From an uncultured beta proteobacterium (GTDB taxonomy: Bacteria > Pseudomonadota > Gammaproteobacteria > Burkholderiales > Burkholderiaceae_B), in assembly GCA_903821335.1 (NCBI GenBank), contig CAIJKV010000181.1, positions 1-64,000 of the forward strand: 64,000 nucleotides of DNA. Direction: 5' to 3'. Below, in pieces: positions 1-64,000 of this stretch. A model generated the notes under the pieces. That model was not told where the DNA came from, ran no database searches, and saw only the letters and a program-made list of their open reading frames with translations. The first letter of the stretch is position 1. Every line of letters begins with the position of its first letter. Both the position numbers and the translations under genes were made by a program.

Positions 1-1259
1 GTGTGCTGGTGCAACTGCGGCTCACACGCGGCGGGTTTGATCACGGCGCCGTCAGGGCAAAGATTTCCACGCAAGATCGCAAGACTGCCACCTGATACGA
101 GCGCCCGGTCTGCGTGGAGGATCACCGTCTCGTCATACACCGGCGCACCCGCAATGTTGGCGCCCAGCGTTTGTCCATTCACTGTCAGCGCAGAGGGATG
201 CAGCAAGCCCGGACGCTCGTCGTCGAGCCGTGCGAGCAGCCCGCGCAAGCCGCCCGCATAATAAAAGTCTTCCATCAAATAGGTGCCGGCCGGCCGCAGA
301 TTGGCGATCAAGGGGGTGTGGGTCGCCAGCTCGTCAAACCGCTCGAGGGAAAGTCGCACGCCAGCCCGACCAGCCATCGCCAGCAAGTGCACCAGTGCGT
401 TGGTTGATCCGCCAAGCGACAGGATCGTGATGATCGCATTGTCAAAGGCAGCTGGCGTCAGGATCTCGGACGGCCGCAAGTCTTCCCACACCATGTCCAC
501 GATACGCTGGCCAGTTGCCACTGCCATCTGGGCGTGGCGCGAATCGGGGGCGGGGATGGAGGCCGCGCCCGGCAACGTCAGTCCCAGGGCTTCCGCCACG
601 CTGGTCATCGTGCTGGCCGTGCCCATCGTCATGCAATGACCCGGGCTACGGGCGATACCCGAAAGTATTTCGTCCCACTGCGCGTGATTGATCGCTCCGG
701 CGCGTAAGGCATCCCAACCCTTGAACATGTCACTGCCCGATCCAAGTGTCTTGCCACCTGCATTGCCGCGCAACATGGGCCCTGCCGGCATGAAGATCAT
801 CGGCAGACCCATGGAGGTCGCCCCCATGATCAGACCAGGCGTGGTCTTGTCGCAGCCTCCCATCAGGACGGCGCCATCAACTGGATAGGACCGCAACAAC
901 TCCTCGGCCTCGATGGCCAACAGATTGCGATACATCAGCGGACTTGGCTTCTGAAACGGCTCGGCCAGCGACATGGCAGGCAACTCCAGTGGGAAGCCGC
1001 CTGCCTTGAGCACGCCACGCTTGATCTCCTCGACACGAACCTTGAAGTGACTATGGCAGGGATTGATATCGCTCCAGGTGTTGAGAATCGCGATCACGGG
1101 CCGACCAACGTAATCGTCGGGCACATGGCCGAGCTGGGCCATGCGGGACCGATGATTAAAGGTACGCATGCCCTCTTTGCCAAACCAGCGCCACGAGCGC
1201 AACTGATCGGGTTGAAGGCGTGTTCTGACCGCTGCGGTGGTCGGCTCGAGTGTTTCCAT
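1..1259 (-). CDS. IlvD/Edd-family dehydratase (dihydroxy-acid or sugar-acid dehydratase), 3' end truncated by window edge
   Basis: Minus-strand reading from ATG at 1259: METLEPTTAAVRTRLQ...GMRTFNHRSRMAQLGHVPDDYVGRPVIAILNTWSDINPCHSHF...LMGGCDKTTPGLIMGA...LRGNLCPDGAVIKPAA, typical IlvD/Edd motifs; open to window start. Confidence 0.9.
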   Translation of the reverse strand, partial: METLEPTTAAVRTRLQPDQLRSWRWFGKEGMRTFNHRSRMAQLGHVPDDYVGRPVIAILNTWSDINPCHSHFKVRVEEIKRGVLKAGGFPLELPAMSLAEPFQKPSPLMYRNLLAIEAEELLRSYPVDGAVLMGGCDKTTPGLIMGATSMGLPMIFMPAGPMLRGNAGGKTLGSGSDMFKGWDALRAGAINHAQWDEILSGIARSPGHCMTMGTASTMTSVAEALGLTLPGAASIPAPDSRHAQMAVATGQRIVDMVWEDLRPSEILTPAAFDNAIITILSLGGSTNALVHLLAMAGRAGVRLSLERFDELATHTPLIANLRPAGTYLMEDFYYAGGLRGLLARLDDERPGLLHPSALTVNGQTLGANIAGAPVYDETVILHADRALVSGGSLAILRGNLCPDGAVIKPAACEPQLHQH

Positions 1260-1284
1260 CATGTCCCCTGCGTGCTGATTGGTC

Positions 1285-2262
1285 TTATTCGGGCTTGATG
1301 CCACCCGCCTTAATCACCTTGGTCCAGCCTTCAGCTTCCTTTTTCACAAAGTCTGCATACGCTTGCGAACCGGGTTGAGGGACGACGAACCCATCCGCTG
1401 TCAGTTTTTGTTTAAACGAATCGGACTGAAGTGCTTGCGCCCACGCAGCCTCAAGCTTGTCGATGATGGGCTTTGGAGTGCCCTTGGGTGCTGAAAGTCC
1501 GGACCAGGACAAGGCTTCAAAACCAGGATATCCCGCCTCACTCAGCGTGGGCACGTCCGGATAAAGCGGATTGCGCGCAACGCTGGTGACCGCCAGCGCC
1601 CGCAATTTTCCCGCCTTGATGTTTTGCAGAGCCACATCCTGATTGATGAACATCATGGGAATGGTTCCACCCAGAATATCAATCATCATCGGACCACCCC
1701 CGCGATAAGGAATACCGACCATATCCAGACCTGCTGTTTGCTTGAACAATTCCATGGCCATGTGGCCCGAGGCCGCATTGGTGTACCCATAGTTCAGCTT
1801 GCCGGGATTGGCCTTCACATAGTCGACGACATCCTTGACCGTCATGAAGGGCGTCTGGGGATTCACCACCAGAAGGTTGGGACCGGAATGGACCTGCCCG
1901 ATATGAATGAAGTCCGTGTTCGAGTCATATTTCAGATTCGGATACAGTCCATGGGCGACCGCGTTTTGACCGACCCCAGTCATTACCAGCGTATAGCCGT
2001 CGGGGGCGGCGTGTGCGGCCCTGTCCGTACCAATCGTGCCGCCGGCACCCCCAATATTTTCAACAATAAAGGGCTGCTTGAGGATTTTGGATAATTCAGA
2101 CGCGGCCAGTCGCCCCATCACGTCGCTGGTGCCACCTGCGGGAAAGGGCACGATTATTTTTACCGCCTTGGCGGGATAGTCCGACTGCGCAATCGCAGTC
2201 AGACTCACGACAGCCCCCAGGCCGGCGAGCAATACTTTGCTGAATATATTTTTTAATTTCAT
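1285..2262 (-). CDS. Bug-family (tripartite tricarboxylate transporter type) periplasmic solute-binding protein
   Basis: Signal peptide, then YPAKAVKIIVPFPAGGTSDVMGRLAA...PFIVENIGGAGGTIGTDRAAHAAPDGYTL. Confidence 0.93.
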   Translation of the reverse strand: MKLKNIFSKVLLAGLGAVVSLTAIAQSDYPAKAVKIIVPFPAGGTSDVMGRLAASELSKILKQPFIVENIGGAGGTIGTDRAAHAAPDGYTLVMTGVGQNAVAHGLYPNLKYDSNTDFIHIGQVHSGPNLLVVNPQTPFMTVKDVVDYVKANPGKLNYGYTNAASGHMAMELFKQTAGLDMVGIPYRGGGPMMIDILGGTIPMMFINQDVALQNIKAGKLRALAVTSVARNPLYPDVPTLSEAGYPGFEALSWSGLSAPKGTPKPIIDKLEAAWAQALQSDSFKQKLTADGFVVPQPGSQAYADFVKKEAEGWTKVIKAGGIKPE

Positions 2263-2311
2263 GAGATTGTCTCCGTGTTTTTTACTTGTATTTCAACGCA
2301 GCGTAAGCGAG

Positions 2312-3391
2312 TTAATCAACCAGCGTGGCGATTCGTGGCTGATAACCCGCAGCCTGCAACAGCCCGCGGGTGTAGCCCAGTGCGAACGCCATGAACCGTT
2401 CACGGTTAGGATCCAGGTCAGATAAGGGTACATGATCGGGACACAATATTCCGCTGTAGCCAGCACGTCTGTAGGTCTGGATCGCTTGGTTCATATCCAC
2501 ATCGCCTTCGTCCGGGAATACCTCGGCGAAATCCAGATACCCACCACGTATATTACGAAAATGGACCATGAATATGCGCGGAGCGAATTCCTCGATCGCG
2601 CGCATCACATAAGCGTTGGGTTCAGGTGCCATTTCAGCGACCGTGCCCTGACAAAAATTCAGTCCATGATTGGGGCTTGCCGAAAGCGCTAGGAATCTGC
2701 GCATACCTTCGATCGAACCCAGCACATGTTCAACACCGTTTAGTCCACCCACCGGGTAGGCGGGATCATGGGGGTGGCAGGCAAGCCGGATGCCTGCCTT
2801 GTCAGCCGCCGGCACCAGTTCACCGATCAGGAATTCGATGGCTCGCCAACTCGACTCTTCGGTCACTGCAGGCACTTCCTTCGCCATTTTCTGACCACAA
2901 AGGGCCGTCGCAACAGAATCGCCCTCTTCCTGGTTAGTCGGATACCCGACCCCCCAGTAACTGTGCTTGCGATCAGCTTCGGGCGTATAGGCGGCTAGTT
3001 TGAAGCCGCTATATTGCACACCACCGCGCCCCACGCGTAAACCGGTCCGAGTGATCCCAACCATCTGCACGTTGTATTTGAGCGTAGTCAGTCCCGCGTC
3101 CGCTGCGATCTGAATGTTCTGCTTGAGCACCTCAGCCTGCATGCGCGCACTCGCCTCATCCGTCATAAAGTCCAGCAGAATCGACCCGACATCAAGCGCG
3201 AACACATCGATGACCAGGCCAAAACTCTCGACCCATTCGCGGTAGGCACGCAATTTGTCGACGTCCCAAACGCCTCCTGGGCGCACAAGGTCCGTTCCAC
3301 GGTTGTCGATGACGACACGCTCGACGCCGAGTTGGGCCGTCAGGCGCAGCCTTTGCGCTGGCGGATTAATCAGTTGCTCTCCGATGTACAT
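2312..3391 (-). CDS. Mannonate dehydratase (UxuA)-like TIM-barrel protein
   Basis: Motifs NFCQGTVAEM, IFMVHFRNIRGG...FAEVFPDEGDVDM, ILCPDHVP match the UxuA family. Confidence 0.75.
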   Translation of the reverse strand: MYIGEQLINPPAQRLRLTAQLGVERVVIDNRGTDLVRPGGVWDVDKLRAYREWVESFGLVIDVFALDVGSILLDFMTDEASARMQAEVLKQNIQIAADAGLTTLKYNVQMVGITRTGLRVGRGGVQYSGFKLAAYTPEADRKHSYWGVGYPTNQEEGDSVATALCGQKMAKEVPAVTEESSWRAIEFLIGELVPAADKAGIRLACHPHDPAYPVGGLNGVEHVLGSIEGMRRFLALSASPNHGLNFCQGTVAEMAPEPNAYVMRAIEEFAPRIFMVHFRNIRGGYLDFAEVFPDEGDVDMNQAIQTYRRAGYSGILCPDHVPLSDLDPNRERFMAFALGYTRGLLQAAGYQPRIATLVD

Positions 3392-3494
3392 GCCGGACTT
3401 TCCAAAAATGAGGTAAAAATTTGATCAAACAGCGGGAACCCATTTTCAGGCGGACAATGCATAGAAGCAACGGACGTCGAAAAATTCGGCAGGG

Positions 3495-3517
3495 TCTGTC
3501 CCACTTACTGGGACAGA
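3495..3517. repeat. Perfect 9-bp stem hairpin (TCTGTCCCA-CTTAC-TGGGACAGA), intergenic
   Basis: Exact inverted repeat between the divergent genes at 3391 and 3557; no T-tract follows. Confidence 0.7.
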
Positions 3518-3556
3518 ACGCCCGTTCAGGACTCCCCGAACCCATGGGACGCATCA

Positions 3557-3952
3557 ATGAAAAATATCTTTAGCTATGGTTCTCTCATGTATGCGGCGGT
3601 GTTCGACCCGGTCGCAGGTTCAACCGCACGACCCACTCTCGCAACGCTCAAAGACTGGTCCAGGCACCGGATCATGTCCAAAAGCTATCCTGCAGCCGTT
3701 CCAGCCTTCGGCGCCCAGATCGAAGGCGTGCTCTGGCAAGACGTCGGACAGGACGCGGTCGCACGCCTGGATCGTTTTGAAGGGGATGAATATCGGCGAG
3801 AAACCGTGGTGGTGACCAAGGCGGACGGTCTGACGGTCGACGCCGACATCTATCGATGGCTCGATACCACGACCCTTGAACCGGAAGACTGGTCCAGGGA
3901 GGAATTTGAAAAGATGCATCTTGAATCTTTTTTCCGGATTCACGCATCCTGA
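3557..3952 (+). CDS. Gamma-glutamylcyclotransferase-like (AIG2/GGCT fold) protein
   Basis: MKNIFSYGSLMYAAVFDPV...IEGVLWQDV...LDRFEGDEYRRETVVV. Confidence 0.85.
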   Translation: MKNIFSYGSLMYAAVFDPVAGSTARPTLATLKDWSRHRIMSKSYPAAVPAFGAQIEGVLWQDVGQDAVARLDRFEGDEYRRETVVVTKADGLTVDADIYRWLDTTTLEPEDWSREEFEKMHLESFFRIHAS

Positions 3953-3988
3953 TATGCTCTGTAGAAAAACTATCGGGACGAAATCTCA

Positions 3989-4870
3989 ATGAGAAGCAAA
4001 CTGTTTGTCCCCGGCTCACGTCCGGAACTCTTTGACAAGGCACTATCAAGCGAGGCCGACGCGCTGTCTTTTGATCTTGAAGACGCGGTCGCCGCACCGA
4101 AGAAAGTGCAAGCCCGCGCCACGCTTGCCACCTGGTTGCAGTCACTCGCAGTGATCAATAGTGTGAAAACGATCATCGTACGGGTCAATGCAATGGACAC
4201 CCCCTGGTTCACCGATGACATTGACCAGGTTGTGCAACCTGGTTTGTGCATGATCAACCTGCCCAAGCCCGACAGCGTCGACGACGTCCTTGAGACCGTG
4301 CGCGAGATTGAGATCGCGGAGCGTCGCAATGGCGTCAACACTGACGGTCAACATCCGGTACGGCTGTTACTTAACATAGAAACGCCCAAATCATTGCGCA
4401 TTGCGCATGCGCTCGCCGCGGCCCACCCTCGCGTTGCGGGACTGCAACTGGGGCTCGCCGATCTGTTTGAACCGCTGTCGATTTCCCGTCAACAATCGTT
4501 CGCAATCAAAAACGCGATGTTCCAGGTCAGGATGGCCGCTGGTGAAGCGGGCGTCGCGGCCTTCGACTCCGCCTTCGCAGATATCGGCAACACAGAAGGC
4601 TTTCTGGCCGAGGCGACACTTGCGGCGACCCTTGGCTTTGCGGGCAAGAGCTGTATCCACCCCAGTCAGGTGGCACTGGCCAATCAGGCATTTCGCCCAA
4701 CTGACCAAGCCATCTCCCACGCACTGCGGGTGGTCGAGGCAGCCCGCGAGGCCGACGAGAAGGGCGTGGGGGCCTACGTCGTGGATGGAAAGATGATCGA
4801 CCCACCTTTCGTCAGAAGCGCGCAGGCACTCGTGGCCAACGCCCGACGCCTGGGTTTGCTGCCCGCTTAA
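3989..4870 (+). CDS. CoA ester lyase, HpcH/HpaI aldolase / citrate lyase beta-like
   Basis: MRSKLFVPGSRPELFDKAL...ADALSFDLEDAV...GKSCIHPSQV. Confidence 0.88.
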   Translation: MRSKLFVPGSRPELFDKALSSEADALSFDLEDAVAAPKKVQARATLATWLQSLAVINSVKTIIVRVNAMDTPWFTDDIDQVVQPGLCMINLPKPDSVDDVLETVREIEIAERRNGVNTDGQHPVRLLLNIETPKSLRIAHALAAAHPRVAGLQLGLADLFEPLSISRQQSFAIKNAMFQVRMAAGEAGVAAFDSAFADIGNTEGFLAEATLAATLGFAGKSCIHPSQVALANQAFRPTDQAISHALRVVEAAREADEKGVGAYVVDGKMIDPPFVRSAQALVANARRLGLLPA

Positions 4871-4915
4871 TCGTCGAATCTATCCCCGCACCACAGAACA
4901 GGCACAAGCCAGATC

Positions 4916-5908
4916 ATGTCTTTCCTTCGATTCGCAGGTTCTCTGCGACCAAGCCTGGGGCGCATACTCTCGCTTATCCTGTTGCCCGTGGCAACTGCCT
5001 GCGCACAGGTGCCCTACCCTTCAAAGCCTGTCACCCTGCTGGTTGGCAGCGCGCCTGGAGGATCGAACGATATTTTTGCCCGCGCGATTGCCAAGCGATT
5101 ACAGCTTGCGTGGGGTCAGCCATTCGTCGTCGAGAATAAGCCTGCCGCCGGTGGAGTACTGGCCAACACGCTCGTGGCCAAGTCCGCGCCAGACGGCTAC
5201 ACACTTGTCGTGCTGTCATCCACATTTACGACGGGTGCCGCGATTCGCACTAATCTGCAGTATGACGCGATCCAGAATTTTGCACCGATTGCCATGCTGG
5301 CCAAAGGCCCCTTATTCATCACCGTCAGCAATCACACTCCCTTCAAGAGCATCGCCGAACTCGTCGCCTATTGCCGTGAACATCCTCACAAGCTGAATTA
5401 CGGCTCTTCCGGTGTCGGCAGCATCAATCAATTCGCGACCGAGCTGTTTGCCGACGCGGCGCAGATCAAGCTGACTCACGTTCCCTACAAGGGCATGAAC
5501 CCCGCCGTCACCGACCTGATCGGCGGCCAGATTGACATGATCGTGGCCAGTGCCCCTTCGCTCCTGGCGCAAATCAACGGCGAAAAAATTCGCGCTCTGG
5601 CCGTCACCACAACCAGTCAATCCGCCGTCGCACCGTCAGTGCCTTCACTTGGCGACTCGGGTTACGCGCGCGCCACGGTAGATTTGTGGTGGGGTATCCT
5701 CGCGCCAGCAGGCACACCCACCCCGATCATTGAGAAGCTCAACAACGAGATCAACAAGATCGTCGCCTCGGAAGAAATGAAATCATTTTTCCTCAAGGAA
5801 GGTGCAGAACCGGTCGCGATGACACCGCCAGAATTCGCACAATACATCGCTCAGGAAATTACTCGCTGGAAACAAGTCGCGGCTGCCGCGGACATACAGC
5901 CGGAATAG
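4916..5908 (+). CDS. Bug-family solute-binding protein
   Basis: YPSKPVTLLVGSAPGGSNDIFARAIA...FVVENKPAAGGVLANTLVAKSAPDGYTL. Confidence 0.93.
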   Translation: MSFLRFAGSLRPSLGRILSLILLPVATACAQVPYPSKPVTLLVGSAPGGSNDIFARAIAKRLQLAWGQPFVVENKPAAGGVLANTLVAKSAPDGYTLVVLSSTFTTGAAIRTNLQYDAIQNFAPIAMLAKGPLFITVSNHTPFKSIAELVAYCREHPHKLNYGSSGVGSINQFATELFADAAQIKLTHVPYKGMNPAVTDLIGGQIDMIVASAPSLLAQINGEKIRALAVTTTSQSAVAPSVPSLGDSGYARATVDLWWGILAPAGTPTPIIEKLNNEINKIVASEEMKSFFLKEGAEPVAMTPPEFAQYIAQEITRWKQVAAAADIQPE

Positions 5909-5911
5909 AAA

Positions 5912-7135
5912 ATGTTGAACAAAAAATCTCCAGACTCTGGCCTGCCAAGCGCGCCAGCATCCCTGCTTCCCATCCGTACCGGTCCACGCGGTCCACTCTC
6001 GGGCATTCGTGTCCTGGACCTGTCGGCCTACATCGCCGGCCCCTATGGCTGTTCATTGCTGGCCGACCAGGGTGCGCAGGTGATCAAGATCGAACCGCCT
6101 GCTGGCGACAACTTGCGTAAATATCCATCGTCCCTTGAAACAGAAAGCCGCGCGTTCCTGGGCGTCAACCGTAGCAAACTCGGCGCGGTTCTCGACTTGA
6201 AAGTCGCGGCTGACCTGGACGTACTGATCGCGCTGGTTCGTTCAGCGGACGTGTTGGTTCACAATTTTCGTCCCAGCGTGCCGCCCAGGCTGGGTATCGC
6301 CTACGAACAGCTTAAAGTCATCAATCCGCGACTCATCTATTGCGCCGTCAGTGGTTATGGTGAAACCGGTCCATTAAAAGAAAAAGCCGGTTACGACCAG
6401 GTCCTGCAAACCATGACGGGTATGTGTGTGATGCAGGGAAAGAAAGACGGACCTCCCGAGATACTCTACGGATCCGTGGTGGACTATTACGCTTCGGCGC
6501 TTGTGGCAGCCGGTGTGTCGTCAGCGCTGTACGAGCGTGAACGCAGTGGAGAGGGTCAGTTCGTGGGCGTATCGTTGCTGGCCGCCGCACTCACGATGCA
6601 ATCGGCACGCCTGATCTGGGCTGACGACGAACCCAGAGATGTCGGGCGAGACATGCGATCCGGGGGGATCACGGGCTTGCACCCGACACGCGAAGGCTAC
6701 CTCTACATTTCCGCGAACACCGCTCACTTCTGGCAAGCGCTTTGCAAAAAAACAGCGCTTGAGGAATTGCTGACCACCGACCGCTACGACACGGTGCGCA
6801 AGCGTGCCCAGCACCAGCAGGAAATTGTGCCCAAACTGCATGAAGCACTGCGCTGGCGTTCAGCACTGGAGTGGGAAGCCCTGTTTGGTGAAGAGGTCCC
6901 CTGTGCCGCTGTGCGCACAATCGAGGACATGTTCGACCATCCGCAAGTGGCCGCCGAGGACATGATCACGGATTTCGCACACCCTGTCGTGGGCGGCTAT
7001 CGCGGACTCAAACGCACCATCCGCTTCGGACGCACTCCGGGGCCGGCACCCTTCGCCGCCCCCACGCTGGGCCAGCATACGGACGCAGTGATCGATGAGG
7101 CCGGGCGGATCGCGCCCGGTTCGCAACTGTCCTAG
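5912..7135 (+). CDS. CaiB/BaiF-type family III CoA-transferase
   Basis: LSGIRVLDLSAYIAGPYGCSLLADQGAQVIKIEPPAGDNLR...LVHNFRPSVPPRLGI. Confidence 0.92.
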   Translation: MLNKKSPDSGLPSAPASLLPIRTGPRGPLSGIRVLDLSAYIAGPYGCSLLADQGAQVIKIEPPAGDNLRKYPSSLETESRAFLGVNRSKLGAVLDLKVAADLDVLIALVRSADVLVHNFRPSVPPRLGIAYEQLKVINPRLIYCAVSGYGETGPLKEKAGYDQVLQTMTGMCVMQGKKDGPPEILYGSVVDYYASALVAAGVSSALYERERSGEGQFVGVSLLAAALTMQSARLIWADDEPRDVGRDMRSGGITGLHPTREGYLYISANTAHFWQALCKKTALEELLTTDRYDTVRKRAQHQQEIVPKLHEALRWRSALEWEALFGEEVPCAAVRTIEDMFDHPQVAAEDMITDFAHPVVGGYRGLKRTIRFGRTPGPAPFAAPTLGQHTDAVIDEAGRIAPGSQLS

Positions 7136-7167
7136 CGCCAACCGCGACGCCTGGCACCCTGACGGGC

Positions 7168-8253
7168 TCAGGTACGTCGGGCTGCAATCACCGGACGCAG
7201 GCGCTGCGCGGCGTCGTGAATCATCGTTTCGGTGGTAGCCCAGTCCACACAACTATCCGTCACGGAACAACCGTAGATCATCTTGCTGTGATCGGCCTGA
7301 ATGGGTTGATTGCCAGCGACAAGGTTCGACTCGATCATGGTGCCGACAATTGACCGGTTGCCCGCCACGATCTGGCCAATAACGTCCGCCATGACCAGGG
7401 GTTGCAACTCGGGCTTTTTATAGCTGTTGGCGTGCGAACAGTCCACAACGATACTCGGTGTCAGCTTTGACTGCTTCATCGCTGCAGCGGCAAGGGAAAC
7501 GGATACCGTGTCGTAATTCGGCCGGCCATCTCCACCACGCAAGACCAGATGACCGTAAGGATTGCCGGTGGTGTGGACGATGGCGACCTGACCGTCACTG
7601 TTGATTCCCAGGAATCGGTGTGGACGTGCGGCCGAGAGAATCGCGTTGATCGCGATCGACACGTCACCATTGGTGCCGTTTTTGAAGCCAACCGGAGTCG
7701 AGAGGCCAGACGACATTTCCCGATGGGTTTGCGACTCGGTCGTGCGTGCGCCAATTGCGTTCCAGGTGATGAGGTCACCCAGATATTGCGGCGAAATCGG
7801 ATCAAGCGCCTCAGTGCCGGCTGGCAGCCCCAGTTCATTGACATCGAGCAAAAATTGGCGTGCCCGGGTCATGCCTTGATCAATTCGAAAGGAATCATCC
7901 ATGTCCGGGTCATTGATGTACCCCTTCCAGCCAACCGTCGTTCGGGGCTTTTCAAAATACACACGCATGATGATCAGCAACGCATCAGAGACCTCGTCGG
8001 CCAGCGCCTTGAGTCGTCGCGCATAGTCCAGCCCCGCCACGGGGTCGTGGATCGAGCAGGGTCCGACCACGATGAAATGCCTGAGATCTTCACCGCGCAG
8101 TATCCTGATAAGTGCCGCGCGGCCTTGCGTGATCGTGGCTGCAGCCCCGGCGCTGAGGGGCAGTTGAGTCTGCACGACCTCTGGAGTAGGCATGGCATGA
8201 AAGGCTGCAATATGCAGGTTGTCGATCGTGGGGGTGTTGGCAGAGGATGTCAT
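7168..8253 (-). CDS. aroG: 3-deoxy-7-phosphoheptulonate (DAHP) synthase, class I
   Basis: FIVVGPCSIHDPVAGLDYARRL...MRVYFEKPRTTVGWKGYINDP...VDCSHANSYK. Start chosen at ATG 8253 (MTSSANTPT); longer ORF to 8364 runs into dinB. Confidence 0.93.
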   Translation of the reverse strand: MTSSANTPTIDNLHIAAFHAMPTPEVVQTQLPLSAGAAATITQGRAALIRILRGEDLRHFIVVGPCSIHDPVAGLDYARRLKALADEVSDALLIIMRVYFEKPRTTVGWKGYINDPDMDDSFRIDQGMTRARQFLLDVNELGLPAGTEALDPISPQYLGDLITWNAIGARTTESQTHREMSSGLSTPVGFKNGTNGDVSIAINAILSAARPHRFLGINSDGQVAIVHTTGNPYGHLVLRGGDGRPNYDTVSVSLAAAAMKQSKLTPSIVVDCSHANSYKKPELQPLVMADVIGQIVAGNRSIVGTMIESNLVAGNQPIQADHSKMIYGCSVTDSCVDWATTETMIHDAAQRLRPVIAARRT

Positions 8254-8337
8254 GGTTGGTCTGAGTACGAAAAACAGCATTTTAGGCTCTCTGGCGCCAC
8301 ACGCACGGGCGAGGCCCGATTCAAATAAACTGCACGC

Positions 8338-9486
8338 ATGAACCGCGCCCGTCGCATCGCCCATCTGGACATGGATGCCTTCTTCGCATCCGTCGAGTTA
8401 CTGAGCTACCCCCAGCTACGCGGGCAGCCCGTCGTCGTCGGTGGTCGCAACGCCTCGCAGTCGATACTCGGGCCCGACGGTGTCGTGCGTTTCACCCGGC
8501 TCAAGGACTACGCTGGGCGCGGCGTGGTCACCACCTCCACCTACGAGGCCCGGGCGCTGGGGGTTTTCTCAGGAATGGGCCTCATGAAGTCGGCAATGCT
8601 CGCGCCCGACGCGATTTTGTTGCCTGCGAACTTCGAGGCCTATCGCCACTACTCCAGGCTCTTCAAGTCGGCCGTCGCCGCCATTACACCAAATATTGAA
8701 GACAGGGGAATCGATGAAATTTACATCGACCTGACCGACCTTGAAGAAGAAACCAAAGCGTTGGCGCAACGCATCAAGCAGGCCGTAAGCGATGCCACGG
8801 GGCTGTCTTGCTCAATTGGCGTGACACCCAACAAATTGTTGTCCAAGATTTGCTCAGACCTGGACAAGCCCAACGGCCTGACCGTGCTTGACATTCAAGA
8901 GCTAGCCACCCGCATCTGGCCATTGCCGGCAAAAAAGATCAACGGCATCGGTCCAAAAGCCAACGAAAAGCTGGCGAAACTCGATATTCATACAATCGGC
9001 GAGTTGGCAGCTGCGCCAGCGGCGTTACTCATCAGCCACTTTGGCCGCGCCACGGGAACCTGGCTGCGACAGGCTGCACACGGTATCGATACGCGCCCGG
9101 TGGTGACAGAGTCCGAACCAAAATCAATCAGCCGTGAAACAACCTTTGAACGCGACCTGCACGTCAGGCACGATCGCGCCGCCCTGTCGGAAATATTCAC
9201 TAACCTGTGCATGCGACTGGCCGACGATCTGCAACGCAAAGGGTATGCAACCCGAACCATAGGCATCAAGCTCAAATACGCGGATTTCCAGGTCATCACC
9301 CGAGACATGACCTTGCCGATTGAAATTTCTGACGGCACACACATTCGGCAGGCGGCCCAAGAGTGCCTCAAGAGGGTCCCTTTGACACAGAGAATCCGGC
9401 TGCTTGGGGTACGCGCCGGCGCGTTGACGCCAATCACGACCGATGCAGGCGCGATGAAGGGGCTTCAACCCGATTTGCCGTTTTAA
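8338..9486 (+). CDS. dinB: DNA polymerase IV (Y-family)
   Basis: RRIAHLDMDAFFASVELLSYPQLRGQPVVVGG...IDEIYIDLTD...SCSIGVTPNKLLSKICSDLDKPNGL. Confidence 0.95.
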   Translation: MNRARRIAHLDMDAFFASVELLSYPQLRGQPVVVGGRNASQSILGPDGVVRFTRLKDYAGRGVVTTSTYEARALGVFSGMGLMKSAMLAPDAILLPANFEAYRHYSRLFKSAVAAITPNIEDRGIDEIYIDLTDLEEETKALAQRIKQAVSDATGLSCSIGVTPNKLLSKICSDLDKPNGLTVLDIQELATRIWPLPAKKINGIGPKANEKLAKLDIHTIGELAAAPAALLISHFGRATGTWLRQAAHGIDTRPVVTESEPKSISRETTFERDLHVRHDRAALSEIFTNLCMRLADDLQRKGYATRTIGIKLKYADFQVITRDMTLPIEISDGTHIRQAAQECLKRVPLTQRIRLLGVRAGALTPITTDAGAMKGLQPDLPF

Positions 9487-9686
9487 AGCGCCCAGTATGT
9501 TTTAACGCGCTCACCTTCGCCGGCGGGCTAAACAACTTGACACCACCCAACCATTTGCGGCTTTTCAATATATAGAAACCCGTCAACTCTACAATATTGC
9601 TATAAGCAAAGACGAAATGGTTGTTTGACGTTTTGAAGCGATCGCCCTAGCCTTCTACCTTCAGAAACAAGCTAGGCAAACTATAT

Positions 9687-11399
9687 ATGTACCAACCCAA
9701 CATCTTTGATACTGCCCGACTGAAAGAACGGGCAGCTCAACTCGCCGGACAGATCCAGCGCAACCAGAAGGGCGAATTGAGCGACGACCACCTCAAACCC
9801 CTACGGCTGCAGAACGGGCTGTACATCCAGCGCTATGCGCCCATGCTGCGCATCGCCATTGCCTACGGCATGCTCAATAGCGATCAGTTGCGCGCACTGG
9901 GCGACGTGGCACGCCGCTATGACCGGGGCTATGGCCACCTGACGACGCGACAGAACATGCAGCTGAACTGGATTTCGCTGGACGACAGTCCACGCGCACT
10001 GGCCGACCTGGCCGAAGTCGGACTGCACGGCATCCAGTCCAGCGGCAACTGCCTGCGTAACATCACCAGCGACGCTCTGGCAGGGATCGCCCCCGACGAG
10101 ATCCTTGATCCACGCCCCTACGCCGAATTACTGCGTCAATGGAGCACTTTCCATCCTGAACTTTGCTTTTTGCCTCGCAAATTCAAAGTCGCGGTCACCG
10201 GCACGCCTGAAGATCGCGCGCTGGTTCAATTGCACGACATGGCGTTCGAGGTCATCGAGGCGACCCCCAATGCAGCCTTTCGCGTGCGCGTCGGTGGGGG
10301 CATGGGTCGCACGCCGATCCTCGGGCCCGTACTACGCGAACGACTGGAGTGGCAGGACCTGTTGACCTACACGCATGCCGTCATGCGCGTCTACAACGAA
10401 CTCGGACGCCGGGACAACCTGACCAAGGCACGCATCAAGATTCTGGTGCGCGCAGTCGGCATCGACGCGTTCAGGGAGATGGTCGAGGCCGAATGGGAAC
10501 ATTTGCGTCATGGCGTGCATAAACTGACGCATGCTGAACTCAGTCGCGTCACGCAGGCCTTTGTCGAACCAGACTGGACACGCGGCGCCGCTTTGGTTGA
10601 AAAAGACGTCACCTTTACGGGTGCCGATCAACACACGTGGCAACGATGGCTGACGAGAAACCGTCTGCCTCACCGTCAAGCCGGTTACGCGGCGGTGTTG
10701 ATCCCCCTCAAGGACAAGAGCCGCGCGCCCGGAGACGTCACCAGTGATGAAATGGACGCCATCGCAGACATCGCCGACCGCTTTAGTCAGGGTTTTATCC
10801 GCGTCAGTCATACCCAGGATTTTGTACTGCCTGCGGTACCCGAACATAATCTGCCTGCGCTCTTCGAAGCCTTGCGCGCCTTGAACCTGCACCACGCCGT
10901 GGGCGGACTGATCGGCGGGATGGTCGCCTGTCCAGGTGGCGACTTCTGCGCACTCGCCAACGCCCGTTCCATCCCGGTTGCCGAGGATATCGCGCGACGC
11001 TTTGATTCCCTCGACGCCCAGGAAAATATTGGGCCGCTGGACTTGCGTATTTCTGGCTGCATGAATAGCTGCGGCCACCATCACACTGGACACATCGGGA
11101 TTTTGGGCGTCGACAAGGACGGTCTGGCTTTCTATCAACTGCTGCTCGGCGGTCACTCCGGTCACGGCGCACCTGCAGCCCTGGGCACGATTATCGGACG
11201 CGCATTTGCTGAGGATGAAATCGCCGACGCCGTCGAGGAAGTCGTCGAAACTTACCTCGAGCAACGCCTGTCCGGCGAGACGTTTCGCCAAGCCGTAGCC
11301 CGTCTTGGAAAGGCCGTCTTTGCCGCTGCGGCCGACACCATACGCAAGACACCCACGCAACCAAGCGATGCTGATGCTGATGCAACGGCTTCGGCCTGA
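9687..11399 (+). CDS. cysI: Assimilatory sulfite/nitrite reductase hemoprotein
   Basis: CPGGDFCALANA...RISGCMNSCGHHHTGHIGILGV, siroheme/4Fe-4S cysteine motif; adjacent to DUF934 and cys genes. Confidence 0.93.
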   Translation: MYQPNIFDTARLKERAAQLAGQIQRNQKGELSDDHLKPLRLQNGLYIQRYAPMLRIAIAYGMLNSDQLRALGDVARRYDRGYGHLTTRQNMQLNWISLDDSPRALADLAEVGLHGIQSSGNCLRNITSDALAGIAPDEILDPRPYAELLRQWSTFHPELCFLPRKFKVAVTGTPEDRALVQLHDMAFEVIEATPNAAFRVRVGGGMGRTPILGPVLRERLEWQDLLTYTHAVMRVYNELGRRDNLTKARIKILVRAVGIDAFREMVEAEWEHLRHGVHKLTHAELSRVTQAFVEPDWTRGAALVEKDVTFTGADQHTWQRWLTRNRLPHRQAGYAAVLIPLKDKSRAPGDVTSDEMDAIADIADRFSQGFIRVSHTQDFVLPAVPEHNLPALFEALRALNLHHAVGGLIGGMVACPGGDFCALANARSIPVAEDIARRFDSLDAQENIGPLDLRISGCMNSCGHHHTGHIGILGVDKDGLAFYQLLLGGHSGHGAPAALGTIIGRAFAEDEIADAVEEVVETYLEQRLSGETFRQAVARLGKAVFAAAADTIRKTPTQPSDADADATASA

Positions 11400-11433
11400 G
11401 CAGCGTCCAGGATACGAAGATTAAAGGTAGAAC

Positions 11434-11904
11434 ATGAACGCCCCGATCAAAGACGAAAACTTGCTGCCAGCCATTCCTGGCACCATCATTTTTGACCACC
11501 AAGGTCACCGCACAGCAGGCCCTGTCAGTCTGGACCTGGTCCTGGAGCCGGAAACCTTTTTGTCCAATGACAAGGCTCTTACGCTAGGCCAGACCATTCG
11601 AGGCATTGCTGCAGAGTCAGTGGATCGTTGCGCAATTGGCATCAAGTTTGGCAAGTTCACCGATGGTCGTTCCTATTCCGTCGCCGCGCGTTTGCGCGAG
11701 GCAGGCTACGCAGGCGAGTTGCATGCGCTGGGCGACATTAACCAGGAAGTCGTTTTCCTGCTGCGCCGGGTAGGCTTCACGCATTTTCATATTCCCGATC
11801 CCGGCACAGCTGTCTTGTCGGCAAATATCCTGACACCGTTCGGGGGCCACTATCAGGCTGGGACTGACGGATCGCTGGCACCATGGCAGCAGACCATCAC
11901 TTGA
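11434..11904 (+). CDS. DUF934 family protein, sulfate-assimilation associated
   Basis: [46 protein letters not shown]; directly after cysI. Confidence 0.88.
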
Positions 11905-12907
11905 CAATAATCTCGTCAAAAATACCTCCATCACTGAAGTGTTTTTTCTGCGCCGCACTCCATCCGCCGAACACGTCATCAATCGTCACCAATTTGACAT
12001 CAGCAAACTGACCAGCGAAGCGCGCTGCAATGGCAGCATCACGCGGACGATAGTAGTTTTTTGCGGCAATTTCCTGGCCTTCTGGCGAGTACAAGTATTC
12101 CAGATAGGCTGTGGCAATTTTGCGAGTCCCGTTTTTGTCAGCGACCCGATCCACCACAGTCACGGGAGGCTCGGCCAGTATCGACACGGACGGCGTGACA
12201 ATTTCAAACTTTCCGGGGCCGAGTTCTTTGACCGCCAGGTAGGCTTCGTTTTCCCAGGCAATCAGCACGTCACCAATGCGCCGCTCGGCAAAGGAAGTGG
12301 TGGCGCCTCGGGCACCGGAATCAAGCACCAAGACGTTGCTGTACAGGGCTTTTACAAACGCCTGCGCAGTGGTGTCGTTGCCACCCGGCTGTGTCAGTGC
12401 GTAGGCCCACGCGGCCAGATAGTTCCAGCGCGCACCGCCCGAGGTCTTGGGGTTGGGGGTCACAATATCAATCCCGGGCCTGATCAAGTCATTCCAGTCG
12501 TGGATGTTCTTTGGATTGCCACGACGCACAAGAAAGACGATCGTGGAGGTATAGGGTGAGGCATTATTGGGTAAACGCGTTTGCCAGTCTTTTGCCACCA
12601 GCCCGCTTTGCTGCAGCACATCAATGTCGTAGGCAAGCGCCAACGTCAGGACATCAGCCTGCAGTCCGTCCAGCACGGACCGAGCCTGCTTGCCGGAACC
12701 GCCATGCGACTGCTTGATACCTACCTCTTCACCAGTTGTTTTTTTCCAGTGCGCGCTGAAAGCCTTGTTGTAATCCTGATACAACTCGCGCGTCGGGTCG
12801 TACGAAACATTTAACAGGGAGGACGCGGACTGTGCCACACCACTGAACCCCAGCCCCAGCGCCAGTCCAACCGCGGCAACGAACTTAAATGTTATCTTGC
12901 TTTGCAT
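11897..12907 (-). CDS. sbp: Periplasmic sulfate-binding protein
   Basis: [26 protein letters not shown]...[35 protein letters not shown]...[18 protein letters not shown]. Confidence 0.93.
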
Positions 12908-13030
12908 GATGCTTCCTTTTGATTGACCATTTGATCAATCTAAAGTGGAAGCATCTGCCTGTAAACGAACAATCAGTCGTTTGTATATTCAGCCGTCGAT
13001 TGGAACGATATGACGTCTGGTTGTAAACGC

Positions 13031-14359
13031 CTAAATACTGGCGTGGCGAATCATGCCTGCCGCCACGGTACGCTTGGTCGCGTCGTCAATCAACACAAAC
13101 GCACCGGTGCCGACTGACTCATCAAACAGGTCTGCAACGATCGGCCTTTGCAACACGAGATCAATTAAGCCGATGTCGTTGGTCTGGATAGCCTGCGCGC
13201 CTGCACCCTGTAGCAAGGTATGCACATCGAGCACTTGGCGGATGCCTTTTACTTTCGCAAATACGGTGTTGGTCGTGTGTTGCAGCAAATACTTGCGCGA
13301 CAGTGACATCGGTTCAGTGTCAAGCCAGCAGATATCTGCCGCCAGGTTCCTGGCCAGGCATGCAGGTGCCTGAACGTGCTCCGTGGTCGCCACGATCAGG
13401 TCTCCCCTGCAGACATCCACGTCGTCGGTGAGCCGAACCACGACAGGTTGTCCAGCCGAGGCAAAATCTTCCCCGTCTTCAGCGGCAAATTCCTGATCAC
13501 CATTGGAAATGTGTATTTCAGCGACTGTGGTCTGTATGCCAGACGGCAATATCGTCACGCACTGGCCTTTGCGCAGACTGCCCGACTCGACGCGACCGAG
13601 GTAGCCGCGGAAGTCATCGGATGCGCTACCGTCCTGGCGCGCCACATACTGAACCGGAACGCGCAAGGCGTCCATCTTCCGGACTGCGGTGATGTCCAGG
13701 TCTTCCAGCCATTGCAGCAGGCTTGGCCCGTCGTACCAGGGCGTCGACGCACTTTTGTCGACCACGTTATCTCCGCGCAGCGCGCAAACAGGTATCAAGT
13801 GCGGCGACGTCAGACCAATCTTGCCAGCCAATGCCTCGATCGCGATCTTGATCGCGTCGAACGCGTCCTTGTCAAAATCGAGCAGATCCATCTTGTTCAC
13901 AGCAACGACCACGTGTCGCACGCCCAGCATCCTGATAATCGCCGCATGACGCTTGGTCTGCGCGAGCAGGCCAGCAGGCTGCGTCGAATAATCCACGCGC
14001 GTGGCATCTACCAGGATCACCGCGACGTCGGATTGTGAGGCACCCGTCACTAGATTTCGTGTGTACTGTTCATGTCCAGGCGCATCGGCCACGATAAATT
14101 TACGCTTGGCCGTCACAAAGTATCGATAGGCTACGTCGATGGTGATGCCCTGCTCGCGCTCGGCCTCCAGACCGTCAGTCAGCAACGCCAGATCAACATC
14201 CGCGTCGGTGGCCTTGACGCGGGCGTGCCTGGCTTTGGACAGCGCAAGCAACTGGTCTGCGAGGATCGCCTTGGTGTCATACAACAGACGTCCGATCAGG
14301 GTGCTTTTGCCATCGTCAACGCTTCCAGCAGTCATGAACCGCACAACGCCCTGCTTCAT
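13031..14359 (-). CDS. cysN: Sulfate adenylyltransferase subunit 1 (GTPase)
   Basis: FMTAGSVDDGKSTLIGRLLYDTK...EQGITIDVAYRYF...DAPGHEQYTRNLVTGAS. Confidence 0.95.
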   Translation of the reverse strand: MKQGVVRFMTAGSVDDGKSTLIGRLLYDTKAILADQLLALSKARHARVKATDADVDLALLTDGLEAEREQGITIDVAYRYFVTAKRKFIVADAPGHEQYTRNLVTGASQSDVAVILVDATRVDYSTQPAGLLAQTKRHAAIIRMLGVRHVVVAVNKMDLLDFDKDAFDAIKIAIEALAGKIGLTSPHLIPVCALRGDNVVDKSASTPWYDGPSLLQWLEDLDITAVRKMDALRVPVQYVARQDGSASDDFRGYLGRVESGSLRKGQCVTILPSGIQTTVAEIHISNGDQEFAAEDGEDFASAGQPVVVRLTDDVDVCRGDLIVATTEHVQAPACLARNLAADICWLDTEPMSLSRKYLLQHTTNTVFAKVKGIRQVLDVHTLLQGAGAQAIQTNDIGLIDLVLQRPIVADLFDESVGTGAFVLIDDATKRTVAAGMIRHASI

Positions 14360-15333
14360 CAGAAATATCCTTCTTTCTTGCGGCGCTCCATCGAAGCCTC
14401 GCTTGTTTGGTCATCCATGCGTGTGGCCCCCCGCTCGGTGATTTGCGATACTGCCGTCTCGGCGACGATCTCGTCCGGGGTCGACGCGGTACTCAATACC
14501 GGGCAAGTGCAACTGATGTCACCCACCGTACGAAATCGCACGCTGACGGTTTCACTGACGTCGTTGGCGCCTTTTGGCGTGATGTCCGTCACCGGCACCA
14601 GCAATCCGTTTTTACGCACGATCTCGCGTCGGTGCGCGTAATAGATACTTGGCAAGTCCAGATTTTCGCGCGAGATGTACTGCCAGATGTCCAGTTCTGT
14701 CCAGTTCGAAATCGGGAACACGCGCATGTGCTCGCCGGGTGAAATACGTGCGTTGTAAAGGTGCCAGAGTTCAGGACGCTGTGCCTTGGGATCCCATTGT
14801 CCGAATTCGTCACGAAAGGAAAAAATGCGCTCTTTCGCACGCGCTTTTTCTTCATCACGACGCGCGCCCCCCATCAGCGCGTCAAAGCCATGATCCGCGA
14901 TGGTTTCAAGCAGTGTGGTGGCCTGCGCAGCATTGCGTGAATCGGTCGCCTTGCGCAAGCGCACCGTTCCTTTGCGAATGGAATCTTCAAGATGGCCCAC
15001 CACCAGTTGATGCCCCGTGCGGGCAACCAAGTCGTCTCGAAAAGCGATGACCTCGGGATAGTTGTGACCCGTATCGATGTGCACCAGCGGAAACGGCAAG
15101 CGGATCGGACGCAAGCCAAAACGAAAGGCCTTGCGCGCCAGGTGCAACATCACGATCGAGTCCTTGCCGCCAGAAAATAGCATTGCCGGCTTGGCGCACT
15201 GCGCGACAACCTCACGGATGATGTAGATCGACTCGGCTTCAAGCCAGTCAAGGTAATCGTTTTGCAAGCGGGGCGGGTGCAAGGCGGCCGGCGCTTCTGT
15301 CATCTGGACTTCTAGCATCTGTTGTTCCATCAT
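14359..15333 (-). CDS. cysD: Sulfate adenylyltransferase subunit 2
   Basis: YLDWLEAESIYIIREVVAQCAKPAMLFSGGKDSIVMLHLARKAF...GGARRDEEKARAKERIFSFRD; start MMEQQ at 15333. Confidence 0.94.
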   Translation of the reverse strand: MMEQQMLEVQMTEAPAALHPPRLQNDYLDWLEAESIYIIREVVAQCAKPAMLFSGGKDSIVMLHLARKAFRFGLRPIRLPFPLVHIDTGHNYPEVIAFRDDLVARTGHQLVVGHLEDSIRKGTVRLRKATDSRNAAQATTLLETIADHGFDALMGGARRDEEKARAKERIFSFRDEFGQWDPKAQRPELWHLYNARISPGEHMRVFPISNWTELDIWQYISRENLDLPSIYYAHRREIVRKNGLLVPVTDITPKGANDVSETVSVRFRTVGDISCTCPVLSTASTPDEIVAETAVSQITERGATRMDDQTSEASMERRKKEGYF

Positions 15334-15337
15334 CGCT

Positions 15338-16087
15338 TCACTTAATGTGCAGACCGCACTCTTTGTTTTCCTGTTGCAACCACCACCACCTTCCGGCCCT
15401 GATCTCTTCATCTGCGCGAATGGCACGCGTGCATGGCTCACAACCGATACTGGGATAGCCCCGATCGTGGAGAGGGTGAATCGGCACTTGTCTGTGCTGC
15501 AGGTAGGCCCACACTTGCGCATCTGTCCAGTCATGGATCGGGTTGAACTTAGTCATCCCTCGTTCACTGTCATGCTCGCGCAAATCAAGTTCCGTGCGGG
15601 TCACCGCTTGCTGGCGTCGCTGGCCGGTCAGCCAGGCGTCGGCTCCGTGCAGTGCCTGATTGAGGGGCACGACTTTACGCACATGGCAGCAGGCTTTTTT
15701 TGCCAGTTCGCTGTCATAAAAGCCGTTCACTCCATACTGGTCGACGAACGACGCAACATCCTGCGATTGCGGGCGAACCCTGTGTATATCGACACCATAA
15801 TGTGCTTCTGTCCGGGCGGTCATCTGCACGGTTTCGTCGTGTAGCCGCCCCGTATCGAGCGTAAAAATAGTAATCCCCAGCCGAGCCGTCACGATGGCGT
15901 CTATCACCACCATGTCCTCAGCGGCCATGCTGCTGGCAAAACGCACATCTCTGAATTCGGCCACAATGGCCTGCAGGCGTTCAACCAGTTCGGCCGCACG
16001 CTCACCGATGCACGATGCGTCCACAGACGCTTCGGGCACACGCCACAATTCCCTGGTCGTGCCAGTCATACGATCATTTCCTGACAA
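15338..16087 (-). CDS. cysH: Phosphoadenylyl/adenylyl-sulfate reductase
   Basis: FASSMAAEDMVVID...CCHVRKVVPLNQAL...RGYPSIGCEPCTRAI; CC and CxxC pairs point to the 4Fe-4S APS-reductase type. Confidence 0.92.
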   Translation of the reverse strand: MSGNDRMTGTTRELWRVPEASVDASCIGERAAELVERLQAIVAEFRDVRFASSMAAEDMVVIDAIVTARLGITIFTLDTGRLHDETVQMTARTEAHYGVDIHRVRPQSQDVASFVDQYGVNGFYDSELAKKACCHVRKVVPLNQALHGADAWLTGQRRQQAVTRTELDLREHDSERGMTKFNPIHDWTDAQVWAYLQHRQVPIHPLHDRGYPSIGCEPCTRAIRADEEIRAGRWWWLQQENKECGLHIK

Positions 16088-16113
16088 TTAATTTGGCTCG
16101 AGTAAAAGCCGGC

Positions 16114-16287
16114 TCAGCGGCCCTGGTCAGCGACGCAAATCGTCTGGCTGCTGACAAAGTCAGTCGAGGTGATATGCGAAGCCGACTCGGTGGCGCGCGC
16201 GGTTTGCCCGACCAGTGTCATGGCGTAAAGCATGCAGCCGACCGCTGCTGCGCGGCAGAGCTGTTCAACGAGGTTTTTTGCACGCAT
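16114..16287 (-). CDS. Possible small exported peptide (57 aa)
   Basis: MRAKNLVEQLCRAAAVGCMLYAMTLVGQTARATESASHITSTDFVSSQTICVADQGR; signal-peptide-like N-terminus, upstream of cysH in the same orientation. Confidence 0.3.
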   Translation of the reverse strand: MRAKNLVEQLCRAAAVGCMLYAMTLVGQTARATESASHITSTDFVSSQTICVADQGR

Positions 16288-16427
16288 ATTGTTCGCCCAT
16301 CCAGAACGCACCACAACCGGAAACGGCAAGTGCGACAGACTCAATCGTATAGGGGGATCTGGCGGGAACGAACAACGGAATTCTTATTTCGATATAAGTA
16401 ATATCGTTATTTCCTGGGCGCATGAGC

Positions 16428-17210
16428 TCAGGCGGGGGTCATTGTGGTGACCTTCCCCAGTTGCAGCTTCATCTGCAATTTGACGGTGTTGACATGCTCA
16501 CGCATGAGTTGCTCAGCCCGCGCAGCGTCGCGGGACGCGATCGCATCGAAAATTCGATGGTGATCATCGTGGCTGCGACGCACCCAGTCGTAATCATTCC
16601 ACAACACATTGCGGTCTGAAAAAATGGGCATGTTGTGACACATGCGGATCATGTCCTTGAGCATTCGGTTGTCGGCCGCGCGCAAGATCGCCTCGTGGAT
16701 TTTCGCGTTGACCTCGCCAAACACCGTTCGGTCCACGTCACGCAGATGTCCGACGCGCATGATGCGGTCACCCTGCACAAGCGCGACTCGAAATTCAGCC
16801 AACGCCGTATCGTCCATTCCGCGCTCGGCTGCCTCGCGCGCGGCCAGCCCTTCGAGCGCGGCGCGAATATTAAAAATCGAAATGAGTCGGTCTGGATCCA
16901 GACTGCAAACGCGGTAGCCACGATTCGGTGCATAGTCCAGCAACCCTTCCGCGGCCAGACTATGAAGCGCCGCACGCACGGGTGTGCGCGATACATCCAG
17001 CAGCTTGCAGAGCGACATTTCCTGCAACTTCTCGTTCGACGCAAAGCGGCCTTCCATGATCTCGGTGCGCAACCGATCCGTCACCGCCTGCGCGAGCGTG
17101 ACAGGTGTCGATTCTGACGAACGTGACTTGCGCCCCCCCCGACCAACCGCCGTTAGGCTGGTAGTGGGTTGGACCATGTTGCTGGTGCCGTGTTCAGCGT
17201 GACCTGTCAT
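16428..17210 (-). CDS. GntR-family (FCD-type) transcriptional regulator
   Basis: LAQAVTDRLRTEIMEGRFASNEKLQEMSLCKLLDVSRTPVRAALHSLAAEGLL winged-helix signature. Confidence 0.92.
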   Translation of the reverse strand: MTGHAEHGTSNMVQPTTSLTAVGRGGRKSRSSESTPVTLAQAVTDRLRTEIMEGRFASNEKLQEMSLCKLLDVSRTPVRAALHSLAAEGLLDYAPNRGYRVCSLDPDRLISIFNIRAALEGLAAREAAERGMDDTALAEFRVALVQGDRIMRVGHLRDVDRTVFGEVNAKIHEAILRAADNRMLKDMIRMCHNMPIFSDRNVLWNDYDWVRRSHDDHHRIFDAIASRDAARAEQLMREHVNTVKLQMKLQLGKVTTMTPA

Positions 17211-17248
17211 GTTGTTTATCGCTACCTAAGCCATTATCTTTGTGAAAA

Positions 17249-17258
17249 TTGTATACAA
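17249..17258. promoter_or_regulatory. Palindrome TTGTATACAA, candidate GntR-family operator
   Basis: Perfect 10-bp palindrome between the divergent GntR gene and hydrolase gene. Confidence 0.5.
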
Positions 17259-17326
17259 AGCAAAGCATTTAGTTATCCACATTGCCATTTTCCACCAAAC
17301 ACGAACGATTTTGGATACATTTTTTG

Positions 17327-17356
17327 TTGACAGAAAAATATTGCTGTCCGTACACT
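17327..17356 (+). promoter_or_regulatory. Candidate sigma70-type promoter (TTGACA - 18 nt - TACACT)
   Basis: TTGACA at 17327-17332 and TACACT at 17351-17356, ~70 nt upstream of ATG 17427. Confidence 0.4.
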
Positions 17357-17426
17357 GCATTGGAACAACTTGCGGCACCACGCGTCTCTATATTGGTCAG
17401 TTCAACTTCTCGGTGGGGTTATTGCA

Positions 17427-18683
17427 ATGGCAGCAGAAGGGATCCGCTCGCACTCGGGCGACGAGGACAACGCAATTGAACGGATCACGGAAAACCTTGC
17501 CGCGCATTACGAGCCCTTCGGCTGGCACCATTGGCCGCATTCCCCATGGTTTTCCTATCAGTTCCGCCGCGGCTTAGGTGAGTCGCAAGAGGGTGGCGGT
17601 GCGGTCAGCGAAATTTTTCAGGCTGCGTCGCGCATCGACCCCACCAGCGAAGAAAGCTGGCACGTCGAATGGGATCGTATCGCCGAGCGCAATTTTCAGC
17701 GTGCCACGACCGCTGAAGCGACAGGCCATATCCGCACCGCCATGAACTGCTTCATGCGAGCAGCAGACTACTTCCGGCAAGCCGAATTCTTCCTTTTGCC
17801 TGACGACCCACGCCGACTCGCCACATTCACGAAAATGGAAGCCTCCAGTCACGGCTATCTGCGCCATCTGAATCCGCCCGGAGAGATTCTGGAAATCCCG
17901 TACGAGAACGGGGCGACTTTGCCGGCATATTTTGTTCGCGCGCCCTTCCCGATCGAAAAGCTTCCCGTGCTGATCTGCATGGGCGGGCTCGACTCGATCA
18001 AGGATGAAATGTGGTTTATGCAGGCGCATGGTTGCCTGCAACGCGGCATCTCAGTGCTGATGATCGACGGGCCAGGCCAGGGTGGTGCCCTGCGTCGCCA
18101 GCACCTGACCAATCGGCCCGACACCGAGGTCCCGATCGGCTACTGCATCGACTATCTGGAAACGCGCGCCGACGTCGACATTGACCGCATTGCAGTGTGC
18201 GGCTCGAGCCTGGGCGGCTATTACGCCGCTCGCGCAGGCTGCTATGAGCACCGTCTGGCCGCATGTATTTCACATGGAGCAGTATTTGCCATTACCGACA
18301 TGTGGGGCAACGCTGCCGAAGACCACGGTCTGGCCACCCACATCAAGTGGGTGTTCGGCTGCGACAGCATGAAGTCTTCCATGGAAAAGGCCCGTTCGTT
18401 CACGCTCGACGGCCATCTGGAAAACATGAAGTGTCCCTACCTGGTCATGCACGGCGGCCACGATGTACTGACCGTATCGCAAGCGCAGAAGGTCTACGAC
18501 TACGGGATTTCAAAGGGTGTGGACTGCACCTTGCGATTGCTGCAGGCAGAAGAAACGGGCGCCGAGCACTGTCAGCACGACAATCCAACCATAGGCCAGG
18601 AAATACTTGCCGACTGGCTGGCCGACCGGTTCGGCATCGACCAGCGCAAACTGCTCAAGCTATCTAACCATCCTCTGCTTTGA
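17427..18683 (+). CDS. Alpha/beta hydrolase family protein (esterase/DHPON-hydrolase-like)
   Basis: LPVLICMGGLDSIKDEMW...CGSSLGGYYAARAG...YLVMHGGHDVLT; nucleophile elbow GSSLGG. Confidence 0.85.
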   Translation: MAAEGIRSHSGDEDNAIERITENLAAHYEPFGWHHWPHSPWFSYQFRRGLGESQEGGGAVSEIFQAASRIDPTSEESWHVEWDRIAERNFQRATTAEATGHIRTAMNCFMRAADYFRQAEFFLLPDDPRRLATFTKMEASSHGYLRHLNPPGEILEIPYENGATLPAYFVRAPFPIEKLPVLICMGGLDSIKDEMWFMQAHGCLQRGISVLMIDGPGQGGALRRQHLTNRPDTEVPIGYCIDYLETRADVDIDRIAVCGSSLGGYYAARAGCYEHRLAACISHGAVFAITDMWGNAAEDHGLATHIKWVFGCDSMKSSMEKARSFTLDGHLENMKCPYLVMHGGHDVLTVSQAQKVYDYGISKGVDCTLRLLQAEETGAEHCQHDNPTIGQEILADWLADRFGIDQRKLLKLSNHPLL

Positions 18684-18702
18684 CCGAAAGGCGGGAAATC
18701 AC

Positions 18703-19371
18703 ATGTTTCTTGGCGTTGACACTGTACGTGCTGCCATCGTTGCCATTGACCTGCACCGTGGACATCTGGACATGGCCGTGGCCACCATGCCCGCAGCACC
18801 GGAGGTCGCCGCACAGGTGGTCCAGGCCAACCAGGTCCTGATGGACTGGGCGCGCGCACAATCCATCCCCGTCATCCATCTGGTCACGCAATACCGGGAC
18901 GCCGACGAAATCCGCAGCAACGCGTTCTGGCGCACACGCGCTGAAGACCCGAACAATCCTCGCAAGAACGTGCTGCGTCACAACATCATTGGCATGCCGG
19001 GTGGTCAGATCATGCCAGGGTTACTGGAAGAAAAACTGGACTGGGTCATCGACACCAAGAAGCGCTACAACTGCTTCGTGGCCACCGACCTCGAGCTGTT
19101 GCTGCGATCGCACGGAATCAATACGCTGATCATCACGGGCGTCAATACGAACAGCTGCGTACTCTCAACGGTTACCGCCGCGTGTTCCATGGACTATGCG
19201 GTCATTGTTCCCAGCGATTGCGTCAACACGATGGATCAGCCAGCGTTGCATGATGCCGCTCTGCTTTGTATCCGCACGGCCTTCGGTTTTGTGATGACCT
19301 CCGCGCAACTCATGCAACTGCCTGAGTTGTGTTCCCCTTATGTTGAACTAACGAACGCAAAAAGGAGTTAA
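18703..19371 (+). CDS. Isochorismatase-like cysteine hydrolase
   Basis: VAIDLHRGHLDM...TKKRYNCFVATDLELLLRSHGINTLIITGVNTNSCVLSTVTAACSMDYAVIVPSDC. Confidence 0.9.
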   Translation: MFLGVDTVRAAIVAIDLHRGHLDMAVATMPAAPEVAAQVVQANQVLMDWARAQSIPVIHLVTQYRDADEIRSNAFWRTRAEDPNNPRKNVLRHNIIGMPGGQIMPGLLEEKLDWVIDTKKRYNCFVATDLELLLRSHGINTLIITGVNTNSCVLSTVTAACSMDYAVIVPSDCVNTMDQPALHDAALLCIRTAFGFVMTSAQLMQLPELCSPYVELTNAKRS

Positions 19372-19374
19372 AGC

Positions 19375-20250
19375 ATGGCCATGACCCCAGGCGAACGTGC
19401 CACCTACTCAGCCATCGTTGATCGCCCGGTGCTCAAGCTGCCCGGCAATGCAAAAATGATCGTCTGGACCATCGTCAACCTGGAAGTGTGGGACATCGGT
19501 CGTCCGATGGCTCGCCAGGTGCTTTCCCCACCAACCGGCGCCTCGCTGCTGCCGGACGTGCCAAACTGGGCGTGGCACGAGTACGGGATGCGGGTAGGAT
19601 TCTGGCGGTTCAAGAAACTCTACGATGCGATGGGGATCAAGCCGACCCTGTCAATCAATGCCCGGGTGACCGTTGACTACCCGCGTGTCGCGCAGTCCTG
19701 CCTGGAAGCAGGCTGGGAGTTCATGGCGCATGCCTATGAACAAATGCCCATCCACAAGGTCGAAGACCAGAAGGCAATGATCGAGAAATCGATGGACACG
19801 CTTGAGCGATTCACGGGCAAGCGTCCGGTAGGCTGGCTCGGACCCGGCCTCACGCAGACTTTTGAAACCCCCGACCTGCTGGCGGCCGCCGGAGTGAAAT
19901 ATATCGGCGACTTTCCGTACGATGATGAACCCACGGAAATCCAAACCACCCACGGCCCTCTGGTCACCCTGCCCTACACAGTTGAAAACAATGACATCCC
20001 GATGATGATCGTGCAGCATCATGAGGCTGCCTACTGGACGCAGAAGTGCATCGACACCTTTGACCGCTATTACCTGGAATCTGCTGAACGCCCGAAAATC
20101 ATGGCCATCGCGCTGCATCCCTACATCAGCGGGCAGCCATTCCGAATTGGCTACCTTGAAAAGGTCTACGAACACATCAACAAACATAGCGGGGTGCTGC
20201 ACTGGAACGGTGAGCAAATCCTTGACTGGTACAACTTGGCCAAGGTCTGA
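19375..20250 (+). CDS. Polysaccharide deacetylase / PuuE allantoinase-like protein (paralog 1)
   Basis: MIVWTIVNLEVWDI...DVPNWAWHEYGMRVGFWRFKKL...GWLGPGLTQTFETPDLLAAAGVKYIGDF. Confidence 0.85.
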   Translation: MAMTPGERATYSAIVDRPVLKLPGNAKMIVWTIVNLEVWDIGRPMARQVLSPPTGASLLPDVPNWAWHEYGMRVGFWRFKKLYDAMGIKPTLSINARVTVDYPRVAQSCLEAGWEFMAHAYEQMPIHKVEDQKAMIEKSMDTLERFTGKRPVGWLGPGLTQTFETPDLLAAAGVKYIGDFPYDDEPTEIQTTHGPLVTLPYTVENNDIPMMIVQHHEAAYWTQKCIDTFDRYYLESAERPKIMAIALHPYISGQPFRIGYLEKVYEHINKHSGVLHWNGEQILDWYNLAKV

Positions 20251-20258
20251 GGGCACCA

Positions 20259-21173
20259 TTGATGCGCCCACACGAACGACTGACGTATTCGCCCATTCCG
20301 AGCCGGGCCAGGCTGATCTTGCCGGGTGGTGCGCGCCTGGCAGTCTGGGTCATCGTCAACGTCGAGGAATGGGATATTGACCAACCCATGCCACGCACGG
20401 TGCTGACACCCCCGGCGGGTGGCTCGCCATCGCCCGACATCCCGAACTGGGCCTGGCATGAGTACGGAAATCGTGTCGGTTTCTGGAGACTCCTGGAAGT
20501 TTTCGATCAGTTCAACATCCCAGGCGTGCTGGCGGTCAATGGCTCGTGCCTGACCACATACCCTCAGATCGCGCAGGCCGCACTGGACCGGAACTGGGAG
20601 TTCCTGGGGCATGGCTTCATTCAGAAGAACATGCAGAAGGTTGAGGATGAAGCCCAGGCAATCCGCATGACCAGCGAGGCCATCCAGTCCTTCACCGGAC
20701 GGGCACCCCGTGGATGGCTGGGGCCCGGCCTGACTGAAACATGGGACACCCCGGATCTTTTGCAAGAGGCCGGCTTTGACTATGTTTGCGACTGGGTCCT
20801 GGATGACCAGCCGGTCGCGCTCAAGACGCGCAGCGGTCAAAGTATTCTGAACATCCCCTACACGCAGGAATGCAACGACGTCGCGATGATGCTGATCCAG
20901 CATCACAGCGGGCGCGAATATTACGACCGGGCCATTGATCAGTTTGAACAACTGCATCACGACGCGCGAGACTCGGCGCGCGTCATGGCACTGGTCGTGC
21001 ATCCCTACATCATGGGCGCACCGCACCGGCTCAAATGGTTCAAGAAGGTCATCGAGCACCTCAGCAGTTGCGAGGATGTGGTGTTCTGGACCGGGGAAAA
21101 AATCCTCGACTGGACCCGCGCCGAACAGACCCGCATCGCGTTGACAGACGCGGTTGACAAGGCGGGTGCCTGA
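20259..21173 (+). CDS. Polysaccharide deacetylase / PuuE allantoinase-like protein (paralog 2)
   Basis: Same domain layout as the preceding gene: AVWVIVNVEEWDI...DIPNWAWHEYGNRVGFWRLLEV...GWLGPGLTETWDTPDLLQEAGFDYVCDW. Confidence 0.85.
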   Translation: MMRPHERLTYSPIPSRARLILPGGARLAVWVIVNVEEWDIDQPMPRTVLTPPAGGSPSPDIPNWAWHEYGNRVGFWRLLEVFDQFNIPGVLAVNGSCLTTYPQIAQAALDRNWEFLGHGFIQKNMQKVEDEAQAIRMTSEAIQSFTGRAPRGWLGPGLTETWDTPDLLQEAGFDYVCDWVLDDQPVALKTRSGQSILNIPYTQECNDVAMMLIQHHSGREYYDRAIDQFEQLHHDARDSARVMALVVHPYIMGAPHRLKWFKKVIEHLSSCEDVVFWTGEKILDWTRAEQTRIALTDAVDKAGA

Positions 21174-22027
21174 TGTCGTTCACCGCATTCCAGATCCTCA
21201 ACGGGTTGACCTTCGCGTCACTTCTATTTCTGGTCGCCAGCGGCTTCACGCTGATTTTCGGCTTGATGCGGATCGTCAACCTGGCGCACGGTGCGATGTA
21301 CCTGATGGGCGGTTATGTAGCCTATGCGATGGCAACCGCGTTCGACAGTTTTGTCCTTGGGGTTCTCAGTGGCGCCGGTGCGGTGGCCTTGCTTGGCCTG
21401 GTGGAACAGTCTTTGTTACGCTTTGCCCGCGGTGTCGAATTGCGCCAGGTATTGATGACCCTGGGTCTGGCACTCATGCTTGACGACGCGGCGCTCGTCA
21501 TTTTCGGCGGAGACACCTTCACGGTGCCGATACCCGCCATACTGAAAGGTCCGTTTGAATTTTTTGGTATGTCCTATCCGCGCTACCGCCTGTTCGTGCT
21601 GCTCGTCGGGATCATCATCCTGGTTCTACTCTGGTTGCTGATGAACCGGACACGACTGGGCGCGCTGATACGGGCGGGCGTCGACGATGCCGAGACCGTC
21701 GAGGCGATGGGTATCAATATCCGCAAGGTGTTCATCATCACATTCATGCTCGGCATGGCGCTGGCAGGAATCGCGGGTGCGCTCGGCGGGGCATTCCTGT
21801 CGCTCTACCCCACCGCAGATTCTGAAATACTGGTTTACAGCCTGGCCGTGGTGATCATAGGCGGGCGTGGCAGCCTGGTCGGGGCCGCTTTGGGCAGTCT
21901 GGCCGTGGCCATGCTGTCTACGTTCGGTCAAGTCTGGTTTCCCGAGCTCTCTTACTTCGTCATTTTTGGTCCGATGGCACTGCTCCTCGCGTTTCGACCG
22001 ACCGGCCTGTTCGGCCGTCCCACCTAA
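21173..22027 (+). CDS. livH: Branched-chain amino acid-type ABC transporter permease (LivH-like)
   Basis: LTFASLLFLVASGFTLIFGLMRIVNLAHGAMYLMGGYVAY. Confidence 0.92.
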   Translation: MSFTAFQILNGLTFASLLFLVASGFTLIFGLMRIVNLAHGAMYLMGGYVAYAMATAFDSFVLGVLSGAGAVALLGLVEQSLLRFARGVELRQVLMTLGLALMLDDAALVIFGGDTFTVPIPAILKGPFEFFGMSYPRYRLFVLLVGIIILVLLWLLMNRTRLGALIRAGVDDAETVEAMGINIRKVFIITFMLGMALAGIAGALGGAFLSLYPTADSEILVYSLAVVIIGGRGSLVGAALGSLAVAMLSTFGQVWFPELSYFVIFGPMALLLAFRPTGLFGRPT

Positions 22028-22039
22028 AAGGCTCGCCAC

Positions 22040-22966
22040 ATGATCCTGGCTCCAAAAACTTTATGGACGTCACTGGTGGTGGTGCTGCTCGTCATCGTCC
22101 CGCTCGCGCTGTCGGGGTACCAGACCAGCCTGGCCACGTTGACCTTGATTTACGCCCTGCTGGCAATGTCGATTGATATTCTTGCCGGCTATGCTGGACG
22201 CACGCCACTGTGCCACGGAGCGATTTTTGGCGTCGCCACCTACGTGGTGATGTATTACGTGACAACCGCCGGCGGCAACCCATGGATAGGCATGGTGCTG
22301 GGCATCGCGACAGCCGTGTGTGTATCAGCGGCCTTCGCATTGCTGGCCGTACGCACATCGGGGGTGTATTTCCTTTTGCTCACCCTCGCCCTGGGGATGG
22401 TGATCTGGGGCGTGTGCCAGCGCTGGACCTCCGTGACAGGGGGCGAGAACGGCCTGCGTGGAACCGTTCGTCCGGACTGGCTGCTGGATCCGTCGCGTTT
22501 CTACTATTTCGTGCTCGCAGTCGGGCTCGCGGCCACCTTTGCCATGTGGAGGTTCGTCAACTCACCCTTTGGCCTGAGTCTCAAGGGGATCCGCGAGAGC
22601 GAGTCCAGGATGAAGAGTCTTGGCTACAGCACCACACGTCACCTGGTGGTCGGCTTCATGTTTTCCGGTCTGATGGCGGGTATCGCCGGCGTGTTGTATG
22701 CCTTGTTCAATAGCTTCGTGAGTCCCTCCAGCGTCGCGCTTGGACAATCCGTCAAGGGTTTGCTGATGGCGATCATCGGCGGCGTCGGTACACTGTTTGG
22801 CGGGGTCGTCGGTGCCGCGGTCATCCTCATTCTTGAAAACGTCGTCAGTTCATTTACCGAACGATGGTCCATGGTGCTCGGTCTCTTATTCGTCCTGACC
22901 ATGATCTTCGCGCCGGAAGGTATCGTCGGGAAACTGAAGTCCCTGCGGCGCGTGCGTAAACACTAA
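22040..22966 (+). CDS. livM: Branched-chain amino acid-type ABC transporter permease (LivM-like)
   Basis: LAMSIDILAGYAGRTPLCHGAIFGVATY...GGVGTLFGGVVGAAVILILENVVSSFTERW. Confidence 0.92.
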   Translation: MILAPKTLWTSLVVVLLVIVPLALSGYQTSLATLTLIYALLAMSIDILAGYAGRTPLCHGAIFGVATYVVMYYVTTAGGNPWIGMVLGIATAVCVSAAFALLAVRTSGVYFLLLTLALGMVIWGVCQRWTSVTGGENGLRGTVRPDWLLDPSRFYYFVLAVGLAATFAMWRFVNSPFGLSLKGIRESESRMKSLGYSTTRHLVVGFMFSGLMAGIAGVLYALFNSFVSPSSVALGQSVKGLLMAIIGGVGTLFGGVVGAAVILILENVVSSFTERWSMVLGLLFVLTMIFAPEGIVGKLKSLRRVRKH

Positions 22967-23046
22967 TCAATACCTGTCATCAGAACTAATCGTCACTTTT
23001 TGTATCTACTAGATTTAAGTCAGCACCTAACCACTCTCTGGAGAGC

Positions 23047-24309
23047 ATGATGGATCGTCGCACCTTCCTAACTTCAAGTGCAGCACTCAGCGGCCTGGCC
23101 GTACACGGCTCCTTCAACAAGGTTCTGGCGCAAGGTACTGGCCCAATCAAGATCGGCCTGCTTGCCCCGTTGACCGGTGTCGTGGCATCAGGCGGCAAGG
23201 AAATTGTCGAAGGTTTTAACCTTTACTGGGAACAAGTCGGCAAAAAGGCCGGTGGACGTGAAGTCCAGATTTTTGTCGAAGACGACGGATCCAATCCGGA
23301 CATCGCGCTGCAAAAAGCGCGCAAACTGACGGAACAGACCAAGGTTGACTTCCTGGTGGGCGACCTGCTGGCCAACACCGGACTGGCAGTGGCTGAATAT
23401 GCAAAAACCAGCGGCATCCCTTACTTTATTCCCGTGATCGCGGCCGATGACCTGACACAGCGAAAACGTATCCCGAACGTGATCCGTGTCGCAGGCTACA
23501 CCGCCAGCCAGATGCCGCGACCGCTTGCCGACTATGCCTATAAAAAACTTGGCTTGCGCAAGATCATCACAATCTCGCAGGACTACACTTTTGGCCACGA
23601 GCAATGCGGTGGCTTTGCGCAAGTGTTCACTGAACTCGGTGGCACCATCGTCGCGCAACTTTGGAACCCACTCAACACACAGGACTTCAGCCCGTACCTT
23701 GCCCAGATCCAATCTGAAAAGCCAGATGCCGTCTTTGCAATGGAAACAGGTGCCGACGCTTCGCGCTTTATCCAGCAGTGGAGCAACTTTGGCCTGAAGG
23801 GAAAAATCAAACTGCTGGGCGCCCAGAACGCCACCGACCAGTCCGTGATACGCACACTGGGCGCTGAAGCCGAAGGCATTATTTCATCGGCACACTTTGC
23901 CGAGGGCAATGATTCGCCGGCGACTCAAAAATTTGTCAAAGAATACGAGGCCGCCTACAAACACCTCCCCTCCATCTATGGGTTTGCGCATTATTCAGCG
24001 GCCCTCTGGCTGGCTGACGCGATCAATGCCGTCCATGGCAACGTCGAAGACCGTTCAAAGTTCCTGGATGCCGTGCGCCAGGTTGTACTGACCACCTCAC
24101 CGCTTGGGCGACCGGTCCGTCTGGATAAGTATGGCAGCCCAATTTATGACGTGTATATCCGCGATGTGGTCAAGCGACCAGACGGCAAATACTGGAACGT
24201 GCCGATCGCGACCTACCCCGAGGTCTCGCAATTCTGGACCTATGATCCAGAGGAATTCATGAAGCAGCCTCCCTATTCAAGAACCTTCCAGGGTATCAAG
24301 AAATCTTGA
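23047..24309 (+). CDS. ABC transporter substrate-binding protein (Leu/Ile/Val-binding type), Tat-like signal
   Basis: DRRTFLTSSAALSGLA signal; IKIGLLAPLTGVVASGGKEIVEGFNLYWEQVGKKAGGREVQIFVEDDGSNPDIALQKARKL. Confidence 0.92.
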   Translation: MMDRRTFLTSSAALSGLAVHGSFNKVLAQGTGPIKIGLLAPLTGVVASGGKEIVEGFNLYWEQVGKKAGGREVQIFVEDDGSNPDIALQKARKLTEQTKVDFLVGDLLANTGLAVAEYAKTSGIPYFIPVIAADDLTQRKRIPNVIRVAGYTASQMPRPLADYAYKKLGLRKIITISQDYTFGHEQCGGFAQVFTELGGTIVAQLWNPLNTQDFSPYLAQIQSEKPDAVFAMETGADASRFIQQWSNFGLKGKIKLLGAQNATDQSVIRTLGAEAEGIISSAHFAEGNDSPATQKFVKEYEAAYKHLPSIYGFAHYSAALWLADAINAVHGNVEDRSKFLDAVRQVVLTTSPLGRPVRLDKYGSPIYDVYIRDVVKRPDGKYWNVPIATYPEVSQFWTYDPEEFMKQPPYSRTFQGIKKS

Positions 24310-25061
24310 CCTTACCTTTATTGCAACTCAACAGCGTCGGCGTCCACTTCGGCGCGCTCAAGGCGGTCGACCGCGCTACCCTTCACCTGCGTGCGGGTGA
24401 GCGCGTCGCCATCCTGGGCCCCAATGGAGCGGGCAAGACGACCCTGTTCAATGCGATCACCGGCATGACACCCGCGACTTGCGGCACTGTCCTGTTTGAT
24501 GGGCACGACATCACGCGCGCGTCTCCGGAATCCAGGGCGCAGCGCGGCATCGCGCGCACATTCCAGATTACCAACCTCTTTTTTGGGCTGTCGATTGAAG
24601 ACAATCTGCTGCTGGCCACGCGTGGGCTGAGTCCCGCGAAATTTTCGATGTGGCGCACGGATCGCGCGCAAGGTGCGGAGAAAGAGATCGTCGACTCGGC
24701 GCTCGCCAAGTGTCATCTGGCGTCCAAGCGCAGTCTGCTGGTCAAGGAGATTTCGTACGGCGAACAACGGCAACTCGAGCTTGCCATGTCGTTGACCAGT
24801 TCCCCAAGAGTCTTATTGCTTGACGAACCCGCTGCGGGACTGTCACCTGCCGAACGTGTGGTGATGGCCCAGGTCATCCGGGGGCTCCCTTCCACACTCG
24901 CCCTCATTCTGATCGAGCATGACATTGACCTGGCACTTGGCCTGGTTGACCGGGTGATCTGCATGTTCCAGGGCACAGTCCTGGTTGAAGGAACGCCCGA
25001 CGAAATACGCCGCAATCCGCAAGTGCAGGAAATTTATCTTGGAAAGCCCCGCCATGCTTGA
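24306..25061 (+). CDS. livG: ABC transporter ATP-binding protein (LivG-like)
   Basis: [20 protein letters not shown] Walker [21 protein letters not shown] start overlaps the upstream stop. Confidence 0.92.
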
Positions 25062-25755
25062 GATTGTCGACCTCTGCTCCTCGTATGGCGAAGCACAAGT
25101 GCTCGCCAGCGCTTCGATGCATGTCGCCGAAGGCGAGATCGTCGCGCTGCTCGGACGCAATGGCATGGGAAAAACATCCCTGGTGCGCTCAGTGATGGGG
25201 CTGGGTTCGCCGCATGTGACCTCTGGAACTATCCGCATGGATGGTGACGTGCTGGGCGGCTTGCGGTCTTACCAGGTATCGGCAAAAGGGATTGGCTACG
25301 TCCCGCAGGGTCGCAGACTGTTCGCGTCGCTCACGGTGCTCGAACATCTGCAAATGCTGGATCGCGGACTGCCGGGCGGCTGGACAGTGTTGCGTGTCTT
25401 TGATGCCTTCCCGCGCCTCAAAGAGCGCAAGCATCACCGTGGCAATCAGTTGTCTGGCGGAGAACGTCAGATGCTCGCCATTGGTCGTGCCTTGATGACG
25501 GGTCCTCGCATCCTGCTCATGGATGAGCCAACCGAGGGGCTCGCGCCCGTCGCCGTTGAAAACGTCGAAGCCATCCTGATGGCGCTCCGAAGCGAAGGCA
25601 TTGGAATTTTGCTGGTTGAACAAAACCTGTACAGCGCCATGGCAGTCGCCGACCGTGTCTACATACTCGAGACCGGCCAGGTGGTGTGGGAGGGCGTACC
25701 TGCCACGCTCATGGCAAACCCTGACGTCCTGCAGCGATATCTCGGAATAAACTAA
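25054..25755 (+). CDS. livF: ABC transporter ATP-binding protein (LivF-like)
   Basis: [54 protein letters not shown]. Confidence 0.92.
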
Positions 25756-25782
25756 AGCGTTGCAACCTGGAGCCCTGTTCCG

Positions 25783-27192
25783 ATGAACCATTTCGACTCT
25801 CTTGACCTGGTCGGTATTGCATCGATCATTGCGCAAAAAAAAGCGAGCGCACGCGAAGTGGTCTCGTGGTCGCTGAACCGGATGGCATCGATCGGACAGG
25901 CGTTCAATGCGGTGTTTCGCATTGATGGCGAACGCGCCATGGCACGTGCTCTCGCGCTCGACGCGCAACGGTCTCGCGGCGAACATTGTGGATCCTTGCA
26001 TGGTGTCCCGCTCGCACACAAGGATCTGCTCGGCGTCGCCGGACTCGAGCGCCACGTGGGGTCACTGATCCTGCGCGGCCGCGTTGCCACCGAGACGGCA
26101 TGGGCGCTAAGCGAACTGGATCAGGCCGGACAGGTCAATGTCGGATCCCTGCACATGTGTGAATTTGCGTTGAGTCCAACGGGCTTCAATGGACACTATG
26201 GCCATGGTCACAACCCATGGAATCCGGCTTATGTCTGCGGAGGCTCTTCAAGTGGCTCGGGCATTGCTGTCGCGACACGAATGGTGTTTGGCTCGTTGGG
26301 CAGCGACACCGGTGGCTCGATCCGGCATCCTGCGGCCATGTGCGGCGTCACCGGACTCAAACCCACTGCGCGCCGTGTCAGCGTCGCAGGCGTTTTCCCA
26401 CTTTCGCACACGCTGGACTGCGTCGGGCCACTGGCACAAAGTGCGCGCGACTGCGCCCGACTTCTGACACTGATCAGCCGACCCAACCCGGATGACGAAT
26501 GGTGCACCGCCCGCCCAAACCAGGACTATGAACAGGGCCTGGACGGTGACCTGCGCGGCCTGCGTATCGGTGTGCCAGACGCATACTATCGTGACGATCT
26601 TGACGCGGAAGTTGCCGCGGCGTTGCAGGCCAGCCTGGACGTTCTCCGGGCTCGCGGTGCGGTGTTGGTCGCCGTACCCACGCCCGACATGCAACTGATC
26701 AACGCAATGACCGCGCTGGTATTGACCTGCGAAGCCGCGGCGTTGCACACGAACTGGCTTCAGACGCGTCCCCAGGACTATGCCGAACAAGTCCGCCTGC
26801 GCATTGAGCCTGGATTCCTGCATTCAGCCGTTGAATATATCAATGCCCTGAACCTGCGGGCGGCCCTGACCCAGAACTACCTGCAAACCTGTTTTTCTGG
26901 TTGCGACCTGATTCACATCCCAACCCTGACCGTGCAGACGCCGACGATCGAGGCCACGACAACGGGTGACGCCCAGGCAGTGCTCAAGTCGATTGGTCAC
27001 ATTACCCACGCCAATCGCGCGATCAATTATCTGGGGCTACCCGCTATCAGCGTGCCGGCCGGATTTTCCAGTATCGGCATGCCGCTGGCATTCCAGCTGG
27101 TCGGCCGTCCATTTGAAGAAGACCTGATCCTCAAAGTCGCGGATGCCTATCAACGCGAAACGGACTGGCACCAACGTCGACCGCCGGTTTAG
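25783..27192 (+). CDS. Amidase (amidase-signature family)
   Basis: VPLAHKDLLGVAG...YVCGGSSSGSGIAVATRMVFGSLGSDTGGSIRHPAAMCGVTGLKPT. Confidence 0.93.
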   Translation: MNHFDSLDLVGIASIIAQKKASAREVVSWSLNRMASIGQAFNAVFRIDGERAMARALALDAQRSRGEHCGSLHGVPLAHKDLLGVAGLERHVGSLILRGRVATETAWALSELDQAGQVNVGSLHMCEFALSPTGFNGHYGHGHNPWNPAYVCGGSSSGSGIAVATRMVFGSLGSDTGGSIRHPAAMCGVTGLKPTARRVSVAGVFPLSHTLDCVGPLAQSARDCARLLTLISRPNPDDEWCTARPNQDYEQGLDGDLRGLRIGVPDAYYRDDLDAEVAAALQASLDVLRARGAVLVAVPTPDMQLINAMTALVLTCEAAALHTNWLQTRPQDYAEQVRLRIEPGFLHSAVEYINALNLRAALTQNYLQTCFSGCDLIHIPTLTVQTPTIEATTTGDAQAVLKSIGHITHANRAINYLGLPAISVPAGFSSIGMPLAFQLVGRPFEEDLILKVADAYQRETDWHQRRPPV

Positions 27193-28244
27193 TCATTTCG
27201 GGTGCCAGCGAGTCGCGGCTGAGGCAGCGCTGACACCGTGCGCGAATCCGTAACAGGTCGTACCGCGCCCAGGAACTGACGGGTGGCTGCTGCCCAGCTG
27301 AATTTCTGTGCATACCGAGCAACCTGTTTGCGATCGAGTTTCAACGCTTGCAGGCATGCCTGCCTGAGGTCGGTGTGCATGACGCCTCCTGGGCCATCGC
27401 CCAGTACATCGATCGGCCCCGTGACAGGAAAGGCCGCCACCGGGGTTCCGCAGGCCATGGACTCGATCATGACCAGGCCGAACGTATCGGTGTGACTTGG
27501 AAACACCATGACACTCGCGCTGCGGTAGATACGCGCCAGATCGTCCCCGGACAACAGACCGAACCACCTCGCTTCAGGGTAGCGACGACGCAACGCCGCC
27601 GCACTCGGGCCCTCGCCAGCCACCCACTTTTCACCGGGCAGATCCAGCGACAGGAAATCTTCAACACTCTTCTCGACCGCCAGCCGACCGACATACAAGA
27701 ACACAGGCTTGTCTGTGCGCGGCAGGCGGTCACCGTCGGCATGAAATACATCCGTGTTGACGCCTCGGCTCCAGAGCACGCCCTTGGAAAACTGCAGTGC
27801 ATCCAGGGTCTTGAGCATCACAGGCGTGGGAACCATCGTGGCCACGCCTGCGTTATGAAACTTGCGCAAGAGCGCGTAGCTGAGACTCAGCGGCAGCCTG
27901 ATCCGCATATGCAAATACTCAGGAAAGCGGCTGTGAAAGCCAGTGCTGAAGCGCCAGCCACGCTCGAGCGCCACACCACGTGCGGCCCAACCCAGTGGAC
28001 CTTCCGTTGCGATGTGCAGGACGTCTGGGTCAAAACCATCAATGATTTTCCTGAAGTGCGCGCGCGTTGCCAGCGCAATCCGGATTTCAGGGTAAGTCGG
28101 GCAGGGAAAGCTGAAAAACATGTCGGGATTGACGACACGGACCTCGTGCCCAAGACTCTCTAGCTCGCGCGTGGTCATTTTCAGCGTTCGAACCACACCG
28201 TTCACCTGTGGATCCCATGCCTCGGTCACAATCATGATTTTCAT
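27189..28244 (-). CDS. GT4-family glycosyltransferase
   Basis: MKIMIVTEAWDPQVNGVVRTL...FLYVGRLAVEKSVEDFL...VMVFPSHTDTFGLVMIESMACGTPVAAFPVTGP. Confidence 0.92.
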   Translation of the reverse strand: MKIMIVTEAWDPQVNGVVRTLKMTTRELESLGHEVRVVNPDMFFSFPCPTYPEIRIALATRAHFRKIIDGFDPDVLHIATEGPLGWAARGVALERGWRFSTGFHSRFPEYLHMRIRLPLSLSYALLRKFHNAGVATMVPTPVMLKTLDALQFSKGVLWSRGVNTDVFHADGDRLPRTDKPVFLYVGRLAVEKSVEDFLSLDLPGEKWVAGEGPSAAALRRRYPEARWFGLLSGDDLARIYRSASVMVFPSHTDTFGLVMIESMACGTPVAAFPVTGPIDVLGDGPGGVMHTDLRQACLQALKLDRKQVARYAQKFSWAAATRQFLGAVRPVTDSRTVSALPQPRLAGTRND

Positions 28245-28382
28245 TCATTTTCCCGCAATGTCTACCAGGCTGCCCTGTGCGAGCAAGCGTCGCAACAATG
28301 ATCGTCAGTTCACATATTGCGTCCCACTGATGACAAGACTGTGACGCTGCCTCTCAAATCGCAACGATTCCGGCTCTGTCAT

Positions 28383-28474
28383 CAACACTTCACATACGAT
28401 CGCCTCCCTGCAACCCATCGCGCCGAGTTCCCAAGGTGTTGGGTCGTAGCCTGAACCACTGTTTTGAAGTGTTG
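28383..28474. repeat. 10-bp inverted repeat (CAACACTTCA / TGAAGTGTTG) in divergent intergenic region, with internal hairpin CCCAA-GGTG-TTGGG at 28430-28443
   Basis: Exact reverse complements at 28383-28392 and 28465-28474. Confidence 0.6.
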
Positions 28475-28508
28475 CCACGGCATATACTTGCCGAAAACGG
28501 AGACTTTC

Positions 28509-29111
28509 ATGTCAAAAACGAACGCGCCCGCCGCCGCGGGTGATGCACGGGCAAAACGCTTTCCCCAACTCACGCTGGAAACTGTGGCTCCTGAATCTCA
28601 ACAGGTCGCCAGGGAAATCCTCGAAATTTCCAGCATTGGCCTGGGTGGCCCCTACAACGTCATGCTGCGCAGTCCGATATTTGCCGACCGCATCAAGCAT
28701 TTGCTTGATTACCTGCGGTTTGAGACGTCACTGTCCAAGCGCCTGAACGAGTTCGCCATTCTCATTCAGGCCCGCCTCTGGACGTCGCAGGTCGAGTGGT
28801 TCGCCCACTATCCCATCGCACTCAAGGCCGGCCTGCCGGCCTCCGTGGCGGACGACCTGAAGGCCAACATCAGGCCTCGCCACATGCAACCCGACGAAGA
28901 AGTGGTGTACGACGTCTGCATGACGCTGACGACGCAGCATGAGATCAGCGACGCATTATTCGATCACGCCAAGACGATCCTGGGCGAAAGACAGTTGGTC
29001 GACCTGGTGGCCGTATCCGGAACCTACGTGACCGTCGCCATGCTGCTGAGTCTTGGGAATGAGCCATCACCGGCTGACAAGCCGCTGCCATTCCCCGAGA
29101 AGGCACGCTAA
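28509..29111 (+). CDS. Carboxymuconolactone decarboxylase (AhpD-like) family protein
   Basis: LSKRLNEFAILIQARLWTSQVEWFAHYPIALKAGLP. Confidence 0.85.
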   Translation: MSKTNAPAAAGDARAKRFPQLTLETVAPESQQVAREILEISSIGLGGPYNVMLRSPIFADRIKHLLDYLRFETSLSKRLNEFAILIQARLWTSQVEWFAHYPIALKAGLPASVADDLKANIRPRHMQPDEEVVYDVCMTLTTQHEISDALFDHAKTILGERQLVDLVAVSGTYVTVAMLLSLGNEPSPADKPLPFPEKAR

Positions 29112-29140
29112 ACATAAAACTAACGACCTGGAGACAAACA

Positions 29141-30079
29141 ATGTGGCAAGAAAGCGAACGATACCCCGATCCCCGCGTGATTTCGCTGGATCCGTCATTT
29201 GACCAGTACCGGCTTGCCTTGGCTTCAGTCGAGCGACTGTCGACGGGTCACCGCTGGTGTGAAGGCCCGGTGTGGTTTGGTGATGGCCGGTATTTGCTTT
29301 GGAGCGATATCCCCAACAACCAGATCCTGAAGTGGGAAGAAGAAACCGGTGCAGTCAGCGTGTTTCGCAAACCTTCGAATTTTGCCAACGGCAATACCCG
29401 TGACCGCCAGGGCCGCCTCGTGACGTGCGAGCATGGTCGCCGCGTCACGCGTACTGAGTACGATGGCAGCATCACCGTGCTGATGGATGCGTTCGAGGGG
29501 AAAAAACTCAACGCCCCCAACGATCTGGTGGTGAAATCGGATGGATCCGTCTGGTTCAGCGATCCGCCCTTTGGCATCCTTGGCAACTATGAAGGCGTCA
29601 AGGCTCCACCCGAACTGCCCCATTCCTTCTACCGGATTGACGGCCAGACCGGTGAGACGACGCGCATCACCGACCAGCTCAAGGGCCCCAATGGGTTATG
29701 TTTTTCACCCGATGAAAAATTGCTTTACCTCATCGAATCACGCGGTGTTCCCAACCGGCTCATTCATGTCTACGACGTGGTGGACAACGGGCGCAAGATC
29801 GCCGACGGCAGAGTGTTTCTTGACGCGGGCGCAGGCACAATCGACGGCATGCGAACCGATATCGACGGCAATCTCTGGTGTGGGTGGGGGATGGGTAGCG
29901 AAGAGCTTGATGGCGTGATGGTGGTTTCGCCGACTGGCAAGCTGATCGGCAGGATCGTCTTACCCGAGCGTTGCGCGAACCTATGCTTTGGCGGCCGTGC
30001 GCGCAGTCGCCTGTTCATGGCCTCGTCACACTCTATCTATTCGCTTTACGTCAATACGCAGGGTGCGCCAGGCGGTTGA
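29141..30079 (+). CDS. SMP-30/gluconolactonase/LRE family protein
   Basis: WCEGPVWFGDGRYLLWSDIPNNQILKW...APNDLVVKSDGSVWFSDPPFGI...GPNGLCFSPDEKLLY. Confidence 0.92.
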   Translation: MWQESERYPDPRVISLDPSFDQYRLALASVERLSTGHRWCEGPVWFGDGRYLLWSDIPNNQILKWEEETGAVSVFRKPSNFANGNTRDRQGRLVTCEHGRRVTRTEYDGSITVLMDAFEGKKLNAPNDLVVKSDGSVWFSDPPFGILGNYEGVKAPPELPHSFYRIDGQTGETTRITDQLKGPNGLCFSPDEKLLYLIESRGVPNRLIHVYDVVDNGRKIADGRVFLDAGAGTIDGMRTDIDGNLWCGWGMGSEELDGVMVVSPTGKLIGRIVLPERCANLCFGGRARSRLFMASSHSIYSLYVNTQGAPGG

Positions 30080-30154
30080 ACATCAGCCGCAGCACGTGCC
30101 GGGACAGATAACAAGACGATTCCACGCAGCATGAAGCGTGGATCGTCAATCGCC

Positions 30155-30301
30155 TTATTTGTCCTTGGCCTTGATCTTGGTGTAGACCGTCGTGCCTGCC
30201 ATGGGCCGTGACGAGTCGCCACCGGCCAGCGGTTTGGGGACCGAAGTATCCTTCTTCGGTTTCTTGGTTTCCTTATTGGACTTCTGCTGACTTTTTGCCA
30301 C
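30155..30301 (-). CDS. Small Lys-rich hypothetical protein (48 aa, GTG start)
   Basis: VAKSQQKSNKETKKPKKDTSVPKPLAGGDSSRPMAGTTVYTKIKAKDK. Confidence 0.6.
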   Translation of the reverse strand: MAKSQQKSNKETKKPKKDTSVPKPLAGGDSSRPMAGTTVYTKIKAKDK

Positions 30302-30367
30302 GATAGGCTCCACTGGGTAAACGGATAAACGATAATCAAGTGTACAAGCGTATTGTCGATATCCATA

Positions 30368-30787
30368 ATGCACACAGCGTTCCATGTCCCAGATTCCGAA
30401 GTTGAGGTAACCGCCGTCCGTGCGCAGGGCGCGGGGGGTCAGAACGTCAATAAGGTATCGAGCGCCATTCATCTGCGATTCAACATCCCGGGCTCGTCCA
30501 TGCCAGCCGATATGAAAATCAGGCTGCTGGCCCTGAAAGACGGACGCATCAGCCGCGACGGCATCCTGGTGATCAAAGCCCAGTCGCACCGCAGCCAGGA
30601 CATGAACCGGCTGGATGCCTTTGACCGTTTGCATGCACTGATCAAAAGCGTCGCGATTCCACCCAAAATCCGTCGGGCAACCAAGCCAACCTATGGTTCG
30701 AAGCAGCGCCGTCTTGAAGGCAAGAGCAAACACTCGGCCATCAAGGCCCTGCGCGGCAAGGCCTCCGACAGCAGGCAATCCTCATGA
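30368..30787 (+). CDS. arfB: Alternative ribosome-rescue factor ArfB (YaeJ-like peptidyl-tRNA hydrolase)
   Basis: VRAQGAGGQNVNKVSSAIHLRFNI GGQ motif; basic C-terminal tail; start at internal ATG 30368. Confidence 0.9.
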   Translation: MHTAFHVPDSEVEVTAVRAQGAGGQNVNKVSSAIHLRFNIPGSSMPADMKIRLLALKDGRISRDGILVIKAQSHRSQDMNRLDAFDRLHALIKSVAIPPKIRRATKPTYGSKQRRLEGKSKHSAIKALRGKASDSRQSS

Positions 30788-32100
30788 CGCCCGCAGTGCG
30801 GGCAAGTCTAGCCGTATGGATGGGCGCGACGATCCTGTTGTGGCCGGCCCTGTTCAACGGTTATCCGATTCTGTATAGCGATACCAGTGCTTTCCTGCTC
30901 CAGAGCCTCGCAGAGATGAAGGCCTGGGACAAACCACTGGTCTACGGACCCTGGCTGAGTGTCCTGCATTTGCGCGAGACACTATGGCTGCCTTGCCTGG
31001 CACAGGCAGTCATCGTGTCCTATGTTCTATGGATGATACGCAAAACCTTTGCGCGGCCGAGCGTGCTGCACCACATCGCGGTTTGCCTGGTGCTCGGTGG
31101 CCTGACCGCCACACCCTGGTTTGTCTCGCTGCTGATGCCCGACATCTTCGCGCCCCTGACCGTCCTGACACTATTTCTGCTGGCATTCTGCACCAGGTTG
31201 ACCCGTACCCACACCGTACTGCTCGTGATGATTGCGGCCCTGTCTATCGGGGTCCATCTCACGCATATCGTGATCGCGGCAGGCTGCCTGGTCGTCATCG
31301 CAGTCATGAAATCCGAACGACTCAAGCTTGCGCTGTTGCCACTGGCGATCGCGCTCGCTGCGCTCGTCGCGACAAATATCGTCTACTTCGAGAAAGTCGC
31401 GATCTCACCCTTCGGCTCTGTTTTCATGCTCGCAAGACTTGCCACTGACGGGCCCGCAGCAGAGGTACTCGCGCAGCGCTGTCCTGCGGCATCGTGGCAC
31501 ATGTGCCACTGGAAGGACACGCTACCCGACGACAGCGACGCCTTTATGTGGGCAGGCGACGGTCCGGTGTGGTCCCATCCGGGTGGACCCATCGGGCTGG
31601 CACCGGAAGCCTCGGAGATCGTCCTTGAAACCTTGCGCCACGCACCGGTCGCCGTTCTCCGGTCGGCCATTCGGAACACCTGGCGCCAGTTGTTCCTGGT
31701 TGAACTTGGTGACACCTTGCATCCAGACCACCTGCAACTGACGGTGGCCCAAACACTGGCTGACTATTTCCCAGCTGCAGAACTTGAGCAGTTCCAGAGC
31801 GCGTTGCAGGCCAACGACACGCTTGCCGCCGAGGCATCGCGACTTGCAAAAGTTCAGCTGGTAACAATGATTCTCGGCTGCCTCGCGACACTTGGCCTGC
31901 TGATACGCGCACTGATTGTCAGGGACGAACAATGCGCCGCTCTGGTCGTGATGGTCCTCGTGGGGCTTTGCATCAACGCCTTTGCGACAGGCGCGCTGTC
32001 CAAACCCCACCTGCGCTACCAGACGCGCATTGCCTGGCTGCTGGTCCTCGTGCCGCTGGTCGTGCCGCTATCCCGAAAGAAACACGACATCGGCAGCTAG
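30784..32100 (+). CDS. Polytopic membrane protein of unknown function (possible GT-C-like)
   Basis: 438 aa, many hydrophobic segments, NGYPILYSDTSAFLL near the first loop. Confidence 0.65.
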   Translation: MTPAVRASLAVWMGATILLWPALFNGYPILYSDTSAFLLQSLAEMKAWDKPLVYGPWLSVLHLRETLWLPCLAQAVIVSYVLWMIRKTFARPSVLHHIAVCLVLGGLTATPWFVSLLMPDIFAPLTVLTLFLLAFCTRLTRTHTVLLVMIAALSIGVHLTHIVIAAGCLVVIAVMKSERLKLALLPLAIALAALVATNIVYFEKVAISPFGSVFMLARLATDGPAAEVLAQRCPAASWHMCHWKDTLPDDSDAFMWAGDGPVWSHPGGPIGLAPEASEIVLETLRHAPVAVLRSAIRNTWRQLFLVELGDTLHPDHLQLTVAQTLADYFPAAELEQFQSALQANDTLAAEASRLAKVQLVTMILGCLATLGLLIRALIVRDEQCAALVVMVLVGLCINAFATGALSKPHLRYQTRIAWLLVLVPLVVPLSRKKHDIGS

Positions 32101-32945
32101 TTCCCCATGATCGCCAGCAAATCCCAGTGACCAATTTCGCATGAGGTCGCCGCCTTGCGCGCAACCAGCCAGCTATCGAGCACGTCTGTGGACACTTTAT
32201 CCGTTTGGGCGACGGCCGCCGCCGCACCCGACGACAGTGCCCTCATCAGTGCTTGCGTCGCATGTCCAAGTTTCCAGGGACTCTGGGCGAGGCTCAACTG
32301 AAAACCTCGTGCTGTCAGTGCGGTGTTCATCAACGCAATCGCAGCGGGTCCAGCCGCAGGACCGAACCCCTTGTCCGTCACCTGGTGCAGGTGAAAGGCA
32401 TCGAGCACGATCTGGTCTGCCCGATGAGGTGGCATCCAACGTTCGACACCGTCATAGGTCAACACTGTGTAGAGCGGTGCCTGCAACGCATTGCAAAACC
32501 GGGCGATCCAGTCCGGCGAAACCAGGTCGAAAAATGCGGCTGCAGTCACCAAGTCCCACGGGTCGGCAAGCACCTCTTCGATACCGGCGGCCAGGTCACG
32601 GCGTGCAAACGTAATGTCGATATATTTGCCACTTTTTTCGATTGCCAGTCCGTCACCATCGCAGGACACCACATCAGCCCAGGCGCTGAGCGTTGCGCGC
32701 GCCTGGCTTAATAGTGCTGCGTCATAGTCTACGAGCGTCCAGTGCTGACGTTGTGGCAAAAAGGCTGCCAGCGCCCGCAGGTTGGATCCCGTCCCACAAC
32801 CCAGATCCAGTATGCGCACCCGTTCGCCATTGAGACGCGAGGTGGCGCGCAGCAAGTCCGACATCTGGTCGCGCAGCACCACATTGCGCGCACGATGATC
32901 CGCCGGTTCACGCAAAGCCAGCCATTCAGCCGAAAAACCACTCAT
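32097..32945 (-). CDS. Class I SAM-dependent methyltransferase
   Basis: [22 protein letters not shown]...[14 protein letters not shown]. Confidence 0.88.
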
Positions 32946-34738
32946 GTATATTTATTCCTCACGGATTGATTGTCTGGAGCCGTCACACTGTCACCCAGGA
33001 ACTGCTCTTTGGCGAGCTGAGTAAAATGGCCTCCTGCGCTGTACAACTCAGAAAAAGTGCCGGCCTCAACAATTTTTCCATTGTCAAACACCAATATCTG
33101 CTTGGCGCGGCGAATCGTCGCCAGTCGATGCGCGATGACCAGCGTCGTTCGGTTTCTTGTGACTTCATCAAGCGCCCCCAGCAGCCTGGACTCAGTACCG
33201 CCGTCGAGCGCGCTGGTCGCCTCATCCAGAATCAGGATAGGCGGATTTTTCAAAATGACTCGCGCGATCGACAGGCGCTGACGTTCGCCACCAGACAACG
33301 CGCGCCCCCGCTCGCCGATATTGGCCTCAAAGCCGTCTGGATTGCGTTCAATAAAGTCCAGCGCCTGCGCGCGCACTGCGGCGTCGCGAATCTGTTCCTC
33401 GGTGGCATTGGGATCGCCGATCCGAAGATTCTCAACAATCGAACGATTAAACAGCAACGACTCTTGGAATACCACGCCAATATTGCGGCGCAGCGCTGTC
33501 AACTGCAGGTCACGAATGTCGCGACCATCGATGGTGATGGTGCCCGACTGTGGGTCAAAGGCCCGATATAGCAACGCGAGCGCCGTGGACTTGCCCGCGC
33601 CCGAGGCACCCACCAGGGCGACTGTCTCGCCGGGACGAACCGTAAAGCTGATCCCATCCACTGCAGGATGCCCGGTGTCATAGGAAAACATGACATTGTT
33701 GAACGTGACGTCACCACGCAGCCGTCCGGGATCCTGAGCATCTGCCCGCTCGTGAATGGCAGACACCGTGTCGAAGACTTCGAAGAAATCCCGCAGCCTT
33801 GGAGCATCCATGGCCAGGCGGTTTGAAAAACTGACCGCTTGCTCAAGTCGACTGATGACGAGTCCGGCAAACACCGTAAAGGTCACAATCTCGCCTATCG
33901 AAATCAGGTCATGGACATACAACCAGATTCCCGATAAGACAATGCATAAAATCGTGAGTGTCGTGGCCGACCGCGTCAGGACTGTGACGACCGCCCACCA
34001 AGACAGCACCGGAAACTGCGCCCCGAGCAGGCGTTGACTGATCGCCCCGAGCGCCCTGACCTCATCCTCGACGCGGGCAAAACTCTGGACCAGTGCAACG
34101 TTGCCCAGAGCATCGGCCGTGTGTTCGGCCAGATCGGAATGGTGCCCCTCTACCTGAGCCTGCAGTACGTGCGTTTTACGCAACACGAAATTCGTCAGCA
34201 CGACAAAGACTACGCACAGGATGATCAACAGAATTGCCAGGCGCCAATTAATGTAGATAGCCGTCGGAATCAATACGAACAGGGCGACGAAGGCAGCAAG
34301 GTGATCTCGAAAAAAACCTAGCCAGAGGGCCCACAAGGCATCGGTTCCCTGCAGCATGATTTTCATCAAACGTCCTGAATGCATATCGGCGTGATGGGAC
34401 GCTGGAAGCTGTAGGACGTGTTCGAAATAGTTTTTCAGGACCACGTGGCGCCTGCGATGAGCCAGGCGATCCGCATGCAGCGCGATCAGGGTTGCGCAAA
34501 GAATGGTAAATAGCCCGAAACCCATCCAGGCGATCAAATAGGGCCACGCCCGCGCCCAGATCGCGGAGCGGTCGTGAGCGGCGGCTCCGGTCAGCGTGTC
34601 GATAATCAGTCCGAACAGCACTGGCTCTGCAAACTGCGCCATCACCAGCGCCACGTTGCCCAGGGCAAGCAACCACGCCAGCCGCGCATCAGACCCCAAC
34701 TGTTGCAGCACCCTTCCATAGAGGCGAAAAAAACTCAT
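32942..34738 (-). CDS. ABC transporter permease/ATP-binding fusion, beta-glucan exporter (NdvA/ChvA)-like
   Basis: [13 protein letters not shown]...[67 protein letters not shown]. Confidence 0.85.
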
Positions 34739-34768
34739 GCGGCGCAGCCTTCGATGCAGTGCATCATG

Positions 34769-36520
34769 TCAGCGCTCACGCTGTCGCGCGAACGACGCAC
34801 GCATCGCGAATACCGGGAGCTGCAACGCGCGCAACTCGGCGGGCGGGGTGATTTCTTCGGGCAGGCTTGCGATATGTGCACGAATAAAGAACCGTGCTAC
34901 CGAGGGCCACGAGGTCACGACTGCAAGCGGGACCGCCATCACGAACCCCCCCAGGAAAAATATCGCGTATGGAATGACCAGCGGTGCGCGAACAGCCAGC
35001 GAACCCAGCAAGACAGTCCCAAGCAGCAAGTGCGGCCAAAAGACTCCAAGCGCCTGTCCCCACCCAACCGTGTGATCATCCCGTGTCTGGCTTGACCATC
35101 CTTGAGTGCGACCGAAAAGCAACTGCGACAAAAAAATGGCTTGTGACAGCCACATGATCGGACAGATCAGAATTGAGAAAACAGTCTCGATAAAAAAGCT
35201 CAGCGAAAAAAGTGCTCCGCCACCGAATTGACGACGTTGCACGGGCCGCACCAACACGTCGACTGCACTTGCAATCTTGGGAAGGAACATCATCACCAGT
35301 ACTACGACAACAAGCACACGACCCCAAACCGGGTCGATCACGTGCGCCTCCTGCGGCGCTAGCACAACCATCGCAGTCCCAAGCACCAGCATGCCAACCC
35401 AGGCAGGCGAACCAATGAACATCATGATTGCCAATAATAATTGCACGCGACTCGTGGGCTTGAGCCCTGGCATGCCCAATAACCGCAGGTACTGCATGTT
35501 GCCCTCGCACCAGCGCAAGTCACGCCTGACGAAATCAAGCATCGTGGGCGGGTTTTCTTCCCAGCTCTGGTCTTCGCGTGGCAACACCCTGACCTCGTAG
35601 CCACCGCGGCGCATCAATACAGCTTCGACCTGGTCATGGCTGAGAATGTGCAAGTTAGACGAACCGTCCGCAGACAAGGTGGGCAACTCGCAGTGCTGCA
35701 TAAATGCGTCAAGCCTTAAGACCGCATTGTGGCCCCAGTACGGGCCGCAATCACCCTGCCACCAGGCACTGCCCATCGTGTAGGAACGCATCCCCAGGCG
35801 CATGCCAAACTGGAAGATACGCGCGAACGCGCTCGTCGAGGGCATGGCCACCACCAGTCCCTGCAGAATGCCAATCGACGGATTGCCCTGCATGATGCGA
35901 ATCAGGCGCAACATGGCTGGCGGGGTCATGAAACTATCTGCATCCAGCACAATTGCAAAATCATGCAGGTCACCCCACTGCCTGCAGAAGTCCTCGATGT
36001 TTCCGGCCTTGTAGCCGGCGTTCGCAGTGCGACAACGATAAGTCAGTGCCAGGCGCTGCTCCCAGCGCGACGCCAACTCGGCAAAACAGACCTGCTCCTC
36101 GGTCGCAATCCTGGCGTCATTTGTATCGCTGAGAACATAGACATGGAACCTGTCGGCTGCGCCCGTTTGCGCAAGTCCCGACAGCGTTAATTCAAGATTG
36201 CGTAATATTCTGCGCGGAGACTCGTTTCGGATACACAGCAAAATCGCGGTTGAAGCGGTGATCGGGGCGTCTGGCGCGACGCCACACGCCTGCGGCAGGA
36301 CCACCCCCACCGGATCGGCGGAAAAACTCATGATCAGGAAACCAATCGTGGCGTTCCAGAAGCCGACCACCAACCATGGCAAGGTGATACCAAAGAGCAC
36401 CAGCATCACCACATCGACGGCATCCAGGCCGTCGACATCGAGCGCACGAACCATCATCGCCAGCATGCCGGCTATTGTCACCAGGACAAGCGTCGCGAAA
36501 AATAGTCTGTGGCGGGTCAT
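34769..36520 (-). CDS. Glucans biosynthesis glucosyltransferase (OpgH/MdoH-like)
   Basis: YKAGNIEDFCRQWG...FAIVLDADSFM...GDCGPYWGHNAVLRLDAF...HDQVEAVLMRRGGYEVRVLPREDQSWEENPPTMLDFVRRDLRWCEGNMQYL. Confidence 0.88.
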   Translation of the reverse strand: MTRHRLFFATLVLVTIAGMLAMMVRALDVDGLDAVDVVMLVLFGITLPWLVVGFWNATIGFLIMSFSADPVGVVLPQACGVAPDAPITASTAILLCIRNESPRRILRNLELTLSGLAQTGAADRFHVYVLSDTNDARIATEEQVCFAELASRWEQRLALTYRCRTANAGYKAGNIEDFCRQWGDLHDFAIVLDADSFMTPPAMLRLIRIMQGNPSIGILQGLVVAMPSTSAFARIFQFGMRLGMRSYTMGSAWWQGDCGPYWGHNAVLRLDAFMQHCELPTLSADGSSNLHILSHDQVEAVLMRRGGYEVRVLPREDQSWEENPPTMLDFVRRDLRWCEGNMQYLRLLGMPGLKPTSRVQLLLAIMMFIGSPAWVGMLVLGTAMVVLAPQEAHVIDPVWGRVLVVVVLVMMFLPKIASAVDVLVRPVQRRQFGGGALFSLSFFIETVFSILICPIMWLSQAIFLSQLLFGRTQGWSSQTRDDHTVGWGQALGVFWPHLLLGTVLLGSLAVRAPLVIPYAIFFLGGFVMAVPLAVVTSWPSVARFFIRAHIASLPEEITPPAELRALQLPVFAMRASFARQRER

Positions 36521-36649
36521 CGTTTGAGACTTGGGAAGGGAACGATCGATTTCCAGGAAGCTGACCTTTCTGTCACTTATAATTCACGCTCGGTGCGAGC
36601 AGTATATGACACCAATATCTGCCCGATAAACCCACGTCAGGAATCGACC

Positions 36650-37660
36650 GTGACAACTAGCCAGACCCATGACCTGGCGCGTGCACTCTGGTACACAGCG
36701 TGCGGCCAGGCAGAGATCCGCCAGGAAACACTCGAGTCCCCCGCAGCAGATGAACTTCGTGTGCGTGCGGTCTTCGGTGCACTCAGCCGAGGCACGGAAT
36801 CACTCATTTTTTCGGACCGCGTGCCACCCCAGGAATTTGACCGGATGCGCGCGCCCTTCATGGGCGGTGCATTCCCCTTCCCCGTCAAATATGGCTACGC
36901 GACCGTCGGGCGCATTCAAGCAGGGCCCGAGGCTTTGCTGGGCCGCATGGTGTTCACCCTCTATCCTCACCAGACCTTATTCAATATCAAAGCAGCTTCT
37001 GTCGTCCTGGTGCCCGAGGGTATTCCTCCCGCGCGGGCGGTGCTCGCGGCCAACATGGAGACCGCGCTCAATGCTGTCTGGAACGCGGCACCCGGCCCTG
37101 CCGACCGCATCGCCATTGTTGGCGGAGGTGTCGTAGGGCTGCTGGTCGCATTTCTTTGTGGACAACTGCCCGGGGCGCAGGTCACGCTCGTTGACATCAA
37201 TCCGGCACGAGCCGCTATTGCCCAGGCACTGGGTGTGGCTTTTGCCACGCCAGATCAGGCACCGCATGAATGCGACATTGTGGTGCATGCAAGTGGCGCG
37301 GCTGCCGGCCTCGATACCGCCATCGCACTCGCTGGGGACGAGGCGACAATTCTTGAGTTGAGCTGGTACGGTGCCGGCAAAGTTGCCGTACCACTAGGCG
37401 GCGCTTTTCACAGCCGCGAGTTGCGACTGATCTCGAGCCAGGTCGGTCATGTCGCGCGCTCGCACCGGCCGCGCTGGACCCACGCACGGCGACTGTCAGC
37501 CGCCATTGGCCTGCTGGCCGACCCGCGCCTGGATGCCCTGCTGGCTCCAGCCGTCGCGTTCAACGATTTGCCAGCGCGCCTTCCCGCCATTCTAAATTCG
37601 TCAAGCGGCATACTGTGCCAGCTGATCGACTATTCATTCGCTGGCGCATCAACTTATTGA
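36650..37660 (+). CDS. MDR-superfamily (zinc-type alcohol-dehydrogenase-like) oxidoreductase lacking the usual zinc motif
   Basis: GTG start; FGALSRGTESLIF, VKYGYATVG, IAIVGGGVVGLLVAFLCGQLPGAQVTLVDINPAR Rossmann fold. Confidence 0.8.
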   Translation: MTTSQTHDLARALWYTACGQAEIRQETLESPAADELRVRAVFGALSRGTESLIFSDRVPPQEFDRMRAPFMGGAFPFPVKYGYATVGRIQAGPEALLGRMVFTLYPHQTLFNIKAASVVLVPEGIPPARAVLAANMETALNAVWNAAPGPADRIAIVGGGVVGLLVAFLCGQLPGAQVTLVDINPARAAIAQALGVAFATPDQAPHECDIVVHASGAAAGLDTAIALAGDEATILELSWYGAGKVAVPLGGAFHSRELRLISSQVGHVARSHRPRWTHARRLSAAIGLLADPRLDALLAPAVAFNDLPARLPAILNSSSGILCQLIDYSFAGASTY

Positions 37661-37703
37661 CGCAGCGACCGATTACCGCACACACCAGTCCCAGGGAGTT
37701 TCA

Positions 37704-38105
37704 ATGTTTACTGTCGAAGTCCGCGATCACATCATGATTGCCCACTCTTTTCGCGGGGCAGTGTTCGGCCCGGCCCAGGCCCTGCATGGCGCCACCTTTG
37801 TCGTCGACGCCGCGTTCATGTCCGAACAACTCGACAGCAACGGCATCGTGATTGATATCGGGTGCGCGCTCGATATCCTGAAAGCCACGCTGGCACCCCT
37901 GAACTATTGCAACCTTGATGAACTCCCCCAATTCAAGGGCGTCAATACCACGACGGAATTTTTGACCAAGTACATTTTTGATTGCCTGGCCGACGCGGCG
38001 CGCAAGGATCAACTCGGTCGTAATGGCCGCGAACTGAGCGCCATACGCGTGACACTTGGTGAATCACACATCGCACGCGCCTGGTACGAAGCAGCGATAT
38101 GGTGA
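37704..38105 (+). CDS. Divergent 6-pyruvoyl-tetrahydropterin synthase / QueD-family protein
   Basis: HIMIAHSFRGAVFGPAQALHGATFVVDAAF...GIVIDIGCALDILK...NTTTEFLTKYIFDCL...VTLGESHIARAWYEA; overall PTPS layout with substituted catalytic motifs. Confidence 0.78.
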   Translation: MFTVEVRDHIMIAHSFRGAVFGPAQALHGATFVVDAAFMSEQLDSNGIVIDIGCALDILKATLAPLNYCNLDELPQFKGVNTTTEFLTKYIFDCLADAARKDQLGRNGRELSAIRVTLGESHIARAWYEAAIW

Positions 38106-39163
38106 AACAGGTCACGTTCGTCGTCCCGGGCGACCTTGCCACACTGACAGGTGGCTATGGCTATGACCGCAGCATTATCGCGGGTCTAGAGCACCTGGGC
38201 TGGCAAGTCGATCTCGTCAACCCAGGAGACGGCTTTCCCTGGCCAAGCACCGACACCCTTCGCGACGCGCATGCAAGCCTGCTGGCGATGGCGCCAGGAT
38301 GTCCCGTCATCATGGACGGACTCGCGCTGGGCGTCATGCCCGAGTCGGCTGCTCAACTCAAGTGCGACCACCCACTGATCGCGCTGGTCCATCACCCTCT
38401 GGCGATGGAGTCCGGACTGACCGGCGAGCAATCGCGCGCGCTTCATGCCAGCGAGCATCGTGCCCTCGAACAGGCTGACCATATCGTCGTCACCAGCCCT
38501 GCCACGGCACAGTGCCTGCGCGCGGACTTTGGTGTGGCGCCCGACCGTCTCACGGTAATTTGCCCTGGAACCCAGCCAGCACGTGCATCGACCGGGTCGA
38601 CGGATGGTGTGGTACGACTGGTATCGGTCGGCTCTATCGTGCCACGCAAGGGGTTTGATGTGCTGATCGCGGCCCTGGCAACCATGGTCGACTTACCCTG
38701 GATACTCGCTATTGCTGGGGATGAAACCCGTGACCCCGTCACTGCGCGGCAACTGCAGGCTGACATCGACCGCTTTCACCTGCGCAGCAAGATCAACCTG
38801 TGCGGCAGCTTGCAACCCGACAAACTCGAGGACCTCTACGCGGGTGCCGATGTCTTCGTGCTGGCCTCGCGCTATGAAGGCTACGGGATGGCGTTTGCCG
38901 AGGCGATCGCCCATGGCCTGCCTGTGATCGGCACAACGGGCGGAGCCATTCCGGACACGGTTCCGCCACAAGCCGGGTTGCTCGCTGAACCGGGTGACAT
39001 TGTGACGCTGGCCCAGGCGCTCAGGCATCTCATTGAAAATCCGATGCAGCGACAACGCCTGGCAACCGGCGCACGCGAGGTCGCGCGCACCTTGCCGACC
39101 TGGACTGGCGCCGCAAATTTATTTGCCGCAGTTGTTCAAAAAACAACGGATAGCCGCGCATGA
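38099..39163 (+). CDS. GT4-family glycosyltransferase, translationally coupled to the PTPS-like gene
   Basis: LVSVGSIVPRKGFDVLIAAL...FVLASRYEGYGMAFAEAIAHGLPVIGTTGGAIPD; ATG overlaps the upstream TGA. Confidence 0.88.
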   Translation: MVKQVTFVVPGDLATLTGGYGYDRSIIAGLEHLGWQVDLVNPGDGFPWPSTDTLRDAHASLLAMAPGCPVIMDGLALGVMPESAAQLKCDHPLIALVHHPLAMESGLTGEQSRALHASEHRALEQADHIVVTSPATAQCLRADFGVAPDRLTVICPGTQPARASTGSTDGVVRLVSVGSIVPRKGFDVLIAALATMVDLPWILAIAGDETRDPVTARQLQADIDRFHLRSKINLCGSLQPDKLEDLYAGADVFVLASRYEGYGMAFAEAIAHGLPVIGTTGGAIPDTVPPQAGLLAEPGDIVTLAQALRHLIENPMQRQRLATGAREVARTLPTWTGAANLFAAVVQKTTDSRA

Positions 39164-39199
39164 GACTGACAGTCTGACCGACCTGCGCGGCCACGCACG

Positions 39200-40024
39200 C
39201 TAGAGATCAACGGGGATACGAATCGCAGACAAGTCGCAATCGAAGAGCACATCGCCTTCAAGCAAATGTGTATGGACACAGGGCCGAATTGCCTCGTCCA
39301 GTCGGTCAATCGCTGGCAGCTCAAAACCGGCACGGCCCGAACCGAGGATGACGGGTGCCACAATGACATGGATACGATCCAGGCACCCCGCGCGCATAAA
39401 TCTCGACACCGTTTCTGCGCCGCCCTCGATCAGTATCCGTTTCATGCCACGGCTCGACAGTGCCGACAAAATATCGGCAGGGGCGATATGTCCGTTAAGG
39501 GTGGGCAGCACGACAACCTCGACACCCGTTGGCACAGTGCATCGGGTTCCGGGTGTCGTGATGACGATACGCCGCACCCCATCATCGAGAAAAACCTTAG
39601 CGTCGACCGACAGCCTTCCGCGCGGATCGATCACCACGCGTGCCGGGTGGGATCCGGCGACCAGTCGTACCGTCAGCAACGGATCATCAGCCAACGCAGT
39701 CCCTACGCCAACGACGACCGCGTCCACCAGAGCACGCAACCGATGCAAATGTGCGAGTCCGGCTGGACCGTTGATATATTTTGAATGCCCTGTCGGCGTG
39801 GCGATACGCCCATCCAGGGACTGGCCCAATTGCCCCACCACCACCATTGCGTCCTTGCCTGCCGAACGCAATGGCCCGAAAACACCACTCCATTCGTGGG
39901 GTAATGGCAACGATTCCTGATCAAAAGCCCGTAGAAATTCCGTCCAACCGTCATCGGGAGTCGGACCGCTGAGAGTCTCGCCCATCATGGAAGCGTCAGG
40001 CAAAATATCTGGCTTGATGAGCAT
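39200..40024 (-). CDS. RibD C-terminal (pyrimidine reductase / DHFR-fold) protein without a deaminase domain
   Basis: GQLGQSLDGRIATPTGHSKYI...LRALVDAVVVGVGTALADDPLLTVR...RILIEGGAETVSRFMRAGCLDRIHVIVAPVILGSGRAGF; no HAE/PCxxxG deaminase motifs. Confidence 0.87.
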   Translation of the reverse strand: MLIKPDILPDASMMGETLSGPTPDDGWTEFLRAFDQESLPLPHEWSGVFGPLRSAGKDAMVVVGQLGQSLDGRIATPTGHSKYINGPAGLAHLHRLRALVDAVVVGVGTALADDPLLTVRLVAGSHPARVVIDPRGRLSVDAKVFLDDGVRRIVITTPGTRCTVPTGVEVVVLPTLNGHIAPADILSALSSRGMKRILIEGGAETVSRFMRAGCLDRIHVIVAPVILGSGRAGFELPAIDRLDEAIRPCVHTHLLEGDVLFDCDLSAIRIPVDL

Positions 40025-40091
40025 GGCTGAATTTTTTCAGGGAAAATGTAGGGTTATTGAACAATCGCTTCTGAACTTTGTTACATAATAT

Positions 40092-40120
40092 ACATGTTGC
40101 ACTGCAGTGTGGCTGCATGT
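40092..40120. promoter_or_regulatory. Nested dyad ACATG-N3-CACTGCAGTG-N6-CATGT, candidate operator
   Basis: Perfect 10-bp palindrome at 40100-40109 flanked by ACATG/CATGT arms, between divergent RibD_C-like and RibA-like genes. Confidence 0.45.
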
Positions 40121-40181
40121 TTTGATACTACCGTATGCAGCGCACGTCGACCTTATTCAACTTTTTTAAAGCATTTATCAA

Positions 40182-41300
40182 ATGTCTGTGCAATCTGACG
40201 TAGGCGTCCAACAGCGGATCATTGAGTGTCATGCACTGCGGGCAGTTGACCGTGCCGTCGTTGAACTGCGTCGTGGCGCAGCTGTTTTGGTCCAGGAAGG
40301 CTCTCAACGTCTCCTGGTCCTGGCTGCCGAAGCCGTCACGCAACACGCCATCGACGACATGAGGCAGGCGAGCGATCAGTGCCCGCACATCGTCGTGACA
40401 GGGCAGCGCGCCCGTGTCCTCGGTCTGGCGGATAGCCCTGCGCAGGCTTGCGCGATCACCCGCGCCGGCGGTATTGACCTGGCAACGACTGAGTTTCTTG
40501 CCGACCCTTGCGTCGATGGCCCACAGCCTTCTGGTTATAAAGGCCTTGAGATCACATCCGCCACCAAACTCGAGCAAGCCTGCCTGACACTGATGAAGCT
40601 CGGCAGACTGCTTCCCGCAGCCGTTGTGGCCCAAGCCCAGCCTGTGGTCGAACCCGCTGACATCGTGCGGGTCGACGCGGGCGATATCGTGTCCTACCAA
40701 CAGACGGCAGCACTTGCCCTGCACATTGTCAGCGAGGCACGTGTTCCGCTCGAAAATGCCGAAAACACCCGCGTCGTGGCCTTTCGTCCGGCTGATGGCG
40801 GTATTGAACACCTGGCAATCGTCGTGGGTGACATTGACGCCGACACGCCGGTACTCACACGGATCCACTCTGAGTGCTTTACAGGCGACCTTCTGGGCTC
40901 GTTGCGCTGCGACTGCGGCAGCCAGCTGCGTGGCGCGATTGCTGAAATGGCCCGTGCGGGCAGCGGCATCGTTCTGTATCTCGCGCAGGAAGGCCGGGGC
41001 ATCGGACTGATCAACAAGTTGCGCGCCTACCAGTTGCAAGACGCGGGTTTTGACACGGTCGATGCGAACCTTCAACTCGGTTTTGACGAGGACGAACGTG
41101 TCTATTTGCCAGCGGCGCGCATGCTGCAGTTACTGGGTGTTCCCCGTGTGCGACTGATGACAAACAACCCGATCAAAGTTGGTGCTCTCACGCGCCACGG
41201 TGTCGAAGTGATCGAACGTGTGCCACACATTTTTCCGTCGAACATTCATAATCAGGGCTACCTGCACACAAAGGCCACCAAGGGCGGCCATTTGTTCTAG
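40182..41300 (+). CDS. GTP cyclohydrolase II with an N-terminal degenerate RibB (DHBP synthase)-like domain
   Basis: TRIHSECFTGDLLGSLRCDCGSQL...YLAQEGRGIGLINKLRAYQLQDAGFDTVDANLQLGF...LMTNNPIKVGALTRHGVEVIERVPH intact GCHII motifs; N-terminus lacks the DDEDRENEGDL-type motif. Confidence 0.9.
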   Translation: MSVQSDVGVQQRIIECHALRAVDRAVVELRRGAAVLVQEGSQRLLVLAAEAVTQHAIDDMRQASDQCPHIVVTGQRARVLGLADSPAQACAITRAGGIDLATTEFLADPCVDGPQPSGYKGLEITSATKLEQACLTLMKLGRLLPAAVVAQAQPVVEPADIVRVDAGDIVSYQQTAALALHIVSEARVPLENAENTRVVAFRPADGGIEHLAIVVGDIDADTPVLTRIHSECFTGDLLGSLRCDCGSQLRGAIAEMARAGSGIVLYLAQEGRGIGLINKLRAYQLQDAGFDTVDANLQLGFDEDERVYLPAARMLQLLGVPRVRLMTNNPIKVGALTRHGVEVIERVPHIFPSNIHNQGYLHTKATKGGHLF

Positions 41301-41319
41301 GCATAGGCTCGACCCCCAC

Positions 41320-42516
41320 TCAGACCACCATGCGCGTGCGCAAGTCGGCAATCTGAGCGTCTGTGTAGCCGAGATCGTGCAAGACCCCTTCAGTGTGCTC
41401 TCCCCGGGATGGCGTCACGCTACGGATATCGTCAGGCGTGCGTGAGAGCGCCACGGGTTGTCCGACCACCTGAATGTCACCGAGTTCCGGATGGCTGAGC
41501 GGCACGGCAATCCCGAGATGCTGGGTCTGGGGGTCTGCAAACACTTCGTCCATGGTGTAGATCGGCCCGCAGGCCACACTTGCCGCTTCAAATTTTCTGA
41601 TCCATTCATTGGTAGACTGCCCCGCAGTGATGGCAGACAACTCCGCATGCAACGCCACTCTATTGCGTGAACGCAACGGCCCCGTCTCATATTCCGCACG
41701 CGTCAGCAGGTACTCGGCATTCATCGCCTGACACAACCGTGTCCACATTTTTTGCGCACCGGCACCCGCAATATTGATGTGACCATCAGAGGTTGGAAAC
41801 ACCCCCGTTGGAATCGAGGTCGGATGATCGTTGCCCGACTGGACCGCAACCTCATGACCGATCAACCAGCGCGCCGCCTGAAAATCAAGCATCCCGATCA
41901 TCGACTCAAGCAACGAAGTCTTTACCCACTGACCCTCACCTGATTCCTCTCTTTCAAGCAGTGCTGTCAGGATTCCCAGCGCGCAATACAGACCGGAGGC
42001 GGAATCGGCGACCGCAATGCCTGCACGCACGGGACCCTGCCCTGGCAGCCCCGTGATCGCCATCAAACCGCCCATCCCCTGAACAATCTGATCGTAGCCG
42101 GGTCGTTTGGCGTAAGGCCCGTCCTGTCCAAATCCCGATACGCTGGCATAGACCAGCCTTGGATTCGTTTTGCGCAAGGTCTCGTAATCGATGCCCAGGC
42201 GATGCTTGACGTCCGGGCGAAAATTTTCGATGATGACATCGACTTGATCGGCCATTTTCCGAAAGATCTTGATGCCTTCGGGATCCTTCAGGTTCAGCGT
42301 CACGCTACGCTTATTGCGATGCAAATTCTGAAAGTCAGGCCCCAGGCGGGCGGCACCCGAGCCGTCGCCCGGCCCCAGCGCATCCGGGGTTTCGATCTTG
42401 ATCACATCCGCTCCCCAGTCCGCAAGCTGCCGAACGGCCGTGGGCCCGGAACGCAGGCGTGTCAGGTCAAGGACTTTGAACCGTGCTAGAGGGCCGCGTC
42501 GCTTGCTCGTGTTCAT
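41320..42516 (-). CDS. CaiB/BaiF-type family III CoA-transferase
   Basis: FKVLDLTRLRSGPTAVRQLADWGADVIKIETPD...IENFRPDVKHRLGIDYETL...KRPGYDQIVQGMGGLMAITG. Confidence 0.93.
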   Translation of the reverse strand: MNTSKRRGPLARFKVLDLTRLRSGPTAVRQLADWGADVIKIETPDALGPGDGSGAARLGPDFQNLHRNKRSVTLNLKDPEGIKIFRKMADQVDVIIENFRPDVKHRLGIDYETLRKTNPRLVYASVSGFGQDGPYAKRPGYDQIVQGMGGLMAITGLPGQGPVRAGIAVADSASGLYCALGILTALLEREESGEGQWVKTSLLESMIGMLDFQAARWLIGHEVAVQSGNDHPTSIPTGVFPTSDGHINIAGAGAQKMWTRLCQAMNAEYLLTRAEYETGPLRSRNRVALHAELSAITAGQSTNEWIRKFEAASVACGPIYTMDEVFADPQTQHLGIAVPLSHPELGDIQVVGQPVALSRTPDDIRSVTPSRGEHTEGVLHDLGYTDAQIADLRTRMVV

Positions 42517-42532
42517 TGCGATTCTTCCTTGG

Positions 42533-43495
42533 TCAGGGATTCATTTTTTTAGACATCTGCACCACTTTTCCCCAGCGTACATAATCATCGCGAATAATCG
42601 TGGCGAACTCTTCGACGGTATTTTTTCCTGGCTCAAAGCCCGCCGCACGCAGCGTTTGCACAACATCCGGCATCGCAAGGATCTTATTGATCTGCGCGTT
42701 AAGCAACTGAACAATTTCGGTTGGCGTCCCGGTAGGCGCCACGATTCCATACCAGCCTGACACATCGAATTCCGGATACCCTGCCTCTTTTGCGGTGGGC
42801 ACATCAGGCAACGCGCTCACCCGGTCGGTGCCAGTGACCGCAATCGCCTTGAGTTTGCCTGAGTGAACAAACGGGATAGCCGAAGGCAGGCTCGCCACCA
42901 TCACATCGACTTCGCCACGCGAGAGTTCCACAACCGCAACAGTCGCCGACTTGTACGGCACATACATCATCCGTGTATCGGTCAGCATCTGAAATAAAAC
43001 GCCAATCAATTCTGTTTGCGACGACGTCGAGGCAAAACTCATGGCGTTTGGCTTTTCACCGGCCTGCTGGGCAAGTTCCTTCATGGTACTGAACCGCGCT
43101 GCCGGACTGGTCACGACCAGGTAGGGTTGCGTCACACCCAACGCCACCGGCACAAAATCCTTGAGCGGGTCAAAACCAGGGTTCGCGTACAGGAACGGGC
43201 TGACCGCGAAGGAACTGACATACGCGACCGTGAGCGTATAGCCGTCCGGCGCGGCCTTGGCGCCCAGTGCAGTGCCGACGTTGCCCTGGGCGCCGGGACG
43301 ATTCTCGACGATCACGTTCTGTCCGAAGGCATCACCCAGTCTCTGGGCGACTACGCGCGCGAACATGTCGGTACCGCCCCCCGCCGCATTGGGCACGATG
43401 AGGCGAATGGGACGACTCGGATAGGATTCGGCGTGCGCTGCCATCGCAAAGAAGGCGACCACGATCTGGCACATCACTGCAATGACGAATTTCAA
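42533..43495 (-). CDS. Bug-family solute-binding protein
   Basis: YPSRPIRLIVPNAAGGGTDMFARVVAQRL...VIVENRPGAQGNVGTALGAKAAPDGYTL. Confidence 0.93.
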   Translation of the reverse strand: MKFVIAVMCQIVVAFFAMAAHAESYPSRPIRLIVPNAAGGGTDMFARVVAQRLGDAFGQNVIVENRPGAQGNVGTALGAKAAPDGYTLTVAYVSSFAVSPFLYANPGFDPLKDFVPVALGVTQPYLVVTSPAARFSTMKELAQQAGEKPNAMSFASTSSQTELIGVLFQMLTDTRMMYVPYKSATVAVVELSRGEVDVMVASLPSAIPFVHSGKLKAIAVTGTDRVSALPDVPTAKEAGYPEFDVSGWYGIVAPTGTPTEIVQLLNAQINKILAMPDVVQTLRAAGFEPGKNTVEEFATIIRDDYVRWGKVVQMSKKMNP

Positions 43496-43629
43496 CTTGC
43501 CTCCCCTGCCAGCCTGCGCCAGCCCCAGCCCCAGCGCACTAGCGTGGCGCTTTATCGGACGTCATATTTTAAATATGCGTCCACTTTTCTTCAGCCGCTT
43601 TCGTTCAATACATTTTTCCCGGTGCTCAA

Positions 43630-44241
43630 TTACCTCGGCCGAACGAGTTCAAACATTTCCTTGACCTCGACATAGTCACCACGATAGCCGCAACGTCCAA
43701 CCGTTCTCGCAGCAACCGTATCGAATATCCCATCCTTGAGATAGGCGTGGTTGATATGTACGCCCACGACTTCCCCGAGTGTCAACCATGCGTTAATTTT
43801 GTTGCCACTGGCGTCAGTGAGTTGTGTAATCTGAATCAGTTTGCATTCAAGTGCTGCGGCCGCATTCGCCACACGCGGGGGTTTCACGCACGTCGAGGGT
43901 GCCTTGGCCAGGTTCGCCAGATCCATTTCATCGACACCCGGAGCGACGTCGGCCGAGGTAATGTTCATCTCCTCGATGAGAGCAGCGCCTACAAGATTGG
44001 CAACAAATTCACCCGTTGCCTCAATGTTGTTCACGCTGTCCTTGCGCACTCCCGACGTGCAAAAACCGATAATCGGCGGCACCTCACAAAAGGCGTTGAA
44101 AAAACTGTACGGCGCCAGATTGACGCGTCCCTCGGTGTCGACGCTTGAGATCCAGCCAATCGGCCGGGGTGCGACGATCGCCTTGAGGGGATTATGCGGC
44201 AGGCCGTGGCCCTTGCTTGGTTCGTAGAAATAATCGCTCAT
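43630..44241 (-). CDS. Flavin reductase-like domain protein
   Basis: NPLKAIVAPRPIGWISSVDTEGRVNLAPYSFFNAFCEVPPIIGF. Confidence 0.9.
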   Translation of the reverse strand: MSDYFYEPSKGHGLPHNPLKAIVAPRPIGWISSVDTEGRVNLAPYSFFNAFCEVPPIIGFCTSGVRKDSVNNIEATGEFVANLVGAALIEEMNITSADVAPGVDEMDLANLAKAPSTCVKPPRVANAAAALECKLIQITQLTDASGNKINAWLTLGEVVGVHINHAYLKDGIFDTVAARTVGRCGYRGDYVEVKEMFELVRPR

Positions 44242-44253
44242 CGTAGTTGTCTC

Positions 44254-45225
44254 TCATTCCTTGTAGGTCATTCCCAGTCGTTCAATGGTCGCTTTTTCAG
44301 CAAAAAAGCTTTCGCGTGCGAACTTTGTATATTCTTCAGTGCCCATGTAGATCGCAGGCTGATCATACTGGTCAAAGATCGCCTGTACGGCCGGATCATT
44401 GAGCGTTTTTTTAAAGGCGTCGTGAATGATCTTGACTACTTCAGGACTCATGCCCTTCGGACCACACACACCGTAGGGCGAATCTGAAACTGTTTCATAG
44501 CCCAATTCATCCAGGGTCGGCGTGTCTGGCCAACGTTTGGTGCGCTTGCTGCCATAGGTGGCCAACAACCTGAGCTTGCCGGCCTGGACCAGGGGACCCC
44601 AGCCCGTCGCATCGCTGGTACCCATCACGTGCCCCCCCATGACCGCCTGGATATTCTGGGCCGTACCTTTGAAGGGTACGTGAGTCAGCTTGATGCCCGC
44701 ACGCTGCGCGAACTCTTCCACTGCCAAGTGCGGACTGGTGCCCGTGCCAGGTGACCCATACGTGAACACATCCGGATTGGCTTTGGCGAAGGCCACCAGG
44801 TCCTTGATGCTTTGAATGGGTGATTCAACCGGGACCACGAGACCAAAGGTATAGCCAGTCAGGCAAATAATCCAGGTGAAGTCCTTGAGCGGGTCGTAGG
44901 TCACCTTTTGCATATGCGGAATGCGAAAGACGCCCTGTGGAATTTGCGCCAGTGTGTAGCCGTCCGGTTTGGCATTCACCAACTCGGCCGCGCCCAGCAT
45001 GCCGCCCGCGCCGGGCTTGTTTTCAACGATGATCGTCGCGCCCAGATTTCTGGCTGCGCTTTCCGCGAGCGTGCGCATCACCACGTCACTCGCGCCCCCC
45101 GCCGGCCATGGGCAGATGTATTTGATGACGCGGGTCGGATAAGCCTGTGCGCTGGCGACCGAGGGCATCAGGGCGGCGGCGACCAAAGCGGTGGTCGAGA
45201 CAAGAAAATCACGGCGATCAGTCAC
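44254..45225 (-). CDS. Bug-family solute-binding protein
   Basis: YPTRVIKYICPWPAGGASDVVMRTLAE...IIVENKPGAGGMLGAAELVNAKPDGYTL; GTG start at 45225 preceded by GGAGG. Confidence 0.92.
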   Translation of the reverse strand: MTDRRDFLVSTTALVAAALMPSVASAQAYPTRVIKYICPWPAGGASDVVMRTLAESAARNLGATIIVENKPGAGGMLGAAELVNAKPDGYTLAQIPQGVFRIPHMQKVTYDPLKDFTWIICLTGYTFGLVVPVESPIQSIKDLVAFAKANPDVFTYGSPGTGTSPHLAVEEFAQRAGIKLTHVPFKGTAQNIQAVMGGHVMGTSDATGWGPLVQAGKLRLLATYGSKRTKRWPDTPTLDELGYETVSDSPYGVCGPKGMSPEVVKIIHDAFKKTLNDPAVQAIFDQYDQPAIYMGTEEYTKFARESFFAEKATIERLGMTYKE

Positions 45226-45367
45226 GAAATACCTCCTGAGCAGAACGTTGTCGCTAAAAGAATTTCCCTGTTGTACGCCTGAATGAGTAGAAAATGCAAA
45301 AAACAACACGACAACCAGTCATTTATTTGGCAAAGTTCAGCCCACCGAATCAAGAGGCGCCCACATC

Positions 45368-46390
45368 ATGACCACAACAGTCCCCGACTACGAGAACCTA
45401 GGCCTAAGCGGCCTGAAAGTCCCCCGACTCTGGCTGGGTGCCATGATGTTCGGCGACCAGACCACCGAGGACGATGCGCGGGAAATCGTAGCCGTGACGC
45501 GTGATGCGGGGCTCAACGCGATCGACACCGCCGACAATTACGCGGGTGGCGAATCCGAGCGCATTGTTGGACGGCTGATCGCCGCGGATCGCTCTCGCTG
45601 GGTAGTTGCCACTAAAGTTGCCAATCCGATCGGCAAGGAACCCAATGACCGCGGTCTGTCCAGACGCTGGCTGACGCAGGAGGTCGACAATAGCCTCAAA
45701 CGACTGGGAACGGACTGGATTGATGTGTACTACATGCACAAGGACGACGAGACCACCCCGATCGAGGAAACCCTGTCGACTTTCGCGCGCCTGATCGATC
45801 AGGGCAAAATTCGTTATTACGGCGTGTCGAACTTCAGAGGCTGGCGCGTCGCCCGCATGGTCGAGACCGCGCGGCGCATGGGCATCCCCCAACCGATCGT
45901 CTGCCAGCCACCCTACAGTGCCGTCACCCGCCTGATCGAAACTGAACTGATCCCGGCCTGCGATAACTATGGCCTGGGTGTGGTGGCATACAGCCCGCTT
46001 GCTCGCGGCGTACTCAGTGGCAAGTACCAGCCCGACGTGACGCCCGATCCGCAAAGCCGGGCGGGTCGTGGCGATCGCCGCATGCACCAGACAGAGTTCC
46101 GGCCCGAATCCATGAACATCGCCAATGCGCTCAAGGCCCATGCCGAGCAGCGGGGCCTGAGCCCTACGCACTTCGCGATCGCCTGGGCACTGAACAACAA
46201 ACTGATGAGCGGCGTGATCGGTGGCCCGCGCACGCTCGCGCAGTGGCAGGATTACGTGGCGGCCTTGTCCGTGAAGATCACGACCGAAGATGAAAAGCTG
46301 GTCGATGCACTGGTGCCCCCGGGCTATGCCTCGACCCACGGTTTTGTCGATCCGCAATATCCCATACTGGGGCGCTCAGCGCGCGAATAG
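45368..46390 (+). CDS. Aldo/keto reductase
   Basis: GLSGLKVPRLWLGAMMFGDQTTEDDAREIV...DTADNYAGGESERIVGRLI...YGVSNFRGWRV. Confidence 0.93.
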   Translation: MTTTVPDYENLGLSGLKVPRLWLGAMMFGDQTTEDDAREIVAVTRDAGLNAIDTADNYAGGESERIVGRLIAADRSRWVVATKVANPIGKEPNDRGLSRRWLTQEVDNSLKRLGTDWIDVYYMHKDDETTPIEETLSTFARLIDQGKIRYYGVSNFRGWRVARMVETARRMGIPQPIVCQPPYSAVTRLIETELIPACDNYGLGVVAYSPLARGVLSGKYQPDVTPDPQSRAGRGDRRMHQTEFRPESMNIANALKAHAEQRGLSPTHFAIAWALNNKLMSGVIGGPRTLAQWQDYVAALSVKITTEDEKLVDALVPPGYASTHGFVDPQYPILGRSARE

Positions 46391-46406
46391 TCAGCCGGGA
46401 CAGACC

Positions 46407-46442
46407 AAGGGGTCGCAAGAGCATGCCTTGCGACCCCTTTTT
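46407..46442 (+). terminator. Rho-independent terminator after aldo/keto reductase gene
   Basis: Perfect 13-bp stem AAGGGGTCGCAAG-AGCATGC-CTTGCGACCCCTT followed by TTT. Confidence 0.85.
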
Positions 46443-46604
46443 CCTTGACGGTCGTGCGCGACCAGAAAACGTCATTGCGCTACGCCAGCAGGCCTGCTGA
46501 CAGATTTTCTGCCGATAAATTAGTAAAATGGCGTTCTTTGCCCCAATACAAGGGTACCGGCAACGGCACCTCCGCACCGTCCATCCAAATCAAGGTCAAT
46601 CCGC

Positions 46605-48830
46605 ATGACTGCTCGCACCACTTGCAACCGTCTCCAGGTCGCCACTGTTCTGTATCGTTTTATTGAAGACAAAGTCCTGCCCGGTACCGGTGTTGACAGC
46701 GTGACCTTCTGGAAGGGATTTGATGCGATCGTCCACGACTTGACACCAAAGAACGCCGCGCTGCTAGCAGAGCGGGATCGCATCCAAACGCAAATGGACG
46801 CCTGGCACAGCGCACACCCTGGCCCGATCCAGGACATGGCGGCCTACCGCGCTTTCCTCGTGTCGATCGGTTACCTGGTCCCGGTGCCGGACAGCGTCGC
46901 GAGTACCACCACCAATGTCGATGCTGAACTCGCGCTGCAGGCGGGCCCGCAACTGGTTGTGCCCGTTCTCAACGCGCGTTACGCGCTCAACGCCGCCAAC
47001 GCACGCTGGGGTTCGCTCTATGACGCGTTATACGGATCCGATGCAATTGCCGAAACAGAAGGCGCGACCAAAGTGTCCGCCGACGGCAAAAGCTACAACC
47101 CGATTCGCGGTGCCCGCGTCATCGCATTCGCGCGCAAATTCCTGGATCAGTCCGCCCCCCTTGCAACAGGTACACACGCTGACGCCACGCACTACGCCGT
47201 ACAAGGCGGCAAACTGGTTGTCACCCTCAAGGATGGCAGCACGACCGGCCTGGCCGACGAAAACAAATTCGTGGGCTACCAAGGCCAGGCCAGCACGCCC
47301 ACTTCCGTGTTGCTGCGCAACAACGGCCTGCACATCGACATCCTGATCGACAACGCCAAGGGCATTGGCCGCGAAGACCCCGCTGGCGTCAACGACCTCA
47401 TCCTCGAAGCCGCGCTGTCAACCATCCTGGATCTTGAAGACTCCGTGGCCGTGGTCGACGCCGACGACAAAGTACTCGCCTATGACAACTGGCTCGGCAT
47501 CCTGAATGGCACACTGACCGAAAGCCTGACCAAGAACGGCAAGACCTTTACACGTACGCTGAATCACGACCGCAAGTACACCGCCGGCGTCGGTGCGCTC
47601 GACGCCCGGGACGGCGTCGTGACCCTGCATGGCCGTTCACTGCTGTTCCTGCGCAACGTGGGTCATCTGATGACCAACCCTGCCATCCTCGATGAGAATG
47701 GCCGCGAAATTTACGAAGGCATCTTAGACGCCGTCGTCACCGTCACCATCGCCCTGCACGACCTCAAGCGTGACAAAGATCATGCCTTTGGCAATTCACG
47801 CACTGGCTCGGTCTACATCGTCAAGCCCAAGATGCATGGCCCCGCTGAAGTCGCATTCTCAAGCGAACTGTTCGGTCGCGTCGAAGCCCTGCTGGGTCTG
47901 GCCCCCAACACGGTCAAGCTCGGCATCATGGATGAAGAGCGCCGCACCAGCGTCAACCTGAAAGCCTGTATCAACGAAGCCCGCGCGCGCGTGGCCTTCA
48001 TCAACACGGGCTTCCTGGACCGCACCGGCGACGAGATGCATACCGCGATGCTGGCAGGCCCCATGATCCGCAAGGGCGACATGAAGACTAGCAAGTGGCT
48101 GGGTTCCTACGAGCGCAGCAACGTGCTGACGGGCCTGTCCTGCGGCCTGCGTGGTCGCGCCCAGATTGGCAAGGGTATGTGGGCGATGCCCGACTTGATG
48201 GCCGCGATGCTCGAGCAAAAAATCGCACACCCCAAGGCTGGCGCCAATACTGCCTGGGTGCCCTCGCCCACGGCTGCCACCCTGCACGCATTGCATTACC
48301 ACCAGGTCAATGTCGCTGACGTCCAGAAAGACCTCGAGAAAGTCGACGGCAAGCAAGAAATAGACAAGCTGCTCAATGACATCCTGCAAGTGCCCGTCGC
48401 GGCACAGGCAAACTGGTCGCCCAAGGAAATCCAGGAAGAGCTCGACAACAACGCGCAGGGCATCCTGGGCTATGTCGTGCGCTGGATCGACCAGGGCGTC
48501 GGTTGCTCCAAAGTCCCAGACATTCATAACGTAGGTCTCATGGAAGACCGCGCCACGCTGCGTATTTCCAGCCAGCACATCGCCAACTGGCTGCATCACG
48601 GCATCGCTTCCGAAGCACAAGTCAACGAAACGCTCCAGCGCATGGCAAAGGTGGTCGACGGTCAAAACGCCGATGACCCACTCTATAAACCCATGGCTCC
48701 AAACTACGAGGCGTCCTACGCTTATCGCGCAGCACGTGATCTGGTGTTCAAGGGCATGGTGCAACCCAGCGGCTACACAGAACCCCTGCTGCATGCCTGG
48801 CGCCTGAAGGTCAAGCAGGCACTTGCCTGA
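46605..48830 (+). CDS. glcB: Malate synthase G
   Basis: 741 aa; [60 protein letters not shown]. Confidence 0.95.
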
Positions 48831-48867
48831 CCGAGTTGCCATTCTCACCCAATCACCGGAGCGCCGC

Positions 48868-50328
48868 ATGAACGCCAGAGTCCCAATGCTCAACGCCGAG
48901 CAAGTCCTATCCGACGTCAGCCAGGCGTGGGACGATGATCTCGTCAAACAGATTAGCGACTACATCGAAATTCCGGCCAAATCACCGGCCTTCGACGCGA
49001 ACTGGGCCCAGGCCGGTCACCTCGATTCAGTGGTTCAGCGGGCCGCAGACTGGATCCTGGCCCAAAAAGTAGCGGGGTTAACGCTTGAAATCGTGCGTCT
49101 GCCCGGTCGCACACCGGTATTGTTTTTTGAAGTGGCGGGCACGCGCCCGTACATTGCTGGTGCCCAGACCGTACTGATGTACGGCCACCTCGACAAGCAG
49201 CCCGAGTTCGACGGCTGGCGGGCGGGACTCGGTCCCTGGACACCCAAATACATTGACGGAAAACTTTACGGACGCGGCGGCGCCGACGACGGCTACGCCG
49301 CCTACGCCAGCATCACCGCGATCCAGGCGCTCAAGCGCCAGCAAACCGGTCATCCGCGCATTGTTGGCCTGATCGAGACATGCGAAGAAAGCGGGTCACC
49401 GGACCTGCTGCCCTATGTCGACGCGCTGAGAACCCGCATGGGTAATGTCGGGCTGGTGATTTGCCTGGACAGCGGCGCCGGCAATTATGACCAGTTGTGG
49501 CTCACCACCAGCCTGCGCGGCATGGCCGCCGGCGTGCTCAAAGTTGAAATCCTGACCGAAGGCATCCACTCGGGGGACGCCTCGGGACTGGTGCCCTCGA
49601 GCTTTCGGATATTGCGCCACGTGCTGGACCGACTTGAAGACAGCGAAACTGGTCGTCTTTTGCCCGCAAATTTTCATTGCAAAATACCCGCTGACCGTCG
49701 TCAGCAGGCCGAGGCAACCGCAGCCATTCTTGGCGACGTGATTTATAAGCGCTTCCCGTGGGCGCACCACGATTGCGGGGGCTCGAGTCTGGTCGCATTT
49801 CCTACCACCACCGATCCCGTTGAGGCGCTGATCCGTCGCACCTGGACCCCCACGTTAAGCGTCACCGGTGCCGAAGGTTTTCCTGCGCTCAAAGACGCGG
49901 GCAACGTCTTGCGCCCCTTCACAGCCTTCAAGCTCAGCTTGCGCCTGCCACCACTGGTCGACGCCGACCAGGCAGTTCAGGAATTAAAGACTCTGCTTGA
50001 GGACAACGCCCCCTATCAGGCGAAAGTCACGTTCCATGCCGAAGGAACCTCTTGCGGCTGGAATGCGCCGGCCACGCAGCCATGGTTTGAGCAAGCGCTC
50101 AATCAGGCCAGCATGGCGCACTTCCAGGCTCCGGTCGGGTACATCGGCCAGGGTGGAACCATTCCACTGATGAGCCTGTTGAGCAAAGGCTTTCCGACTG
50201 CTCAGATGATGGTGTGCGGTGTATTGGGACCTCAGTCGAACGCCCATGGGCCGAATGAATTTCTCCATGTGCCCTACGCAAAAAGACTGACTGCTGCCGT
50301 CGCGCAAGTCATCGCGCAAATGCCATAA
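48868..50328 (+). CDS. M20-family metallopeptidase (dipeptidase-like)
   Basis: VLMYGHLDKQPEFDGWRAGLGPWTPKYIDGKLYGRGGADDGYAAYASITAI...LIETCEESGS. Confidence 0.92.
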   Translation: MNARVPMLNAEQVLSDVSQAWDDDLVKQISDYIEIPAKSPAFDANWAQAGHLDSVVQRAADWILAQKVAGLTLEIVRLPGRTPVLFFEVAGTRPYIAGAQTVLMYGHLDKQPEFDGWRAGLGPWTPKYIDGKLYGRGGADDGYAAYASITAIQALKRQQTGHPRIVGLIETCEESGSPDLLPYVDALRTRMGNVGLVICLDSGAGNYDQLWLTTSLRGMAAGVLKVEILTEGIHSGDASGLVPSSFRILRHVLDRLEDSETGRLLPANFHCKIPADRRQQAEATAAILGDVIYKRFPWAHHDCGGSSLVAFPTTTDPVEALIRRTWTPTLSVTGAEGFPALKDAGNVLRPFTAFKLSLRLPPLVDADQAVQELKTLLEDNAPYQAKVTFHAEGTSCGWNAPATQPWFEQALNQASMAHFQAPVGYIGQGGTIPLMSLLSKGFPTAQMMVCGVLGPQSNAHGPNEFLHVPYAKRLTAAVAQVIAQMP

Positions 50329-50347
50329 CCAATCGCTAAGAAACTCA

Positions 50348-51130
50348 ATGATCGATATCGAACGCGCGGCGCTTTCCCTGCTGCCGGCCTGGCAAAATCA
50401 TCAACCTATTCAATCAATCCCCGCTGACTGCAGACCGCAGTCGCGCGAAGAGGGCTATGCCGTCCAGGCCGCGCTCGTTCGCGCCTGCAATGAACCCGCG
50501 ATCGGCTGGAAAATCGCGGCGACCAGCAGCGCCGGACAGGCCCATCTGGGGGTCACCGGCCCGCTGGCCGGACGCCTGCTGGCCTCGCGATGCCTGCAAG
50601 ACGGGGCGACTGTGCCCCTGAACGGCAATGCCATGCGAGTCGCTGAAGCCGAGTTCGCTTTTCGTATGAAATCTGATGTGTCCGGCAACCCTGACATGCC
50701 ACTGGGCATACAGGACGTGATGTCTGCCGTTGCCAGCATGCATCTGGCCATTGAAATTCCTAATTCCCGCTTTGAGGATTTTTCCAAGGCCGGCGAGGCG
50801 CAACTAATCGCGGATTTCGCAGGTGCGTGCTTCCTGGTCCTGGGTCCGGAAATCAGCTTGAACTGGCGCGAGATTGACCTGAAGAATCACGAAGTGCGCA
50901 TGTTCATCGACGAAAACGTCGCTGCGGTCGGAAAAGGTGGAAACGTGCTGGGTGATCCCCGCCTGGCACTGACATGGATTGCGAACGAACTGATCAGCCA
51001 TGGCCAACACCTGTCGGCCGGCGACGTCATCATTACCGGCACCAGCATCGTGCCCGCCCCGATCGCCCCAGGCAACACCCTGCGCGCCGACTTCGGTGTG
51101 CTGGGTTCAGTCAGCGCCCGTATCGGTTAA
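50348..51130 (+). CDS. 2-keto-4-pentenoate hydratase-like (FAH-superfamily) protein
   Basis: GWKIAATSSAGQAHLGVTGPLAGRLL...AEAEFAFRM...GDVIITGTSIVPAPIAPGNTLRADFGVLGSVSARI. Confidence 0.88.
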   Translation: MIDIERAALSLLPAWQNHQPIQSIPADCRPQSREEGYAVQAALVRACNEPAIGWKIAATSSAGQAHLGVTGPLAGRLLASRCLQDGATVPLNGNAMRVAEAEFAFRMKSDVSGNPDMPLGIQDVMSAVASMHLAIEIPNSRFEDFSKAGEAQLIADFAGACFLVLGPEISLNWREIDLKNHEVRMFIDENVAAVGKGGNVLGDPRLALTWIANELISHGQHLSAGDVIITGTSIVPAPIAPGNTLRADFGVLGSVSARIG

Positions 51131-51248
51131 CAACGCCCGCGAGGGTTCACTTTGTCAGCATGGGGTAACTACGGATGACACCACAGCGTGTTTACCGTAG
51201 TGTCACACCCACACAAAATATGCGTCACGCGACGTGGAAGGAAGTATC

Positions 51249-52220
51249 GTGAACGGTTTGAAAAAAATATTGCTGAGCGCAGTCCTTGCCGCAATGCCGC
51301 TCGTTGCCATGTCGGCCGACAAATGGCCGAGCCAGTCCATCACTTTTATTGTTCCCTACCCACCGGGTGGCCCGACCGACATCATGGCGCGTCTGCTGTC
51401 CGTGCCGCTGGGCAACAAGCTCGGCACGACCGTTGTCGTCGAGAACAAGGCCGGCGCCAGCGGCAACATCGGCAGCGGCATGGTGGCCCGTGCGAAGCCC
51501 GATGGCTACACGATTCTGCTTTCAACCAGCGGCAACATGTCGGTGAACCAGACACTGTTCAAAAACTTGAACTACGATCCGATCAAAGATCTGGCACCGA
51601 TCATCCAAATTTCAAAATTTCCGCTGGTACTGGAAGTAAAAGCTGACTCGCCCATCAAGACCTTACAGGAATACCTCGCCTTCGCCAAAGCCAACCCGAC
51701 CAAGGTGAGTTTTGGTTCGGCTGGCAATGGCTCTCCCCAACACTTGGGGCTTGAAATCGTCAAGGAAAGGACCGGTGCGCCGCTGCAACACATCCCTTAC
51801 AAAGGCGCAAGCCCGGCCCTGAACGATTTGCTGGGCGGGCAAATTTTCAGTATGTGCGACATCCTGGCGGGCTCAATCAACTACATCAAGGCTGGGCAGC
51901 TCTACCCGATCGCCGTGACAACAAAAGAGCGTTCAGCGTTGTTGCCCAACGTTCCAACAATGGCGGAATCCGGGTTACCTGGCTTTGACTATTTCGCCTG
52001 GCATGGCATCACCGCACCTGCCAAAACACCACCTGAAATCATTGCCAAATACAATACCGCGCTCAACGAAATCTTTGCCGACCCCGAATTCAAAAAGCGC
52101 TGGGAAGCGATAGGCAGCGAGGTCGTCGCTGGTACACCCGAGCAATTCCAGGCCCTGATTCTCTCTGAGTCTGTTCGTCTGGGAAAACTGGTCAAAGACC
52201 TTGGCGTTCAGTTGGACTAG
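51249..52220 (+). CDS. Bug-family solute-binding protein
   Basis: WPSQSITFIVPYPPGGPTDIMARLLSVPLG...VVVENKAGASGNIGSGMVARAKPDGYTIL; GTG start with upstream GAAGGAAG. Confidence 0.93.
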   Translation: MNGLKKILLSAVLAAMPLVAMSADKWPSQSITFIVPYPPGGPTDIMARLLSVPLGNKLGTTVVVENKAGASGNIGSGMVARAKPDGYTILLSTSGNMSVNQTLFKNLNYDPIKDLAPIIQISKFPLVLEVKADSPIKTLQEYLAFAKANPTKVSFGSAGNGSPQHLGLEIVKERTGAPLQHIPYKGASPALNDLLGGQIFSMCDILAGSINYIKAGQLYPIAVTTKERSALLPNVPTMAESGLPGFDYFAWHGITAPAKTPPEIIAKYNTALNEIFADPEFKKRWEAIGSEVVAGTPEQFQALILSESVRLGKLVKDLGVQLD

Positions 52221-52274
52221 TCCTATGCCTGCGTAGCGGTCAGTACAATCGGGGCTCCCTCAGGAGTTCGTCCC

Positions 52275-52625
52275 GTGACCACGCTATTCTTGCTTGCCCT
52301 ATCGAATATTTTCATGACCTTCGCCTGGTACGGGCATTTGAAATTCGGGGCAGACTGGCCGCTGTGGAAAGTCATCCTCATTTCTTGGGGCATCGCGCTG
52401 TTCGAATACTGCCTGGCCGTGCCGGCCAACCGTTACGGTTACGGCGAATTTTCGGGCTTTCAACTGAAGATTATTCAGGAAATCATCACGCTGATCGTGT
52501 TCATGATCTTTGCGGTGCTTTTTCTGAAGGAAAAATTGGCCTGGAACTACGTCGTGGCGTTTGGATTCCTGGGCGTTGCGGCGTTTTTTGCCTTCGCGTT
52601 CAAAGTTCCGACCACGGTCACCTAG
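52275..52625 (+). CDS. DMT-type small membrane protein (DUF486)
   Basis: NIFMTFAWYGHLKF...WGIALFEYCLAVPANRYGYGEFSGFQLKIIQEIITLIVF. Confidence 0.9.
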   Translation: MTTLFLLALSNIFMTFAWYGHLKFGADWPLWKVILISWGIALFEYCLAVPANRYGYGEFSGFQLKIIQEIITLIVFMIFAVLFLKEKLAWNYVVAFGFLGVAAFFAFAFKVPTTVT

Positions 52626-52772
52626 ACGTCAGGTTTATCGGCTAAAAGTGCCTACGGTGTGACACAACCATTCAATGCCGCACCGCAACAAATTCACTGT
52701 GACCTGCAGTGGGATATGATTGACGACAGGTTATGTATCCACGAGCTTGTACAAAATGAGAAGGAAGGGGAG

Positions 52773-53645
52773 ATGAGCGAAATTCGTTACGAAACGCCAA
52801 AGACCACAGAGGCGGCTGTCGTGCTGTTAATGGCGGCAAGCGGTCCGGCCAAAATACTATCGGGTGGCACCGATCTGTTGATCCAGATGCGGTCCGGCGC
52901 GCAGCAGCCCGGCTTGCTTGTGGACGTCAAACACATCGCCGAGATGACTTCAATCACGTTGGAAAATGACAGCTATCGCATCGGCGCGGCAGTGCCCTGT
53001 ATGAAACTGGTCGAGGACAAGGGTTTTGCCAAGACCTGGCCTGGCGTGATTGACGGTGTCAATCTGATTGGCTCGATCCAGGTGCGCGGGCGTGCGACAG
53101 TGGGCGGCAATCTGTGCAATGCCGGCCCTGCTGCCGACAGCGTGCCAGCCATGATCGCTGCGGGCGCGATCGCCACCATTGCCGGCCCCGCCGGGCGTCG
53201 CGAAGTGCCTGTCGAGCAGATCGCTACCGGACCGGGCAAGACATCGCTCGCCAAGGGTGAGCTCGTCGTCTCGTTCACCTTCCCCAAGCGTGCTGTGCGT
53301 TCAGGCGACGCCTACCTGCGCTTCACGCCACGCACCGAGATGGACATCGCAGTGGTCGGGGTTGGTATCAACCTGACTGTGGACGACCAAGGTGTATGCA
53401 CGCACGCACGCGTCTGCCTGGGGGCCGTGGCCGAGCGCGCCTTACTGGTGCAGCAAGCCGCCGATGCACTGATTGGCACGACCCTGGACGCCAAGGCGAT
53501 GGAAAAACTCGCCGCAGCGGCGAGTGCCGCCGCACGACCAATTGACGATAAACGCGGAACCAAAGAGTTTCGGATCAAGGTGTCGGGCGTGCTGGCCCGC
53601 CGCGCTGCACAAATTGCGCTCGACAGAGCGATGGGGAAGAACTGA
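52773..53645 (+). CDS. Molybdenum hydroxylase FAD-binding subunit (CoxM/XdhB-like)
   Basis: AKILSGGTDLLIQMRSG...VDVKHI...GSIQVRGRATVGGNLCNAGPAADSVPAMIAAGA. Confidence 0.92.
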   Translation: MSEIRYETPKTTEAAVVLLMAASGPAKILSGGTDLLIQMRSGAQQPGLLVDVKHIAEMTSITLENDSYRIGAAVPCMKLVEDKGFAKTWPGVIDGVNLIGSIQVRGRATVGGNLCNAGPAADSVPAMIAAGAIATIAGPAGRREVPVEQIATGPGKTSLAKGELVVSFTFPKRAVRSGDAYLRFTPRTEMDIAVVGVGINLTVDDQGVCTHARVCLGAVAERALLVQQAADALIGTTLDAKAMEKLAAAASAAARPIDDKRGTKEFRIKVSGVLARRAAQIALDRAMGKN

Positions 53646-53646
53646 T

Positions 53647-54123
53647 ATGTCTAAGCATCATGTAACAACAACCATCAACGGTGACCCCGTTGAGTTCTTG
53701 TGCGACACGCAACAGACGCTGCTCGATGTCCTGCGCAATGAATTGAATATGACTGGCACCAAGGAAGGTTGCGCGACCGGTGACTGCGGCGCCTGTAGCG
53801 TCACCGTAGACGGCCGCCTGGTGTGTTCGTGCCTGGTACTCGGTGTCGAGGCCGAGGGCAAAGCCATCCAGACCATCGAAGGGATGGCGCAAGGCGAAAA
53901 CCTGCACGTCCTGCAACGCAAGTTTCTCGAGCACGCTGCGCTCCAGTGCGGGGTCTGCACGCCAGGGTTCCTGGTCGCTGCGCGTGCGCTGCTTGAGCGC
54001 AACCCCGACCCGACCGAGGAAGAAGTTCGCTTCTGGCTGGCGGGCAACCTGTGCCGTTGCACCGGTTACAACAAAATCATCGAAGCGGTGCTTGATGCCG
54101 CTCGCGAAATGCGGGGAGCCTGA
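53647..54123 (+). CDS. Molybdenum hydroxylase 2Fe-2S subunit (CoxS-like)
   Basis: [24 protein letters not shown] and QCGVCTPGF...[12 protein letters not shown] double 2Fe-2S motifs. Confidence 0.94.
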
Positions 54124-54125
54124 AC

Positions 54126-56411
54126 ATGACGACCAAAGCAAAAAATGTTGAAAGAGAAATGAAAGTCGTCGGCACCAGCCCGGTACGCCCGGATGGTGTG
54201 CCAAAAGTGACTGGCACTGCCCGTTACGGCGCCGACTATTCCCTGCCCGGTATGTTGTGGGCCAAGATTCTGCGCTCTCCCCACGCGCATGCAAACATCC
54301 GTTCGATCAACACTGCCAAGGCGCTTGCATTGCCTGGCGTGAAGTGCGTGATCATCGGCTCGGACCTGCCTGAACAGAAATTCGAGTATTTAGGTCCTGA
54401 GCGTGTTGCCGTCAATTACTGGCACATGACGCGAAACATTCTGGCGCGTGAAAAAGCACTGTACGAAGGTCATGCTATCGCGGCCGTCGCGGCCACGACC
54501 CAGGCCATCGCCGACCAGGCCCTGCGCCTGATCGAAGTCGACTACGAAATCCTGCCCCATGTCATCGATGTCGACGAGGCCATGAAGCCCGACGCACCGT
54601 TGCTGTTTGCCGACATGACCACGCGCGGTGTCGAACCCGCACCCACCCAGCCCTCGAACGTCTCAAAGCGCCTGGAGTTCAAGATCGGCGACATGCAAGC
54701 AGGTTTTGCCAAAGCCGACGAAATCGTGGAGATGAGTTTCAAGACGGCCCCCGTCCACCAGGGCTATATCGAGCCGCATGCGTGCCTCGCGCGTTTTGGC
54801 GCCGATGGCCAGGCCGAGCTCTGGTCCTCAAGCCAGGGGCATTTCGTGGTGCGCGCCTACACGGCCAAACTGCTCAACATGGAAATTGGCGATCTGCTGG
54901 TTCACCCGGCCGAGATTGGCGGCGGTTTTGGCGGCAAGACGGTCGTGTATGTCGAACCCGTTGCGGCCGAACTATCGCGCCGGACCGGTCATCCCGTCAA
55001 AATCATGATGAGCCGCGAAGACGTTTTCAAGGCCACCGGTCCGACCTCCGGATCCTCGATGACGGTCAAAATCGGTGTCAAGAAAGACGGCACCATCGTC
55101 GCGGGCTATGGCCTGTTCAAGTTCCAGGCCGGTGCGTTCCCGGGCTCTCCTGTCATGAACGCCACGATGTGCGCGTTCTCGCCCTACGTGATCGAGAACG
55201 TTCACACAATTGGTTATGACGTCGTTTCTAACCGGCCCAAATCGGCTGCCTATCGCGCACCAGGTTCACCAATTTCCGCCTTTGCAGTGGAAAGCGTGCT
55301 CGACGAACTGGCCAAGAAAATCGGTATGGATCCGCTCAAGATGCGCCTTAAAAACGCAGCCAAGGCCGGTTCACCCACTGCCTGGGGTCCTAAACACGCC
55401 CATGACGGTTACGCCGAGACCATTCAGGCACTGCTTGATCATCCTGGCTACCACAAGCCCCTTGGCAAAAACCAGGGTCGCGGTGTTGCATCCGGTTTCT
55501 GGTTCAACGCCGGCGGCGAATCAACCGCCACCATCCACATCAATGAGGACGGTTCGGTCGCGCTCGCCACGGGCAGTATGGACGTGGGCGGCTCACGCGC
55601 CTCAATGGCACTGATGTGCGCCGAGACGCTGGGTATCCCTTACGAGAAAGTGCGTTCAACCGTGGCCGACACCGCCTCGATTGGATACAACCATGTCACA
55701 GGCGGTTCGCGCGTCACTTTCGCCACGGGCATGGCTGTCGTGGATGCGGCAAACAAAATCATTGAGAATCTGCGCCACCGCGCAGCCTTGATGTGGGATA
55801 TCGACGTCAAGAACGTGATCTGGGAAAACGGTTGTGCCCAGGTCAAAGACATGAGCGTCGGCGACTTTGACCCCTTGTCACTCGCGGATATTGCTGCAAA
55901 ACGCGCGGTGACAGGCGGACCAATCGTGACCGAGGCCGCAGTCAATGCGGGTGGTCAAGCTCCTGGCCTGTCCACACAGTTCTGCGATGTCGAGGTTGAC
56001 CCCGAAACGGGTGCAGTGAAAATTCTGCGCTTTGTCGCCGCACAGGACGTGGGTCGCGCCATCCACCGCGATTATTGCGAAGGCCAGATTCAGGGCGGTG
56101 TCGTGCAGGGCATCGGCTGGGCCTTAAACGAGGAATACATCTACGACAAGAACGGTCGCCTTTCAAACGCCGGTTTCCTTGACTACCGCATCCCGGTTGC
56201 CTCGGACCTGCCCATGATCGAAGCCGTGCTTGTCGAGGTGCCTAACCCCAACCATCCGTTTGGGGTGAAGGGTGTTGGCGAAGCCAACATCGTGCCTCCC
56301 ATGGCTGCAATTGCCAACGCGATTGCAAACGCCATCGGTCGACGCCTGACCGATCTGCCGATGTCACCTCCCAAGGTGCTTGCGGCGATCGACGCAGGCA
56401 ACGGGGCCTAG
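54126..56411 (+). CDS. Molybdenum hydroxylase molybdopterin-binding subunit (CoxL/HcrA-like)
   Basis: PDGVPKVTGTARYGADY...GGGFGGKTVVYVEPVAAELSRRTGHPVKI...AYRAPGSPISAFAVESVLDELA...GVGEANIVPP. Confidence 0.93.
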   Translation: MTTKAKNVEREMKVVGTSPVRPDGVPKVTGTARYGADYSLPGMLWAKILRSPHAHANIRSINTAKALALPGVKCVIIGSDLPEQKFEYLGPERVAVNYWHMTRNILAREKALYEGHAIAAVAATTQAIADQALRLIEVDYEILPHVIDVDEAMKPDAPLLFADMTTRGVEPAPTQPSNVSKRLEFKIGDMQAGFAKADEIVEMSFKTAPVHQGYIEPHACLARFGADGQAELWSSSQGHFVVRAYTAKLLNMEIGDLLVHPAEIGGGFGGKTVVYVEPVAAELSRRTGHPVKIMMSREDVFKATGPTSGSSMTVKIGVKKDGTIVAGYGLFKFQAGAFPGSPVMNATMCAFSPYVIENVHTIGYDVVSNRPKSAAYRAPGSPISAFAVESVLDELAKKIGMDPLKMRLKNAAKAGSPTAWGPKHAHDGYAETIQALLDHPGYHKPLGKNQGRGVASGFWFNAGGESTATIHINEDGSVALATGSMDVGGSRASMALMCAETLGIPYEKVRSTVADTASIGYNHVTGGSRVTFATGMAVVDAANKIIENLRHRAALMWDIDVKNVIWENGCAQVKDMSVGDFDPLSLADIAAKRAVTGGPIVTEAAVNAGGQAPGLSTQFCDVEVDPETGAVKILRFVAAQDVGRAIHRDYCEGQIQGGVVQGIGWALNEEYIYDKNGRLSNAGFLDYRIPVASDLPMIEAVLVEVPNPNHPFGVKGVGEANIVPPMAAIANAIANAIGRRLTDLPMSPPKVLAAIDAGNGA

Positions 56412-56676
56412 TATCGCTACCCCTGCGACCGTGCACGTTGTGTTTACCAGCGGCTTTAGCCGCCATTACACCAACGGCGTGAAAGAGTTTGACATCGAGG
56501 CGACGAACCTGCGAGGGGTCATCAAGACGATGGACAAACTCTTTCCCGGTCTGGGACACATCCTGGAAGAAGACACCAACGTCGCGATCAACGGCGACTT
56601 GTACGAGATCGCGTACCTGCAACCGGTGCCACCAGGCGCCGAGGTTTTCTTTCTTCCACGCATTGAAGGCGGCTAG
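56380..56676 (+). CDS. MoaD/ThiS-like beta-grasp sulfur-carrier protein
   Basis: VHVVFTSGFSRHYTNGVKEFDIEATNLRGVIKTMDKLFPG...VAINGDLYEIAYLQPVPPGAEVFFLPRIEGG, C-terminal GG; alternative GTG start at 56431. Confidence 0.8.
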   Translation: MRRSTQATGPSIATPATVHVVFTSGFSRHYTNGVKEFDIEATNLRGVIKTMDKLFPGLGHILEEDTNVAINGDLYEIAYLQPVPPGAEVFFLPRIEGG

Positions 56677-56692
56677 CGCCCACTGCATATCA

Positions 56693-57955
56693 ATGGAAAA
56701 GACCGCGCCCACCGACGTCACGACCCTCTTCGATCAGGCTACGCCGACGACCATATCAGCACAGGCTGCAGTATTCCCGGTGCTGATTTCACTGAGCTTC
56801 TGCCATCTGCTCAACGATCTCATCCAGTCGTTGATCCCGGCACTTTATCCATTACTTAAAGTACAGTTCGACCTGGACTTCGCACAGATCGGCATCATTA
56901 CCCTTGCCTTTCAGATCACCGCATCACTGCTGCAGCCAACGGTCGGGTACTACACCGACAAGCGGCCCCAGCCCTACTCGCTGGCGATGGGAATGGGCTC
57001 CACGCTGATCGGGCTGCTTTTACTGTCGATTGCGCATGACTACACCACCGTACTGATCGCAGCGTCCTTGATCGGCGTCGGCTCAGCGGTGTTCCATCCC
57101 GAAGCGTCGCGCCTTGCACGCATCGCCTCTGGCGGACGTTATGGCTCGGCGCAGGCGCTGTTCCAGGTAGGCGGCAACTTAGGCCAGGCGGTTGGCCCCT
57201 TGCTCGCCGCGTTTATCGTCCTGCCACGTGGACAGAGTTCCATTGCCTGGGTATCGCTTGCCGCGCTGCTGGCCATGGCCGTCCTCGCGCGACTGGGTGG
57301 CTGGTACAAGGCGCACACCCGTCCAGGGCACGCCGCCTCGAGTCCTGTGTCGACTTACACACCAACCATGCCACGCGCACGCATGATTTTCCTGATTTCG
57401 GTGCTGATGCTGTTGCTGTTTTCCAAAAACGTCTATACCTCGAGCCTGACATCGTTCTTCACGTTCTACCTTATTGAACGATTCCAACTGCCGATACAGG
57501 CCGCGCAGTTGCAGCTCTTCATGTTCATGGCCGCGATCGCAGCCGGCACGCTGCTGGGTGGCGCACTAACCGATCGGATCGGACGCAGACCGATGATCTG
57601 GGTATCGATACTGGGCACCCTGCCCTTTACGCTCGCCATGCCCTATGCCAACCTGTTCTGGACCGGGGTACTCACCGTCATCATTGGCCTGCTCATTGCG
57701 TCAGCATTTCCGGCCATCCTGGTCTATGCCCACGAAATCATGCCGGGTCGGGTCGGATTGGTGTCGGGCATGTTCTTCGGCTTCGCGTTTGGGTTGGGCG
57801 GGCTCGGTGCCGCGGTAATGGGTCGTATCGCTGACGCGCAGGGGATAAGCTTTGTCTACCAACTCTGCTCGTATCTGCCGGCCATTGGCATCGTCGCCTG
57901 GTTCCTGCCGGACCTGACGCGCGAACGACGTGAAGCCGCAGACACTCCGGCCTGA
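56693..57955 (+). CDS. MFS transporter (fosmidomycin-resistance-like)
   Basis: LSFCHLLNDLIQSLIPALYPLLKVQFDLDFAQIGIITLAFQITASLLQPTVGYYTDKRPQPYSL. Confidence 0.9.
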   Translation: MEKTAPTDVTTLFDQATPTTISAQAAVFPVLISLSFCHLLNDLIQSLIPALYPLLKVQFDLDFAQIGIITLAFQITASLLQPTVGYYTDKRPQPYSLAMGMGSTLIGLLLLSIAHDYTTVLIAASLIGVGSAVFHPEASRLARIASGGRYGSAQALFQVGGNLGQAVGPLLAAFIVLPRGQSSIAWVSLAALLAMAVLARLGGWYKAHTRPGHAASSPVSTYTPTMPRARMIFLISVLMLLLFSKNVYTSSLTSFFTFYLIERFQLPIQAAQLQLFMFMAAIAAGTLLGGALTDRIGRRPMIWVSILGTLPFTLAMPYANLFWTGVLTVIIGLLIASAFPAILVYAHEIMPGRVGLVSGMFFGFAFGLGGLGAAVMGRIADAQGISFVYQLCSYLPAIGIVAWFLPDLTRERREAADTPA

Positions 57956-58002
57956 TTCAAAGCAGACGCCCGTACCCTTAGCGACTATAGTCAACCCTTC
58001 AC

Positions 58003-58018
58003 TTTTTTTTAAAAAAAA
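58003..58018. repeat. Homopolymer pair T8A8 immediately upstream of a start codon
   Basis: TTTTTTTTAAAAAAAA at 58003-58018; ATG at 58023. Confidence 0.9.
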
Positions 58019-58022
58019 CACC

Positions 58023-58529
58023 ATGAACATTTCAATGTACCAAGCCAGCGTGCCACGCTTTGTCAACATCCTTGGCAACCTCGTCAACATTCTCGACAAG
58101 GCGCAAGCGCACGCTGTAGAAAAGAAAATCGACCCCGTGTACCTGGCCAGCTTTCGTCTGTACCCGGACATGTTGCCCATGACCAAGCAAGTGCAGATTG
58201 CCTGCGATTCAGCCAAGGGCGTTGTCGCCAGACTGGCCGGAATTGATTCGCCAGTTTTCGAAGACAACGAAACGACATTGCTGGACTTGAAAGAGCGCGC
58301 CCTGAAAACGATCGCCTTCATCCAGACATTCACCGCCGCACAGATCGATGGCACCGAAGACAAGGAAATCGTGACCAAGCGCGGAGACAAGGAAACCCAC
58401 TACAACGGCCTGCAATTCCTGCTTGGGCACGCCGTGCCGAATTTCTATTTCCATGTCACCACGGCCTACAACATCCTGCGCCACAACGGCATCGAGATCG
58501 GCAAGCGCGACTTCCTCGGTAACCCCTGA
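58023..58529 (+). CDS. DUF1993 family protein
   Basis: MNISMYQASVPRFVNILGNLVNILDKAQAHA...LYPDMLPMTKQVQIACDSAKG. Confidence 0.88.
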   Translation: MNISMYQASVPRFVNILGNLVNILDKAQAHAVEKKIDPVYLASFRLYPDMLPMTKQVQIACDSAKGVVARLAGIDSPVFEDNETTLLDLKERALKTIAFIQTFTAAQIDGTEDKEIVTKRGDKETHYNGLQFLLGHAVPNFYFHVTTAYNILRHNGIEIGKRDFLGNP

Positions 58530-58545
58530 TTCTTGACAGGACGAA

Positions 58546-58575
58546 CTGCCATGGACTGATTCCACGGCAGTTTTC
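58546..58575 (+). terminator. Rho-independent terminator after DUF1993 gene
   Basis: Stem CTGCCATGG / CCACGGCAG (one mismatch) followed by TTTT. Confidence 0.65.
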
Positions 58576-58582
58576 CGAGGTT

Positions 58583-58634
58583 GCGTGACTCTGTTACGTG
58601 ACTCTGTTACGTGACTCCGCTACGTTACTCCGGC
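58583..58634. repeat. Four-copy 13-bp tandem repeat overlapping the 3' end of a Bug gene
   Basis: TGCGTGACTCTGT-TACGTGACTCTGT-TACGTGACTCCGC-TACGTTACTCCGG. Confidence 0.85.
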
Positions 58635-59623
58635 GTCAGCTTGAGCTCGGTGGTCAGTGTGCGATACACGGGCCACACTTCACTGATCATCTTGCGCAAC
58701 GGCTCGTTCACCAGCACGGGTTCATCCGAGCCGATGGTGTCAAGCAGCGTGACCATCTTTGGTGATTGCTTGCCCGCCTCGGCAGCTGCTGCCGACAGAA
58801 TCACCAGCACCGCTTCAGGTGTTCCGGCAGGTGCCAGCAACATGTTGTACTCAAGCAGTTTTGTAAATGCCGGGCTGGTGAAGCCCTGCTCAGCCCAGGT
58901 CGGCACGTCCGGGTACTTGGTGCTGCGTCGATCCGATATCACTGCGATGGCGCGCAACGCGTCGCGTTGCATGAACGGCGCAAGACTGATCACCGAACCC
59001 GTCGCCACATCTGTTTGCCCGCCAACCAGATCAGTCAGCATGGGGGGCGTGCCCTTGTAGCTGACCACCACAAACTGCCCACCCGTCTCTTTGGTCAGCT
59101 GAGACAGCAGCAACTGCCATCCTGACCCGACGCTGTAGTTGCCTGCATTGATAGACTGCTTGAGCGACAGCGCGACGAGCTCCTGCGCATTGTTCACCGC
59201 AAGCGTATTGCGCACGACCGTGGGCAAACCACCGGCCGTTACCGCCGCCACGGGCACCAGGTCGCGGTCAGGATCAATCAGCGGCTTTTTGAACAGGACC
59301 GGCGCCTGCGCCAACTGGCTATGTAAACCCACGAACAAGGTGTAGCCATCCGGGGTCGCATGCGCGACGTTCTCTGCTGCAATCATGCCACCCGCACCGG
59401 GCCGGTTCTCGACCGTCACGGGCACACCAAATTTGTGCGAGAAATAGTCCGCAAACGCGCGAGCCGTTGCATCGGTTGTACCGCCGGGGTTTTGCGATAC
59501 GACGAGCCGGATTGGCTTTGCGGGAAACGTCTGCCCCAAGACCAGAGACGGAGACATTGAGATTGCCATCACCGCCGCCATCCCGGCGAAAACTGAACGG
59601 CGCATTTTTATAATTTTATTCAA
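58625..59623 (-). CDS. Bug-family solute-binding protein
   Basis: FPAKPIRLVVSQNPGGTTDATARAFADYF...VTVENRPGAGGMIAAENVAHATPDGYTL. Confidence 0.93.
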   Translation of the reverse strand: MNKIIKMRRSVFAGMAAVMAISMSPSLVLGQTFPAKPIRLVVSQNPGGTTDATARAFADYFSHKFGVPVTVENRPGAGGMIAAENVAHATPDGYTLFVGLHSQLAQAPVLFKKPLIDPDRDLVPVAAVTAGGLPTVVRNTLAVNNAQELVALSLKQSINAGNYSVGSGWQLLLSQLTKETGGQFVVVSYKGTPPMLTDLVGGQTDVATGSVISLAPFMQRDALRAIAVISDRRSTKYPDVPTWAEQGFTSPAFTKLLEYNMLLAPAGTPEAVLVILSAAAAEAGKQSPKMVTLLDTIGSDEPVLVNEPLRKMISEVWPVYRTLTTELKLTPE

Positions 59624-59737
59624 CTTTGGATCTCCTTGAGCAATCCTGAACGTACAAAACCTGCCCTCCAGTATGAACCTAACACACAGCTAACGGTCAT
59701 TGAGCCATCCAGCCAGACGCGTTCAAGAGGCAAGTGT

Positions 59738-61228
59738 TCAACCTGCCTCATTCCCAGCGCCAATCCATTCAAGTGTTTTTTCACTCTCAAGATTTTGTAA
59801 ACGGTTGAAAGCCCGGGTCATTCCTGGTTCACCAAAATCGTGTGTGAGCATCAGGAATTTTTCTTTTAGCTGGGCAACGGTCAGCGGGCGTTCCGGTGTG
59901 CCGGCAAAGGCTGTCGTGCGCTGGTTGAACGATCTTCCGTCTTTCAGTGTAATGGTCACCAGGCTGGTCATGTCCGATCGATTTTCCGGTGGTGGCAAGG
60001 CAGACATCTGCACACGTGCGGCCAAGCCCATGATGTCGGCATGATTGACTGCGCCCTCATCAAAGGAACGCGGATCAACCGGATTGCGATAGACTGCAAG
60101 CGCTACGCAAAAAGGAATACTGTACTGTGCGAGCAGAATATCCTTGGGCTGCAGGGTGCTATTGACACGCACGGCGCGATCAGTCGTCTGAATCGCAATC
60201 GAAGCGATTTCCGGACCGCTGAAATGATGTGCCTGCATCAGCGCAATCGTGCCCTCAACCGGGGTGTGGGCCGTAATATGTGCCGCATAGCGCTTGATCA
60301 TGATGGTATTCGTCAACCACGTCTGCCTCAGGCCGGCTGTCAACGCGTTCATATCGTAGTCCCGACAGAACACACGCAGGAATCCAAACTCGCCCTCAAG
60401 ACTGCTCACCGGGGCGGTAAAACCTTCCGCAGCAAGGCTCGAGGCCAGCACGCCCGATTCGGCCGCGCGGCCCAGATGCAAACGCTTGACCATCCCACCG
60501 GTTCCGGACTTTGCAAATTCAAGCAAACCACCTGCCGTGGACGCTGCAATGCCGATCGCGTTCTGGGTTTGGGTTACATCAAGGTGGAGCAGCCTCGCTG
60601 TGGAGACGGCTGAACCGAAGGGGCCTGTCGTGCCCGGGGCATGAAAGCCGTTCTGCTCCTGGCTGTGGCGCGTCGCCACGCCGATGCGGATCATCACTTC
60701 GGCAGCCGCGACAAAAGCCGTGATCAGTTCACGCCCCGAGTTACCGCGATCTTGCGCGACAGCAAGCGCCGGGGCCAGGATCGTCGCGCCGGGATGCGAG
60801 CCCGAGTTTGGCTTGGTCAGGTTGTCGAGCTCAAAAGCGTGCGCAGCCGCACCGTTCGCGAGTGCAGCCGAAGGCGCGTGTACCCGTGCCGGGCCGGCGC
60901 CCAGTATGCGACTATTCCCGCCGGGTCCGTTATGACGGGCGTAGGCCGCAATCATTTTGCTCCAGGGCAAGGTACTGCCATACATGATGGTCGCCACCGT
61001 ATCGGCGATGGTGTCCTTGGCGCGTTGGACAACCTCGGGCGGGATCTCTTCGTACTGCAGTGTGGTGGCGAACTCAGCAAGGGTTCGCGTCTGGCCGTTG
61101 GCCACGCCGGTCTGGCCGCCCTCGCTGGCGACTGCCGGTCGGCTCGTCATCAATGTTGCGAGTGGAGCCGCGCCTGCCAGGCCGGCAGCCCCTTGCAGGA
61201 AACCACGTCGTGATGAATCTTTTGACAT
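59738..61228 (-). CDS. MmgE/PrpD family protein with Tat signal peptide
   Basis: MSKDSSRRGFLQGAAGLAGAAPLATLMTSRPAVA then RAKDTIADTVATIMYGS...ALANGAAAHAFELDNLTKPNSGSHPGATILAPALAVAQ. Confidence 0.88.
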   Translation of the reverse strand: MSKDSSRRGFLQGAAGLAGAAPLATLMTSRPAVASEGGQTGVANGQTRTLAEFATTLQYEEIPPEVVQRAKDTIADTVATIMYGSTLPWSKMIAAYARHNGPGGNSRILGAGPARVHAPSAALANGAAAHAFELDNLTKPNSGSHPGATILAPALAVAQDRGNSGRELITAFVAAAEVMIRIGVATRHSQEQNGFHAPGTTGPFGSAVSTARLLHLDVTQTQNAIGIAASTAGGLLEFAKSGTGGMVKRLHLGRAAESGVLASSLAAEGFTAPVSSLEGEFGFLRVFCRDYDMNALTAGLRQTWLTNTIMIKRYAAHITAHTPVEGTIALMQAHHFSGPEIASIAIQTTDRAVRVNSTLQPKDILLAQYSIPFCVALAVYRNPVDPRSFDEGAVNHADIMGLAARVQMSALPPPENRSDMTSLVTITLKDGRSFNQRTTAFAGTPERPLTVAQLKEKFLMLTHDFGEPGMTRAFNRLQNLESEKTLEWIGAGNEAG

Positions 61229-61446
61229 GCCCGGATCTCCAGACCATTTGTTTTGACGCGACACATACCTGCCATGTCGCAGTGTATTTTCGACTACAGT
61301 ATTGCTGGCAGAATGATAGTGCCAAACTGACGCGGGCCGCAGGTGCTGCACGCTCCACGTCTCAACAGATCTTGAACCGGTGGTGTCCATTGAGATTTTT
61401 CCCGCACGCCCCCCGTCGGCCAGACTTGGCGCCGCGCAGCGCCAGC

Positions 61447-62046
61447 ATGGCATCCCGATACGTGGTCATGGCGTTTGTGCTGTCGATTGCCCTTGCAGCG
61501 ATACCCGAACCAGCCAGCGCTCAATTCGGAGGCATAGGCGGCATGGGGAGCACTGGCGCAGGTGCGGGGATGAGTGGGGGAAAAAGAGGCGGCGGTGGAG
61601 CCCGTGTGGGCCAGGGCAGCCAGTCTGGCGAGGCGCAGAATGGTTGCACGCTGGGGCAAATCAATGCGGACGCTGTGCCCTACGAATTGGTCGAGACCCG
61701 GTTACAGACTCTGGAAGCCGACGTGAACCCGACGCCGGAACAGGCCAACGCCTGGCAAGACTTTGTCAAACGCGTGCGCGCCTATGCCACCGAAGTCGAC
61801 CGCCAGCATACCCCCAGCCACGAGCAACAAGGCTCTTCTCAGCAAACTGTCGATGGCATCAAGTACATGGCCGCAACGGTTGATCGTGTGCGTAATCGAT
61901 ACACGCTGCTCGAAAATATCGAACCCGCAGTCAAAAGGCTGTACAAGGTGCTGACACCCCAGCAAAGGACGCTCGTTGACATGCGTCTGCCTTCCATCGT
62001 CGCACCACGCTTTGCCAATCCGAAATGTCCCCAGCTTGCCTACTGA
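61447..62046 (+). CDS. Periplasmic LTXXQ/Spy-like protein with Gly-rich N-terminus
   Basis: Signal peptide MASRYVVMAFVLSIALAAIPEPASA; VETRLQTLEADVNPTPEQANAWQDF; LTPQQRTLVDMRL. Confidence 0.65.
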   Translation: MASRYVVMAFVLSIALAAIPEPASAQFGGIGGMGSTGAGAGMSGGKRGGGGARVGQGSQSGEAQNGCTLGQINADAVPYELVETRLQTLEADVNPTPEQANAWQDFVKRVRAYATEVDRQHTPSHEQQGSSQQTVDGIKYMAATVDRVRNRYTLLENIEPAVKRLYKVLTPQQRTLVDMRLPSIVAPRFANPKCPQLAY

Positions 62047-62082
62047 GCACAACATGACCCAGCAACTTGGCGCATCAACGCG

Positions 62083-63171
62083 ATGATCTCGCGACTGAGC
62101 CCTTTCCTTCGCCTAGCCCTCCTGGCCTTGAGCCTGAGCGGATTTTCCACCCAGGCGTACACCGCCGATGCGCCTGCGACAACCGCCACGCCCGCCTGGC
62201 AGCGTGTGACGCTCGGTGATGAAACAGAGCGGTACGACTTCCCGGTCTATGCCAATCACGATCTCAAGGGCGACCTCAAGAACATCCGCGAAGTCATTTT
62301 CATCATTCATGGCATCCAACGCAACGCCGACCACTACTTTGCCGCCGGCCAGTCCCTGCTTGAGCAGTCCGGGCGCGGCCCGGAGGAAGTTTTGTTGCTC
62401 GCGCCAAACTTTCCCGGCACACCTGATTCAGCAAAAGGATTTGACAACATGCCGGTCTGGGACGTGCGGGACTGGGCTGGCGGGCTCGACGCGAAAGGGG
62501 TTGCCTTTGCGCTGAGCTCTTTTAAAGTGCTGGACGATTTACTTCTTGCTGTGACAGCCAAGCCACGCTTCGAAGGTGTCACGACCGTCACGGTCGCAGG
62601 CCACTCGGCCGGCGCCCAGCTGGTACAGCGCTATGCTGCGCTGAACACGATCGACGAAAAAATTCGCGCCCAGGGGCTCGAAATCCGTTATGTCGTCGCC
62701 AATCCTTCGTCTTTTCTGTATTTCAATGCGCAGCGCCCGGCGGGCGACACCTTCAAGGATTATGACCCAGCGGTTTGTGCCGACTACGATCAGTACCGCT
62801 ATGGCATGCAGGACATGATTCCCTACGCCAGAGGCGCGACGGGGCCAGCCGTATTCAAGCGATATTCCTATCGTTCCATCACGTACCTGATGGGCGGCGG
62901 CGACAACGACCCCAACCACCGCCTGCTCGACAAGACATGCGCCGCGCAGGCACAGGGCCCCACCCGACTGGAGCGCGCGCGGTCATATGTGCGTTATGAA
63001 CGATACCTTGCCGGCAAAGCCACCAAGATTCATCACCTGGCCTATGAAGTTGTCGATGTCGGCCACAACCAGGCAAAAATGTTTGGATCGACTTGCGGCC
63101 TGATGACCCTGTTCCAGGTCGAACCACCAAAGGGCTTCAAAGGTGCGGCGTGCCGACCCTATCTATTTTGA
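62083..63171 (+). CDS. Secreted alpha/beta hydrolase
   Basis: Signal peptide; VIFIIHGIQRNADHYF...TVAGHSAGAQLVQRYAALN (GHSAG elbow). Confidence 0.82.
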   Translation: MISRLSPFLRLALLALSLSGFSTQAYTADAPATTATPAWQRVTLGDETERYDFPVYANHDLKGDLKNIREVIFIIHGIQRNADHYFAAGQSLLEQSGRGPEEVLLLAPNFPGTPDSAKGFDNMPVWDVRDWAGGLDAKGVAFALSSFKVLDDLLLAVTAKPRFEGVTTVTVAGHSAGAQLVQRYAALNTIDEKIRAQGLEIRYVVANPSSFLYFNAQRPAGDTFKDYDPAVCADYDQYRYGMQDMIPYARGATGPAVFKRYSYRSITYLMGGGDNDPNHRLLDKTCAAQAQGPTRLERARSYVRYERYLAGKATKIHHLAYEVVDVGHNQAKMFGSTCGLMTLFQVEPPKGFKGAACRPYLF

Positions 63172-63181
63172 ACGACTGCGT

Positions 63182-63442
63182 TCATTCGTAGAAACTTGAA
63201 ACAAACGCGACCAGCAACAGCCAGATCACCATCGACCCGCAGGCCGCTGCCCAGCCGTTCATCATGCTCTCAGGGGCCGTAGTCCAGGCGATTGCAGTTC
63301 TGAGGCTCTCTCGGGTCGAGAGAAACTCGATGAGCAGATTGGCTGGCAAGCAGAAAAACGTCTGCAACAAATAAAAGAAATCTGAAAAAGTAAAAACGCT
63401 GTCGTGGTTGTGATCAACCGTAAAGAGACCGAAGGCAATCAT
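63182..63442 (-). CDS. Hypothetical small membrane protein
   Basis: 86 aa with hydrophobic segments (GSMVIWLLLVAFVSSFY); no family recognised. Confidence 0.4.
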   Translation of the reverse strand: MIAFGLFTVDHNHDSVFTFSDFFYLLQTFFCLPANLLIEFLSTRESLRTAIAWTTAPESMMNGWAAACGSMVIWLLLVAFVSSFYE

Positions 63443-63564
63443 TTGATGAATCTTCCCAGTGACATGATTCGGAACGGATTGCTACCCAAGGTTGATCTTA
63501 TCCCGACAAGACAAATCGTGCTGAAATGGAATCTTGACAACCGATGTGGCAAACGAACTGAACC

Positions 63565-64000
63565 ATGACACTGCTCTGGAAATTTTCAGCGACCGAATTG
63601 GCACGTGACTTCAGAACGGGTGACATCACCCCCACTGAAATTGCACTGGCTTGTCTGGCGCGTCTGGATGCCGTCAATCCGTCACTGAATGCAATCATCG
63701 CCCGGCGCGACGATGCCTTCCTGGCCGAGGCACAGGCTGCATCGGAACGTTTTGAACGCGGCACGCCCCTGTCCATGCTGGACGGGATTCCGCTTTCGAT
63801 CAAGGACAATATCCCCATGGCTGGCTTGCCAACCACCTGGGGCTCGCTGGCACTGCGGGACTATGTTCCCACGCTGGATGAGTGGGTGGTGACGCGCGCA
63901 CGCACGGCGGGCGCACTGATCATCGGCAAGACCAACGTGCCGGAATTCACGCTCGATGGCTACACCGGCAACCTGCTGTTTGGGACGACACGCAATCCCT
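63565..64000 (+). CDS. Amidase (amidase-signature family), truncated by window end
   Basis: TPTEIALACLARLDAVNPSLNAIIARRDDAFLAEA...LDGIPLSIKDNIPMAGLPTTWGSLALRDY. Confidence 0.9.
   Translation, partial: MTLLWKFSATELARDFRTGDITPTEIALACLARLDAVNPSLNAIIARRDDAFLAEAQAASERFERGTPLSMLDGIPLSIKDNIPMAGLPTTWGSLALRDYVPTLDEWVVTRARTAGALIIGKTNVPEFTLDGYTGNLLFGTTRNP

Follow-up and report, generated by a model that had tools for sequence, protein, structure and literature searches.

A PTPS-IV gene cluster in a beta proteobacterium as a candidate for the synthesis of a GTP-derived glycoconjugate

One of the closest described systems is cluster-node 62 of the AGeNNT analysis, published in 2017, in which PTPS proteins with an FGPAQ signature (PTPS-IV) have neighbours of families PF00925 and PF01872; the section on this node gives no product (PMC5445326). 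It is presented there as a network node only, and PF00925 is termed GTP cyclohydrolase I/FolE2. PTPS-IV has also been suggested, citing unpublished work, to be an archaeal F420 enzyme (PMC5041015). Likewise, a PTPS-fold protein and a glycosyltransferase are found in the pteridine glycoside systems of cyanobacteria and Chlorobium (PMC5683033).

The locus described here lies in a stretch of 64,000 nucleotides (the window) from an uncultured beta proteobacterium. It shares the FGPAQ PTPS, PF00925 and PF01872 with node 62, and has in addition MDR, GT4 glycosyltransferase, methyltransferase (MT), MdoH-like and ABC genes; neither these five nor a CDP-alcohol transferase are mentioned in the AGeNNT section (PMC5445326). 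In a literature search, no description of the cluster was found besides this one. The association of PTPS-IV, GTP cyclohydrolase II (GCHII) and RibD is thus already published, and the structure of the PTPS-IV protein SCO6650 has been solved; the word 'undescribed' in a preliminary description of the locus therefore holds for the pathway and not for the gene neighbourhood. The cluster appears to turn GTP into a sugar-decorated small molecule, which is probably exported. On balance, we favour the reading that this is a dedicated biosynthetic cluster for a GTP-derived glycoconjugate.

Gene content and conservation of the cluster

The five open reading frames of the preliminary description are all present at the coordinates it gave, and the MDR, PTPS and GT4 genes are tightly packed on the plus strand, the GT4 ATG overlapping the PTPS end by 7 nt. 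The unit does not, as had been proposed, begin at 36650: the overlooked MT, ABC exporter and MdoH-like GT2 genes are part of the same block, giving eight genes between 32097 and 41300.

32097..32945, minus strand: class I SAM methyltransferase (MT; Pfam Methyltransf_25)
32942..34738, minus strand: NdvA/ChvA-type ABC exporter, permease-ATPase fusion (NF010178, 847.7 bits, cut-off 733)
34769..36520, minus strand: MdoH/OpgH-like membrane GT2 (NF003958, 531.5 bits, cut-off 419)
36650..37660, plus strand: MDR oxidoreductase, BchC-like (TIGR01202, 49 bits)
37704..38105, plus strand: PTPS-IV (FGPAQ) T-fold protein, SCO6650 ortholog (PF01242, 68.6 bits)
38099..39163, plus strand: GT4 glycosyltransferase, retaining GT-B (PF00534, 98 bits)
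39200..40024, minus strand: RibD_C-type reductase without a deaminase domain (PF01872, 140 bits)
40182..41300, plus strand: GCHII (residues about 180-372) with an N-terminal RibB-fold domain (PF00925, 198.8 bits)

Start candidates for the MDR are the GTG at 36650 and upstream positions 36593 and 36509. No riboswitch was found in an Rfam search of 31900-41500, and signals in a promoter and terminator scan of the cluster were not clearly above chance.

The eight-gene order is found again in every sufficiently long locus compared from the same genus and from a second genus (g32), and related clusters are present in alpha- and gammaproteobacteria and in Actinomycetota. The neighbourhood is therefore conserved in other genomes, on which the original proposal had been made to depend. 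Across 110 loci around PTPS-IV, drawn from alpha-, beta- and gammaproteobacteria and Actinomycetota, GT4 is present in 101 (92%), MDR in 85%, MT in 87 (79%), MdoH-like genes in 74 (67%), RibD in 73 (66%), GCHII in 46 (42%), and the NdvA/ChvA-type exporter in 24. GCHII is accordingly absent from more than half of these loci; GT4 is absent from some Rhodobacterales clusters, and PTPS-IV is solitary in some Streptomyces. Among ten evenly sampled Pseudomonadota genomes examined for both genes, eight have a RibD_C gene within 4 kb of PTPS-IV, and together with the recurring eight-gene order this places the association beyond chance.

PTPS-IV is sharply bounded, since 27 of 399 Pseudomonadota genomes have a match at E <= 7.5e-58 and the next match is at 8.5e-15. 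If the proposed reading is correct, about 7% of the sampled Pseudomonadota genomes, and many Actinomycetota, carry an unrecognised GTP/riboflavin-type branch.

Clusters in Streptomyces contain MDR, PTPS, GT4, MT, creatininase and GCHII. Their GCHII is short and lacks the RibB domain, and they carry creatininase and CDP-alcohol transferase genes; the window has instead the MdoH-like gene, the ABC exporter and the RibB-fold fusion. In Streptomyces coelicolor, the SCO6650 neighbourhood presumably extends to SCO6655, which we take to make a formylated pyrimidine.

Conserved and lost residues in PTPS-IV and the MDR

The window PTPS is an ortholog of SCO6650 (PDB 3d7j, E 5.5e-45) and has FGPAQ at residues 21-25, placing it in PTPS-IV; both subfamily neighbours, PF00925 and PF01872, are present in the window. 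The catalytic cysteine of PTPS and QueD lies in the motif CxxxHGH or CxxxxxHGH (PMC5041015). In all 16 aligned PTPS-IV sequences, GPAQxLHGA and LNYxNLD are found instead and the catalytic Cys/Asp/His are lost; the zinc motif HGH has become HGA (A30 invariant), leaving no three-histidine zinc site (H...HGH). The pterin-anchoring glutamate, E120, is invariant in the same sequences. Because the zinc histidine and catalytic residues have been lost, though the anchoring glutamate is kept, these alignments suggest that PTPS-IV is unlikely to carry out ordinary PTPS/QueD chemistry. The dihydroneopterin-type chemistry previously supposed for this protein is thus not borne out. Queuosine synthesis was rejected as a role, the PTPS motif not being CxxxHGH and a canonical queC-queD-queE operon, as had been asked of this genome, being present elsewhere, on contig C342.

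The same losses bear on a tetrahydrobiopterin-like route of the kind known from cyanobacteria and Chlorobium, in which dihydroneopterin triphosphate would pass to the PTPS, to the MDR in the role of sepiapterin reductase, and to a pteridine glycosyltransferase. A PTPS fold, an oxidoreductase and a GT4 do adjoin here, and the tetrahydrobiopterin glucosyltransferase 9v0l is among the PDB matches of the GT4 (E 7e-4), but it is far weaker than the general GT4 match 6kih (E 6.7e-21). SCO6650 is reportedly without activity in the PTPS reaction, which also argues against this route. In contrast with the pteridine glycoside systems, the window PTPS lacks the catalytic and zinc residues, no FolE-type gene or sepiapterin reductase is annotated in the clusters, and GCHII and RibD, for which the route has no explanation, are present (PMC5683033). 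It is therefore considered improbable.

In the MDR, SRGTE and KYGY occupy the positions where the zinc ligands of alcohol dehydrogenases (Cys; GHE) are usual, and the SRGTE and YGY columns are invariant in an alignment of 87 sequences. Inspection of this alignment indicates that the MDR lacks the catalytic zinc ligands of zinc-dependent alcohol dehydrogenases. PDB searches with the MDR and with the GT4 found no specific relative. Such genes are routinely annotated as '6-carboxytetrahydropterin synthase' (queuosine), 'zinc-binding alcohol dehydrogenase', and RibA/RibD. Were the proposed pathway confirmed, PTPS-IV would gain a function, the structure 3d7j still being named 'uncharacterized protein', and many automatic annotations would be corrected.

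The GTP-opening and reductase genes and their relation to riboflavin synthesis

As described earlier, the RibD protein contains PF01872 only and no deaminase domain. Its best PDB matches, 2azn (MjaRED) and 6p8c, are both archaeal-type reductases, and the cluster RibDs resemble archaeal diaminopyrimidine-phosphate reductases, that is, those acting on 2,5-diamino-6-ribosylamino-pyrimidinone phosphate. Cluster RibDs of different phyla form one clade (support 100/100, branch 1.54) apart from the housekeeping RibDs, a tree that points to one shared origin. Unlike the RibA/RibD of riboflavin synthesis, they are linked to MDR, PTPS-IV, GT4 and MT.

The GCHII matches RibA of E. coli (2bz0, E 4e-60), and the catalytic set is kept: C232, C243, C245, Y266 and QEGRG are invariant in the cluster GCHIIs, giving the zinc cysteines and Tyr/Arg residues of a GTP cyclohydrolase II. 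The fusion to a degenerate RibB-like domain seen earlier is real as regards the N-terminal domain, for which the AlphaFold model (pLDDT 90.7) matches RibB structures in Foldseek (E about 1e-7, probability 1.00) and which, like those of other cluster GCHIIs, lacks RENEGD, a motif that the separate RibB of this genome does contain; the GCHII core itself is not degenerate.

Within the genus, the cluster copy is the only GCHII bearing the zinc site, and in one member (G086) it is kept though the other cluster genes are missing. For these reasons it is probably also the RibA that feeds riboflavin synthesis. Since GCHII is lacking at most PTPS-IV loci and this copy is the sole zinc-bearing one here, its presence in this genus may reflect the need for riboflavin. 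In gammaproteobacteria, genomes that carry the cluster GCHII also encode a separate RibA that is monofunctional. A separate riboflavin pathway is thus present in part: ribB-ribH is on contig C286, away from the cluster, and a second, canonical RibD is found in 27 of 32 genus genomes, but a zinc-site GCHII only in the cluster. That the cluster genes are merely the sole copies of essential genes is therefore rejected for PTPS, partly accepted for GCHII, and rejected for RibD at the genus level but not for the organism's own assembly (94.7% complete), in which no second, canonical RibD was found. The proposal of a dedicated cluster of GTP-opening, reductase, pterin-fold and glycosyltransferase genes holds as regards separation from queuosine and most riboflavin genes, but GCHII is probably shared with riboflavin synthesis.

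The riboflavin-type GCHII and RibD, and the behaviour of GCHII in this genus and in G086, would also suit an accessory flavin module whose product, in place of a new pyrimidine or pteridine, would be for example a flavin that is modified or secreted. This is unlikely, however, as the cluster has no ribE, ribH or deaminase domain, a canonical RibD is usual elsewhere in the genus, the cluster RibDs form a deep clade of their own, and none of PTPS-IV, MDR and GT4 is a flavin enzyme.

The ribityl-pyrimidine precursor of FO arises via GCHII and RibD chemistry. A deazaflavin (FO/F420-like) pathway, as proposed for archaeal PTPS-IV (PMC5041015), could thus be considered, but no CofH match lies above the cut-off in any of 25 PTPS-IV-bearing genomes and no radical SAM gene is annotated in the plasmid-borne clusters; for these genomes it was rejected as very improbable.

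Proposed pathway and membrane modules

For the favoured GTP-derived glycoconjugate, GCHII would open GTP to 2,5-diamino-6-ribosylamino-4(3H)-pyrimidinone 5'-phosphate (APy), the same enzyme probably also supplying riboflavin synthesis in this genus. We infer the later reactions, their order and the product as follows. The RibD_C reductase would convert the ribosyl to a ribityl chain, the 2-amino group being retained because there is no deaminase domain. PTPS-IV, its conserved glutamate gripping the 2-amino-4-oxo edge, might, without zinc chemistry, act on or scaffold the pyrimidine or a pteridine derived from it. The MDR would oxidise or reduce the side chain, the MT would methylate the product and GT4 would add a sugar. 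A membrane module would then extend, anchor or export it, here the MdoH-like GT2 and NdvA-like exporter, and in other lineages a CDP-alcohol transferase, a sulfatase-like protein and a flippase. The fuller version, in which undescribed and widespread diaminopyrimidine/pteridine glycoconjugates are made through a ribityl-diaminopyrimidine intermediate, new chemistry on a zinc-free T-fold and two interchangeable membrane modules, is put forward tentatively.

The MdoH-like gene occurs together with the CDP-alcohol transferase, sulfatase-like and flippase genes in 0 of 110 loci, a count not corrected for relatedness. The MT is an ortholog of the MT 3' of GT4 in distant clusters (phmmer 253 bits against that of Methylosinus); its AF2 model (pLDDT 92.7) has a generic class I fold, and a structure search with it returned generic class I methyltransferases only, with no hint of the substrate.

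It may be that the MdoH-like and ABC genes serve another, separate glycan. They are similar to periplasmic glucan genes and GCHII probably doubles as the housekeeping RibA in this genus, so that the locus could be two overlapping ones, glycan synthesis and export (MT, NdvA-like, MdoH-like, GT4) beside ribA, with no shared pathway. This is quite unlikely, as Actinomycetota and Rhizobiaceae have the association of RibD, PTPS, MDR, GT4 and MT but no MdoH gene with it, and the cluster RibDs have a single origin.

A change in the tyrosine of the LYxxQEGR stretch had been expected in GCHIIs beside a creatininase, through a link of the latter to formylated APy (FAPy). The tyrosine is kept in all complete cluster GCHIIs, those adjoining a creatininase included, and does not discriminate APy from FAPy as the product. 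The proposed GTP-derived glycoconjugate is directly testable, as clusters are present in culturable, sequenced strains, for example Methylosinus trichosporium OB3b, Azorhizobium oxalatiphilum and Xanthobacter autotrophicus.

Gene content of the cluster

The five open reading frames of the preliminary description (MDR dehydrogenase, PTPS, and GT4 glycosyltransferase, plus strand; RibD-type reductase, minus; GCHII, plus) have the positions and domains claimed for them. MDR has multiple candidate starts, of which GTG 36650 is near the onset of alignment with the genus homologues, and is followed after 43 nt by the PTPS. GT4 starts at ATG 38099, 7 nt within the PTPS 3′ end (stop 38103-38105). Three more genes lie upstream:

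Minus strand: methyltransferase
Minus strand: NdvA/ChvA-type ABC exporter
Minus strand: MdoH-like GT2

A 438-aa hydrophobic ORF (30784-32100, plus strand) overlaps the methyltransferase gene end by 4 nt; it has no Pfam match and is not conserved across the other loci.

The PTPS is an ortholog of SCO6650 (PDB 3d7j; E 5.5e-45) and contains FGPAQ, described in PMC5445326 as the PTPS-IV signature. In an alignment of 16 diverse PTPS-IV members, HGA stands in place of HGH and other residues occupy the positions of the catalytic Cys and of the Asp-His pair; E120 never varies. This agrees with the SCO6650 structure, which reportedly lacks zinc, the catalytic triad, and PTPS activity, and is said to have residues suited to binding a pterin-like ligand. 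A zinc-free PTPS is evidence against reading the cluster as a duplicate of the biopterin glycoside route.

The reductase is, as proposed, deaminase-less, consisting of RibD_C alone, and its best solved relatives (2azn, 6p8c) are archaeal-type 2,5-diamino-6-ribosylamino-pyrimidinone phosphate reductases. The RibB-like domain fused to GCHII was also confirmed, the N-domain having the RibB fold without the RENEGD motif; the GCHII core retains all zinc and active-site residues examined.

Relationship to riboflavin and queuosine synthesis

Two loci elsewhere in the same genome are relevant:

L206:1919-3094 (contig C286): RibBX-like fusion of RibB and a GCHII domain that lacks the zinc cysteines; ribH and a NusB-like gene adjoin it
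L071:3920-6352 (contig C342): queC-queD-queE operon, the queD product being a triple-domain PTPS protein

The latter product, 364 aa with three fused PTPS domains, has CxxxHGH in the middle domain alone. Of a separate riboflavin pathway and a canonical queD, the queD operon is present, as is lumazine synthase together with ribB on contig C286, but a second RibD was not found in this assembly. As the assembly (3.99 Mb draft, 408 contigs) is 94.7% complete, this may be a gap; 27 of 32 genus genomes have a second, canonical RibD. In genome G268, listed as 100% complete, the only RibD_C match is the cluster RibD (contig C6), which may therefore also serve riboflavin synthesis.

In a maximum-likelihood tree of 80 RibD_C domains, all 41 from clusters form one clade (100/100, branch 1.54) spanning alpha-, beta-, and gammaproteobacteria and Actinomycetota, with housekeeping RibDs, including those of this genus, outside it. 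The sole "canonical"-labelled sequence within the clade (L063; genome G213, contig C431) is 255 aa and adjoins a cluster GCHII, so the label is wrong, not the tree.

Exactly two GCHII-domain proteins, a RibB protein with a GCHII domain and the cluster GCHII, occur in 26 of 32 genus genomes. The GCHII domain of the RibB protein has lost its cysteines, making the protein RibBX-like, in the six genus genomes checked, and the window GCHII is the only zinc-bearing one found in its own genome. Genus member G086 has retained the GCHII (63% identity), with no other cluster gene at that locus; the sole RibD of G086 is the canonical one and the family genome search found no PTPS-IV in it. Together, the cysteine-free fusion and G086 indicate that the cluster GCHII is probably the only working GCHII of the genus, also serving riboflavin. 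The concern that the cluster holds sole copies of essential genes therefore probably applies to GCHII; the queuosine genes, ribB, and ribH are elsewhere. In gammaproteobacteria such as G271, G529, G535, and G617, a separate monofunctional zinc-site RibA exists besides the cluster-linked GCHII, so the latter is dedicated there.

Predicted pathway and previous reports

From family knowledge and residue conservation, it follows that GTP would be converted to 2,5-diamino-6-ribosylamino-pyrimidinone phosphate, then to its ribityl derivative with the amino group retained. Gene context suggests that PTPS-IV and MDR would act next, and that the compound would then be methylated and glycosylated before a membrane step that includes export. 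CofH was above cut-off in none of 25 genomes tested.

This kind of neighbourhood is already known: PTPS-IV/GCHII/RibD_C is present in AGeNNT (2017, PMC5445326), where PF00925 is labelled GTP cyclohydrolase I/FolE2, whereas here it is GCHII. The literature search found no paper naming a product or covering the extended gene set.

Conservation and alternative membrane modules

The PTPS is present in 22 of 201 family genomes searched, including 10 of the 11 sampled genus members. The neighbourhood is conserved, with the order MT<ABC<MdoH< MDR>PTPS>GT4> RibD< GCH2> common to the fetched loci of the genus and a second family genus (a few short contigs stop within the block) and the core found in distant taxa. 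Scanning the genome collection gave at least 584 PTPS relatives. Among 399 evenly drawn Pseudomonadota genomes, an independent control, PTPS-IV matches are bimodal: 27 genomes have E <= 7.5e-58, and the match ranked after them is at 8.5e-15. A RibD_C gene lies within 4 kb of PTPS-IV in 8 of 10 genomes searched for both families, 7 of these 8 having an additional RibD elsewhere.

Neighbour families within 9 kb were grouped by all-against-all BLAST for 110 loci. The core comprises GT4 (92%), MDR (85%), methyltransferase (79%), MdoH-like (67%), RibD (66%), and GCHII (42%); PTPS itself was counted in 89%, the ORF filter having dropped a few. Other neighbours are cytochrome b561 (25%), FkbM methyltransferase (23%), NdvA-like ABC (22%), sulfatase-like (10%), CDP-alcohol phosphatidyltransferase (9%), flippase-like (8%), and creatininase (5%). 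None of the 74 loci with MdoH-like genes also carries a gene for a CDP-alcohol transferase, a sulfatase-like protein, or a flippase. This exclusion, with a Fisher p of about 1e-5 to 1e-6 that ignores relatedness among loci, suggests that the membrane module comes in two alternative forms.

The same core is on annotated plasmid records of Methylosinus, Rhizobiaceae, Palleronia, Thiodictyon, Streptomyces, and Microbacterium. Streptomyces plasmids also carry solitary PTPS-IV genes (L032:10001-10426, L094:10001-10399), apart from other cluster genes and with cupin or MEKHLA-domain genes nearby. In alphaproteobacterial clusters, a protein of approximately 362 aa without a Pfam match (L164:4762-5850; family in 17 loci), often past MdoH or FkbM, is a possible periplasmic partner.
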